Shown: positions 1 to 51,444 of the stretch, piece after piece
Layout: every line of letters begins with the position of its first letter
Numbering within the stretch: position 1 is the first letter of the stretch
Assembly (NCBI GenBank): GCA_001784115.1
Contig: MFPD01000001.1
Location: forward strand, 1-51,444
Direction: 5' to 3'
DNA length: 51,444 nt
From: Candidatus Levybacteria bacterium RIFCSPLOWO2_02_FULL_37_18
GTDB lineage: Bacteria > Patescibacteriota > Microgenomatia > Levybacterales > UBA12049
The notes under the pieces: model-generated
Told to the model about the DNA's origin: nothing
The model's input: only the letters and a program-made list of their open reading frames with translations
Databases searched by the model: none
Program-made: the position numbers and the translations under genes

Positions 1-116
1 GGTTGTTTACAAATTCAGGCTGAGGGTCTAACTGCCCACCTCGCCTGTATCATTTTAAATGTCGCAGAAGCGTAACAATTGAAATGACGCATCACAATGT
101 CAGGATTCCGATACCT

Positions 117-650
117 CTACGTTTTAGATTTTTTTCCTCTTATTTTTACTAAAATCATCAAAAGAAGTAATAAAATAAAAGTGGTAAAAGCCATGAGTGG
201 AATTGTTATGTATCCAAATTCAAAAACAAACCGCTTTATACAAAATGCAGAGGACGCATTGCAAACAAAAGTCGGTACAATACCCAACTGGAGTAAATAC
301 TGATAAAGCGACAAAATTGCGCCAATAGTCGAAAAAACTATGCCTACATCAACAATACCCTTTTCTTTTCTTTTAAAACCAATGACAAATAAAAAAACTT
401 GGGGAAACAAAAAAATTCTCTGATACCAACACAATACACACGGTTCATACCCTAAAACTTCAGAATAATAAAGACTTGTAACCGTTGCAAAAAACGAAAC
501 AACAAAAGAAAAAAGAAAAGCATGATCGGAGAAAAAAACAAATATCGAATTTTTTAATTTTTTAGGAAGAAAAAAAGATGCTAATAAAAATATGATGGTA
601 CCTTGAACTAGTATAGTAAGGAGTACGATTGCATGGTTAACAATAAGCAT
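117..650 (-). CDS. dsbB: DsbB-like disulfide bond formation membrane protein
   Basis: Multi-TM protein with CVLCWYQR motif typical of DsbB plus a second Cys pair (CNASSAFC). Confidence 0.85.
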   Translation of the reverse strand: MLIVNHAIVLLTILVQGTIIFLLASFFLPKKLKNSIFVFFSDHAFLFSFVVSFFATVTSLYYSEVLGYEPCVLCWYQRIFLFPQVFLFVIGFKRKEKGIVDVGIVFSTIGAILSLYQYLLQLGIVPTFVCNASSAFCIKRFVFEFGYITIPLMAFTTFILLLLLMILVKIRGKKSKT

Positions 651-651
651 A

Positions 652-1029
652 CTATTCTGGCAATTGACAGCTTGTTTTTTGTGCTAAATCCTCAAGCGAT
701 ACTTCTCCTGATTTTCTTTCCCCATTCTTAAATTCCCATGTAGGATACCCGGAAATATGTTTATCCCCACACGCTTGTAATTGGCCTTTTCCGTCTGCAG
801 TGGAACATTCAATGTAAGGTAGGTACTGCTCTGAAGATCCGAATAGTTTTTTTTGATTTTGGCAATGCGGGCACCAAAACGCTCCATAGAAAATAGCACC
901 TTTCTCTCTTAAGCATTTAGCAAACTGGTCGTACTTTCTATTTGTATTTTGACCCCCAAGAAAAAAAATAACTCCAACAATTAAAACTATTGATATAATT
1001 ACTGTTCCAATCAAAACCTTTTTTTCCAT
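652..1029 (-). CDS. Membrane-anchored thioredoxin-like protein
   Basis: N-terminal TM segment, FYGAFWCPHCQNQKKLFG thioredoxin-type CxxC; adjacent to dsbB. Confidence 0.8.
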   Translation of the reverse strand: MEKKVLIGTVIISIVLIVGVIFFLGGQNTNRKYDQFAKCLREKGAIFYGAFWCPHCQNQKKLFGSSEQYLPYIECSTADGKGQLQACGDKHISGYPTWEFKNGERKSGEVSLEDLAQKTSCQLPE

Positions 1030-1066
1030 GGTTTAAATGTAACAGGCCACACTCCTGACACGATTT

Positions 1067-1150
1067 TGTCATTGCGACCCCGAGTGAATCAAGGGGGAAA
1101 CAATCTCACAAAAGATCGCCACGGTCGCCTGAAGCGACCTCGCGATGACA
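1067..1150. repeat. REP-like intergenic palindromic element bounded by TGTCATTGCGA/TCGCGATGACA
   Basis: Terminal inverted repeat TGTCAT...ATGACA with internal GGTCGCCTGAAGCGACC hairpin. Confidence 0.6.
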
Positions 1151-1189
1151 GTTTTATGTTAGAATCCTAAACAATTACGTTTAAATATA

Positions 1190-2128
1190 TCAGATTATCT
1201 TAAATACAACTTTTCCTTTTGGATGAATTTCCTCCTGATACGAAAAAGCTTGTTTTGCTTCTTCAAGGGGAAATACCTTATCAACGGAAACGTTTACTTT
1301 TCCGCTGTCTACAAGTTTTGTCAAGCGATTCAAATGATTTGTATTTGTCTGGGTAAACTGACTAATTGCGGTAATTCCACGTTTCTCTGCCTCGTCTTTG
1401 TCTGGCTCTCCTGCCATAGAAACTAATATGCCACCCCTTTTAAGAACGTCAAGTGATTTATTTGTTATCTCTCCTCCGACTGTGTCAAATACTGCGTCAA
1501 AATCTTTGAGAACCGTTTCAAACTGCTGATTTTTGTAATCAATTACCTCATCAGCTCCCAGTTGTTTAACAAAATCCATATCATTAGTGCTTACGGTTGT
1601 GGTAACATACGCTCCTAATATTTTAGCAAGTTGAATAGCCACGTGACCTATGCCTCCTGCTCCGCCGTGGATTAAAATTTTTTGCCTGCTTTGTAATGTA
1701 ATGTGTTCTTCGAGCGCCTGAATTGCGCTGCTTCCTACTAAAGGCAAAGCGGCTGCTTCTATAAAATGTACAGACTTTGGCTTAAAAGCAGTATTCTCAA
1801 CTCGAGCACTCAATAACTCGGCGAATGATCCAGATCCGCCATTTAAAACAAGTGCTGACCCATATACTTCATCGTCCGTTTTAAACTCGGTAACTTCCCC
1901 ACCAACCTCTGCCACAACTCCGGCAAAATCTCCACCCATTGTAGCGGGAAACTGAATTGGCGCCATTTCTTTAAAAAATCCAGCTCGAATTTTCCAATCA
2001 ACCGGATTAATACTGGCCGCGTATACCTCAACAAGAACGTAACCCTTGGCAGAAACCGGTTTTTGGATGTCCGAACTTAGCTCCAAAACATCTATCCCGC
2101 CGTATTCCTTAATCTGCACCGCTTTCAT
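1190..2128 (-). CDS. NADP-dependent zinc-independent alcohol dehydrogenase/quinone oxidoreductase (MDR family)
   Basis: MKAVQIKEYGG start, GGDFAGVVAEVG, IHGGAGGIGHVAIQLAK nucleotide-binding motif. Confidence 0.9.
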   Translation of the reverse strand: MKAVQIKEYGGIDVLELSSDIQKPVSAKGYVLVEVYAASINPVDWKIRAGFFKEMAPIQFPATMGGDFAGVVAEVGGEVTEFKTDDEVYGSALVLNGGSGSFAELLSARVENTAFKPKSVHFIEAAALPLVGSSAIQALEEHITLQSRQKILIHGGAGGIGHVAIQLAKILGAYVTTTVSTNDMDFVKQLGADEVIDYKNQQFETVLKDFDAVFDTVGGEITNKSLDVLKRGGILVSMAGEPDKDEAEKRGITAISQFTQTNTNHLNRLTKLVDSGKVNVSVDKVFPLEEAKQAFSYQEEIHPKGKVVFKII

Positions 2129-2210
2129 ATAATGTTAGAGATTATCACGGGACGGTAAAAATGTAAAGTACTTATTGATAATAAAATAGTAAGAATTATT
2201 CTGTGTGAAT

Positions 2211-3854
2211 TTATTTCCGGTAAATACATGATAAAAATCTTTTCATTATAAAAATAACTACAACAAGAAACGTTAAACCGCTTATGCTATCAGCTACTAT
2301 TCGAAGTTTTGTTTCTGTAAATTGCACGATTACTGTGTGCTCTCCTTTTGGTAAAAAAAACGTCATGACACCCATGTTGTTTCTGGCTTGATATTCTATG
2401 GGTACTTTTTTATTATCTACGAGTATATTCCAACCAGGGAAATACAAGGTGTTTTCCCTTAGTTGGGTTTTTGTTTTTGCACTCACTTTATAAACATGCC
2501 TCGTTGACAAACGCTTTAACTCTATTACTTTTGACTCTCCGCCAATTACAGCCAAATGTGCATCAGGAATTTCTTTCATGTAACTCACGGACCAAATTGG
2601 CGAGCTTTCTCCTGTGTCGGTTGTGCCAAAATATATTCCTGAAAAAAATGAATCCGGCTTACTAATATATCCGTTTGCCCGTATATAATCTTTATTAAAA
2701 ATTAGTAATAGAACAACTAGTGTTGCTATGAACAATTTTTTTATTTTCTTTGGAATTAACTGGGTAATTATTGCCCCACAAATAGAAGCACTAAACACGC
2801 TTAAGGTTAACAATCTCCAGGTAAACTGAAATTTCTGAAGTACTGTTATTTTTTCCCAGATAAAATCAGAAGAAGAAGTCATAAAGAATATCGTTAACCA
2901 AAATGTAATCAAACAAATAATCAATACTCTTCCTAAAAAATTTTTCTTGTTTTTAAACAAATATCGTATTGCCCCAAACCCCAAAAATACTACAAACCAT
3001 TGCACTTTTCCAACTTCAACGCTTAATTTTCCTATCCCTTCAAAACTCCATGGACTAGAAATAAATCGAGAAAAAGAAGAAAAACTTTCTCTATATCTTC
3101 CATACGTCAAAATATCCCGATGTGTATATTTCCCCTCAAAATAAGCAGGAACCCAAAAAAATGCGGACAACCCTAATCCCAAAACCAAAAGAATTACAAA
3201 AGATTGTATAATCTGTTGTTTTTTTTTGCTATGTAAAATCAGCAGCGTCATATATATTACGATGAATGGAAAAAACATAAGACTTATGGCATTATGTGAA
3301 AGTATTAAAAAAGCTAGGGAGAATGAACCAAAAACAAGTATTGATAAAGTATTGTTTTTAACAAGTTTTTGAGAAAAATATAAAACTAAAGGTGCAAAAA
3401 CAAATGCTACGTGCTCGCCTAAAGCCCCTCGTACGTACAAATCAACGAAACGATATGATGCAAACATGTACAAAAAGGCAGCCACAATTCCTGATTCAAG
3501 AGATAAAAAACTTTGAGCCCACAAAAACATAGTCAGTCCGCTCCCTAAAAAACCTAAAACAAAAATAATCTTGACGCTATCTATAAAAGAAAATCCCAAA
3601 CTATGAAAAAAAGATGCGACATATGAAGATAATGGATATAAAAACATAAGAATTGGATGACCATACCCCCAATTAAGATTACCTGCCCACCTAGGAACAA
3701 TATTTCCATCTGTCAAGCTTTGATAAAAATTAGCAATGCGTGCTGTATGGTCTACACCGTCATGAGTTATAGGAATACCAGGAGAAAAAAAAGGAAAAAT
3801 TCCAAAACCAGCAGCAAAAAAAAGAATAATACACAAAAGAATTGATTTTTTCAT
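2211..3854 (-). CDS. Multi-TM membrane protein, 6-pyruvoyl-tetrahydropterin synthase-related / glycosyltransferase-like
   Basis: About 11 TM segments; N-terminal 'GIPITHDGVDHTARIANFYQSLTDGNIVPRWAGNLNWGYGHPILMF' typical of this family. Confidence 0.7.
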   Translation of the reverse strand: MKKSILLCIILFFAAGFGIFPFFSPGIPITHDGVDHTARIANFYQSLTDGNIVPRWAGNLNWGYGHPILMFLYPLSSYVASFFHSLGFSFIDSVKIIFVLGFLGSGLTMFLWAQSFLSLESGIVAAFLYMFASYRFVDLYVRGALGEHVAFVFAPLVLYFSQKLVKNNTLSILVFGSFSLAFLILSHNAISLMFFPFIVIYMTLLILHSKKKQQIIQSFVILLVLGLGLSAFFWVPAYFEGKYTHRDILTYGRYRESFSSFSRFISSPWSFEGIGKLSVEVGKVQWFVVFLGFGAIRYLFKNKKNFLGRVLIICLITFWLTIFFMTSSSDFIWEKITVLQKFQFTWRLLTLSVFSASICGAIITQLIPKKIKKLFIATLVVLLLIFNKDYIRANGYISKPDSFFSGIYFGTTDTGESSPIWSVSYMKEIPDAHLAVIGGESKVIELKRLSTRHVYKVSAKTKTQLRENTLYFPGWNILVDNKKVPIEYQARNNMGVMTFFLPKGEHTVIVQFTETKLRIVADSISGLTFLVVVIFIMKRFLSCIYRK

Positions 3855-6133
3855 AACAAAGAATTATAAAACTCAATAGTATTATTTCCTTTTGGTACCA
3901 TAACTCCTCTAAAATTAAAATCTGTTATATATATTTTTGCATCTTTACTATCTTTATTATTTTGATCATATATCCGCGCGTGCCATGTTGGATAAAAACT
4001 ATCCACAAATACTAAAAAACCTTCATTTTCATTTTGGGTGTGAATTATTATTTTATTCTCTGAATAGTAAGATACTATTGCGTTTCCGTTTATCCAATTC
4101 CGATCAAGCCCCAAACATCCTTCTTGACTTTCAACAAAAGCGATAGTGTGTAAATCAGAAGAAAACATTTCTTTTATTATCTCCTGCTTTTTGGCAAAAC
4201 ATTTTGTACGAGTAACAAAAAATACCCTTGAGAATGCAAAAGGATTCTCATACACTCTGGTTTTTCCTTCCTGAAACACTTTTTTTAGTTTTGGTGATTG
4301 TATGTCTATTCTGCTTAGAATATATTTTGCTCCTAATAAATCTATAAGTTTCGAATCTATAGTATGCGGTGAAACAATTTTATTAAATCCAAAAGGCTCG
4401 GAAATATCCGGACTTTTTCTTTCCAAAGCTGCTATAAGCTCTGCATAGCGCTTTAAATATAACGGATCATATCCATCTAAACTTTGCAACCGAAATATAA
4501 TAGAAAAATTTGGTGGAAAAACAGGTTCGTCGGTTGTCATAATTCTAAATAATCCCTTTTGTTGTTTTAGATAGGAAATTGTTTTCGTTTGAGGGAAAAG
4601 AAATTTTTGCGATTGAAATACGTTATATTTACTATCAAAACGGAGCAAGTCGCCTGTTGTTATTAACAATAGTAATCCTAAAAAAATAAATTCGTGTTTT
4701 ATTTTCTTTTTTGATGAATGCCAAAACAATATCAAAGACATACCAATGAAAAGTATCGAAGGAACATATAGATTTCTCTGTATTACTAAAGGATTGGGTA
4801 GAAATTTTCTGCCGAACAAGACAAAAAGCCAAAGTACGCAAAAAGCAGAAAAAAGTAATAACAGTGGGGCATGAATTTTTTTTCTATGAGTAAGGTAATA
4901 ATCAATCCCAAGTGCGGACAGAGTTGTCAATGCAAAATCGATTACAAACATAAGTCTCGTCGGCTGAGAAGTAGAAACAAATGGAATCTGTAACATAAAA
5001 GGGATTGAGGAAACTCCGGTTGGAAATGCAAAAAGTATCCCTGTAAAAAGAACAAAAATAAAAAATACAGTTTCTCTATCTCTTCTAAAGAATAATGATA
5101 CAAGTGCCATCAAAAAAGGAAAAATACCAATGTATCCGATAAGCTCTCCGTAATTAAAAATACTTGTATAATTTCTCGTTGCCGGATTGCCAAAAAAGTC
5201 AGGTACTAAAAATTGAATACTATGCTGCCACGGAACAAACCACCCTGGATTTTCCCTCCAATTTGCTTGATCAATACTTCGTGCTGATAACAAAATAAAC
5301 TGAAGAGTTGGAATAAGTTGTATCGAGATGATGATAAAAACAAACAACAAACAGATAATAAATATAAGAAGAATAGACTTCTTGTTTTCATTCTGTTCCA
5401 ATAACCGAAATAAAATGTAAGCAATAGATACGATAAAAACATAAAAAAATATTTGCAAATGCCCGGCAAAAAATGAGGATGTTAAAGAAAAAATAAAAAA
5501 AATCGGCCAAATGAATTTTGAGTTTACTATCGTATTTAGATTTAAATAAATTTTATCTATACAAAGAAGTATAAAAGGCAACCATAATCCCACATGCAAC
5601 ACTGTTCCCCATTCAAGCCACGCGGTGAAAAATCCCGAGAAAGCAAAGGAAATTCCGCCAAACACACTAACCCATTTTGATAGTTTTAAATTTCTTAGAT
5701 AGACATACAAAAATAATCCAGCAAGCAGTGGTTCAAGTAAAATTAAAATACTCCACGCTATATGAAAAGGAAACATAAAAAACAATAGATTTAGAGCATA
5801 AAAAGGAGCTGATTGAACATTTCCCAAAAGCGGTGTCCCGGCAAAAGAATACGGATTCCACAAGGGCAATTGCCATTTTTTTTCTAAAGAAATTACTAAC
5901 TCACGCCATGGATATTGCTGCTTTATTGGATCTGAAATGAGGTAATTCTTGAATGGTACACCTCGGGGAAACGTAGATCTATAAAAATCATCAAACGGAT
6001 GAAACATACCCACAAGATTATCTGTGGGTATCGGAAGCAGTGTTTTTGAAAAGAAAGGCCAGAAAAAGATAACAGTAACTATAAAAATAAAAACAATTGG
6101 CAATAATCTCTTCAGCAAATAAATGTGATTCAC
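3851..6133 (-). CDS. YfhO-family large membrane protein
   Basis: 760 aa multi-TM with LLGNVQSAPFYALN and C-terminal soluble domain; overlaps the downstream gene by 4 nt. Confidence 0.75.
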   Translation of the reverse strand: MNHIYLLKRLLPIVFIFIVTVIFFWPFFSKTLLPIPTDNLVGMFHPFDDFYRSTFPRGVPFKNYLISDPIKQQYPWRELVISLEKKWQLPLWNPYSFAGTPLLGNVQSAPFYALNLLFFMFPFHIAWSILILLEPLLAGLFLYVYLRNLKLSKWVSVFGGISFAFSGFFTAWLEWGTVLHVGLWLPFILLCIDKIYLNLNTIVNSKFIWPIFFIFSLTSSFFAGHLQIFFYVFIVSIAYILFRLLEQNENKKSILLIFIICLLFVFIIISIQLIPTLQFILLSARSIDQANWRENPGWFVPWQHSIQFLVPDFFGNPATRNYTSIFNYGELIGYIGIFPFLMALVSLFFRRDRETVFFIFVLFTGILFAFPTGVSSIPFMLQIPFVSTSQPTRLMFVIDFALTTLSALGIDYYLTHRKKIHAPLLLLFSAFCVLWLFVLFGRKFLPNPLVIQRNLYVPSILFIGMSLILFWHSSKKKIKHEFIFLGLLLLITTGDLLRFDSKYNVFQSQKFLFPQTKTISYLKQQKGLFRIMTTDEPVFPPNFSIIFRLQSLDGYDPLYLKRYAELIAALERKSPDISEPFGFNKIVSPHTIDSKLIDLLGAKYILSRIDIQSPKLKKVFQEGKTRVYENPFAFSRVFFVTRTKCFAKKQEIIKEMFSSDLHTIAFVESQEGCLGLDRNWINGNAIVSYYSENKIIIHTQNENEGFLVFVDSFYPTWHARIYDQNNKDSKDAKIYITDFNFRGVMVPKGNNTIEFYNSLL

Positions 6134-6458
6134 ACAAAAATTATAGCAAAATCACTTTCGAAATCTCCTTCGAAACAAAGGATTAGTGTCCACCCCCGGG
6201 GTGGAATTGTAGCTACACCCGCGAATTTTTTACTATTTTGATGCCAACCAATTGTTGGGAAGTTTTATCTTTCGTATAGTAATGCTTTACTGGTAAATCC
6301 ACAACCTGATTTTAAGTTTTCCCGGAAAAATTTCCATTTTTATTTTTTGATTCTCCAACATTTATGCAAGCATTATACCTAAAACATTGTTCTCATCACT
6401 AGTTGTAATCAAACTGCTTTGCGCTAAAATGATGATTGTTTTTTGCGCATCCATAATA

Positions 6459-6794
6459 TTATTTTCCTCCTAATAGGTGCGCGATTGGTTCAAAAACGGG
6501 AGGAAAAACCATAATTACAAACAGAATGATTGAAACAGCATAAATCCAGCAGGCTTTGGTTTGGCTTCTAATTTTAAAGCTGGTAAACAGGAACATAAGC
6601 AAAGCGAAGAAAAGAATAGAGATAATATATAAACCAGATAAAGGCCCAACTGGTTTATGGAATGTCAAGAAACTTTTCACCATCGGGAAAGCGGTCTTTA
6701 AGATATTTAAAATCCAAAAAACAGTCAGTGTCAGCCCGCCGGAAACTAAAACGTTATTTGCTGTTGATATATTAGGCGTGTCTTGATTTTCCAT
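6459..6794 (-). CDS. Hypothetical small membrane protein
   Basis: ORF with three hydrophobic segments, same strand and close to the next ORF. Confidence 0.55.
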   Translation of the reverse strand: MENQDTPNISTANNVLVSGGLTLTVFWILNILKTAFPMVKSFLTFHKPVGPLSGLYIISILFFALLMFLFTSFKIRSQTKACWIYAVSIILFVIMVFPPVFEPIAHLLGGK

Positions 6795-6797
6795 AAT

Positions 6798-7304
6798 TCA
6801 TTTTAGCGGGGCAGCCTTGGTTACGAAGACTGCCTCCCCCGATACCAATAAAACGAGAACGAGAGCGCTTATGAGAGAAAATAAAAGCGACCTTCGTAGT
6901 GCCAAAACCTTCTCATTGTTAAAATTTTTTCTTAGAAAATAAGCAAGCAGAAAAGCTACTAAAATAAGCAGTGGCGGAGCAAAGGCTAAAAATTCTTTGT
7001 GTTCGAAAATAACGCTATGAAGCCAGGCTGTTGATTCAGACGCCATAAGAGTCGTCCTTGGACCGTCGCTGGCACGATATGGAACATAGACAACTAAACC
7101 GGCAATATCAAGCAGAACCAGATTAATGAAAAGAGGCAGCAACACGCTTTGCAACCAAACAATAAAATTACTGTTTTTCTTCGCTACAAAATAAAGCACA
7201 ATACCAGCGCCAAACAGAATCAAAGAAAACATTGCCAAGAATCCATGCAAATTGACAAGTTTTTCCCAAAAAGATAATGCCAAGAGTTTGCTAAAAACAT
7301 CCAT
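6798..7304 (-). CDS. Hypothetical membrane protein
   Basis: 168 aa ORF with several TM segments; 3 nt from the next ORF. Confidence 0.6.
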   Translation of the reverse strand: MDVFSKLLALSFWEKLVNLHGFLAMFSLILFGAGIVLYFVAKKNSNFIVWLQSVLLPLFINLVLLDIAGLVVYVPYRASDGPRTTLMASESTAWLHSVIFEHKEFLAFAPPLLILVAFLLAYFLRKNFNNEKVLALRRSLLFSLISALVLVLLVSGEAVFVTKAAPLK

Positions 7305-7529
7305 AACTACGTCTCAATTTCTTTTCCGTCTTGCGTAATTGAATATACTCATCTGTCTGGTCCAGCTTCATTTTTATCCCATCTTCTTAAAGTCGCAGTA
7401 CAAACATTTAGTGTCTTTACCGCTTGCCTTATGTTTAATAACTCTGACAACTCATTGTTTGTTTTTCATGGAACTCAATCAAACTCTACCACGAGTTTAG
7501 CAGTTTAAGCAAGAGTTATTTATATGTAA

Positions 7530-7850
7530 GTTGTTGGACAATTGCCTCTTTGGCAATGGTTCATTAGTGTTCCAGACCACAGGTCTGTTTGAACTCTCGG
7601 TGATAAACTTCAATCTCCCAACACTTCCGTACCAGGGAAGGCCACTTGTTCTCTGGTTGGATCTTGGATATTTGTTCCAATGTAATCCGTGCGGTTGTGC
7701 TTACCCTCAAACCGGAATACCATAAATCCAACCGTATCCCCATAAATGTACTCGTAGTCCTTCTTTTGGAGAAACCTTTGAGAGCGAGAGGATATAATAT
7801 ATCTGGGATGTTACCCGAAGAAATGTACAGTACAAGTCTTCTGAACAGAG
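7530..7850 (-). pseudogene. Degraded DDE transposase fragment (IS4/IS701-like C-terminal part)
   Basis: Minus-strand frames give FMVFRFEGKHNRTDYIGTNIQDPT and, after a frameshift, SLVRKCWEIEVYHREFKQTCGLEH*, resembling the 'W.iE.yHR.lKq..GL' C-terminal signature. Confidence 0.55.
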
Positions 7851-7939
7851 TGATCTAGAAGACGCTATTTAAGTGTAAATTACATTACTCTCCTACATTA
7901 TTACAAACTGCAAAACTCGTGAAAGAATTAAAAATTACC

Positions 7940-8497
7940 CTATCTTATTTTTTTATACATATATACATGATCAACGAAATTTCCTTTATGTAAAACTCCT
8001 TGAGGCAATCTGCCAAACTCAACAAATCCAAATTTTTTATATAAATTTATTGCAATAGGATTGTTGCTAAAAACACTTAAAGTGATAATTCGTAATTGAG
8101 GAATATATTTAATAGCTTCATTTACTACAAATTGCATAAGTATCTTTCTAATTCCTTTTCCTCTGTATTCACGTAAAACCGATAAGCCAAAGGTTCCCTC
8201 ATGATTAAATACTTCCTTTGTTTGCAAAGTGATATCGGAAACAGCGATAAGCTTACTCACTGAAAATACAAGTAATTGAACTGCGGTTTTGCTCTGAATT
8301 TTTTTAATCGTTTCTCTAACTACTTCTTGTTCTTCTGCAAGAGAAAATTGCTTTCCATAAAAAGCAATAAATGTTTGCTCTTTTGAAAGTTCGTTAATAT
8401 AGTCACGCATTACTTGCGCATCTTCTACTGTTGGATACCGAATTAAGATCGAAAGACCTGATTCAGTTTTACCTTCAAAAACAATATTTCCTTCCAT
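7940..8497 (-). CDS. GNAT-family N-acetyltransferase
   Basis: LSVLREYRGKGIRKILMQFVVNEA acetyl-CoA binding motif; NPIAINLYKKFGF. Confidence 0.88.
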   Translation of the reverse strand: MEGNIVFEGKTESGLSILIRYPTVEDAQVMRDYINELSKEQTFIAFYGKQFSLAEEQEVVRETIKKIQSKTAVQLLVFSVSKLIAVSDITLQTKEVFNHEGTFGLSVLREYRGKGIRKILMQFVVNEAIKYIPQLRIITLSVFSNNPIAINLYKKFGFVEFGRLPQGVLHKGNFVDHVYMYKKIR

Positions 8498-8544
8498 GAG
8501 GAAAATTATAACAAATGATAAAAAAAGATCCTCTTCAGAAAAAA

Positions 8545-9753
8545 TTACTCAATAAAGGTTAGTGCAATACCTTTTTTATCTGCCCTACCGGTTCTACCGA
8601 TTCGATGCACGTAATCATCATAAGACTGCGGAGGATCATAATTAATTACGTGAGTAACATCATCAATATCCAAACCTCGGGCTGCTACGTCTGTTGCGAG
8701 TAAAACCTGTACTTGTCCATTTTTAAAATCTGTAAGCGCTCGTTGTCTTTGATTTTGATTTTTATTTCCATGAATTGCAACAACACTAAATCTCCTTTGC
8801 ATAAGGGCTCTTGAGAGTTTTTCTATTCCCCATTTTGTTTTCCCAAACACAATAACTTTTTTAAAATCTTCCTGAGCAAGTAAGTCATGCAAAACATCAA
8901 TTTTGCTTTGACCATTTATTTTTACTACATCTTGCTCTATACTTTGCGCTGTGTCATTGGTTTTAACAGAAATATGAGTTGGGTTATTTAGAAATTCCTC
9001 CATAAGCGGGATTACTTGCTTTGGAATAGTTGCAGAAAAGAAAAGTGACTGCCTTTTTCCAGGAAGATGAGAAATAATAAACCGCATGTCCGGCAAAAAT
9101 CCCATATCCATCATCCGATCAACCTCGTCTAAAACAATATTGTTAAAGAAGACAATATTAAGTTTTCCTTGTTTTTTTAAATCTTTAATTCGCCCTGGTG
9201 TTCCAATGACAAAATTAGGATTCCTTTTTAAGGAATGAATCTGATTATAGATACTTGCCCCGCCAATACATAAAGCAGATAAAATACCCATATCCTTGGC
9301 GAAAATTTTAAATTCTTCTTCGATCTGGACAGCAAGCTCTCTGGTTGGTACAACTAGTAAGACTTTTTCAGATTTATTAAACAAAACTTTATTGATAAGG
9401 GGAATTAAAAATGCGCCAGTTTTCCCCGTACCTGTATTCGCAATTCCTACTACATCTTTTCCTTGTAGTACTAAAGGAATTACCCGGTCTTGAATAGGAG
9501 TAGGTGTTGCGTATCCTTTTTGGGCAATATTTCTTTTTAATTGGTCGCTAATCAAAAAATCGGAAAATTGATGAACAGAACTATACGCAGTTTGCGCGTA
9601 AGCACCAACTGCTTTATTTACGAATAAAGAAGGGTCCATCCTTTTGCGACTCAAGCGCCTTGGATTATTAAATCTATTGGTATGATAATAAGAATTCTTA
9701 TTCATTGTTTTAGCCTTCTTTATAAAAGAATATGCCTGCCTAAAATAAATCAA
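8545..9753 (-). CDS. DEAD/DEAH-box ATP-dependent RNA helicase
   Basis: Q motif, ANTGTGKTGAF, VLDEVDRM, SAT, HRIGRTGR; likely start at the internal Met near 9705. Confidence 0.95.
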   Translation of the reverse strand: MIYFRQAYSFIKKAKTMNKNSYYHTNRFNNPRRLSRKRMDPSLFVNKAVGAYAQTAYSSVHQFSDFLISDQLKRNIAQKGYATPTPIQDRVIPLVLQGKDVVGIANTGTGKTGAFLIPLINKVLFNKSEKVLLVVPTRELAVQIEEEFKIFAKDMGILSALCIGGASIYNQIHSLKRNPNFVIGTPGRIKDLKKQGKLNIVFFNNIVLDEVDRMMDMGFLPDMRFIISHLPGKRQSLFFSATIPKQVIPLMEEFLNNPTHISVKTNDTAQSIEQDVVKINGQSKIDVLHDLLAQEDFKKVIVFGKTKWGIEKLSRALMQRRFSVVAIHGNKNQNQRQRALTDFKNGQVQVLLATDVAARGLDIDDVTHVINYDPPQSYDDYVHRIGRTGRADKKGIALTFIE

Positions 9754-10000
9754 TGGTGAATATGGAGAAAAGATACAAAAAATGAAGTTGAGGTACCTTT
9801 ATCCTAACAATTCAATCGTTGGTAATAATAAGCAGATATATTCTTTCATATCTGTAAAAGCAAGTATAACACAAAAAAACAATTAGTCAATAAACTATAG
9901 GGTCTATTACAAGTATGGGGGGGGGTAAAAGTTAGGTTCAAAATGAAGCTAGAAAACTGGTAAAACATAATTTTTAAAGTGTTTTAACTGTATGCTCGGC

Positions 10001-10105
10001 GTCATTCTGGGGAATCTGGTTTATCCAGAGGACTCCAGAATCCCCTCGTTAGAATGTTGAGAGATTCTGGATGCGTCCGCATTCGACGAGACTTACCAGA
10101 ATGAC
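10001..10105. repeat. REP-like palindromic intergenic element
   Basis: GTCATTCTGG...CCAGAATGAC terminal inverted repeats with internal hairpins. Confidence 0.6.
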
Positions 10106-10200
10106 AAAGTGGAGTAATGTCAGCAAAATTACCTATTGCACGAATTATTTTACTATGATACTTTATTATAGGATTGAGCCTATAAAACTAAAACAGATAT

Positions 10201-13200
10201 ATGGATAAAGTTATAGGACGAAGAATAGTTTCTGCAATTCTTGTTTTTTCTCTTCTGTTTAATGCTTTAATTCCTGTCCACATTAGCTATGCCGAAGAAA
10301 ACGTGCCAACAGAAACAATCTTAATAGAAGAAACGCCTCCGCTTACTAACGAAGAACCAACAATAACGAATATACCTGATACTAGCCCTATACCAATTAT
10401 TACACCCCAACTATCACCAACGCCTACCCCGGAGATTTCTCCAACTCCGACTCCGGCTTTAACAATTCAAACAACAGCCACACCGGAGCTTAATCCAACT
10501 CCCACTTCAGCAACCTTACTAACCCCAACGCCAGAACCAATTTCTACACCAACTGTAATACCACTAATATGGACAAACAACAATGAAACCTATACCACAG
10601 AGATTATAAAACTAGGAGTTACTTATAAATTCCCGCCAAATGAGAAAATCAGTGTCACATTTACTAAACTTCCTCCTGAGTCTGACACCATCACAATTAA
10701 AGAACACAACGCACCTATTACCACTAATAATCCAGGCAGCAAAGACTATGAGATTACTTCCACCATGCCAAACGGCAGCTTTAAATTTGATCTAACCCTG
10801 CCAACCAATGATCCCAATAAAAACGTACTTTCCTCGCAGGACGGACAAAACTATTCCCCTCTTGATAATGAAAAAATAACCTCGTCTGACACTATCACTA
10901 TTAAAGAAATTGACCATCTAACTCATTTTTTAGTAGGGGAGCTAAATAATCCTAACAACACGCAACATCCAGTTATTAATGAGTTTTACTCAAATACATC
11001 AAGCGATTGGGTAGAACTTTACAATCCCACCTCAAGCTCCATAGATCTAACCGGGTGGATTCTTCATGACACAGTCAGTAATACAAAATCTCTTACCGGC
11101 ACTATTCTTCCTAGTGGTTTCGCCGTCTTTACCTGGACAGCACTCAATCAAACAGGTGACACAATACAACTGTTAAATCCAGCAAGCGTTGTACGGGACG
11201 AGGTTGTTTATCCCGGAACAGTTTCCGCTCCGGATACAAACCAATCTGCACACAGAACTACAAATAGTGGAAACACGTGGGAAGTTTCTGCGAACATTAC
11301 CCAGGGATACACAAACGAAAACTCCACTGTTTATGTTGATGATAACTTTACATCAGGTAGCGAATTCGGTACCAGTACTTTTCCATTTAATACGATTCAA
11401 GAAGGAATTAATGCGGTTGCTGCAAGCGGAACAGTCAATGTGGCAGCAGGTACATACACTGAACAGTTGATAGTCAACAAAAGTGTTATAGTTTCCGGTA
11501 ACAATTCTGCAACTTCTATCATTCAGTCTCCTGCAAGTTTATCTACAGAAACAGATGGGGACGGGACTTCCATTGTAGAAATAACTGGCTCCTCTGTTGT
11601 TGTAACATTTAAGAACTTTACCGTTCGGGGAGATTTAGGCAGCATAACAAGTGCAATACACGCTCGTGAGGGAGCTAATGCAACAATTCAAGATAATATT
11701 ATTTCGGGAACGGATTCTTTGTCTGGCACGCTTGCTGGACAAGGCATTTTAGTAGGTGATTCTTTGGATGGCGATACGGATGTTGCAGCTTCGGGCACAA
11801 ATGTTATTTCCAATAATCAATTAAGTGGTTTTCATCGGACGGGAATTGCATTACTTGGGGTTGGTAATAATGCGAATATTTCAGGAAATACAATCACTGG
11901 CGCTGGACCGACCTCTTCGACGACTCAACAAGGAATTACAATTCAAGACGGAGCGTCTGGTTCTATTAATTCCAACACACTAAGAGATTTTGTTTATACA
12001 GGTTCTGCCCCTCAATCAGCTACAGCAGTATTTTTGTGGGACTCGGCAAATAATATTTCTATAAGCAACAACGTGATTGAGAATAGTCAGACTGGAGTGA
12101 TGATACAAGCAGCCGAAGGAGTTCAAGTCACTTCAAATACTATTTCTGTTACAAGTGCTGCTGCCAGCAACATGAGTTCATCAAATCCTGCCATGGGATT
12201 GTGGTTGCTTGGCAGAGGAGCAACCGGAACTGGTTGTATAGATGGAGATGGTAGTACTCCTGGATTAGGTTGTTCAACGGGGATCACCTTAACCGGCAAC
12301 AGTATTACTGGTGCCCAAACAGGTTATGGTATTCGGATAGCAAAAACTCCAGAACTTTCTTTCATTCCCGCGCTAACAACATTGACAACTGGTAGCAATA
12401 GTAATAATACGATTTCTGGATGGAACACGGGAGTTTGGGTTGGACCAAGCGGTTCGGCTAACAGCCTCACTTTCCAAAACAGTACCCTCTTAAACAATAT
12501 TGGCCAGATAAACAATACCGATAGCTCTACTACTGTTAATGCTGTTCAGAACTGGTGGGGGAGTGCGAGCCCGAGCTGGACAACAATTTTATCTGGTTTA
12601 GTAAACTACGATCCCTGGTATGTAAATTCCGGAAGAACAGTTCTTTCTAATGCTGTGAGTGGATCAACAGTAAACGGCGGAACATCTGATGTACAACTTA
12701 CTTCCGTGACTCCGGGCCAAGCAGATTTACCAAGCGGAATTACAACTATTGCCTTGAGCAATAGTACTTTTATGGATGTTTCGTCCAGTGCAAATACCGC
12801 TTCGGGTGGGAATTTAAACATCGGGGGCGTAAGCGTATCTCTAAATAATTTTACGAGCGGTACGTTGGGTGGCGTGAATTTGAGTATTGCTCAAGCAGTT
12901 GGGGGTATCCCTGTATTAGTTGATAAAGCAGTGAAGCTGGCGTCGGGAACTGGCGGGCAGTCGATAACTCTTTCGAATTCTTCCCTTTCGGGGGTGAATG
13001 TTTCAATTCCCGATTCAACTTCGGTTCTTGCTCCCTCTTCTTGGAATGGTAAGATACAGCCACCAAAAACAGGTTCTAGTATTGGTACGGCGCCATCTGG
13101 ATTTTCAATCGGAAATACAGTTATAGAGGTTGGGTCAGCTGATGCGGTTCTACTTTTTGACAAACCGGTTGTTGTAACTTTAAGTGGTGTTACAGGTGAA

Positions 13201-13989
13201 GTAGGCTACAAAGCATCCGGCTCGACAACTTGGAACAAGATAGACACAATTTGCAACAGTTACGACAACCCGACAAATGTCGTGTTCCCTGGTGAATGTC
13301 GCGTTTCAAACGGTACAGACACTAAAATCTACACCTACCACTTTACTTCCTTTGGATCTCTCACCGAGATAGCCACGACTACCTCCTCAACTGGAGAAAA
13401 CAGCGGGACAGGCGGAACTGCCGGTGGAAATGCCAGTGCGCCGGTTTGCAGTGATACCAAACCGGGGAGCGCTCCTGCTCTTATATCCTGGGTAGCCAAT
13501 AATCCGAATGAGGCAACTCTGACCTGGACAAAAGCCCAAAATCCTGTCACTTATTATTTAATAGCATATGGTACTTCTCCGGGAACCTTGGAATTTGGCA
13601 ATCCCAATATCGGCGGTTCGGATACAACTTCTTATGCAATCAAAGGCTTATCCGGAGGAACAACGTACTACTTTAAAGTAAGAGCGGGTAATGGTTGCAT
13701 GCCGGGAGATTACTCAAATGAATTATCGGTAACACCATTTGGAAATGAGTTATCCCAAACAGCAGAAGGATTTAAAACAGGAGTCTTAGGAACAAAAGAA
13801 GAAAAAGAAAAGAATAAAGCAGTCCCAACTCAAGAAGTAAAAGAAGTTTTAGGGGAAAAAGAAACTTTAGAGAAAAGTACCACTCCTAAAATATTTTCTG
13901 GTAAAAATTTAGTTTATGTTGGTATTGCCTTACTAGCATTGCTTATTGCGTATACTGTCTGGAAAAAAAGAAATTCTAAAAAAGTATGA
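10201..13989 (+). CDS. Large cell-surface protein: signal peptide, Thr/Pro-rich region, lamin-tail domain, parallel beta-helix, FN3, C-terminal TM anchor
   Basis: HPVINEFYSNTSSDWVELYNPTSSSIDLTGW (LTD); VYVDDNFTSGSEFGTSTFPFNTIQEGINA plus N-rich repeats (beta-helix); FN3-like PALISWVANNPNEATLTWTKA; C-terminal hydrophobic helix then KKRNSKKV. Confidence 0.85.
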   Translation: MDKVIGRRIVSAILVFSLLFNALIPVHISYAEENVPTETILIEETPPLTNEEPTITNIPDTSPIPIITPQLSPTPTPEISPTPTPALTIQTTATPELNPTPTSATLLTPTPEPISTPTVIPLIWTNNNETYTTEIIKLGVTYKFPPNEKISVTFTKLPPESDTITIKEHNAPITTNNPGSKDYEITSTMPNGSFKFDLTLPTNDPNKNVLSSQDGQNYSPLDNEKITSSDTITIKEIDHLTHFLVGELNNPNNTQHPVINEFYSNTSSDWVELYNPTSSSIDLTGWILHDTVSNTKSLTGTILPSGFAVFTWTALNQTGDTIQLLNPASVVRDEVVYPGTVSAPDTNQSAHRTTNSGNTWEVSANITQGYTNENSTVYVDDNFTSGSEFGTSTFPFNTIQEGINAVAASGTVNVAAGTYTEQLIVNKSVIVSGNNSATSIIQSPASLSTETDGDGTSIVEITGSSVVVTFKNFTVRGDLGSITSAIHAREGANATIQDNIISGTDSLSGTLAGQGILVGDSLDGDTDVAASGTNVISNNQLSGFHRTGIALLGVGNNANISGNTITGAGPTSSTTQQGITIQDGASGSINSNTLRDFVYTGSAPQSATAVFLWDSANNISISNNVIENSQTGVMIQAAEGVQVTSNTISVTSAAASNMSSSNPAMGLWLLGRGATGTGCIDGDGSTPGLGCSTGITLTGNSITGAQTGYGIRIAKTPELSFIPALTTLTTGSNSNNTISGWNTGVWVGPSGSANSLTFQNSTLLNNIGQINNTDSSTTVNAVQNWWGSASPSWTTILSGLVNYDPWYVNSGRTVLSNAVSGSTVNGGTSDVQLTSVTPGQADLPSGITTIALSNSTFMDVSSSANTASGGNLNIGGVSVSLNNFTSGTLGGVNLSIAQAVGGIPVLVDKAVKLASGTGGQSITLSNSSLSGVNVSIPDSTSVLAPSSWNGKIQPPKTGSSIGTAPSGFSIGNTVIEVGSADAVLLFDKPVVVTLSGVTGEVGYKASGSTTWNKIDTICNSYDNPTNVVFPGECRVSNGTDTKIYTYHFTSFGSLTEIATTTSSTGENSGTGGTAGGNASAPVCSDTKPGSAPALISWVANNPNEATLTWTKAQNPVTYYLIAYGTSPGTLEFGNPNIGGSDTTSYAIKGLSGGTTYYFKVRAGNGCMPGDYSNELSVTPFGNELSQTAEGFKTGVLGTKEEKEKNKAVPTQEVKEVLGEKETLEKSTTPKIFSGKNLVYVGIALLALLIAYTVWKKRNSKKV

Positions 13990-15077
13990 TAAACTTAATT
14001 ATGAGGCAAAAAGGCTTTGCTTTGGTTTTGATTTTAATTATCTTTATTATCTCCATTATTTCTATTACCGGAGGACTCTTTGTCCATACTCGCTTTGGGC
14101 TGTGGCCATGGGACTTAATCTTAAACGGCTCACTTTCCAGTAAACAGTTGGAGGAAAAAGCAGCTGCTTTTAAGAAAAATTACCCTGCTGTTGTCAGGGG
14201 AAACTGGGAACCTTCCTCTTTCCATATGACCAAAATGTTGCGTGAGGATTTGGGAAGGATCAAAGAGCTTGGAGTTAACACTGTCTCTGTTTCTGTAGAA
14301 TACAGCCTCAATAATGACCGCACACCGTTTCTTAGGGACGAAAACCAACTGGCTTCGAATATTGTCAAAGCAAAAGAGGCTGGCTTTGCGGTTTTGGTAG
14401 CACCCAATTTTGTTGGCCCAGGCGGGCACAATTTTAAGGAAGAAGGAATTAATATCACCAAGGAGGAGTATCTGAAAATTTCAGAGAAAGTGGCTTTGAA
14501 ATGGGCAGCAATCTCTGAAAAATATCAGGTGGAATTTTTTGCTCCGCAGAATGAGTTTAACGGGATGATAGGCGACAATTTTGCCCAAAGCGATCAGGAA
14601 ATTGCCCAAATAACCTCCGAGTGGCACCAGCAGCTTCTGCCCAAAATAAAAGCAGTCTATTCCGGCAGAACCATGGTAAAACTGGCCACGGTGCAGGAGA
14701 ATATAGATGTGACTGGCTATGATTATGTAGGAATTACCATCTTTCATGGAAATGATGAGTTAGAGGAATTTAGAAAGCGCATAGCTTCACAATATCAAAT
14801 TCTGTCAGAAGTGGCAGAAAAAAGTGAAGCAAAGTGGTTGGTTTCTGAAGCGTGGTTTGCCTACGGCGGACCGTTTTTCCAACAAACTAAAAACCGGGCA
14901 GGAGAGTCTTTAGATGCGCTTCAGGATGATTATTTCAAAATTTCCCTGGATGAGTATCTAAAGATTACAGAAAACAAACCAGTAGGATATATTTTTATCG
15001 CCTGGGTAATGCCTGGGATGGATATCAAAGACCGTCCGGCAGAAGGAGTGATTAAAGAATATTTTGGCACATTTTGA
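13986..15077 (+). CDS. Membrane-anchored TIM-barrel glycoside hydrolase-like protein
   Basis: N-terminal TM; GVNTVSVSVEY, FFAPQNEFNG and WLVSEAWFAYGG (candidate catalytic Glu residues); overlaps the preceding stop by 4 nt. Confidence 0.65.
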   Translation: MINLIMRQKGFALVLILIIFIISIISITGGLFVHTRFGLWPWDLILNGSLSSKQLEEKAAAFKKNYPAVVRGNWEPSSFHMTKMLREDLGRIKELGVNTVSVSVEYSLNNDRTPFLRDENQLASNIVKAKEAGFAVLVAPNFVGPGGHNFKEEGINITKEEYLKISEKVALKWAAISEKYQVEFFAPQNEFNGMIGDNFAQSDQEIAQITSEWHQQLLPKIKAVYSGRTMVKLATVQENIDVTGYDYVGITIFHGNDELEEFRKRIASQYQILSEVAEKSEAKWLVSEAWFAYGGPFFQQTKNRAGESLDALQDDYFKISLDEYLKITENKPVGYIFIAWVMPGMDIKDRPAEGVIKEYFGTF

Positions 15078-15090
15078 AAGAGCTGAAATT

Positions 15091-15663
15091 TTAAAAAGAC
15101 CTTGCTGCAATTACTACTATAAATATCCCGATTGAGTTTAAAAGGAAGGATAGTATAAGAAACTGCCAGTTCTTTAACCTTGATGCTCCAAGTAATCCTA
15201 TTCCTAATTCATCAGGAAAAGGAGAAGCAATAATAAAAGCTCCCAGAAAGGGTAAAAGCCATCCAAAATATGGTGTTTTAAACAATTTTACTAATACATT
15301 ACCTCCACTATTTAAAAATAGAGGTTTAAGCTCGTCAAATACCCTATCCCTTAGAAACCTAAAGATTAGACAATCACCAACTACCGCACCCATTCCGGCA
15401 AATAACGCTACCATTAGAGGATTAAGGTGATCTGCAAGAAAATAAAGAACTACTATTGCAGGAGCTACGGTAAAAATAGAAACAAAGAGTATTCCTGTGA
15501 TAAAAGCTCCAATATACCCGAAGCTGCCAATCAAATCAATTGTATTTCGTACGGCAGGATGCTCCGCAAAGAGAAAAAAGACAACCAAGCTAAGAATGAG
15601 TAAGGCAGTATTTTTATACTGCCACTGTTTCCATCTATTATTTAACCTGGCCAACTCTCCCAT
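15091..15663 (-). CDS. DedA/SNARE-associated-like small membrane protein
   Basis: FIVSIFTVAP...GAVVGDCLIFRFLRDR topology and motif resemblance. Confidence 0.5.
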   Translation of the reverse strand: MGELARLNNRWKQWQYKNTALLILSLVVFFLFAEHPAVRNTIDLIGSFGYIGAFITGILFVSIFTVAPAIVVLYFLADHLNPLMVALFAGMGAVVGDCLIFRFLRDRVFDELKPLFLNSGGNVLVKLFKTPYFGWLLPFLGAFIIASPFPDELGIGLLGASRLKNWQFLILSFLLNSIGIFIVVIAARSF

Positions 15664-15757
15664 ATACTTATGTTAGCATTCTTATAGAAATAAACAGAGC
15701 GCCTCTTAACATTATACCAAAATTCAGGCAGTCTTATATTGTGCTAATATAAAATTA

Positions 15758-16543
15758 ATGCGTAGTCAAAAAGGCTTTTCTTTAATTCCGATTATAATCG
15801 TTATTGTAATACTTCTTATTTTTGGTGTACTTTTTCTAAAGCCTTTGGGTAATCGTTCATCCACTAATGAATATTTTGATAATCCTCTAAGTAGTAAACA
15901 GGTTCTCTGTCCTGATCCGTTTATTTTTCAACTTCCGATTAATATCGACAAAGCAACTTCAGTTCTTTATCCTGGACAAATACGGGGCGGCGACTACAAA
16001 GCGCATGGCGGCTTCAGGTTTGATAACTCTCTTCCCAGCGAGATCACGGTTACTGTTCCTTATGACGCTCAGGTTATTGCCGGGGCCCGCTATCCAGCAG
16101 ACACTGGCGAAATTCAATACACCTTTGACTTTGCCCACCCCTGCGGAATTCGGTACCGTTTTGGACACCTACTTACCCTCACGCCCAAGTTTCAGGCAAT
16201 TGCGGAGAAATTTCCTCTCCCCAAAGGGTTGGATTCCCGAACAACAGAAGTTTATCCTCCGGTTGAGGTCAAGCAGGGGGAAGTAATTGCAACTGCAGTA
16301 GGTTTAACCAAAGGGGGTTCTGACTTTGGGGGAGTCAACGCCTTTGTAGATTGGGGGGTGTACGATTACCGGCAAAAAAATGAGTCTTCAAAAGATCCTG
16401 CTTGGGCTGCGGAACATACTTCTGAAACCTATCAATACGCAGTTTGTTGGTTTGATTGGATTCCCCCTGCGGATAAAGCAAACGTTTTGGCTTTGCCGTC
16501 ATCGGACGGCCAAAGCGGAAAAACAAGTGATTATTGTAAGTGA
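15758..16543 (+). CDS. Secreted M23/lysostaphin-fold-like protein
   Basis: N-terminal TM, KAHGGFRFDNS...VTVPYDAQVIAGARY...YRFGHL. Confidence 0.55.
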   Translation: MRSQKGFSLIPIIIVIVILLIFGVLFLKPLGNRSSTNEYFDNPLSSKQVLCPDPFIFQLPINIDKATSVLYPGQIRGGDYKAHGGFRFDNSLPSEITVTVPYDAQVIAGARYPADTGEIQYTFDFAHPCGIRYRFGHLLTLTPKFQAIAEKFPLPKGLDSRTTEVYPPVEVKQGEVIATAVGLTKGGSDFGGVNAFVDWGVYDYRQKNESSKDPAWAAEHTSETYQYAVCWFDWIPPADKANVLALPSSDGQSGKTSDYCK

Positions 16544-16628
16544 AAATTTGGCTTGAGAAATGGTCACAATTTAGGACAACTGTATCTATTGAATAACCTC
16601 GACTTTTGGGGAATATTAGTCAGTTGGG

Positions 16629-17138
16629 TTAACCGTCGATGGGTTCTTGGGTTAAACAGCCGGGGATTGGATTTTTTTCTTCGTACAGCGTTTGATCACC
16701 AATATAATCTTCCCAGGATTTAAAAAGGCTGTTAATTTTTTTCAAAGTATCCTCTTTAATACTTTCATCAAGATATGCAAAAGGACAAACGTGCTGAGGT
16801 TTCTGGCCGCCTCTTAAAATTCCAATCTCCATCGTACCAAATCCAGGAGGCGCTCCGCGATTAAAATTACTCACCTCTCCAACTATTTGGCCGGCCGTAA
16901 CTACATCTCCTACCTTAGCCCTCGGATTTATTAAGTGTTCTGTTTCGTAAATCCACTCCTGCATTTTGCCATCGGTTGTAACCTGAATTGAATAATCACC
17001 ACTCCAAAGAGTTGGCATCGCGGCAACAACCCCGTCTACCAAAGATCTGACTGGGGTACCTAAAGGAACAACAAAAGTTGGTTGGGGACTGGATTTCTCC
17101 ATCTTTGACCGGTACCCATATAACTGAATTTGAGCCAT
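16629..17138 (-). CDS. M23-like peptidase domain protein
   Basis: FVVPLGTPVRSLVDGVVAAMPTLWSGDYSIQVTTDG...VGDVVTAGQIVGEVSN pattern. Confidence 0.55.
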   Translation of the reverse strand: MAQIQLYGYRSKMEKSSPQPTFVVPLGTPVRSLVDGVVAAMPTLWSGDYSIQVTTDGKMQEWIYETEHLINPRAKVGDVVTAGQIVGEVSNFNRGAPPGFGTMEIGILRGGQKPQHVCPFAYLDESIKEDTLKKINSLFKSWEDYIGDQTLYEEKNPIPGCLTQEPIDG

Positions 17139-17174
17139 TAAAGCTAGTTGACTTTCAAGCTAAAATGATAAACA

Positions 17175-17363
17175 ATGTTAAATATAACTAATATGACAGA
17201 AGAACAGTATTATTCAATCGAAGAAGTAGCTAAGATGTTAAAAGTTGCTTACTTAACTGTATACCGCTGGATACGGTCTGGTAAATTAACAGCCTATAAA
17301 GCTGGCAAGCAGTACAGGATAAAAAAGGAGGATTTAGACAACTTCCTAAATAACAAAAAATAA
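17175..17363 (+). CDS. Excisionase/MerR-type helix-turn-helix DNA-binding protein
   Basis: YYSIEEVAKMLKVAYLTVYRWIRSGKLTAYKAGKQYRIKKEDLDNFL. Confidence 0.9.
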   Translation: MLNITNMTEEQYYSIEEVAKMLKVAYLTVYRWIRSGKLTAYKAGKQYRIKKEDLDNFLNNKK

Positions 17364-17366
17364 AAT

Positions 17367-18515
17367 ATGAGCTACATGTCAGTAGATAAATTACAACAAA
17401 CTCTCGCTCAAAAAGTCTTCCATTATGCTAAGGATTCCAAAAAAGCGGCAGGAAGAGCATTGGGAACTCTGGTTGAGATAATTACTTTTTATCTTCTCAA
17501 AGACTGGGGTGTAGAAAATAACGTAAGAATTGAGAAGGGCTTAATCGAGTATAGAAATGCTGCAATTTCGCATAATGTTGAATATACTTTGCACCCGACA
17601 GTAAATGTTATCCAATTAACACTTGCTAAGACTCTGCCAATAACATCATCAAAGATATTTTTAGCAATCCAAAGGCTCAATTCTCTTAATCTTCAAGGCT
17701 ACATAAAAATCAACTCTACATTACTGTCAACAGCCAATACTGTAAAAAATTCTTGCGTAATTGCACGCAACCAGAATAAAGCATTAGTAGCTGTTCTTAT
17801 AAAGAATAATAACCAGTCGGTTAGGGTTGCAGTAATTGAACAGTATGAAAAACCATTCGCTATGGTAGAGTGCAAAAGAGTTGGTATAGAAGAAGGAAAT
17901 AAGAAAGGCCCACAGACGATTGAAAAAGCCAAACAAGGTGCGTATGTAGCGAGAACCGTTTCGTCTTTACAAAAGGTTAGGAATTACGATGGAACATTAT
18001 TTGGCCTACTCCCTATTGGGCAAGATGATTTTCGCTTTGATAAATACGATGAACTCTTAAAGGAAATAATTTCTACCGACAATTTAACAATCTATAAGGA
18101 CTTTATTCTTACCATTGGGGTAGTCAGTAATCACGGAAATTGGTTTACTTCTGATAATCCAAATAAGGAACTTGTCGTTTTAAGAGATGCCTACGATTGG
18201 CTCCTTTTTCTTACTGATAATGGAATAGCAACATTTATTGATGAGCTTCTACTTAATCCTAAAAAGGAATATGTGCCCGCACAAAAAGCCTTCCTCGCTA
18301 GTTATGCCAGCGACAACAATTCAGTAAAGAAAGTTGGTAAAAACCAGTTCACAAAAACACAAATCAATATGAAAGCAGACCAAGCACTACAAGAGTATTT
18401 TAGAAGTAATAGAGAAAGAATAGCAAAGTGGCTAAATATCATTACCCCAACAGAAGTAACTATTGACGAACTTAGAAAACAACTTACTAAGTTATCTAAT
18501 AAAAAATGGGCTTAA
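17367..18515 (+). CDS. Putative type II restriction endonuclease (PD-(D/E)XK)
   Basis: PFAMVECKRVGIEEGNKKGPQTIEKAKQGAYVAR resembles a D/ExK core; followed directly by an adenine methyltransferase. Confidence 0.72.
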   Translation: MSYMSVDKLQQTLAQKVFHYAKDSKKAAGRALGTLVEIITFYLLKDWGVENNVRIEKGLIEYRNAAISHNVEYTLHPTVNVIQLTLAKTLPITSSKIFLAIQRLNSLNLQGYIKINSTLLSTANTVKNSCVIARNQNKALVAVLIKNNNQSVRVAVIEQYEKPFAMVECKRVGIEEGNKKGPQTIEKAKQGAYVARTVSSLQKVRNYDGTLFGLLPIGQDDFRFDKYDELLKEIISTDNLTIYKDFILTIGVVSNHGNWFTSDNPNKELVVLRDAYDWLLFLTDNGIATFIDELLLNPKKEYVPAQKAFLASYASDNNSVKKVGKNQFTKTQINMKADQALQEYFRSNRERIAKWLNIITPTEVTIDELRKQLTKLSNKKWA

Positions 18516-18516
18516 T

Positions 18517-19107
18517 ATGACAGCTGGAAGAAAAATAAATTCTGATAGTCAAGATTGGTGTACACCGCCAAAGTATGTAAACGCTGTAAGACGGTTTTTT
18601 GGCGAGATATACCTTGACCCTTGTTCTAATACAAAATCCATTGTCCATGCAAAAACCGAGTATATGTTGCTTGAAATAGATGGCTTAAAGGCCTCATGGG
18701 ACTTCTCAACAATTTATGTTAATCCGCCTTACGGTATAGATAAAATTAGACGCACATCAATAATTGACTGGATAAGAAAATGTGCACACGCATACAATGC
18801 TTATAAAAGTGAGGTTCTTGCTCTAATTCCAGTTGCAGTAAACACACGCCATTGGAAGCAATATGTTTTCGGACAAGCTAATAGTATATGTTTTTTAGCA
18901 GATACTAGGTTGAAGTTTATAAACGGAACTAACGATAAGGGTGCTCCGATGGCATGCGCTATGGTGTACTGGGGTAAAGATGAGGAGCGATTTTACGAAC
19001 ATTTCTCGCAACATGGAGCTGTAGTTAATATTACTAATCTTAAAAAGGCAGATTGGATTTCTCCTGACTTAAAGACTAATCAAGTTAAACTTTTTGATGA
19101 AAAATGA
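18517..19107 (+). CDS. Phage-type DNA N-6-adenine methyltransferase (Dam-like)
   Basis: DWCTPPKYVNAVRRFFGEIYLDPCSN...IYVNPPYG (NPPY motif); start placed at MTAGRK. Confidence 0.88.
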   Translation: MTAGRKINSDSQDWCTPPKYVNAVRRFFGEIYLDPCSNTKSIVHAKTEYMLLEIDGLKASWDFSTIYVNPPYGIDKIRRTSIIDWIRKCAHAYNAYKSEVLALIPVAVNTRHWKQYVFGQANSICFLADTRLKFINGTNDKGAPMACAMVYWGKDEERFYEHFSQHGAVVNITNLKKADWISPDLKTNQVKLFDEK

Positions 19108-19145
19108 AAGCAATAATTTTAGCTAGAGTTTCAATAGTTCTATGA
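19104..19145 (+). pseudogene. Vestigial serine recombinase 5' end (MKAIILARVSIVL*)
   Basis: 27/33 nt identity to the recombinase start at 19864, differences mostly in third codon positions. Confidence 0.8.
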
Positions 19146-19867
19146 ACAAGTTCAAAACAGCTGCCATCTCAATACTGACAGAAGTAAATAAGCCTTTACA
19201 TTACAAGGAAATTACGCGTCTTGCTTTAGAAAAAGGAGTATTGGAAACAGAAGGTGCAACTCCTGATGCGTCTATGAACGCCCAGATAATAACTGATATC
19301 AAACGTAAAGGAAAGCAGTCTACCTTTATCAAAACAGCTCCCTCAACCTACGCTCTTAATCCTGATAAGCCACGAACAAAAGAAGAACCAGAAGAAGCTC
19401 AAGAAGAAGAAAAATTAGCCGTTGATAGTGGCTACATCGGCAAGGCAGGCGAATACTTAGTTTGTAGCGAGCTACTTTTTAGAGGCTTTAACGCCAGCAT
19501 AATGAGCGTTGATATAGGTGTAGATATTGTAGCCACAAGAGAAAATCGCCTCTATGGAATACAGGTAAAAACCGCACGACTTAACAAGTTTAATACCTAT
19601 GTTTTTGACGTTCGCAAGGTTTCCTTTGAAAGACATAATAGCGGAAGCACTTTTTATATCTTCGTGCTTCATAGCGAGAAGAAAACTAATTTCCTTATCC
19701 TTCCCTACTTTGAAATTGAAAAGAAAGTTCATGATAAGGCAATCTTGGAGGTTGGGCAGGGCTTGCGTTATCGCATAAACATAAAATTGCGTAACAACAG
19801 TGTTTACCTTGGAACCCTAGACCACGAGATGAATTACTTTTTGAATAATTGGTCTGTACTAAAATGA
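19142..19867 (+). CDS. HARE-HTH domain plus PD-(D/E)XK nuclease-like protein
   Basis: N-terminal HB1/ASXL/restriction endonuclease HTH (FKTAAISILTEVNKPLHYKEITRLALEKGVL); C-terminal GKAGEYLVCSELLFRGF...DIGVDIVATRENRLYGIQVKTA. Confidence 0.75.
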   Translation: MNKFKTAAISILTEVNKPLHYKEITRLALEKGVLETEGATPDASMNAQIITDIKRKGKQSTFIKTAPSTYALNPDKPRTKEEPEEAQEEEKLAVDSGYIGKAGEYLVCSELLFRGFNASIMSVDIGVDIVATRENRLYGIQVKTARLNKFNTYVFDVRKVSFERHNSGSTFYIFVLHSEKKTNFLILPYFEIEKKVHDKAILEVGQGLRYRINIKLRNNSVYLGTLDHEMNYFLNNWSVLK

Positions 19868-21427
19868 AAGCGATAATCATAGCCAGAGTATCAACAGAAG
19901 AACAAAAAGACGCAGGAAATTCCCTGCCAGCTCAGACAGTCCGTCTTGAAAACTATTGCGAGAGAAAAAGTTACCCGATTATCAAAAAATTCAGCTTTGA
20001 CGAAAGTGCCTATAAAGACAATCGGACAGAATTTGACCGTATTTTGGACTACATTATCGGGCTAAAAGAAAAAATAGCTGTTTGTTTTGATAAGGTAGAC
20101 AGATTGTCCCGCAATATCTTTGATAAACGGGTATCCCTACTCTATGAAAAAGCCTTAAAAGACGAGGTAGAACTCCACTTTGTATCAGATGGTCAAGTCA
20201 TCAATAGCCAACTATCAGCCGTTGAGAAGCTTAATTTTAGTATGAGCCTTGGACTTGCCAAATACTTTTCTGACGCAATAAGCGACAATGTAAAGCGGGC
20301 CCACAAGAGCAAATGCTTAGAAGCGGTATATGGCCTGGAAAAGCCCCTTACGGCTACCGCAACATAGATAGAGGACGGCAGTAAGTGGATTGTAATTGAG
20401 CCAATGGAAGCCCAAGTAGTTGAAAAAATGTATGAGTGGTATTCAACAAGTAGTTACTCAATGAACGAGATAAGAGCCGAGCTTAAAAAAGTGTTAAATG
20501 TTGATTTTTCAAAGGGCTATATTGACGCAATCCTTAAAAACCCCTTTTACTGCGGGACGATGGTCTACAACGAAAAAGAATATCCTCACTATTACGACAG
20601 AATAATTACCCAAGGGCTTTTTGATAAAGTCCAAGAGATTAAAGCTGGACACCACAAAAAACACTTCAAATACGCTGGCTTACCCTTCTTATACCGATGC
20701 TTAATCAAATGTGCTGATTGCGGTTGTCTGATAACCCCTGAAAGGAAAATTAAGAAAAGCGGTAAGACCTATCACTACTACCACTGCACCCAATACAACG
20801 GCAAGCACGGGGCAGAATGGTTGACAGAGGACCGACCTAACTAAACAGTTCTCGGCAGTCTTTGACAAGCTACAAATGCCACAAGAAGCCGTAGATGATA
20901 TTGTTGAAGCACTACAGACCAACCATAAGCACAAATCAGATTTTTACCACGACTTGCTAAATCGCTATCAGACTGAACACCAAAAATACGAGACAGGCAT
21001 TGAGAAAGCCTATGATGACTATCTGCTCGGTAGTATTACTAAGGACAAGTATGAGGAAAAACGAAAAGAGTAGCGGGCAAAACAGAAAGAAATTACCAAG
21101 AAAATTGGCAAACTAAACTATGCCGATGAGGAATACTATTTGACCTCAGAATACCTGTTAAAACTGGCTTCTAACGCAGGAAAATTGTTTGAGAGTTCTG
21201 AAGTTCACGAAAAACGACTACTTTTGAATATGGCACTTCAGAACTTAGAGCTAAAGGGCAAAATAGCCCGATACGACTGGACAAATCCCTTTGACAAGAT
21301 AGCTTTTTACGCCTCTCGTCAAGCCTGGCTCGCCCGATGGGATGATTTCTACAAGTCCAACTGGTTAGAAATTATAGACTATCCAGAGGTTGTAATGCAA
21401 CAAAGCCAACAATTATTGCAAATTTAG
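19864..21427 (+). pseudogene. Large serine recombinase, disrupted by frameshifts and an in-frame stop
   Basis: MKAIIIARVSTEEQKDAGNSLPAQ resolvase start; split across ORFs 19849-20367, 20404-20844, 20876-21073, 21140-21427; frame changes near 20340-20400 and 20830; TAG at 21071-21073. Confidence 0.85.
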
Positions 21428-21436
21428 CTTGATTGT

Positions 21437-22711
21437 CTATAAGTTGGAATCTTCATCCTCTGAAGCAGAGGGGCTAGGACTTAATGAAGGAAAAGGACTG
21501 ACCAATGGTGATGCCGATTCAGAAGCAGTTGGATTAAATACGGGAACAGTTCCTTGACCTGCTAGGGTGGCATTGCCAAGCATAGAAGTTCCCATTGAAA
21601 ACATTGGATAATTACTCATAGTTTGTCTTGGAATGTGCTCTATCTTTAGGATTTTACTTTGAGCAAGGTTTATTTTTCCATCTGGATTTATAGGCGTTTC
21701 CCACATTACCTTAAACTCAAGAACATGTTCTCCTTTATTATCATAACCTCCAGCTAATGCAGTAGATTTAGTTTCCGCATTTTCAAAGATTTGGCGATAT
21801 ATTATTGAAGATTCCCATTGATATTTGTTACTTTCTTCTTTTATAAATACTGGCTTACTTACTCGATACTCTGGTTCTGATACAGGAATCCAATTTTCTT
21901 TTCCGCCTTGCCATACTAATACTCCATAATAAAGATCATGCTGTATTTTTGGGTCTCCAAATAAAGTAGGATATGTTTCTATAAATTTTCTTGGAAGTTC
22001 TTCTCTATAAAAAAGAGAATTTTTATCAAGTGGTTTATAGAAAGAGTTTTCTGCCTCTTTGGTAGTTTCTTCTACTAGTTTATTACTATTTTTTAATAAA
22101 TGTAACCTTAGAGCCGATTCAAAATCAGGTACAGATTGAAAAACCTTGAAATTTCCATATCTTTTAGTTTTAGATTTTATATAGTCAGAAAGCAAACCAT
22201 CATTGCATAAGAATACAACATTTGAATTTTTATATAATCGAGGTAAATGATCCAATACTGTTTCTGCAATGATAAGGTCTTTGAATCCCTTCTCTTTATC
22301 TTTCTCTGGACTAAATGGGGGCAGTTTGTATACTGCTTTCTTAACAATATTTTTCCAAATAATTTTGGTGTACGGCGTGGCTAAAGTTTCAATTTTATTT
22401 GCATGAAAAGCATTTTCGACAATTCTAAAAATTTGATTTTCACTTTTTTTAATCTTAGGAACTTTGTATTGCTTCAATAATTCATATAAATTTTTACTGG
22501 TATTTTCATATTTTTGCTTTAACTCTAAAAAATCATCCAAAAAATGTTTTTTTGATTCTTCAAGGACTATCTCAGGAACATAAAATCTGATGATAACTTT
22601 TTCACCGCCAATAAAATTGGCTATCAAGGTAGCCACTTCTTTCCTTATTGGTTTGCCATAAAGGACGCTGGATTCAATAATTACATTATATTTTAGTTTT
22701 CTTTTTTTCAT
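21437..22711 (-). CDS. PIN-like domain protein (DUF4935-type) with Ser/Pro-rich acidic tail
   Basis: KYNVIIESSVLYGKP...FYVPEIVLEESKKHF...FKDLIIAETVLDHL...NVVFLCNDGLLSDYIK. Confidence 0.6.
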   Translation of the reverse strand: MKKRKLKYNVIIESSVLYGKPIRKEVATLIANFIGGEKVIIRFYVPEIVLEESKKHFLDDFLELKQKYENTSKNLYELLKQYKVPKIKKSENQIFRIVENAFHANKIETLATPYTKIIWKNIVKKAVYKLPPFSPEKDKEKGFKDLIIAETVLDHLPRLYKNSNVVFLCNDGLLSDYIKSKTKRYGNFKVFQSVPDFESALRLHLLKNSNKLVEETTKEAENSFYKPLDKNSLFYREELPRKFIETYPTLFGDPKIQHDLYYGVLVWQGGKENWIPVSEPEYRVSKPVFIKEESNKYQWESSIIYRQIFENAETKSTALAGGYDNKGEHVLEFKVMWETPINPDGKINLAQSKILKIEHIPRQTMSNYPMFSMGTSMLGNATLAGQGTVPVFNPTASESASPLVSPFPSLSPSPSASEDEDSNL

Positions 22712-22930
22712 GTCGATCTCAATTATATCAGTAATAGTTATGAAAATTGAAGATCAATAATGTTAATAAAGGTTAAGGTAATAGGCATGTTTTGTAGTCA
22801 ACTACTCCATCCCCGCCAACCATTTTCCCTATAAGGCGAGTATAACCCTCTCTCACAGATTAGCTACAAGTACGGGTACCGGAGTAGATGTACGGCAATA
22901 CAGACGGGGGGATGTTTACTTTTGTATGAT

Positions 22931-22970
22931 TTTTGCTCGCTTTTGCTCGTTTCTTGCTAGTTCTTGTATG
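22931..22970. repeat. Four degenerate 10-bp tandem units
   Basis: TTTTGCTCGC TTTTGCTCGT TTCTTGCTAG TTCTTGTATG. Confidence 0.65.
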
Positions 22971-23175
22971 TTTTATGTTGATTATTGTTAAAATTTGAAT
23001 AGAAAATGTACAGTTTTGCTATATGAATTGTTAATAATTGATGAGGTATATATTGGTTATTGTATATCAGTAGTCCACTTACGGCAATAAATTTTTCTCT
23101 GTAATAACGAAGACTTAGAAATAGCTAAATTTACTTTCCCACAAGTTCTTAAGTATTTTTAGGTCTTCTCCTAGC

Positions 23176-23628
23176 TCAGTTGCAAGGGTACTCTTTTTCA
23201 CTACCAACTCTTATCAATTTCGTGCCTTCATAAATAAAAAAAGAGCATTTTATTTTACCAGTCTTATCCACTATGTAGCGGTTAAAGGTTGCTGTATGGC
23301 TTACACCCTTGTTGTCATCATACCTTTCACTATCATACACCCACTCATATACCCATACTTGCCAATAGTTATCTTTTTCCCACTCCACTACAATCATAGG
23401 TTTATAGCGGGAAGTTTCTGTATGTCTTTCTGGACTAGTTTCAAAAAAGTTTTTTACTTCTGATAGATTTCTGACTATAGCTATGGCCTGGTCTTGCGAT
23501 ATTGTCTTCTCTTGATTGAATATATTTATTTTAGGAAACGCATAAGCTACCAGCATGTAGCAAACTGTTAAAAACAACAGGGTTGTGATTACCCCTTTTT
23601 TAGTAATTGCTCGTTTTATAAACTTCAT
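23176..23628 (-). CDS. Hypothetical membrane-anchored protein
   Basis: N-terminal TM then a small soluble domain; same strand as lepB. Confidence 0.6.
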   Translation of the reverse strand: MKFIKRAITKKGVITTLLFLTVCYMLVAYAFPKINIFNQEKTISQDQAIAIVRNLSEVKNFFETSPERHTETSRYKPMIVVEWEKDNYWQVWVYEWVYDSERYDDNKGVSHTATFNRYIVDKTGKIKCSFFIYEGTKLIRVGSEKEYPCN

Positions 23629-23637
23629 TAGTTAAAA

Positions 23638-24189
23638 TTATCTCGGCACTTTTTTTTCTTCAGCAAGGTCAATTGTCCAGCTTTCTCCACTTTCTTCCCA
23701 ACAGATAAATCTATTACTAACTGTAGTATCATCTTTACAATAATCGAATGTTAACTTTCCTCCATTCTCAAAATAAATAGACTCTACCCATCTTGTATAA
23801 TAACCCACATCGCTTTCGGAGTCTTCTTCCATATCCGCTTTCACATGATAACATTTGCTTGTGTATATATTTGGGCAAGCGTAAACATATTGCACGACCT
23901 TATAATTAAAAATTACAGGCGCAAAGAAATCTATGATCACATAGCCTACGAGTAGGAAAGAACTCAAGACAAGCAAGGCTCTATACTTTAGAAGTATATT
24001 TTCTCTGTCTTTTAAGTAAACATAAAGCCCAGAGAACGCAAGGAACAATACGAAAAACAAATAGCTTCCAAACTTTACAGATATTTCCGTAGGCACAACT
24101 TTTGCGGAAATATGAAATAAAAAGATAAAGAAACCAAAAGCAGTAATTATTAAATAATACTTATCAATGAAGTTTTTCTCTTTTTCCAT
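23638..24189 (-). CDS. Hypothetical membrane protein
   Basis: Four hydrophobic segments and a C-terminal soluble domain; same strand as lepB. Confidence 0.6.
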   Translation of the reverse strand: MEKEKNFIDKYYLIITAFGFFIFLFHISAKVVPTEISVKFGSYLFFVLFLAFSGLYVYLKDRENILLKYRALLVLSSFLLVGYVIIDFFAPVIFNYKVVQYVYACPNIYTSKCYHVKADMEEDSESDVGYYTRWVESIYFENGGKLTFDYCKDDTTVSNRFICWEESGESWTIDLAEEKKVPR

Positions 24190-24220
24190 AATGTTATTAC
24201 TTTCTAATACTCATGGTTCT

Positions 24221-24886
24221 TTATTTTTTCTTGAAGTAACTCTTTAACTCCTCTTTGGCATATTCTGGAAAATCTTTAGCATCTTCTGGAAATCCGGTAT
24301 CTTCCCCTTTTTTCCACCACTCTCTTTCTTTCTTTTGCAATTCCAACGGAAGGAAACCGATAATAGAAGTTCTTGTTATAAATCCAAATACTCGTGAGTC
24401 GCTACTGTAAACTCTGTTATCACCAAGAACAAAGAAAGAATTATTTGGCACTATTAAAATTGCGCCATTTCTAACAAATCCTAAATCGCATTGGAAACAA
24501 GTTTCATATGTTGATCCTTGATCTAGAAGGTACGGCTCGTTTATTTTGACTCCATCCACATTCACAAATACAAACCTATCTTTTATGACAATACTGTCTT
24601 TAGGAACTCCAATAACTCTTTTCATGAAAATTTTTTCCTCTTTTTTTTCATTGACATGATTAAACACCACGATATCACCTCTCCGGATTTCATCCTTCTG
24701 CAAAGGCTCAAGTGTTCTAACAAGAGTATTTGGCTTATAGGTAGGCAGCATTGATCCTCCTACTACTTTATGCTTAGGGAAGTTACGATACGGCCCGCTA
24801 TTTATAAAATATCCTAAAGAGAATAGTAGAATTAGCAGAGCATAAGTCCAAAGGCTTACTCCCCGCTTTTTATTAGCATTTTTCAT
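24221..24886 (-). CDS. lepB: Signal peptidase I
   Basis: GGSMLPTYKPNTLV (catalytic Ser), RGDIVVFNH, KRVIGVPKDSI, FFVLGDNRVYSSDSRVFG; start placed at MKNANKKRG. Confidence 0.93.
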   Translation of the reverse strand: MKNANKKRGVSLWTYALLILLFSLGYFINSGPYRNFPKHKVVGGSMLPTYKPNTLVRTLEPLQKDEIRRGDIVVFNHVNEKKEEKIFMKRVIGVPKDSIVIKDRFVFVNVDGVKINEPYLLDQGSTYETCFQCDLGFVRNGAILIVPNNSFFVLGDNRVYSSDSRVFGFITRTSIIGFLPLELQKKEREWWKKGEDTGFPEDAKDFPEYAKEELKSYFKKK

Positions 24887-24909
24887 ATCTTTATTTGCGG
24901 AGAACAACA

Positions 24910-25003
24910 AAGCTCGCCGCCAACGATAGCTTTCGCTACCTACCACCCTTTCGGATGATAACCTTAGAGGTGCTCTGACGACGAGCTTAATACCTCTAAG
25001 GTT
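24910..25003 (-). ncRNA. Candidate pseudoknotted structured leader RNA of unknown class
   Basis: Minus strand: 12-bp perfect stem (25003-24992/24971-24960); loop AAGCTCGTCGTC (24988-24977) complementary to downstream GGCGGCGAGCTT (24921-24910) over 12 bp with 2 G.U; two GAAA-tetraloop hairpins at 24957-24944 and 24940-24925. Confidence 0.72.
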
Positions 25004-25008
25004 TTTAT
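24960..25008 (+). terminator. Terminator-like hairpin followed by T-tract on plus strand
   Basis: AACCTTAGAGGT...ACCTCTAAGGTTTTT; same hairpin as stem 1 of the candidate RNA, so its role is ambiguous. Confidence 0.35.
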
Positions 25009-25058
25009 GCCATGCCTGTATTGCTACAAGTTTAGGCGACTATTAAATTGTTGCTTTT

Positions 25059-25067
25059 ATTATAACA
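25059..25067 (-). promoter_or_regulatory. Extended -10 promoter (TGTTATAAT) for the lepB leader
   Basis: Perfect TG-N-TATAAT on the minus strand, about 55 nt upstream of the structured RNA. Confidence 0.55.
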
Positions 25068-25120
25068 AAATATCCTTACGGCTCAATAAAGCGGTATAAT
25101 ACAACCAGATTAAGATTGAT

Positions 25121-25519
25121 ATGGGACAATATGGAAATTTACTACGACAACTGCGGGAACGGGGGGAAGCTGAACAAGCTGGGAGAGTAAGTACAGAATG
25201 GAGAAGATTATTACAGGTATTGCCAAAGGGTTCTAGAGGCAAAACCTTAAAGAAAATTGCCAACCTAATCCTTTTCTCGTATTTCTCCCAAAAGGAGAGT
25301 GTAAACAATTTCCATATTGCACAATGCTTGAAGAAAAGGTGGAATACGCAAAGTGGTAAACTTACCAGAAGAATTTATAAATCACGCAAAACAGAATTGG
25401 ATGAAAAAGTAAAAAACCGCTTTAGGACACTTAAAAAGTATTGGAAATCAATGGGTTATGACATTGAATTTAATAAAGAGAGAAGCAAAATTGTTAACGC
25501 TCCGTTTGGTCAAAAATAG
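25121..25519 (+). CDS. Hypothetical protein of the mobile region
   Basis: 132 aa basic ORF preceded by TATAAT at about 25096. Confidence 0.55.
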   Translation: MGQYGNLLRQLRERGEAEQAGRVSTEWRRLLQVLPKGSRGKTLKKIANLILFSYFSQKESVNNFHIAQCLKKRWNTQSGKLTRRIYKSRKTELDEKVKNRFRTLKKYWKSMGYDIEFNKERSKIVNAPFGQK

Positions 25520-25595
25520 CCTCGTCATTACATCTTCTATCCAAGAAAACTAAAAAGTAGCTTCATATTCTACCCCGTTATTCTGCAATTACATC

Positions 25596-25883
25596 ATGTT
25601 GCTCCCTAGAATGATTAGAGAAAGGATAGGTATGGACAACTCGGACAAACTTCTGGAAATTAAAGATTTATCTGTATCCGCATATTTATATTCTACAAGC
25701 GTGGTAACACTTATTGGAAAAAGAAGACTGGAAAATGGAGATGTACTGTTTCAATTTTCTCCAAAAGCCTTAGCTGAAAAACTAGTGGATCAATATTGGA
25801 ACCTTACTGCCCCTGCTATTCAACCAAAACAATTATTCAATGCACAACGGGATTTGAAAGACATGATTTTTTCAGGAAGGTAA
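25596..25883 (+). CDS. Hypothetical protein
   Basis: 95 aa ORF in the same-strand cluster. Confidence 0.45.
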   Translation: MLLPRMIRERIGMDNSDKLLEIKDLSVSAYLYSTSVVTLIGKRRLENGDVLFQFSPKALAEKLVDQYWNLTAPAIQPKQLFNAQRDLKDMIFSGR

Positions 25884-25885
25884 AT

Positions 25886-26035
25886 ATGTTAAGCAAAAAA
25901 CTTTTAGAAGAATTAAAAAATATTTTTAAGGAAGATTACGGAATTGAATTACAGCCACAAGTTATAACAGAAATTGGGAATACATTAGTAGCTTTCTTTG
26001 AAACATTAGTAAAAATTGATGCTGAAAACTTATGA
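25886..26035 (+). CDS. Small hypothetical protein (49 aa)
   Basis: Internal Met of ORF 25796-26035: MLSKKLLEELKNIFKEDYGIELQPQ; overlaps the next start by 4 nt. Confidence 0.55.
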   Translation: MLSKKLLEELKNIFKEDYGIELQPQVITEIGNTLVAFFETLVKIDAENL

Positions 26036-26805
26036 GAAATGCAATACATAAATCAAAATTTCCCGGGTTTCCGCCAGAACCTATAACTAATTATTGGCCC
26101 TATCCCAAAGCTCTAAATGGGTGGTGGTACGCTTTAACTCCCAGAGAACAAAAAGTGCTTGATTATATTTTAAGACACACTTGGGGATACAAAAAAGTTG
26201 CTGATGGTATTTCTCTTTCACAATTTATCAATGGAATAATAAAAAGAGATGGAACAGTTATTGATAAAGGAACAGGGATTAAAAACGAAAAAACAGTTAG
26301 AAAAGCACTAAGAGGTCTTGAGAAGAAAGGTTTTATTATTGTCGTTCCACAAGTAGGGAGAGAAAATTTTATTCAGCTTAAGATTAACCCCTCCCAAGAT
26401 TTGGTATCTCTACCAAATAATAATACTACACCCCTTTCAAATAATGGCACTACCTCCTCCTACCAAGAAATGGAACCCACAATAAAGGATATATCAATAA
26501 ATAATAACAATATATTTCCTGCTCCGCAGGGAAATAAAAAAGACACATTTAAGAAAGAGATAACGGAGTCAATAGCTTATCTTTCTAAAAGACTTGGAGG
26601 GATTAAATTTCCTAACTATGGGAAACAAGCAAAATATACAAAATCTATGCTCTCTTCAGGGTATAGTCTGGAGGATATTTGCTGGGCAATAGACACAATG
26701 CTGACCATTAAATGGTGGCAAGAGAACAGTTTTGACATGAAAAACATAGCTGATGAAATTCCAAAACTAATGACAAGAACTTTTAAGAACGGAGGAAAAA
26801 AGTAG
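26032..26805 (+). CDS. Replication protein O/plasmid replication initiator-like winged-helix protein
   Basis: WYALTPREQKVLDYILRHTWGYKK...SLSQFINGI...KNEKTVRKALRGLEKKGFI. Confidence 0.65.
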   Translation: MRNAIHKSKFPGFPPEPITNYWPYPKALNGWWYALTPREQKVLDYILRHTWGYKKVADGISLSQFINGIIKRDGTVIDKGTGIKNEKTVRKALRGLEKKGFIIVVPQVGRENFIQLKINPSQDLVSLPNNNTTPLSNNGTTSSYQEMEPTIKDISINNNNIFPAPQGNKKDTFKKEITESIAYLSKRLGGIKFPNYGKQAKYTKSMLSSGYSLEDICWAIDTMLTIKWWQENSFDMKNIADEIPKLMTRTFKNGGKK

Positions 26806-27209
26806 TGTCTATTGCTTATGAGCGGTATCAAAAGCAGAAAGAAGCATATTTGAAAGGAGATTTTGCAACAGTAAAAAAACTTGCCAATGAGGCAAGACAA
26901 GAGTTAGAAGAAAAAGGTTTTATCAAAACTAATTTATTTGGTTGGATCGAAAAAGAATGGCTTGAAAAGGCATTGCAAAAAGGTGTAATTATAAAAAAAG
27001 GAAATGATTATATACCTGTAGCCATAGAACGGAAAGAAGATATTATAGATGGTTATAGAGGTAGAATACCAATCGTAAAGGGTAGTAAATTCACATTGGA
27101 TATATCAGGTTTTTCGATTTTTTTAGAAGAATATGAAACTTACAAAGCCAAAAAAGAAAAACAGCAAATAATAATAGACGAGGAAATGAGAAGTTTAATA
27201 GAGGCATAA
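26805..27209 (+). CDS. Hypothetical protein
   Basis: ORF overlapping the upstream stop, likely GTG start (stop/start overlap TAGTG). Confidence 0.5.
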   Translation: MSIAYERYQKQKEAYLKGDFATVKKLANEARQELEEKGFIKTNLFGWIEKEWLEKALQKGVIIKKGNDYIPVAIERKEDIIDGYRGRIPIVKGSKFTLDISGFSIFLEEYETYKAKKEKQQIIIDEEMRSLIEA

Positions 27210-27265
27210 AATTACCAAATTAACCATTGACAAATTATAATAAATATGTATATGCTATATACAGT

Positions 27266-27658
27266 ATGACACTAATAAAGATAGGCGAAGCAGCTAAAAT
27301 ATTAGGAGTAAATAAAAAAACTCTGATGAGATGGGATCAGTCTGGTTTATTTCCTGCAAAACGAGAACAAGTAAGCAATATTAGGGTTTATGACAAAGCT
27401 ATAGTTGAAAAAGCTAATAAATGGCTTGATTTTAGAAAAAGAGAGAAAGAACATTTGGATAAATTGGCTGGAATAAATAAAAAACGAGATAAATTTATAC
27501 CAATTATTCCACTTGGTTCTTCTTCTAATCCTCAAGTTCATTCATACAAAGAAATGAAAAAGGTATATGGGGAATACGATGATTGGAAAAAGAAATATGA
27601 TGAGCTTCAAAAAGAAGATGCAGAGTTTGAAGGTTTTTATAGGAGGCTTAAAAAATGA
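27266..27658 (+). CDS. MerR-type HTH protein adjacent to serine recombinase (candidate recombination directionality factor)
   Basis: MTLIKIGEAAKILGVNKKTLMRWDQSGLFPAKR; stop overlaps the recombinase ATG (ATGA). Confidence 0.8.
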   Translation: MTLIKIGEAAKILGVNKKTLMRWDQSGLFPAKREQVSNIRVYDKAIVEKANKWLDFRKREKEHLDKLAGINKKRDKFIPIIPLGSSSNPQVHSYKEMKKVYGEYDDWKKKYDELQKEDAEFEGFYRRLKK

Positions 27659-29244
27659 AAGCAGTATTATTCTGCAGAGTTAGCTCTAAAGAGCAAGAAG
27701 AAACTGGCTATTCTTTACCGGCACAAGAAAAATATCTTAGAGATTATGCACAAAAGAATAAATTTAATGTTGAAAAAGTGTTTGCTGTTTCAGAGTCTGC
27801 AAGCGGAAAAATTCAGCGTAAAGTTTTTAATGAAATGGTTACTTATATTAGAAAAAACAATATTGCTGTAATTATTGTTGAAACTACAGATCGCTTAACA
27901 AGAAATTTTGCCGATGTTCCAACGATTGACAAGTGGGTTTTAGAAGATGAAAATAATCAAATTCATCTAGCAAAAGAAGGTTGTATTTTGAATAAAAATT
28001 CTAAATCCCACGAATGGTTTATGTGGAGAGTAAAGGTTGCAACCGCAGAGTATTATGTCCGGCTTCTTTCCGAAAATGTTAAAAAAGGACAGAAGGAAAA
28101 AATAGCTCAAGGTTGGCTTCCAACAAAACCGCCACTTGGATATAAAACTGTAGGAGAAAAAGGGCATAAAACTCACATAATTGATATAGAAAAAGCACCT
28201 TTTGTTAAAAGAATGTTTAGTTTATATGCAACAAGAAATTATTCCTTAAAAAGTCTTACGGAATTGGTGTATAAAGAAGGTTTAAGAAATGAAGCTGGTA
28301 ATAAAATAGTAAAAAGTAGGATCCACCAATATCTTTCAGACCCTTTTTATATTGGCAAAATTAGATGGAACGGAGAACTTCATGACGGAAATCAAGAAAC
28401 TTTTATAGATGAAGATACTTTTAATAAAGTTCAAGAAATTTTACATTCTAAAGGTACTCCGAAATACAGAAAACACGCTTATTTATTTCAAAGGATTTTC
28501 CTTTGTGGGGAGTGTGGAGGCACAATTACATGGGAAGAACATAAAAACATCATCTATGGGCATTGCAACCTCTATAAAGACTGCTTTCAGAAGGCTTGGT
28601 ATACAGAGGAAAGCGTAGGAAATTTGTTAGCAGAAAAGCTTATTAAATTACAAATTAAGAACAAAAGAATTGTTGATTGGATAAGAAAGGCCTTAAAAGA
28701 AGGACATCAAGATAAAATTGTTTATCATTCTACTTCCTTAGATGAATTACGCCAAAGGGGAACACAGCTAAATAAAAGACTTGAAAAAATGTATGAAGAT
28801 AAAATTGACGAAAAAATTACGGAAGCATTTTATAACACTAAAGCCAAAGAATATAAGGAAGAGTTAAAAGAAATAGGAAAATCTATTCAAAAACACAACA
28901 ACGCTAATGAGAAATATTATGAACTAGGCTCTAATCTTTATGAATTATCTCAAAGAGCAAGCTCTATTTACCAAAAAGCAAAAAAAGATGATAAAAGACT
29001 GCTTGTAAATCTTGTTTTTTCAGAACTTTACCTAAAAGATGGAAAACTTGTTGCTAATTATTCAAAAGCCTTTGAGTTACTTTCTGAGCTTGCAGAACTT
29101 ACAAATAGTTCGAAAATGCCGGAAAATGAAAAAATAGTGGCAAGGATTTTCGAACCGAAGGAAAAGCCTGATATAACAATCCAAATACCTAATTCTTACC
29201 TTCACCATCCTATTCTGCTCCGGCGAGAGGATTCGAACCTCTAA
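27655..29244 (+). CDS. Large serine recombinase/integrase
   Basis: MKAVLFCRVSSKEQEETGYSLPAQ catalytic Ser motif, recombinase domain, zinc ribbon FLCGECGGTITWEEH...C, coiled-coil C-terminus; C-terminal residues encoded inside the tRNA. Confidence 0.93.
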   Translation: MKAVLFCRVSSKEQEETGYSLPAQEKYLRDYAQKNKFNVEKVFAVSESASGKIQRKVFNEMVTYIRKNNIAVIIVETTDRLTRNFADVPTIDKWVLEDENNQIHLAKEGCILNKNSKSHEWFMWRVKVATAEYYVRLLSENVKKGQKEKIAQGWLPTKPPLGYKTVGEKGHKTHIIDIEKAPFVKRMFSLYATRNYSLKSLTELVYKEGLRNEAGNKIVKSRIHQYLSDPFYIGKIRWNGELHDGNQETFIDEDTFNKVQEILHSKGTPKYRKHAYLFQRIFLCGECGGTITWEEHKNIIYGHCNLYKDCFQKAWYTEESVGNLLAEKLIKLQIKNKRIVDWIRKALKEGHQDKIVYHSTSLDELRQRGTQLNKRLEKMYEDKIDEKITEAFYNTKAKEYKEELKEIGKSIQKHNNANEKYYELGSNLYELSQRASSIYQKAKKDDKRLLVNLVFSELYLKDGKLVANYSKAFELLSELAELTNSSKMPENEKIVARIFEPKEKPDITIQIPNSYLHHPILLRREDSNL

Positions 29245-29289
29245 CCTCGAAGTTAACAGCTTCTTGCTCTACCATTGAGCTACACCGGA
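29218..29289 (-). tRNA. tRNA-Asn (GTT)
   Basis: TCCGGTG/CGCCGGA acceptor, GCTC/GAGC D-arm, anticodon loop CTGTTAA, AGAGG-TTCGAAT-CCTCT T-arm; no encoded CCA; terminal anticodon-stem pair is A.G. Confidence 0.9.
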
Positions 29290-29494
29290 ATATACGTTTT
29301 AATAAGCTATTTTCCTCTGTAACTTTTTAATTGTTGGCGCAAGCGGAACGTTTCGATATTTTATCATTTAATCTAACTTGCGTCTACCTTTTTGGTATAA
29401 TTGCAGAATAGAATTCTGCTTCCTTTCTTTTTTCTTACTCAAATGTAGTCATTCTCTCCAATAGCATTGGTACCATAAAATCTAATTAACAACA

Positions 29495-30574
29495 TTAACC
29501 AAGGTAGTCGCGCAATTTATTCCCTCTTGAGGGGTGACGGAGTTTTCGCAATGCCTTTGCCTCGATTTGTCTAATTCTTTCCCTTGTTACTGCAAACATT
29601 TTTCCGACTTCTTCAAGCGTTTTAGGTCTGCCGTCTTTTAAACCGAATCGCTCTTCGAGCACTCTTCTTTCCCGATCTGAAAGCGTACCCAAAACTTGAT
29701 CTACTTGCTCTTTTAACAACTCCCGAGATGCTGCGTCAAAAAGCGTCGGAGCATTGGTGTCATGGATAAAATCCCCAAGCCTGCTGTCTTCTTCGTCTCC
29801 CACGGGACTTTCTAGACTTGCAGGTTCTTGGGAGATTTTAATAATCTCCAAAGCTTTATCGACATCTATTCCTAATGTCTTAGCTACTTCCTCAGGAGTT
29901 GGCTCCCTTCCTAAATCCTGGGTCAGTTTTCGAGCTGTACGTAAAAACCGGTTTATGTTTTCAACCATATGTACGGGAATTCTAATAGTACGGGCCTGGT
30001 CAGCAATTGCCCGAGTTATTGATTGTCTGATCCACCACGTCGCGTACGTTGAAAACTTAAATCCTCTTCTCCAGTCATATTTTTCTACAGCCCGAATAAG
30101 CCCTTGGTTTCCCTCTTGAATCAAATCCAAAAGCGTTAACCCTCTTCCTACATATTTTTTAGCAATAGAAACAACGAGTCTTAAGTTTGAGGTCGTAAGA
30201 ATTTTTTTAGCTTCTTTATCTCCTTTTTCAGCCCGCTTTGCCAAAGTAATTTCCTGATCAAATGTTAAAAGCGGAACTCTTCCGATTTCTTTTAAGTACA
30301 TTCTAACCGGATCTGATACTGCTCCTTCCGTTAAAACAGTTAAAGCCTCAAGCTCTTTCTCTAAATCTTTTATGGGTTTTTCCGACTCATCTTCTTCAGC
30401 AACAGATTCAAATACATCAATATTAAACCGTAATAATCGATCGTACAATTCATCTAATTCCTGTATATGCTCTTCCGGACGAGAAAACATAGCCAAGACA
30501 TTATCTTGGGTGATATATCCTTTTTTCTTCGCCACAGAAACAACTTCGCTAACTAAGTTTGTTTTTTGCTTCAT
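29495..30574 (-). CDS. rpoD: RNA polymerase primary sigma factor
   Basis: [40 protein letters not shown] and [20 protein letters not shown]. Confidence 0.97.
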
Positions 30575-30629
30575 ATGTGCCTCATTGGGAATCTATTGTA
30601 CCACAAACAGGAAGCTAAAAGAAAATTTA

Positions 30630-33527
30630 TTAATTTTTTAAAAGTGATACAAGAGTAGATAGTTTTTCTTCTTCAACGTTTCCGCTTAACTCACGTATCT
30701 GATTTCGTACATATTCGTGTCTGATATCTTTTGCGGTTCTTTCTATTTCCGAAAGATGATAGGTTATGTCTGTAAATTTAGGAATGGGAAAAAGATAACA
30801 CGTGTCAAAAGAAGGTAGTAATTCTTTCGGAAGCGATTTTGTAAATTCTTCAAGTATGTATATCTCTTTTTTTTGGAAATACAACCGCAAGCAATCTAAC
30901 AATTTTTGTAAGGAAGAAACAGTAAATGTAATCTGCGCTTTATATGGTTCAATGCGTTTGAGTCCTTCGTATGGATTTGAAAGTTGAACAATCAAAGCAA
31001 CTAAGTATTCTTCTAACATTTCTTCTCTATTTTTTCTCACTTTTTGCTCAAAAGCAACCTGCTGTTTTTCTGATCCTTGTTTTTCAAATCGGGATAATTC
31101 CCTACCAATACTTTCATACGATGTAGCCAGCTCTTGGCTCATTTTCCGGATATAATGCTCTTTAACAATTTCATTTTGTATGCTGGCAATAAATGGTAAA
31201 AATTCGTCGGCTATTTTTCGCTTTCCCTCAGCGGTATGTTTGTCATACGTTTTTAAGGCCTTTTCGAGTAAAAAATCATAAACAGAAACATCGTGTTTTA
31301 TTGCTTGCTTAAATTCAAAAGGGTTATTTCGTATTGATTCATCCGCATCTTTTCCACTGACAATTACCACAACGGTAATCGTAAGCCCTTTTTTCTCGAG
31401 TATCGGAAGACTCCTGGCAACTGCTTGTTGTCCTGCCGAATCCATATCAAAACACAAAGATACTTTTGATGCAAAACGAGACACAAGAGCCACCTGGTTT
31501 TCAGTTAAAGCTGTTCCTTTAACTGCAATCACATTTTTTATCCCTTCTTTAAAACAAGAAATAACATCAAATTCTCCCTCAACAATAAGTGCCCTGTCCT
31601 GTTTTTTTATTTCTTCTTTTGCGCTGTGAATGCCAAAAAAATGACTGCCTTTGTGATATATAATCGTATCTTTTGTGTTAACATATTTAGGACCGAAACT
31701 CTCTCCCAGAGACCTGCCGGAGAATCCAACCACATTCCCTCTTGTGTCACTCAGGGGAAACATAATTCTGTCTTTAAAAAAATCAACACAATCTCTTCCC
31801 CGTCTATAAGAAAGTCCCGCTTCTATAAGGTCGTCTGCTTTAAATTGCTTTTTATTAATAAGGTAAGAAGAAAGTGCGTTGTTTGCCGGAGAAAACCCTA
31901 TCATAAATGTTTTTATAAGAGGAAGCGTTACACCGCGTTTTTCAAGATATGCTAAAGCTTTTTTTCCGGCCGGATGCTTTGTTAGTACGAAATGGAAAAA
32001 TTCGTTTGCTAAATGATTAACTTCGTAAAGTCTTTCTTTTTTGGAAGAAACGCCTCTATTAAATTTTTCTCTTACAAGCTCTACTCCTGCTTTTTTTGCC
32101 AAGATAGATAAGCTTTCCGGAAATTCAATATTTTCATACTCCATTAAAAAGGTAAATGCGTCTCCTCCTTTCCCACAGTTAGATACTGCGAAATGAGATG
32201 CTACGTAAGAGTGATCACCATTAACTGTTAGGTTATAGACTGGACCTTTGTATGCCCTGCTAGTAACCTTTTCAACCGGAAGCAACCAATACCTTACCCC
32301 GTCCTTATGGTATACCAAGTCATATTTTAATCTAGCCTCATCAGACCAAATGACAGTATAGGATTCTTTGTGGTCTACACCATTTCTATCCACTTCACTT
32401 TTACCTACACTTAAAGAGGGAAAAACTTCTAGGCGTAATAATATATCAATTAATTGCTCGCCTAATACTTTTGACACTGTAGTTATTGATCTATGAGTTT
32501 TTGAAGACTTATTAGCAAGATATTGTGTACCATCTCCTTTATGAATTGCATTCAAAAGAATTTTCTGTAAATGGGATGGGGTTTCTTGAAATATAAACGG
32601 AATATGTTTGTTTGTTGCACCCTTACCGCAAAGATTCTCAAATGCATTTGCCAAGAAAGCATGACATGCAGTAACCTCAATTCCAGTCTTATCTCCTGAA
32701 GGCCGACGATAAATGGATGCTTTGACCTTAAAAATCTTGTATATCAGCTCAACTATTTCTTTAGCAAAATCTTCTTCATTATTACCTAAACTAAAACGAA
32801 TGTACGCGCGATGATTGCTGCCTTCAGCAATCCAATAGCCTAGTAGTTTAAGAAAATCTTCATTTACCGATACTGTTGGTAACGCAGTAGGTTGAGGACC
32901 AAACCTGGAATGTTTCGTTACATACTCATTCAGATCTAATGTTACAACGGGAGTCACTCTATCGTTCAAAGGATAAAGCAACAAATCACCAGGCATAAGA
33001 TCTCTAGCCTCAAATTCTTGAATTGGCAACCACTTGTTAGTTTTCTTAAAGTAGTATTCAGGATTATTAACTAGGTATTTTAAATATTTTTGATACCTCT
33101 TAGCAAAATATTTAAACTTCACTTCATGCTTTGATGTAGATCTTACGACGAATACATGATGATCTCCTGTAAGAGAAACTGATCTGCGAATTTTTCTTGT
33201 TATTATCTTAATAAGATCTCCAGAGTAATTACGAGTATGGACCGCAAGCACTTTACGATACTCTCCATTACCAGAAACTACAAATTCATTCTCTGCAACA
33301 GTTTGTATTGGATGATAACCAAATGGAGTTTTAATTAGTTCTCCTGGAGGAAAACACCCAAAGCAATGCCAGATTTGCCGCTCGGGGGATACAACAAATG
33401 AAGGAGTTTTTTCGCTATGAAATGGACACGTTGTAGTAAAATTCCTGCCTGTTTTTTTAAGCGTTAAGTATTCAGAAATAAGAGCGATTAAATCTATTTT
33501 TTCTCTGACTTGTGATACTTGATCCAT
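30630..33527 (-). CDS. dnaG: DNA primase with in-frame intein
   Basis: CPFHSEKTPSF...WHCFG[intein]CGKGGDAFTFLMEYE zinc finger; TOPRIM IVEGEFDVIS; YHKGSHFFGI. Confidence 0.95.
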   Translation of the reverse strand: MDQVSQVREKIDLIALISEYLTLKKTGRNFTTTCPFHSEKTPSFVVSPERQIWHCFGCFPPGELIKTPFGYHPIQTVAENEFVVSGNGEYRKVLAVHTRNYSGDLIKIITRKIRRSVSLTGDHHVFVVRSTSKHEVKFKYFAKRYQKYLKYLVNNPEYYFKKTNKWLPIQEFEARDLMPGDLLLYPLNDRVTPVVTLDLNEYVTKHSRFGPQPTALPTVSVNEDFLKLLGYWIAEGSNHRAYIRFSLGNNEEDFAKEIVELIYKIFKVKASIYRRPSGDKTGIEVTACHAFLANAFENLCGKGATNKHIPFIFQETPSHLQKILLNAIHKGDGTQYLANKSSKTHRSITTVSKVLGEQLIDILLRLEVFPSLSVGKSEVDRNGVDHKESYTVIWSDEARLKYDLVYHKDGVRYWLLPVEKVTSRAYKGPVYNLTVNGDHSYVASHFAVSNCGKGGDAFTFLMEYENIEFPESLSILAKKAGVELVREKFNRGVSSKKERLYEVNHLANEFFHFVLTKHPAGKKALAYLEKRGVTLPLIKTFMIGFSPANNALSSYLINKKQFKADDLIEAGLSYRRGRDCVDFFKDRIMFPLSDTRGNVVGFSGRSLGESFGPKYVNTKDTIIYHKGSHFFGIHSAKEEIKKQDRALIVEGEFDVISCFKEGIKNVIAVKGTALTENQVALVSRFASKVSLCFDMDSAGQQAVARSLPILEKKGLTITVVVIVSGKDADESIRNNPFEFKQAIKHDVSVYDFLLEKALKTYDKHTAEGKRKIADEFLPFIASIQNEIVKEHYIRKMSQELATSYESIGRELSRFEKQGSEKQQVAFEQKVRKNREEMLEEYLVALIVQLSNPYEGLKRIEPYKAQITFTVSSLQKLLDCLRLYFQKKEIYILEEFTKSLPKELLPSFDTCYLFPIPKFTDITYHLSEIERTAKDIRHEYVRNQIRELSGNVEEEKLSTLVSLLKN
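32178..33356 (-). other. Intein (393 aa) with LAGLIDADG-type homing endonuclease
   Basis: N-terminal CFPPGELIKTPFG, block B TGDHHVFV, LAGLIDADG-like LLGYWIAEGSN and LLNAIHKGDGTQ, C-terminal VNGDHSYVASHFAVSN followed by Cys+1; removal restores WHCFGCGKGGD. Confidence 0.95.
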
Positions 33528-33542
33528 AGCGTTCGTATTGTA

Positions 33543-34280
33543 TCACGTGCGAAGCGCTTTTTCTGCGTTTCTCAGAATATTTTTATTATTGTAAACCGAA
33601 ATAATTGAGGCAAGAAAGTTAGCATCTTTTGTTTTTAATATTTTGATATATGTAATAAGAAGCGGCATTGACCGAATAATATTATCTACAATTGTTATCG
33701 TTGCGGCCTGTGATGTTCTTGATAATGGATTTAAATCTATTGTTATTACCTTTTTCCCATTTTTAATTAAAGCTTTTGCCCGATCCCCATCTTCTAACGG
33801 AACAAATACTGTATCTGCTTTGTATATTCCGTTTTTGTTAACATATTTTCTATTGGAACCAAGATGTAAAATCGAACATGTCTTTTGCGGAAGAAAGACT
33901 TGCTTGGCTCCATATCTTTCCAGATATTTCCGTATGTTTTTTTCTCTTGTCTTGGAACTATGGAATATGTTTATTTCTAAAGGGCAGTTTAGAAGACCAG
34001 ACAATTCAACTAATTCTTTTCCAATAAGTGCGCAAGCATTGCCGTTTACCGAGATAGCTGGATATCTTGAACTTACAAGAAGAGCTGCCGAGGCTTCAAT
34101 TGCTTTTTTTCCAAACGTATGTGTTTTTTCTCCAAGTAAATAATCAAACGCTTCTCCTCGTCCGTGAGCAAGTAACCCGTGTATTGAAGTAATACCATTT
34201 TTAACTCCGACAACAATTTGTTCACGGGTTTTTAATGATTGATATCTGGGATGCGTTTTTGGAATTTTCATTTTTAGCAT
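33543..34280 (-). CDS. Archaeal-type 4-phosphopantoate--beta-alanine ligase (phosphopantothenate synthetase)
   Basis: IPKTHPRYQSLKTREQIVVGVKNGITSIHGLLAHGRGEAFDYLLGE, near-diagnostic of the archaeal PPS family. Confidence 0.88.
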   Translation of the reverse strand: MLKMKIPKTHPRYQSLKTREQIVVGVKNGITSIHGLLAHGRGEAFDYLLGEKTHTFGKKAIEASAALLVSSRYPAISVNGNACALIGKELVELSGLLNCPLEINIFHSSKTREKNIRKYLERYGAKQVFLPQKTCSILHLGSNRKYVNKNGIYKADTVFVPLEDGDRAKALIKNGKKVITIDLNPLSRTSQAATITIVDNIIRSMPLLITYIKILKTKDANFLASIISVYNNKNILRNAEKALRT

Positions 34281-35168
34281 CTATAAAACTTCAGCCTTTC
34301 TGTTTGATATTGTAAATTTTTTTGAACCGGCAAAAGGTTTATTGCTAAAAACTCCGTTTCCTAAAATAATCATTGACGCATGGTTATTATTTTTTTCAAT
34401 TTGTTCTATTGTTTTTTTTGTTTGTCTATCTTTTAGCAATCCACTTTGTTTAGCAAATTCTTTAGAAATATCGATAATATCAGAAAAATGTATCTCATTC
34501 GCCATTCCAATGTTTAGTTGTTTAATCTTTCTGATTGCTCTTTCTCCTGCGTTATTTATTCTCCCAACCAATTTTTTGTTTGTTAATATTGATTTAGTTT
34601 GTATTGGGCTAAGATGTCTAATGTATACATACTTCTCCGGTAAGCTGATTCTTTTTACCAAAAACCTTGAGCTCGGTTTTGTTTTTAGAAAAAATCCGCC
34701 AAAATATTGATTAACCACATCCCCTAATCCTGTTTTATTTTTTACTTCTGCAGTATGAGCTATAATTGCTAATTCTTTTTTTGTTTTTTTTAATTTCAAA
34801 AGTTTATTAAGCGCGTATGCTACGGCTATTGCACTTGCACCAGATAAACCAAATCCATGTCCCAGGGAAAGCTCCGAAGATATCCAAACAATAATAGTTT
34901 CTGCTGTTAACATTTTTATTACTGATAGAACTGTTGGAAATTTGATTTTTTTACCATTAAAAAAAACTTCTGATTTTAGTGTTCGAGCTTGTCGAGAACT
35001 TTTAAAAATTTTTGATACTTCAGCAACCACTCCTTTATCTAAAGTGAAACCCAGACCGGTTGAGCCCATCCATCTTGGATCTGGATGAGGTCTAACTGTA
35101 AAAAAACAGCTGATATTTGCAGGCGCAAAAGCTACAGACACGTTTGACGTGTATTTTGCAGATTTCAT
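34281..35168 (-). CDS. Archaeal-type pantoate kinase (GHMP kinase)
   Basis: FAPANISCFFTVRPHPDPRWMGSTGLGFTLDKGV, SLGHGFGLSGASAIAVAYALN; directly adjacent to PPS. Confidence 0.85.
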   Translation of the reverse strand: MKSAKYTSNVSVAFAPANISCFFTVRPHPDPRWMGSTGLGFTLDKGVVAEVSKIFKSSRQARTLKSEVFFNGKKIKFPTVLSVIKMLTAETIIVWISSELSLGHGFGLSGASAIAVAYALNKLLKLKKTKKELAIIAHTAEVKNKTGLGDVVNQYFGGFFLKTKPSSRFLVKRISLPEKYVYIRHLSPIQTKSILTNKKLVGRINNAGERAIRKIKQLNIGMANEIHFSDIIDISKEFAKQSGLLKDRQTKKTIEQIEKNNNHASMIILGNGVFSNKPFAGSKKFTISNRKAEVL

Positions 35169-35171
35169 AAT

Positions 35172-36404
35172 TTAAAAATGTTGCAGAAGATATTCAATAA
35201 GTTCGTCAGCAATTATTCTTTTTGGTGAAAGTGGAATTTTTTTCAATAAACCGCTCTTAAGAACTACAAATACTTCATTTGTATCTGCTTCAAATCCTCG
35301 ATCTTTTTTACTAATATCATTTACGACAATTACATCTGTTTTGGATTCTTTTATTTTTTTTTGTCCCTCACTAATAAGTTTTTTATCATCGGAGCTATAC
35401 ACCGCCTTAAAACCAATAAGTTGAATTTTGGGATTTAGTTTTTTGATTTCTTGAATAATTTTTATCTGAGGTGTAAGTTCAAGATTTATTTTTTTTGAGC
35501 TTGGGATTTTCCCTTTTATCCTCTTAGTTTTAAAATCCGAAACAGCAGCAACATGATACATAGTGTCAAATTGTTTTACATATTTTTTTACTAACCGAGA
35601 CAAATCGTTGGCAGTCCGAAATATCTCTTGTTGAACATGAAGTCTCGGCATTACGGAATGTTTACTTCTCAGCAGTAAAACATTAGCTCCGCGCAAAACA
35701 CATTCTTCTGCAATTGCAATTCCCATCTTACCGCTACTTTTATTTGTTATGAACCGAACACCATCAATTGGCTCTATAGTCCCTCCTGCGGTAACTAGTA
35801 TTTTTTTTCCTTTCAGTTGTGTTCTTTTTTTTAAGATGGAAACAATTTCCTCTTTGATCTTCTCAGTATCTGGCAATCTTCCATTCCCGCGATATCCACA
35901 TGCAAGATTACCCTCATCAGGGCCAAAGATAAAAAATCCGCGCGAGGCAAGCCTGCCGATATTCTCTCTAACAATCGGATTTTCATACATGTGCACATTC
36001 ATTGAAGGAAACACCATAACAGGCGCTGTTGTTGCCAAAACCGTTGTTGTCAAAAAATCATCAGCAATTCCACAAGCAAGTTTTGCAATTATATTTGCGG
36101 TTGCAGGAGCTATAACAACAATATCCGCAGAATCTGCCAATTCTATGTGATCAACTTTTCTTTTTTTTAGAACATTACGATAATTAAAACCATTTTCAAA
36201 AAGCTGGGTATACACTTTGTTGCCTGATATACGTTTCAGTTTTTCAACTGATACCATCTTCGTTGCACGTTCTGTCATAATCACACAAACAATACACTCT
36301 TCATTTTTTAATAATTGAACAAGTTCTAGAGATCTAAACGCTGCTATTCCGCTTGTGATACCCAAAACAACTGTTGGTCTTTTCATGTACGCACATTTTA
36401 CCAC
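35172..36404 (-). CDS. coaBC: Bifunctional phosphopantothenoylcysteine decarboxylase/phosphopantothenate-cysteine ligase
   Basis: VLGITSGIAAFRSLELVQLL, PSMNVHMYENP, LVTAGGTIEPIDGVRFITNKSSGKMG; likely start at the internal MKRPTVVL. Confidence 0.95.
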   Translation of the reverse strand: MVKCAYMKRPTVVLGITSGIAAFRSLELVQLLKNEECIVCVIMTERATKMVSVEKLKRISGNKVYTQLFENGFNYRNVLKKRKVDHIELADSADIVVIAPATANIIAKLACGIADDFLTTTVLATTAPVMVFPSMNVHMYENPIVRENIGRLASRGFFIFGPDEGNLACGYRGNGRLPDTEKIKEEIVSILKKRTQLKGKKILVTAGGTIEPIDGVRFITNKSSGKMGIAIAEECVLRGANVLLLRSKHSVMPRLHVQQEIFRTANDLSRLVKKYVKQFDTMYHVAAVSDFKTKRIKGKIPSSKKINLELTPQIKIIQEIKKLNPKIQLIGFKAVYSSDDKKLISEGQKKIKESKTDVIVVNDISKKDRGFEADTNEVFVVLKSGLLKKIPLSPKRIIADELIEYLLQHF

Positions 36405-36466
36405 TTACCCCTTGTTTTTCCTACCGTCCTCAATTACAATACCTGATGGGAAATTTTGAATGTGTT

Positions 36467-37738
36467 ATGTCTGTTACATTGGTTTTGGGAGCTACATGGG
36501 GAGATGAAGGAAAAGGTAAAGTTGTTGATTTCCTCTCGCAAAATGCCCACTTTGTAATACGCTTCAATGGCGGTAATAATGCAGGACATACTGTTGTTAA
36601 CAAATACGGCACATTTGCCATGCATCTTATTCCCTCTGGTATTTTTCATAAAAGAGCTGTCTCTTTTATTACCAACGGCGTTGTATTAGATATAGAAGTT
36701 TTATCCGAAGAACTTAAAAATTTAGAAAAAGCAGGTATAAAAACCAAAAACAGGTTCTTTATTTCTCCAAGATGTCATATTATTATGCCGTATCACAAAT
36801 TGCTTGACAAGGCATACGAAGAAGCAAAAGAAGACAAAAAAACCGGCACAACAGGAAGAGGTATTGGACCGGTTTTTGCAGATAAAGTAAGCTATAACGG
36901 CATTCGGTTATTTGATCTTCTTGATAAAACAGTATTTGTCGAAAAACTACAAACGCAATTAAAAATTAAAAATAAGATTCTGCAAAGTTTTGGTATATTT
37001 CCGCTTAGTCAAAAAGATATTATTCCGACCTATTTAAAATTACTAGAAAAAATAAAACCATTTATTATCGAACCCTACCCTTTTATCCAAAAAGCAATAC
37101 AAAACAAAAAAAACATTTTACTTGAAGGTGCTCAAGGAGTAATGCTTGACACAGACTGGGGAACATATCCATTTGTAACTGCTTCAACTATCGTCTCCGG
37201 CGGAATTAATCATCAAGCAGGAATCCCGCCTCAACAATTAAAAACTATTATTGGTGTTGCAAAAGCATATACAACTCGTGTGGGAAGCGGACCATTTCCA
37301 ACCGAATTGTTAAACTCAGAAGGAGAAAAATTGCGAGTTGCAGGAAATGAATTTGGCACTACAACAGGAAGACCACGAAGATGCGGTTGGTTTGACGCGG
37401 AAGTTCTTCGATTTGTAAAAGAAGTAAACGGATTAACTTCACTTGCAATAACAAAAATTGACATTCTTGATTCTTTTAAAACTATTAAAATCTGTACTGG
37501 ATATACCTACAAAGGAAAAAAAATACGCTACTTCCAAACAGATGCAAACCTTTTGGCAAAAGTTACTCCTCTCTATAAAACTCTCGAAGGCTGGCAAACA
37601 GATACAAAAGGAATTACAAAATATAACGATCTTCCAAGGCTTGCTAAACAATTTATCAAAGAGATAGAAAAACAAGTGGCTATTCCTGTCTCTTATATTT
37701 CCACAGGGCAAAAAACTTCAGAAATTATTACGGTATAA
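36467..37738 (+). CDS. purA: Adenylosuccinate synthetase
   Basis: LGATWGDEGKGKVVDFL, GGNNAGHTVV, GTTGRGIGPVFADK; start placed at MSVTLVL. Confidence 0.96.
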   Translation: MSVTLVLGATWGDEGKGKVVDFLSQNAHFVIRFNGGNNAGHTVVNKYGTFAMHLIPSGIFHKRAVSFITNGVVLDIEVLSEELKNLEKAGIKTKNRFFISPRCHIIMPYHKLLDKAYEEAKEDKKTGTTGRGIGPVFADKVSYNGIRLFDLLDKTVFVEKLQTQLKIKNKILQSFGIFPLSQKDIIPTYLKLLEKIKPFIIEPYPFIQKAIQNKKNILLEGAQGVMLDTDWGTYPFVTASTIVSGGINHQAGIPPQQLKTIIGVAKAYTTRVGSGPFPTELLNSEGEKLRVAGNEFGTTTGRPRRCGWFDAEVLRFVKEVNGLTSLAITKIDILDSFKTIKICTGYTYKGKKIRYFQTDANLLAKVTPLYKTLEGWQTDTKGITKYNDLPRLAKQFIKEIEKQVAIPVSYISTGQKTSEIITV

Positions 37739-37781
37739 TTATTATAATGTCATTCTGAATTTATTTCAGAATCTCAAGCTT

Positions 37782-38534
37782 ATGAACTACAAAGCTCTAA
37801 TGTTAGATGTTGACGGCACGCTCATCCCTAATAATCGAAACGGGCTTCCTTCTAATGCAGTAATCAAAGCTATTAAAAAGGCAAACAAAAAAATTCACGT
37901 CGGTATTGCTACTGCTCGTCCTTTGTCTGTTCTTGAAAATATTCTTTCTGTACTTCCACTTTCAGGGCCTTCTATTATTAATGGCGGTTCCCAAATAATT
38001 GATCTTCCTTCTCAAAAAATTCTAAAAGAACAGCCAATAGAAATACATGATGTCTTAAAAATATGTACCATTGCAAAACAATTCAAAATCAAGCCAATTA
38101 TTATCAATGACACAGATGAAGATATAGAACTCTCAAAAGACTACAAACCTTATAAACCGTTTCAAGTTTACATGCCGGACGTTTCTTCAAAAAATCGCGA
38201 TGAGTTTTTACAAACCATCTCTCACATTTCACATGTTTCTGTTCATAAAACAGTTTCGTGGAGAAGAGGAGGCATAGATATTTTTATTACGCACTCGCTT
38301 GCCACAAAACATCACGGAGTATTAGAGGTCGCCCGGATTCTTGGGATTACTCCGAAGGAAATAATCGGAGTAGGGGACGGGTATAATGATTTTTCCCTGC
38401 TTTTGTCCTGTGGATTGAAAATTGCTATGGGAAATGCAATATCCGATTTAAAAGCAATTGCAGACTACACTGCTCCTTCTGTTGAAAAAGATGGACTTGT
38501 TAAGGTAATAAAAAAATTCGTCTTAGGTGTTTGA
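37782..38534 (+). CDS. HAD-superfamily (Cof-type) hydrolase
   Basis: LMLDVDGTLIPNN, GVGDGYNDFSLL, AMGNAISDLKAIADYTAPS. Confidence 0.9.
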   Translation: MNYKALMLDVDGTLIPNNRNGLPSNAVIKAIKKANKKIHVGIATARPLSVLENILSVLPLSGPSIINGGSQIIDLPSQKILKEQPIEIHDVLKICTIAKQFKIKPIIINDTDEDIELSKDYKPYKPFQVYMPDVSSKNRDEFLQTISHISHVSVHKTVSWRRGGIDIFITHSLATKHHGVLEVARILGITPKEIIGVGDGYNDFSLLLSCGLKIAMGNAISDLKAIADYTAPSVEKDGLVKVIKKFVLGV

Positions 38535-38564
38535 TTTCTTAGTTTCATTTTTGTATAATAAAAC

Positions 38565-39992
38565 ATGGCTATAAAGAACTCATCTTTTCCATTAGAACCA
38601 TTAACTTCTGTAACTCCTTTGGACGGGCGATATAGAGTTCGTACCGAAAAACTTGCGCAGTATGTTTCGGAATTTGCCTTGATTAAAACCAGATTTGAAA
38701 TAGAAGCAAAATATCTTATTGCCCTTTCAGATATTGGAATTATCCGAAAACTTTCCCAAAAAGAAAAAACCAACCTTTACTTACTGCCAGAAAAAATAAC
38801 TATTAAAATTGCCCAGAAAGTAAAACAATTAGAAGAAGAAACAAGACATGATGTCAAAGCAATGGAGAGAGTTTTTCGACAATTGGTACATCTTACATCA
38901 CTTGTGGACATAACGGAAATGATTCATATTGGCCTCACCTCAGAAGATGTCAATAATCTTTCCTATAGACTCATGCTTTTAAGAGCAACACGGACAGTAT
39001 GTATTCCGGAATTGGAAAAAATTTTAAAAGAAATCATTGAAAAAGCAGATAGATTTAAACACATACCAATGCTGGCAAGAACTCATGGACAACCAGCTGT
39101 TCCAACTACACTCGGAAAAGAATATGTTGTGTTTGCCTACCGTTTATTTAAGGAGTTACAACTTTTAAACCAACAAAACCTGTCAGGAAAACTAAATGGA
39201 GCAGTTGGAAATTTTAACGCCCTTTCTTTTACCTATCCCCACGTTGACTGGATTTCGTTTTCCCAACAATTTATTTCTTCCCTAGAACTTAAGCCAAATC
39301 TGGCAACAACACAAATCAATACCTACGAAGATATTATAGCTTTTCTGCAAACTCTGCAAAGAATAAACGGAATCCTAATAGATTTTAACCAAGATATGTG
39401 GAGATATATAAGTGATGAATGGATTGTCCAAGAAGTTAAAAAAGGAGAAGTCGGATCCTCTACTATGCCGCATAAGGTAAACCCGATTGATTTTGAAAAC
39501 AGCGAAGGCAATCTAGGACTCTCCAATGCTCTTATAGAACACTTTACCAGAAAGCTCCCAATTTCCAGATTACAAAGAGACTTAACAGACAGTACAACTA
39601 TCAGAAATATCGGCACTATTCTTTCCTATTCATATATTGGATATACAAGTATTGCAACTGGTATTTTACGAACCAGGCCAAATATAGAAAAAATAGATAA
39701 AGATCTCCAAAAAGACTGGGCAATATTAGCAGAAGCCGCGCAAACCCAACTTCGAAAAATAGGTATTTCTGACCCATATTCTTTAGTGGCAAAAATTACT
39801 CGAGGCGAGAAAATTGAAAAAAGTAAATGGCAATCGTTTGTAAATAGTCTGCCTCTCAAAGACAAAGAAAAAGAAAAACTATTAAATCTTTTTCCTCAAA
39901 CGTATGTTGGTCTTGCAGAAAAAATAACAAAAAAGATAATAGATGAAATGCAATCAAAAAATAAAATTATTGAAATAACAAAAAAGTTATAG
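38565..39992 (+). CDS. purB: Adenylosuccinate lyase
   Basis: [39 protein letters not shown] signature. Confidence 0.96.
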
Positions 39993-40003
39993 ATAATATA
40001 ACT

Positions 40004-40525
40004 ATGAAAACCGAAAAACCTGTTGTAGGTATTATCATGGGAAGCGATTCAGACCTTACAATTATGCAGGATGCGGCACATGTTCTTGATGAATTTGATA
40101 TTCCTTACGAACTTACTATTGTGTCTGCGCACAGAACACCTGATAGATCTATCGAGTACGGAAAAACAGCCGCAACAAGAGGACTCAAGGTAATTATTGC
40201 CGGAGCCGGCGGAGCAGCGCACTTACCAGGTGTTATTGCCGCACTTACTTCACTTCCTGTCATTGGGGTTCCTGTAAAAACTAAAGCCCTGGAAGGACTT
40301 GACTCTTTATTGTCCATGGTCCAAATGCCACCGGGAATTCCGGTTGCAACAGTAGCAATAAATGGAGCAAAAAATGCTGGTATCTTAGCAACGAGCATTA
40401 TTGGTTCTTCAAACGAAGAAATCATGAACAAAATTACAAAGTATAAAAAAAAATTAAAAGAAGATGTTTTACAAAAAGCAGAAAAATTAGAAACCGTAAA
40501 ATACAAAAAATATTTGAAAGAATAA
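40004..40525 (+). CDS. purE: N5-carboxyaminoimidazole ribonucleotide mutase
   Basis: [55 protein letters not shown]. Confidence 0.97.
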
Positions 40526-40529
40526 TAAC

Positions 40530-40555
40530 ACTCTAATAATACGTATTATTAGAGT
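40530..40555. promoter_or_regulatory. Perfect 26-bp palindrome between purE and the HD gene
   Basis: ACTCTAATAATAC|GTATTATTAGAGT, zero spacer. Confidence 0.6.
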
Positions 40556-40568
40556 AAACGGCAGGAAA

Positions 40569-41123
40569 ATGAATAATCGAAAACTACAAGATTTTCATCA
40601 TTATAAGGGTGACTCTCTCACTCGTTACGAAAAAGTTGAACGGAAGGTTATTGAAATTATTCTTTCTATAAAAGACTATTCCTCGCGTAAGGATTCAAAA
40701 GTTTTTGAATTCATGCACGCCTGCGGTAGCATTCAAATCGCCCGAATTTTAGCCCAAAAAAGAAAACTTAATGTAGATATTGCTGCAACCGCAACAATTC
40801 TTCATGATATACAAACAATTTCATCTGGAAAATATAAAGACCACGCAAAACTTAGTACTCCTATTGCCGAAAACTTATTAAAAGAATTTAATTTCCCAAA
40901 AAAAGAAATTGAAATAATTACCAATGCGATTTTACATCACAGCGAAAAAGAAATATACACAAAAGAACCGTACGCTGAACTTGTCAAAGATGCCGATGTT
41001 TTCGAGTGTTCGCTCTATAAAAATGCGGAAGGTTTTTATAAAATCCACAAACCTCCTCATATCTACAAGGAATACGTAAGTAGAATTAAAAAAGTACGTA
41101 AAGAATTAGGGGCTGCCTGTTAA
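40569..41123 (+). CDS. HD-domain phosphohydrolase-like protein
   Basis: ILHDIQTI, HHSEKE, VKDADVFE spaced as in HD domains. Confidence 0.75.
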   Translation: MNNRKLQDFHHYKGDSLTRYEKVERKVIEIILSIKDYSSRKDSKVFEFMHACGSIQIARILAQKRKLNVDIAATATILHDIQTISSGKYKDHAKLSTPIAENLLKEFNFPKKEIEIITNAILHHSEKEIYTKEPYAELVKDADVFECSLYKNAEGFYKIHKPPHIYKEYVSRIKKVRKELGAAC

Positions 41124-41141
41124 TACTATTTTTAGATAATT

Positions 41142-42098
41142 ATGAGCAGTATTCCTGATCCAATTTTTAAAAAAAATCTTTCTGAAATTTCATGGAGTAA
41201 AATTTATGAGCGAGAATACGGAGTACAATACTCGGAAGCCGCTGTAAAACTTCTTGCGACGGAAAGTTATCATTTTCCAAAAACATCTACTGCTCAAATT
41301 GTTATACCCGGAACAGCATATAATACAACGTTTTATATTGATTCAAAATCCTGGATTGAGCTTGTGGAAGGATTGCATAAGAAGTACACTAGCAATGTAA
41401 AAAATCTAGAGAAGTATGAAAAGCAATTTCTATTTGACGGGGAAAATTATTTAAAATTCGGTAAAAGAATTTCAAAAATAAATCTTAAAAATCTCTCAAA
41501 TAAAAAACTGCTTTCGCTTTTTTTAATACACCAAAAAAAGAGAAACCGTTATTCTGTTTTTGCATGGTCTGCGTTTATTTTAAATAATTATATTTCCGAC
41601 AAGGCTTCAAAAATTTTGGATTCATATATTGCCAGATACAATAAAGAAAACGAAAAACAAGAAATATATGATTCTCTTTTTGTTCCGGAAAAACGTGCGG
41701 CAGTTTTAGAACTTCAATACCAAGTCCAAAAGAAAAAAGGCAAACTAACAAGTTTGGAATTCAATAAACTTTATGATCAGTTTAAGTGGTTTTCATGTCT
41801 TGATATCCATAACAAACCATGGAGTAAAAATGAATTTAAAGAACATATTAAACCTCTTGCCTCTTCTTCTCCAAAAAAAGTAATTCATTTCAAAAAAATA
41901 ATTCAACAACTAAAGTTCACTAAAAAAAATTTGGAATATCTGTTTATGGCAAAACTATTTGTGTATATTAAAGACGCTAGGGATGATTTTAGACGAGAAG
42001 GTGTTTTTTATTCACAAAGCCTGTTTAATGAAATTGGTAAACGCATAAATATCGATCCTCTCGATAGCACGTATCTTCAAGAATATGAACGTTTTTAA
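41142..42098 (+). CDS. Conserved-looking hypothetical protein in the purine cluster, weak resemblance to the helical region of PEP-utilizing enzymes
   Basis: 318 aa ORF; AKLFVYIKDARDDFRREGVFYSQSLFNEIGKRI; overlaps the purC start. Confidence 0.6.
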   Translation: MSSIPDPIFKKNLSEISWSKIYEREYGVQYSEAAVKLLATESYHFPKTSTAQIVIPGTAYNTTFYIDSKSWIELVEGLHKKYTSNVKNLEKYEKQFLFDGENYLKFGKRISKINLKNLSNKKLLSLFLIHQKKRNRYSVFAWSAFILNNYISDKASKILDSYIARYNKENEKQEIYDSLFVPEKRAAVLELQYQVQKKKGKLTSLEFNKLYDQFKWFSCLDIHNKPWSKNEFKEHIKPLASSSPKKVIHFKKIIQQLKFTKKNLEYLFMAKLFVYIKDARDDFRREGVFYSQSLFNEIGKRINIDPLDSTYLQEYERF

Positions 42099-43632
42099 AG
42101 GCATTGATTTTAAAAAATTTGGAAAAAAATACCAAGGCAAAGTTCGTGACTGGTACGTTGTTGACGATAAAAGAATACTTATTACAACAGATAGAATATC
42201 TGCGTTTGATAGGATGTTAGGTCATATTCCATACAAAGGTCAGGTGCTAAATCAGCTGGCTGATTTTTGGTTTGAAAAAACAAAACACATAATTCCAAAT
42301 CATATTGAAAATATTATCGATCCAAATATCTCAATTGTAAAAAATTGTCAACCAATTTCAGTTGAAATGGTTGTAAGAGGATATATGACCGGCAGTACTG
42401 TTACAGCTATTTGGCCTTCATATCAAAGAGGAGAACGAGTAATGTATGGCGTAACATTTCCCCAAGGACTCAAAAAAAATTACAAGCTTCTCCAGCCAGT
42501 TATCACTCCAACCTATCATGGCGATATAACAGGAAAAGGTGGACATGATACACGACTTACGAAAAAAGAAATTATAGATCTTAAACTTGTTCCAAAAAAT
42601 ATATACGAGCAAATGGAAAAAACGGTTTTAACACTGTATGATTTTGGTGCAAAGTTTGCTTTTAAAAAAGGATTAATTTTAGTAGACACAAAATATGAGT
42701 TTGGACTCATTAATGGAGATCTCGTGTTGATGGACGAAATTCATACTCCCGACTCCTCACGATTTTGGATTAAAAAAACATATAAAGAAAGAATTAAAAA
42801 AGGGCTTGAACCGGAAAATTTTGATAAAGAATTTTTACGTCTCTGGTATAAAGAGCGCGGATATATGGGAGATGGAAAACCTCCAAAGATGACAACGGAA
42901 TTTATTAACCAAGTAAGTAAACGATATATAAAAACATACGAACTCTTAGCCGGAAAGAAATTTCTCTATCCAAAAGGTTCAGTAATCCAAAGAATAAAAA
43001 CAAATCTAAAAAATTATTTCAAACCAAAAATTGCTGTTCTCATTTCTAATAAAGGAATGGCAACAAATTTACAAGCAATCATTAATGGAATTGAAAGGAA
43101 AAATATTAATGCAAAACTATCTGTAGTTATTAGTGATGAAATAAATGCATACGGACTGATTCGCGCAAAGAAACATAAGATTCCAACAATTTTATGTTTA
43201 AAAAAAGAGAGTTTGCTAAAAATATTACAAAAATATTCTATTGACTATGTAGCACTTGCTGGATGGAAACAATTTTTAACCCAAGAAGTTATGAATACAT
43301 ATAAGAATAGAATTTTAAATTTACATCCTGGCCTTATCCCTGACTCACTAAATGAAGCGGTAAAAAATCCGGATGGAACTCCTGCTCTTTGGAATAAGAA
43401 AAAGTTTACTGATAAAGCCATTCAAAAATTTTTAGACAACAAAAGTACCTATGCAGGATCAACAATTCATTTCTTATCTGACGAGGTAGATTTTGGACCT
43501 GTCCTAGGAAGAACATTTGAAAAAATAAAAAAGAATGACACTATTGAAACGCTTTATAAAAGACTCAAAAAAAAAGAAAATTCCCTTTATACAAACGTGT
43601 TACAAAAATTGACCAACAGGAAAACTCTATGA
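42085..43632 (+). CDS. purC-purN: SAICAR synthetase - GAR formyltransferase fusion
   Basis: N-terminal KVRDWYVVDDKRILITTDRISAFDRMLG..VRGYMTGS (PurC); C-terminal KIAVLISNKGMATNLQAIINGIE...ILNLHPGLIPD...AGSTIHFLSDEVDFGPVLGR (PurN). Confidence 0.93.
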   Translation: MNVFKGIDFKKFGKKYQGKVRDWYVVDDKRILITTDRISAFDRMLGHIPYKGQVLNQLADFWFEKTKHIIPNHIENIIDPNISIVKNCQPISVEMVVRGYMTGSTVTAIWPSYQRGERVMYGVTFPQGLKKNYKLLQPVITPTYHGDITGKGGHDTRLTKKEIIDLKLVPKNIYEQMEKTVLTLYDFGAKFAFKKGLILVDTKYEFGLINGDLVLMDEIHTPDSSRFWIKKTYKERIKKGLEPENFDKEFLRLWYKERGYMGDGKPPKMTTEFINQVSKRYIKTYELLAGKKFLYPKGSVIQRIKTNLKNYFKPKIAVLISNKGMATNLQAIINGIERKNINAKLSVVISDEINAYGLIRAKKHKIPTILCLKKESLLKILQKYSIDYVALAGWKQFLTQEVMNTYKNRILNLHPGLIPDSLNEAVKNPDGTPALWNKKKFTDKAIQKFLDNKSTYAGSTIHFLSDEVDFGPVLGRTFEKIKKNDTIETLYKRLKKKENSLYTNVLQKLTNRKTL

Positions 43633-46511
43633 TTCACACGATTCGCGTCAAAACATCAAGAGGCCCGGATATCCAAGGAGAAGGTGTGTTGCATGATATC
43701 CGTTCGGTGCTAAAAATAAATTCTATTCAAAAAGTAGAAACAGCATCCGTGTACCGACTTGAGGGAATAAGTAAATTACAAGCAAAAAAACTGGCAGAAA
43801 TTTTATTTTGTGAGAAAATAAATCAAGCTTACTCTCTTAATAAACCTTTCGCCAAGAAAAGTTCAACTGTTTTTGAAGTCGGATACAAACCAGGCGTTAT
43901 GAATCCTCAGGTTACTTCTATAATAAAATCTGCGAGAGATTTAGGAATTAATATAACAACGGCAGATACAAGCATTGAATATGAGTTTCATGGACAGGCA
44001 AAAAAACAGGAGGTAAAAGAAATTCTCGAAAAACTTCATCTACTCAACGATACTATTCAACACATTGTAATGGAAGAACCCAAAACACTTCTCACAAAAG
44101 GCACTGCCGGAAAAACAACCATAATTCCAATTCGAAAAATGAATAATAGTGAATTACTTGCATTGTCAAAAGATAAACTTTTTTTAAATCTTGATGAACT
44201 CCATATAGTCAAAAAATATTTTGTAAAAATAAAGCGAAACCCGACAGATTGCGAATTAGAAACGATTGCTCAAGCCTGGAGCGAACACTGCGTGCATAAA
44301 ACTTTTAAAGCAAATCTTATTATTGATGGAAAAAAGAAAAAACCGCTTATTCAAAGGATTAAAGAAGAAGCTTTAAAACATAATAAAAACATAGTATCTG
44401 CTTTTGTAGATAACTCAGGAGTTATGGACTTTTATGATGGGTTTGCAATTTGTGGAAAAGTAGAAACGCATAACAGCCCTTCTGCAATCGAACCTTATGG
44501 AGGTGCGATGACCGGAAGTGGCGGTGTGTTTCGAGATGTATTAGGAACAGGCTTGGGAGCAAAATGCATAGCATCAACAGACATTTTTTGTTTTGCTCAT
44601 CCTAATATGAATCCCTCTCTGCTTCCAAACGGCTGTCTTCCACCAGATTACTTACTAAAACGAGTTGTTGCCGGTGTCAGAGATTATGGCAACCGAGTAG
44701 GCATTCCAACCAATAACGGTTCTGTACACTTTCATAATGACTTTCGAGCAAAACCAACTGTTGTTGTTGGAGCATACGGAATTTTGCCTAAGAAAAAAGC
44801 AAAAAAAGGAAGGCCAAAAATAGGAGATGTTATTGTATGTGTCGGAGGAAAGACAGGACGGGACGGAATTCATGGCGCGACATTCTCAAGCGGAGAAATG
44901 ACCGAAAAAACAAGCTCTATTAATTCTTCTGCCGTCCAAATTGGAAACGCAATAGAGGAAAAGGGGATGTTTGATGCTATCTTAGAAGCCCAAAGGCAAA
45001 ATTGCATCCGCGCAATCCAAGACTGCGGTGCCGGAGGATTTTCTTCGGCAATTGGAGAAATAGGACAATCACAAGGAGTATCTGTTTATTTAGATAAAGT
45101 AAGTCTTAAATATAAAGGTCTTGCTCCGTGGGAAATTTGGGTATCCGAATCGCAAGAAAGAATGATTCTTGCCATTCCCTTTAAAAATCTCAAACAGTTT
45201 TTAAATATATGTAAACTCTTTAATGTCCAGGCTTCGATTCTAGGCAAGTTTGATGGAAGTAAAAAACTTCAAGTTTACTTCCGAAAAAAATCTGTTTGTA
45301 ATTTAGACATGAAGTTTTTACACCACGGGTTGCCCCAAAGAATAATGCGTGCAAAAAAAAACACCTCCGATGAGCCTATACAGTCACCTCGGAGGTGGCC
45401 GGATGGACTCCTCCGAGGTAAGCTCATATCAGAAAACGAATGGATTGCAGTTCTAGAAAGAGTATTATCCCATGGAAATATTGCTTCAAAAGAACAAATA
45501 GCCAGACTTTACGATCATTCTGTTGGTGGAACAAATGACTTACAATCTTACTCTGGTGAAGAACTAGACAGCCCAAACGATGCTGTTGTCATCCGGCCGA
45601 TTTTGAATAAAGAATTTGGCATGGTTATATCTCATGGACTAAATCCTGTCCTAAACGCTATTGATCCCTATTGGGGAAGCATATGGGCAAGTGCAGAAGC
45701 ACTTGCAAATTATACGGCAGTTGGCGGAGATTATAAAAATGCAAGTTTAATAAATAATTACATTTGGCCATTTCCTGATGAAGAAAGCCTTTGGTCTTTA
45801 GACAAGTCAGTTGATGCAGTGGTTGACATTATGAAAAAGTTAAAGATTCCTGTTATTTCCGGAAAAGATAGTTTGTCTTCTACGTACAGAGGAAAAGATG
45901 GAGCCGTCATTAAAATTCCTCCGGTTTTATGTATGTCTGTTTTTGGAAAAATTCCTAATACTTCAAAAACAATCACGTCTGATTTTAAAAAAGAAAACTC
46001 ATCGTTTGTATTGGTTGGAAAAATGGATTTTTCTCGAATGGGTGGATCAATTTATTATGAAACACAAGAAATACGGCACGGTGAAGTTCCGCACGTTGAT
46101 CTTGAAATATTACCAAAAACATTAACACGTATTTATAGAGGAATCGTACAGGGAAAAATTCTTTCGTGCCATGATATTTCAGAAGGTGGACTAATTACCG
46201 CTCTTTTTGAAATGTGCATCGGCGGAGGTATGGGTGCTACCATACACCTCCGAGGTGGCCGAATGGACTCCTCGGAGGTAAACCATCCCGAAGCATTTCT
46301 TTTCAACGAAACCGCCGGATGTTTTATTGTCGAAGTAGAACATGAATCAACTGCAAAAAATTTATTCACTGATGTTCCGTTTTTGATGCTAGGAAAAACA
46401 ACAAAAGAAAAATTAATAACCGTTCAAAGAAATAATAGAAAGATGTTTTCAGCAGATGTTGCTCTTTTAAAAAAAGTTTGGCAAGAACCAATGAAAAAAC
46501 TTTTCCCGTAA
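43629..46511 (+). CDS. purL: Phosphoribosylformylglycinamidine synthase with N-terminal PurS-like domains
   Basis: WSEHCVHKTFKA, VETHNSPSAIEPYGGAMTGSGGVFRDV, KIPVISGKDSL; N-terminal GPDIQGEGVLHDIRSVL PurS-like. Confidence 0.95.
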   Translation: MIHTIRVKTSRGPDIQGEGVLHDIRSVLKINSIQKVETASVYRLEGISKLQAKKLAEILFCEKINQAYSLNKPFAKKSSTVFEVGYKPGVMNPQVTSIIKSARDLGINITTADTSIEYEFHGQAKKQEVKEILEKLHLLNDTIQHIVMEEPKTLLTKGTAGKTTIIPIRKMNNSELLALSKDKLFLNLDELHIVKKYFVKIKRNPTDCELETIAQAWSEHCVHKTFKANLIIDGKKKKPLIQRIKEEALKHNKNIVSAFVDNSGVMDFYDGFAICGKVETHNSPSAIEPYGGAMTGSGGVFRDVLGTGLGAKCIASTDIFCFAHPNMNPSLLPNGCLPPDYLLKRVVAGVRDYGNRVGIPTNNGSVHFHNDFRAKPTVVVGAYGILPKKKAKKGRPKIGDVIVCVGGKTGRDGIHGATFSSGEMTEKTSSINSSAVQIGNAIEEKGMFDAILEAQRQNCIRAIQDCGAGGFSSAIGEIGQSQGVSVYLDKVSLKYKGLAPWEIWVSESQERMILAIPFKNLKQFLNICKLFNVQASILGKFDGSKKLQVYFRKKSVCNLDMKFLHHGLPQRIMRAKKNTSDEPIQSPRRWPDGLLRGKLISENEWIAVLERVLSHGNIASKEQIARLYDHSVGGTNDLQSYSGEELDSPNDAVVIRPILNKEFGMVISHGLNPVLNAIDPYWGSIWASAEALANYTAVGGDYKNASLINNYIWPFPDEESLWSLDKSVDAVVDIMKKLKIPVISGKDSLSSTYRGKDGAVIKIPPVLCMSVFGKIPNTSKTITSDFKKENSSFVLVGKMDFSRMGGSIYYETQEIRHGEVPHVDLEILPKTLTRIYRGIVQGKILSCHDISEGGLITALFEMCIGGGMGATIHLRGGRMDSSEVNHPEAFLFNETAGCFIVEVEHESTAKNLFTDVPFLMLGKTTKEKLITVQRNNRKMFSADVALLKKVWQEPMKKLFP
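45386..45419 (+). repeat. Palindromic element copy 1, in-frame inside purL
   Basis: ACCTCGGAGG-TGGCCGGATGGACT-CCTCCGAGGT, 10-bp perfect inverted repeat with 14-nt loop. Confidence 0.85.
46246..46279 (+). repeat. Palindromic element copy 2, in-frame inside purL
   Basis: ACCTCCGAGG-TGGCCGAATGGACT-CCTCGGAGGT, same loop as copy 1 (1 mismatch) with the stem arms swapped. Confidence 0.85.
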
Positions 46512-46519
46512 TTTGCCCA

Positions 46520-46576
46520 TGTCATGCTGAACTTGATTCAGCATCCAAAAGATTCTGAAATAAATTCAGAATGACA
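46520..46576. repeat. REP-like palindromic element, two hairpins bounded by TGTCAT/ATGACA
   Basis: ATGCTGAA-CTTGA-TTCAGCAT and ATTCTGAA-ATAAA-TTCAGAAT hairpins. Confidence 0.65.
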
Positions 46577-47374
46577 ATAGTAAAAATGAAAACAAAACCT
46601 AAAGTTTTAGTTTTAAAAGCAGACGGAATTAATCGAGACGAAGAACTCGCGTTTTCTTTTGAGATTTCAGGAGGAGATGCAAAAATTGTTCATATTAACG
46701 ACTTACGAAACGGCAGGGAAAAATTAAAAAATTATCACATACTTGCCCTTCCCGGCGGGTTTGCCTATGGTGATGATATTGCATCGGGAAAAATTCTTGC
46801 TGTTGAATTAACCAGCTTTTTTACAGAAGAATTAAAACAATTTATAAGTAGAAAAGATACGGCAGTGCTAGGTGTTTGCAATGGATTTCAAACCCTTGTC
46901 AGAACTGGAATTCTTCCATTTAGAAACATTGGAAAAATGGATGCAATACTAACCAATAATGATTCAGGCAGATTTGAATGCAGATGGGTTCCCGTAAAGG
47001 TAGAAAAAAACTCGCGGTGTGTGTTTTTGGAAAACATGCCGGATGAAATCATGCATTATCCTGTTGCTCATGGAGAAGGAAAATTTTTTGCAGAACCGGA
47101 GGTCTTGCAGAAAATTGAACGAGAACACTTAGTTGCATTTCGATATACTGACAAACACGGAGATCCAACTCTTACTTATCCTAATAACCCAAATGGTTCA
47201 ATTAATGCTATTATGGGTGTAACCGATAAAACAGGAAGCGTGCTTGGACTTATGCCGCATCCCGAATGTTTTACAAGAAGAGAACAACATCCAAACTGGA
47301 GAAGAATGCCAAGCTTAAAACCCCAAGGATTACCATTGTTTAAAAATATTATTGACTATGTCAAAAAAGCATAA
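46571..47374 (+). CDS. purQ: Phosphoribosylformylglycinamidine synthase glutamine amidotransferase subunit
   Basis: ALPGGFAYGDDIASGKI, GVCNGFQTLVRTGILP, LMPHPE; true start may be MKTKPKV at 46586. Confidence 0.95.
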   Translation: MTIVKMKTKPKVLVLKADGINRDEELAFSFEISGGDAKIVHINDLRNGREKLKNYHILALPGGFAYGDDIASGKILAVELTSFFTEELKQFISRKDTAVLGVCNGFQTLVRTGILPFRNIGKMDAILTNNDSGRFECRWVPVKVEKNSRCVFLENMPDEIMHYPVAHGEGKFFAEPEVLQKIEREHLVAFRYTDKHGDPTLTYPNNPNGSINAIMGVTDKTGSVLGLMPHPECFTRREQHPNWRRMPSLKPQGLPLFKNIIDYVKKA

Positions 47375-47386
47375 ACTATAAAAGCA

Positions 47387-48493
47387 ATGAATAAAAAATC
47401 TATTACCTATTCTCAAGTTGGAGATAACTACGACACCAAAGACCCAATAAAAAAACTTGCTCAGGACGCGGCAAAAGCTACAAGCAAAAATTTATTGATC
47501 CACGGTTTTGAGGAAGTAGAAGATTCACGAGGAGAATCCGCTTATGTATGGAAACAGGGAGATATATACATGGCAGCGGTTGTCGAAGGACTTGGTACAA
47601 AAAATCTAATCGCGGATGATACAAGAAAAATTACCGGAAAAACATACTACGATGTTATTGCCCATGACACTGTTGCTACTATTATTAATGACCTCGTAAC
47701 TGTTGGTTCAAAACCGCTTGTTGTCCACGCATACTGGGCAATTGAGGATAACAGTTGGTTATCGGATGCAAAACGGATGACAGATTTAATTAATGGATGG
47801 AAAAGTGCATGCGATATTGGCGGTGCATCATGGGGCGGAGGAGAAACAGCAACTATGAAACAAATTGTTATAAAAGACACAGCGGAATTTGGCGGATCTG
47901 CAGTTGGAATAATTGCCCCCCCTAACAAACTTTTAACCGATAAAAATTTACAATCCGGAGATAGAATTCTCATGTTCAAAAGCAACGGCGTTAATGCAAA
48001 TGGAATTTCTTTGACCCGCGCTGTTGCAAAAGAACTACCGGACGGATACGCGACAAAACTAGCTGACGGATCATTGTACGGAGAAACGCTTTTAGCTAAA
48101 ACAAACATGTACTCAGAGCTCATTCAACAATTGTTCAAAAACAATATCGATATTCATTATATTTCAAATATCACAGGACATGGTTTAAGAAAAATAATGC
48201 GTGCTCGAGATTCGTTTACATATGTTATTGAACGTATATTTGACCCACAAGAAATATTTTTATTCATCCAAAAACATGCCAATTTAGATAACTACGAAAT
48301 GTATCAGACATATAATATGGGGCAGGACTATGTAATATTTTTGCCCGAAAAACATGTAAAAAAAGCTCAAAAAATTGTAAAAGAAAATGGATTCGAAAGT
48401 ATTGATGCAGGATATGTAGAAATTGGAGAACGCCAAGTTATTATTAAACCAAAAAATCTTATTTATAAAAGCAAAACCCTGGATTTACGTTAA
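47387..48493 (+). CDS. purM: Phosphoribosylformylglycinamidine cyclo-ligase (AIR synthase)
   Basis: EGLGTKNLIADD, HDTVATIINDLVTVGSKPLVVHAYWA, GGETATM, NITGHGLRKIMRA. Confidence 0.9.
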   Translation: MNKKSITYSQVGDNYDTKDPIKKLAQDAAKATSKNLLIHGFEEVEDSRGESAYVWKQGDIYMAAVVEGLGTKNLIADDTRKITGKTYYDVIAHDTVATIINDLVTVGSKPLVVHAYWAIEDNSWLSDAKRMTDLINGWKSACDIGGASWGGGETATMKQIVIKDTAEFGGSAVGIIAPPNKLLTDKNLQSGDRILMFKSNGVNANGISLTRAVAKELPDGYATKLADGSLYGETLLAKTNMYSELIQQLFKNNIDIHYISNITGHGLRKIMRARDSFTYVIERIFDPQEIFLFIQKHANLDNYEMYQTYNMGQDYVIFLPEKHVKKAQKIVKENGFESIDAGYVEIGERQVIIKPKNLIYKSKTLDLR

Positions 48494-48495
48494 TC

Positions 48496-48517
48496 ACTAA
48501 TATACTGGTATATTAGT
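48496..48517. promoter_or_regulatory. Palindrome between convergent purM and guaA
   Basis: ACTAATATAC-TG-GTATATTAGT; shares the core with the palindrome at 40530. Confidence 0.5.
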
Positions 48518-48560
48518 TATGGTAAACTTTTTTCAATTTCCTATTTACTATTTTCTATGA

Positions 48561-50096
48561 CTATTCCCACTCCATTGTCGCCGGAGGTTTTGTAGAAATG
48601 TCGTAGACAACTCGGGAAATTCCCGATACTTCATTGACAATTCTGGATGAAATTTTTTGCAAAACCTCATACGGAAGACGCGTCCAGGTGGAAGTCATTA
48701 CATCTGTTGATTCAACAACTCGAAGCGCTATAACTTCTCCAAAAAATCTGCCGTCTCCTTTTACTGCTGTTGACCCTACACCTGTTAATACCGGAAATGA
48801 TATAAACACATTTTTTAAAATTCCTGCTTTTTCTAATTCTTCTAAAACTATTTCATCAGCCAGTTTTTCTTTTTCCAAGCGTATTGACGTAACTTCTCCG
48901 CGTATCCTCACCGCATACCCTGGTCCTGGAAATGGTTGTTTAAAAACAAATTCAGGAGAAATTCCAAGCATTGTTCCAATAATTCTTACTTCATCTTTGT
49001 AAAAATGTCTTAAAGGTTCTAATAATTTAAATTTCATTTTATTTGGTAAACCGCCAACATTATGATGAGATTTTATTTTTGCTGCATGTTTTGTTCCTTG
49101 ACTCTCAATCACATCTGAATAAATTGTTCCTTGAAGTAAAAACTCAACTTGTTTTCCTGATTTTATAAGCGTTTTCATTTCTGCTTCAAAAATTTCGATA
49201 TAAAAGTTTCCAATAATCCTTCTTTTTTTTTCGGGATCAGAAACTCCTTTGAGTCTTTTTAACATTTCTTCCTCAACGTTTACAATTCGAGGAACAATCC
49301 CTACGCTTTTAAATATTTTTTTAACGTGTTCTTCTGTTCCTTTTCTCATCAAACCGTTTTCAACATAAATCGGAATAAATTGTTTCCCTATTGCTTTAGC
49401 AGTTAAAACCCCTGCAACTGTTGAGTCAACGCCACCGGAAACAGCACCAATAACTACAGCTTTTCCTACTGCGTGCTTGATTTGATCTTCAAGTTCGCCA
49501 ATATTAATAGTGTGTGAACTTGTTTGTAACTTACAAAGTACCACAAAATTTTTTAATAGCTCTCTACCGTTTTCCGTATGCTCTACCTCAGGATGAAACA
49601 AAATGCCATAGATATTTTTTTTAGTATTTTGAACAAACGCAAATGGAACATGTTCTGTCCTTCCAATCACTTCAAAACCTTTTGGCAATTTGAAAATTTC
49701 ATCTCCATGGCTCATCCACGCTGTGAACTTTTCTGGCAATCCATTTGAAATTTGAAATTTGAAATTTGAAATTTTTAATTGGGCTGGTCCGTATTCTTTT
49801 TTTCCAGAAACCACCTTTCCGCCCAAAAGTTTTACAACTGTCTGAAATCCATAACAAATACCTAAAATCGGAATACCAAAATCAAAAGTTTCTTTACCAA
49901 TCGATGGCGCTCCTTTTTCGTATACAGAAGAAGGTCCGCCTGATAAAATAATGCCATCGGGACGTTCTATTTTTATTTCGGAAAGCAGCTCTTCCGGATA
50001 GAGTATTTTCGTGGTAACTCCGAATTCTCTTAATCTTCGTGCAATTAAATGAGTTGTTTGGGAACCAAAATCAACAAGTACGATCATATAAATCAA
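48561..50096 (-). CDS. guaA: GMP synthase (glutamine-hydrolysing)
   Basis: ILSGGPSSVYE, GICYGFQ, AVSGGVDSTVAG, QPFPGPGYAVRI, TSKPPATMEWE C-terminus. Confidence 0.97.
   Translation of the reverse strand: MIYMIVLVDFGSQTTHLIARRLREFGVTTKILYPEELLSEIKIERPDGIILSGGPSSVYEKGAPSIGKETFDFGIPILGICYGFQTVVKLLGGKVVSGKKEYGPAQLKISNFKFQISNGLPEKFTAWMSHGDEIFKLPKGFEVIGRTEHVPFAFVQNTKKNIYGILFHPEVEHTENGRELLKNFVVLCKLQTSSHTINIGELEDQIKHAVGKAVVIGAVSGGVDSTVAGVLTAKAIGKQFIPIYVENGLMRKGTEEHVKKIFKSVGIVPRIVNVEEEMLKRLKGVSDPEKKRRIIGNFYIEIFEAEMKTLIKSGKQVEFLLQGTIYSDVIESQGTKHAAKIKSHHNVGGLPNKMKFKLLEPLRHFYKDEVRIIGTMLGISPEFVFKQPFPGPGYAVRIRGEVTSIRLEKEKLADEIVLEELEKAGILKNVFISFPVLTGVGSTAVKGDGRFFGEVIALRVVESTDVMTSTWTRLPYEVLQKISSRIVNEVSGISRVVYDISTKPPATMEWE
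49745..49772. repeat. Four perfect 7-bp tandem repeats (TTGAAAT) inside guaA
   Basis: CCAT-TTGAAAT-TTGAAAT-TTGAAAT-TTGAAAT-TTTTAATT; encodes KISNFKFQISN. Confidence 0.95.
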
Positions 50097-50168
50097 CTAA
50101 TTATCAAATCAACTAATTTCCAATTATCCAATGGTATTTGTTGATTTGTTGATTGGAAATTTGAAATT

Positions 50169-51323
50169 TCAATAGTTTTCTCCTGCATTGGTTATGAGTA
50201 CATCATGCGGATGGCTTTCAGTAAGAGATGCTTGCGTAATTTGAATAAATTTTGCTTTTTTCCAAAGCTCTGGAATTGTTTTTGCTCCTACATAATACAT
50301 GCCGGACTTTATTCCCCCAAATGCTTGCTCAACAAGTTCTTTGACAGAACCCTTTACCGGAACAAGCCCTTCAACCCCTTCGGCAACCAAAACTCTATCT
50401 TTATAATCTTTACCATGAAACTCTCCTTCTGATTTTATTTCCGCTCCTTTTTTCATGGCGGCAATCGAACCCATTCCTCTGTATTCTTTAAACGCATACG
50501 TTTCTTGTTTTTTATGAAAAATGCTTCTGAATCTATGCGGAACTTTTTCCGGCGAAAGCTGTACAATCTCTCCCGGAGACTCTTCGGCTCCTGCAAAAAA
50601 ACTTCCCATCATGAATGTGGAAGCGCCAACTGCTAAAGCTTTTACCATATCGCCTGAATATTTTATGCCCCCGTCTGCAATAATAGGAACTCTTTCCTTC
50701 GGAGCAGCCGCGTTTGACGCGGCTTTTGCAGTTTCCATAATTGCAGTAATCTGCGGTACTCCCATTCCGGAAATAATTCTGGTCGTGCAAATTGCACCGG
50801 GCCCCATGCCTACCCGAAGCCCATCAGCCCCAGCTCCTATCAAAGCTTTTGCGCCTTCAAACATAGCGATATTACCTGCTATCACTTCTGCTTTGTATTT
50901 GTTCTTAATAAACTTAACTGCATCAACAATCGGTTTTGCAAAACCATGTGCCGAGTCAATGACAATCACATCAACTCCTGCTTTTACCAATGCTTCTACC
51001 CGTTCTTCAAAATTGCTTGCTCCAATTGCTGCACCAACCAATAGATGTTGGTCTTTTACTTTTTGTACTTCTGTACTCTGATTTTCTATTGACAAATTTC
51101 TATGAATAATTCCAATTCCGCCTAATCTTGCTAAAGCAATTGCAAGCTTACTTTCTGTAACGGTATCCATAGGAGAAGACACAAATGGAATTTTGAGCCT
51201 TATGTTTTTAGTAAAATGCGTTGAGATATCTATATCAGCCCGGGGGGAATCAGAATATCCGGGAAGAAGCAGCACGTCGTCAAATGTCAGACCTTGGTGT
51301 AATTGAGATTTTATAGGCTCCAT
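50169..51323 (-). CDS. guaB: IMP dehydrogenase lacking the CBS module
   Basis: LTFDDVLLLPGYSDS, VIDSAHGFA, GPGAICTTRIISGMGVPQ; RNLSIENQSTEVQKVKDQHLLVGAAIGA shows no CBS insert. Confidence 0.93.
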   Translation of the reverse strand: MEPIKSQLHQGLTFDDVLLLPGYSDSPRADIDISTHFTKNIRLKIPFVSSPMDTVTESKLAIALARLGGIGIIHRNLSIENQSTEVQKVKDQHLLVGAAIGASNFEERVEALVKAGVDVIVIDSAHGFAKPIVDAVKFIKNKYKAEVIAGNIAMFEGAKALIGAGADGLRVGMGPGAICTTRIISGMGVPQITAIMETAKAASNAAAPKERVPIIADGGIKYSGDMVKALAVGASTFMMGSFFAGAEESPGEIVQLSPEKVPHRFRSIFHKKQETYAFKEYRGMGSIAAMKKGAEIKSEGEFHGKDYKDRVLVAEGVEGLVPVKGSVKELVEQAFGGIKSGMYYVGAKTIPELWKKAKFIQITQASLTESHPHDVLITNAGENY

Positions 51324-51371
51324 AACTTACTATACAAAATTACGCCAAAAAAGTCAATATAATGTCCTAGT

Positions 51372-51443
51372 TCAGTACTTTTGAGACAACCTCCTTTCTT
51401 GTAAGTACTGATAAGGTGATAAATATTCTAAGGACTGGTGTGG
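51372..51443 (-). CDS. IS481-like transposase, C-terminal fragment running off the window
   Basis: Minus-strand frame PHQSLEYLSPYQYLQERRLSQKY*; followed by TGTCCTAG-type IS end at about 51363. Confidence 0.75.
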   Translation of the reverse strand, partial: PHQSLEYLSPYQYLQERRLSQKY

Positions 51444-51444
51444 T

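What the first reader, a model, noticed from the sequence alone, without database searches (positions are those of the whole stretch)
19095..19880. Vestigial recombinase start codon region marks a cargo-swap junction
At 19104, overlapping the methyltransferase stop, ATGAAAGCAATAATTTTAGCTAGAGTTTCAATA encodes MKAIILARVSI and then hits a stop. It matches the recombinase start at 19864 (MKAIIIARVST) at 27/33 nt with mostly synonymous changes. At 19104, 19864 and 27655 an upstream cargo gene ends with AAAATGAAAGC, the stop overlapping the recombinase ATG. This suggests cargo modules (MTase, HARE nuclease, HTH) have been inserted or exchanged just upstream of, or into, the recombinase 5' end.
Basis: partly seen in the sequence, partly recalled or inferred. 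Interest (0 to 1): 0.65.

Follow-up and report, generated by a model that had tools for sequence, protein, structure and literature searches.

The report
Recombinase scar in a defence-gene slot
A 31-base leftover of a foreign recombinase gene between two defence genes shows that a small chromosome-integrating element of ultra-small bacteria was patched together from at least two related elements, whose restriction genes are swapped in one fixed slot just before the integrase gene.

Summary
Window 19104-19134 matches the start of a foreign serine recombinase (Moranbacteria locus L094) at 31/31 nt. Shuffled sequence never exceeded 23/31. In 1.55 Mb of related loci it is the only recombinase start of its kind without a recombinase behind it.

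The context is a family of about 7-9 kb integrating elements: rolling-circle Rep-like gene, excisionase-family HTH, cargo slot, large serine recombinase, then a tRNA 3' end (tRNA-Asn in 33 of 53). The slot between HTH and recombinase held 0-6.5 kb in 43 elements. It is empty in three and otherwise mostly carries restriction-modification genes. The HARE gene sits before a recombinase in another family's element behind an unrelated cargo gene, and homology begins exactly at its ATG. The window recombinase is also mosaic.

So the scar is a recombination junction. REase-MTase plus the tip of a foreign recombinase was joined to HARE-recombinase, most likely by recombination or deletion between related or tandem elements. 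The element is now dead. The exact donor and order of events are not shown. This is the only such scar found, so it records one event, not a general mechanism.

The parts
17117..17189 (+). 3' tip of the element's Rep-like gene (...EFEPLKLVDFQAKMINNVKYN), all that is left of the element's left half
   Evidence: nt homology to L041/L042/L043/L045/L090 begins at 17117-17129; the full-length gene in relatives is about 380 aa and folds like rolling-circle Rep proteins
17175..17363 (+). HTH_17 / excisionase-family small protein, left border of the cargo slot
   Evidence: PF12728 E=1.4e-17; relative in L070 hits TIGR01764 excisionase family, 62 bits, cut-off 28.8; 84% aa to L043
17367..18515 (+). Putative restriction endonuclease (382 aa), cargo
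   Evidence: No convincing family or PDB match; sits next to the same MTase type in IMG/VR contigs L155 and L158 at 50-52% identity; conserved ECKR motif. Nuclease role inferred
18517..19107 (+). Dam-type N6-adenine methyltransferase, cargo; stop overlaps the scar's ATG
   Evidence: PF05869 E=2.3e-15; native C-terminus KLFDEx* shared with L155
19104..19134 (+). Scar: first 31 nt of a foreign serine recombinase gene (MKAIILARVS)
   Evidence: 31/31 nt to L094 start, 26/31 to 19864; null maximum 23/31
19135..19141 (+). 7-nt junction (TAGTTCT) between the scar and the HARE gene, origin unknown
   Evidence: Homology to L094 ends at 19134; homology to L054 starts at 19142
19142..19867 (+). HARE-HTH + PD-(D/E)XK-like nuclease gene, cargo; stop overlaps recombinase ATG
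   Evidence: PF05066 E=2.2e-16, PF11645 weak; same gene in L054, 87.6% aa
19864..21337 (+). Large serine recombinase pseudogene, mosaic; catalytic-domain segment 20072-20316 of different ancestry
   Evidence: PF00239, PF07508; frame breaks; permutation test 0/20000
21323..21343 (+). Probable old right attachment site (TGGCTCGCCCGATGGGATGAT), the position where other elements enter tRNA-Asn
   Evidence: Homology to L090/L124 ends at 21335-21337; TGGCTC is the tRNA 3' boundary in relatives; no tRNA here
27655..29244 (+). Recombinase of a second, intact element whose 3' end runs into tRNA-Asn
29217..29289 (-). tRNA-Asn(GTT), integration target
   Evidence: ARAGORN; same tRNA at the recombinase 3' end in 33 related loci

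Best explanation
The segment is a recombination scar inside a mobile element. The element family integrates with a large serine recombinase at the 3' end of tRNA genes, mostly tRNA-Asn. It keeps one cargo slot between an excisionase-like HTH gene and the recombinase gene, in one co-directional run of tightly packed genes. Here an REase-MTase pair once stood directly before a recombinase of another lineage, its stop overlapping that recombinase's ATG. A later event cut that recombinase after codon 10 and joined it to a HARE-recombinase unit of a second element. It was either recombination between two elements in one cell, or deletion between two elements integrated in tandem. The result stacks two cargo modules in one slot with 31 nt of the first recombinase between them. 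Shown: the scar's origin as a recombinase start, the slot, independent movement of HARE, mosaicism of the recombinase, the element's later decay. Inferred: identity of the donor, order of events, homologous versus illegitimate joining.
For: Scar equals the L094 recombinase start at 31/31 nt, null maximum 23/31, and is unique in 1.55 Mb. HARE homology with L054 starts exactly at its ATG and runs into the recombinase, while L054's preceding cargo is unrelated. L090, the closest recombinase, has the same HTH and different cargo. Slot of 43 elements: 3 empty, 40 filled, 13 of 40 with the cargo stop overlapping the recombinase ATG. Cargo mostly R-M. Recombinase mosaic at 20072-20316, 0/20000 permutations. 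Tandem elements exist: L131 and the window itself. Other truncated recombinase pieces lie beside the HTH in L116, L121 and L133.
Against: No element with REase-MTase directly before an intact recombinase was found. The scar's assignment to the L094-type lineage rests on 31 nt; the Levybacteria locus L070 matches 28 of the first 33. The joint 19135-19141 has no obvious homology, so at least one step was not simple homologous recombination. Only one such scar is known. An assembly error cannot be fully excluded without reads.
Confidence: 0.8

Rival explanations
1. The HARE gene inserted into the 5' end of the resident recombinase and duplicated its first about 33 nt (target-site duplication or template slippage), leaving a vestigial first copy.
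For: The two copies flank the HARE gene exactly; 27/33 identity.
Against: The copies differ at 5 of the first 31 nt, 4 in third codon positions, as expected of two coding alleles; the scar is identical to a foreign recombinase start instead. In L054 the same HARE-recombinase unit shows no duplication.
Confidence: 0.08
2. The 13-codon ORF is a functional leader: it overlaps the MTase stop and the HARE start with ATGA at both ends and so couples translation across the joint.
For: ATGA overlaps at 19104-19107 and 19142-19145, the latter sharing the TGA stop with the HARE start; coupling by overlap is common in this slot.
Against: Not found in any other slot; given the two ATGs, the frame match has a one-in-three chance. 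It may still help expression as a by-product.
Confidence: 0.06
3. The recombinase start is an attachment site, and cargo modules integrate there by site-specific recombination.
For: Cargo always ends at or close to the recombinase ATG.
Against: Synonymous sites of recombinase starts vary freely between elements; the element's attachment site lies at the other end of the recombinase, at the tRNA.
Confidence: 0.02
4. Assembly chimera of two elements.
For: The genome is assembled from 31 contigs and the recombinase has frame breaks.
Against: The two recombinase starts share no long exact repeat that an assembler would collapse; the HARE-recombinase side is confirmed by L054 and REase-MTase adjacency by L155 and L158.
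Confidence: 0.04

Closest known systems
Staphylococcal cassette chromosome (SCC) elements with Ccr large serine recombinases
   Same: Large serine recombinase (L070 recombinase hits CcrB at 7e-20 and CcrA at 3e-12); site-specific integration; SCC elements often carry R-M cargo (own knowledge)
   Different: SCC inserts at rlmH and carries ccrAB/C complexes (own knowledge); here tRNA 3' ends, a Rep-like gene and an excisionase-like HTH; scores far below the Ccr cut-offs
tRNA-integrating cargo islands (ICE/IME, tycheposons, satellite islands)
   Same: Integration at a tRNA 3' end, replication gene, exchangeable cargo, tandem accretion at one tRNA
   Different: Those mostly use tyrosine integrases (own knowledge); here serine recombinases; cargo confined to one gap between excisionase-like gene and integrase
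Rolling-circle plasmids and inovirus-type replicons
   Same: The Rep-like protein's model matches a rolling-circle initiator of Geobacillus (4cij, E 2e-4, prob 1.00) and viral proteins including an inovirus G2P (E 1e-10 to 5e-7); L090 assembles as a 7.6-kb circle
   Different: No Pfam, NCBIfam or PHROGs match at usual thresholds; no virion genes recognised

Membership tests
Large serine recombinases (resolvase/invertase superfamily) | N-terminal resolvase domain with catalytic Ser in the RVS motif | tested here: met
   PF00239 E=7e-18 (window, broken gene) and RVS in all 7 aligned relatives
Large serine recombinases (resolvase/invertase superfamily) | C-terminal Recombinase domain and zinc ribbon | tested here: met
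   PF07508 E=1.1e-14; PF13408 E=1.3e-4, below its curated cut-off
SCC (staphylococcal cassette chromosome) | Integration at the 3' end of rlmH by Ccr | tested here: not met
   tRNA 3' end at the recombinase end in 53 of 65 loci; CcrB score 71 versus cut-off 900
tRNA-integrating mobile islands | Integrase 3' end adjacent to a tRNA 3' end | tested here: met
   53 of 65 loci, always antisense to the recombinase, 33 tRNA-Asn
tRNA-integrating mobile islands | Copy of the tRNA 3' end at the far boundary | tested here: inconclusive
   Clear in L091 (18 nt exact) and L083; not above shuffles in 12 others; window element 1 has lost its left end
tRNA-integrating mobile islands | Circular excised form | tested here: inconclusive
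   L090 has a 141-nt exact terminal repeat, consistent with a 7575-bp circle, but its integrated counterpart is unknown
Rolling-circle replicons | Rep of HUH or pT181 type with catalytic Tyr | tested here: inconclusive
   Fold match only; catalytic residue not assigned
Type II restriction-modification (window REase-MTase) | MTase and cognate REase adjacent | tested here: inconclusive
   MTase is Dam family; its partner recurs next to it in L155 and L158 but the nuclease fold was not recognised

The most novel reading that the evidence does not exclude
The gap between the excisionase-like gene and the integrase is a dedicated docking slot in a CPR-wide family of tRNA-integrating serine-recombinase elements. 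R-M systems are routinely exchanged there by recombination inside the flanking backbone genes, chiefly the 5' part of the recombinase, which would make these elements a main carrier of restriction systems among ultra-small bacteria.
Probability: 0.35. Interest if true: 0.68.

Novelty: new variant of a known kind. Interest (0 to 1): 0.5.

Why it matters
CPR/Patescibacteria mostly lack CRISPR but carry R-M systems; how these spread is little described (PMC12455944 reports an R-M genomic island but names no integrase or recombinase). A recurring small element with one fixed R-M slot, an empty-slot form and a recombination scar gives a concrete, testable carrier and route of exchange. No description of this family was found in the papers searched, which is a limited library.

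Tried and rejected
Attachment-site reading of the recombinase start: rejected, since synonymous sites vary. Conserved leader: rejected, unique in 1.55 Mb. Donor search: MTase in 73 family and 382 phylum genomes, REase in 8 + 46 genomes of two other classes (these small empty searches have no positive control), none found. IMG/VR: recombinase alignment and HARE gave no relatives; MTase and REase gave relatives in unrelated contexts. HARE in plasmids and REase in phages: no match. REase fold: model pLDDT 74, no PDB match. Old tRNA 3' copies near 17100, 21300-21500 and 25000: not above shuffles. Relatives of the 27242 MerR gene in 73 family genomes: none.

Full report
What is in the window. The window is contig C1 of a 1.1-Mb, 31-contig genome; several of its same-family relatives carry the name Candidatus Levybacteria/Levyibacteriota. 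Two serine-recombinase elements lie in a row. Element 1 (17117-21337) is HTH, putative REase, Dam-type MTase, the scar, a HARE-HTH/PD-(D/E)XK gene, and a recombinase broken by frameshifts and stops. Element 2 ends with an intact recombinase (27655-29244) that runs into a tRNA-Asn gene at 29217.

The scar. The 13-codon ORF at 19104 begins with 31 nt that equal, base for base, the start of a recombinase gene in a Moranbacteria contig (L094; 35/35 with the four bases before it, E about 3e-10). The neighbouring recombinase matches only 26 of these 31. Its leucine at codon 6 (MKAIILARVS) is common in Parcubacteria-type recombinases, whereas the Levybacteria-type ones near the window read MKAIIIARVS or similar. 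Shuffled windows never exceeded 23/31. A pattern search of 1.55 Mb of related loci found this as the only recombinase start of its kind with no recombinase behind it; L123 and L125 are recombinases with an early stop, and L090 runs off its contig end. It is therefore the tip of a former recombinase gene.

The element family. Five close relatives (73-79% aa in the N-terminal part) were found in the same family of genomes and 79 loci in a scan of one genome per species, from Levybacteria, many other CPR lineages, Dependentiae/Babeliales and a few odd bins. Levybacteria-type and Parcubacteria-type members share an order: small ORFs, often a SpoVG-like gene (PF04026), a Rep-like gene of about 380 aa, the HTH gene, cargo, recombinase. 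The HTH relative in L070 is in the excisionase family TIGR01764 above its cut-off. The Rep-like model matches a rolling-circle initiator in the PDB and viral proteins including an inovirus G2P. In 53 of 65 loci a tRNA gene begins within 120 nt of the recombinase end, always antisense, and in 33 it is tRNA-Asn. L091 keeps an exact 18-nt copy of the tRNA 3' end about 8 kb upstream. L090 carries a 141-nt exact terminal repeat and closes to a 7575-bp circle with all backbone genes.

The slot. In 43 elements the distance from the HTH stop to the recombinase ATG was 1-6518 nt. Three are empty (L100, L101, L119: 1-4 nt), and the first of two tandem elements in L131 is nearly so. Of 73 cargo proteins, 17 match N6/N4 methylase, 13 ResIII, 8 C5 methylase, and others named restriction enzymes (HpaII, HindIII, ThaI, BpuJI and so on). 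This is a slot for restriction-modification cargo.

Evidence of exchange. L054, from another family, has the same HARE gene (87.6% aa) before its recombinase, preceded by an unrelated type IIG gene; nucleotide homology with the window begins exactly at the HARE ATG and no scar is present. L090 has the closest recombinase (80%, 90% and 92% nt in three segments) with different cargo and no HARE. Within the recombinase, window and L090 agree at about 88% at first, 66-67% around 20072-20316 where the window is instead about 85% like L070, then about 92%. The segment is significant in 20,000 permutations. So both cargo and the conserved 5' half of the recombinase have recombined.

How the junction formed. 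The MTase keeps its native C-terminus, and its stop overlaps the scar's ATG exactly as in other cargo-recombinase joints. The simplest reading is that REase-MTase once stood before a recombinase of another lineage, that recombinase was cut at codon 10-11, and HARE plus its recombinase was joined on. Tandem elements occur (L131, this window), and pieces of recombinases survive beside the HTH in L116, L121 and L133, so deletion between tandem elements is a ready route; recombination between separate elements is the other. The data do not decide between them. The left flank (HTH) is of the local type, so the foreign part is bounded on both sides, which favours insertion of a module rather than one simple crossover.

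Limits. The donor was not found. The lineage of the scar rests on 31 nt. The REase is named from its partner and motif only. No second scar was found, so the claim is one event in a slot that evidently exchanges cargo often. The element is now inactive: broken recombinase, missing left half.

Noticed in passing
L090 1-7716: A contig binned as Bacteroidota is a 7575-bp circle (141-nt terminal repeat) carrying the whole element with an R-M pair: likely an excised or free form, or a mis-binned CPR element.
   Followed up: partly
L075-L089, L123, L125, L139: Dependentiae/Babeliales and similar loci carry related recombinases (43-68% identical in the best segment) next to tRNA-Gln, Glu, Asp or Arg genes: large serine recombinases that consistently use tRNA 3' ends, with different tRNAs in different clades.
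   Followed up: partly
L109 5524-7620 and L122 5712-7616: The excisionase-like HTH is fused in frame to the first cargo gene (type III Mod-like by position), joining backbone and cargo in one protein.
   Followed up: no
L116, L121, L133 just left of the HTH gene: Truncated recombinase fragments (about residues 116-271 in L121) sit directly upstream of the HTH in three elements, possible traces of tandem insertion and deletion.
   Followed up: partly
window 30630-33527 (-): DnaG primase ORF looks interrupted within its zinc-finger region (WHCFGC...CGKGGDAF) by an intein-like insert of a few hundred residues.
   Followed up: no
L123 10001 and L125 6195: Two near-identical recombinases from one bin read TAG at codon 24 within an otherwise conserved N-terminus; pseudogene or recoding not checked.
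   Followed up: no
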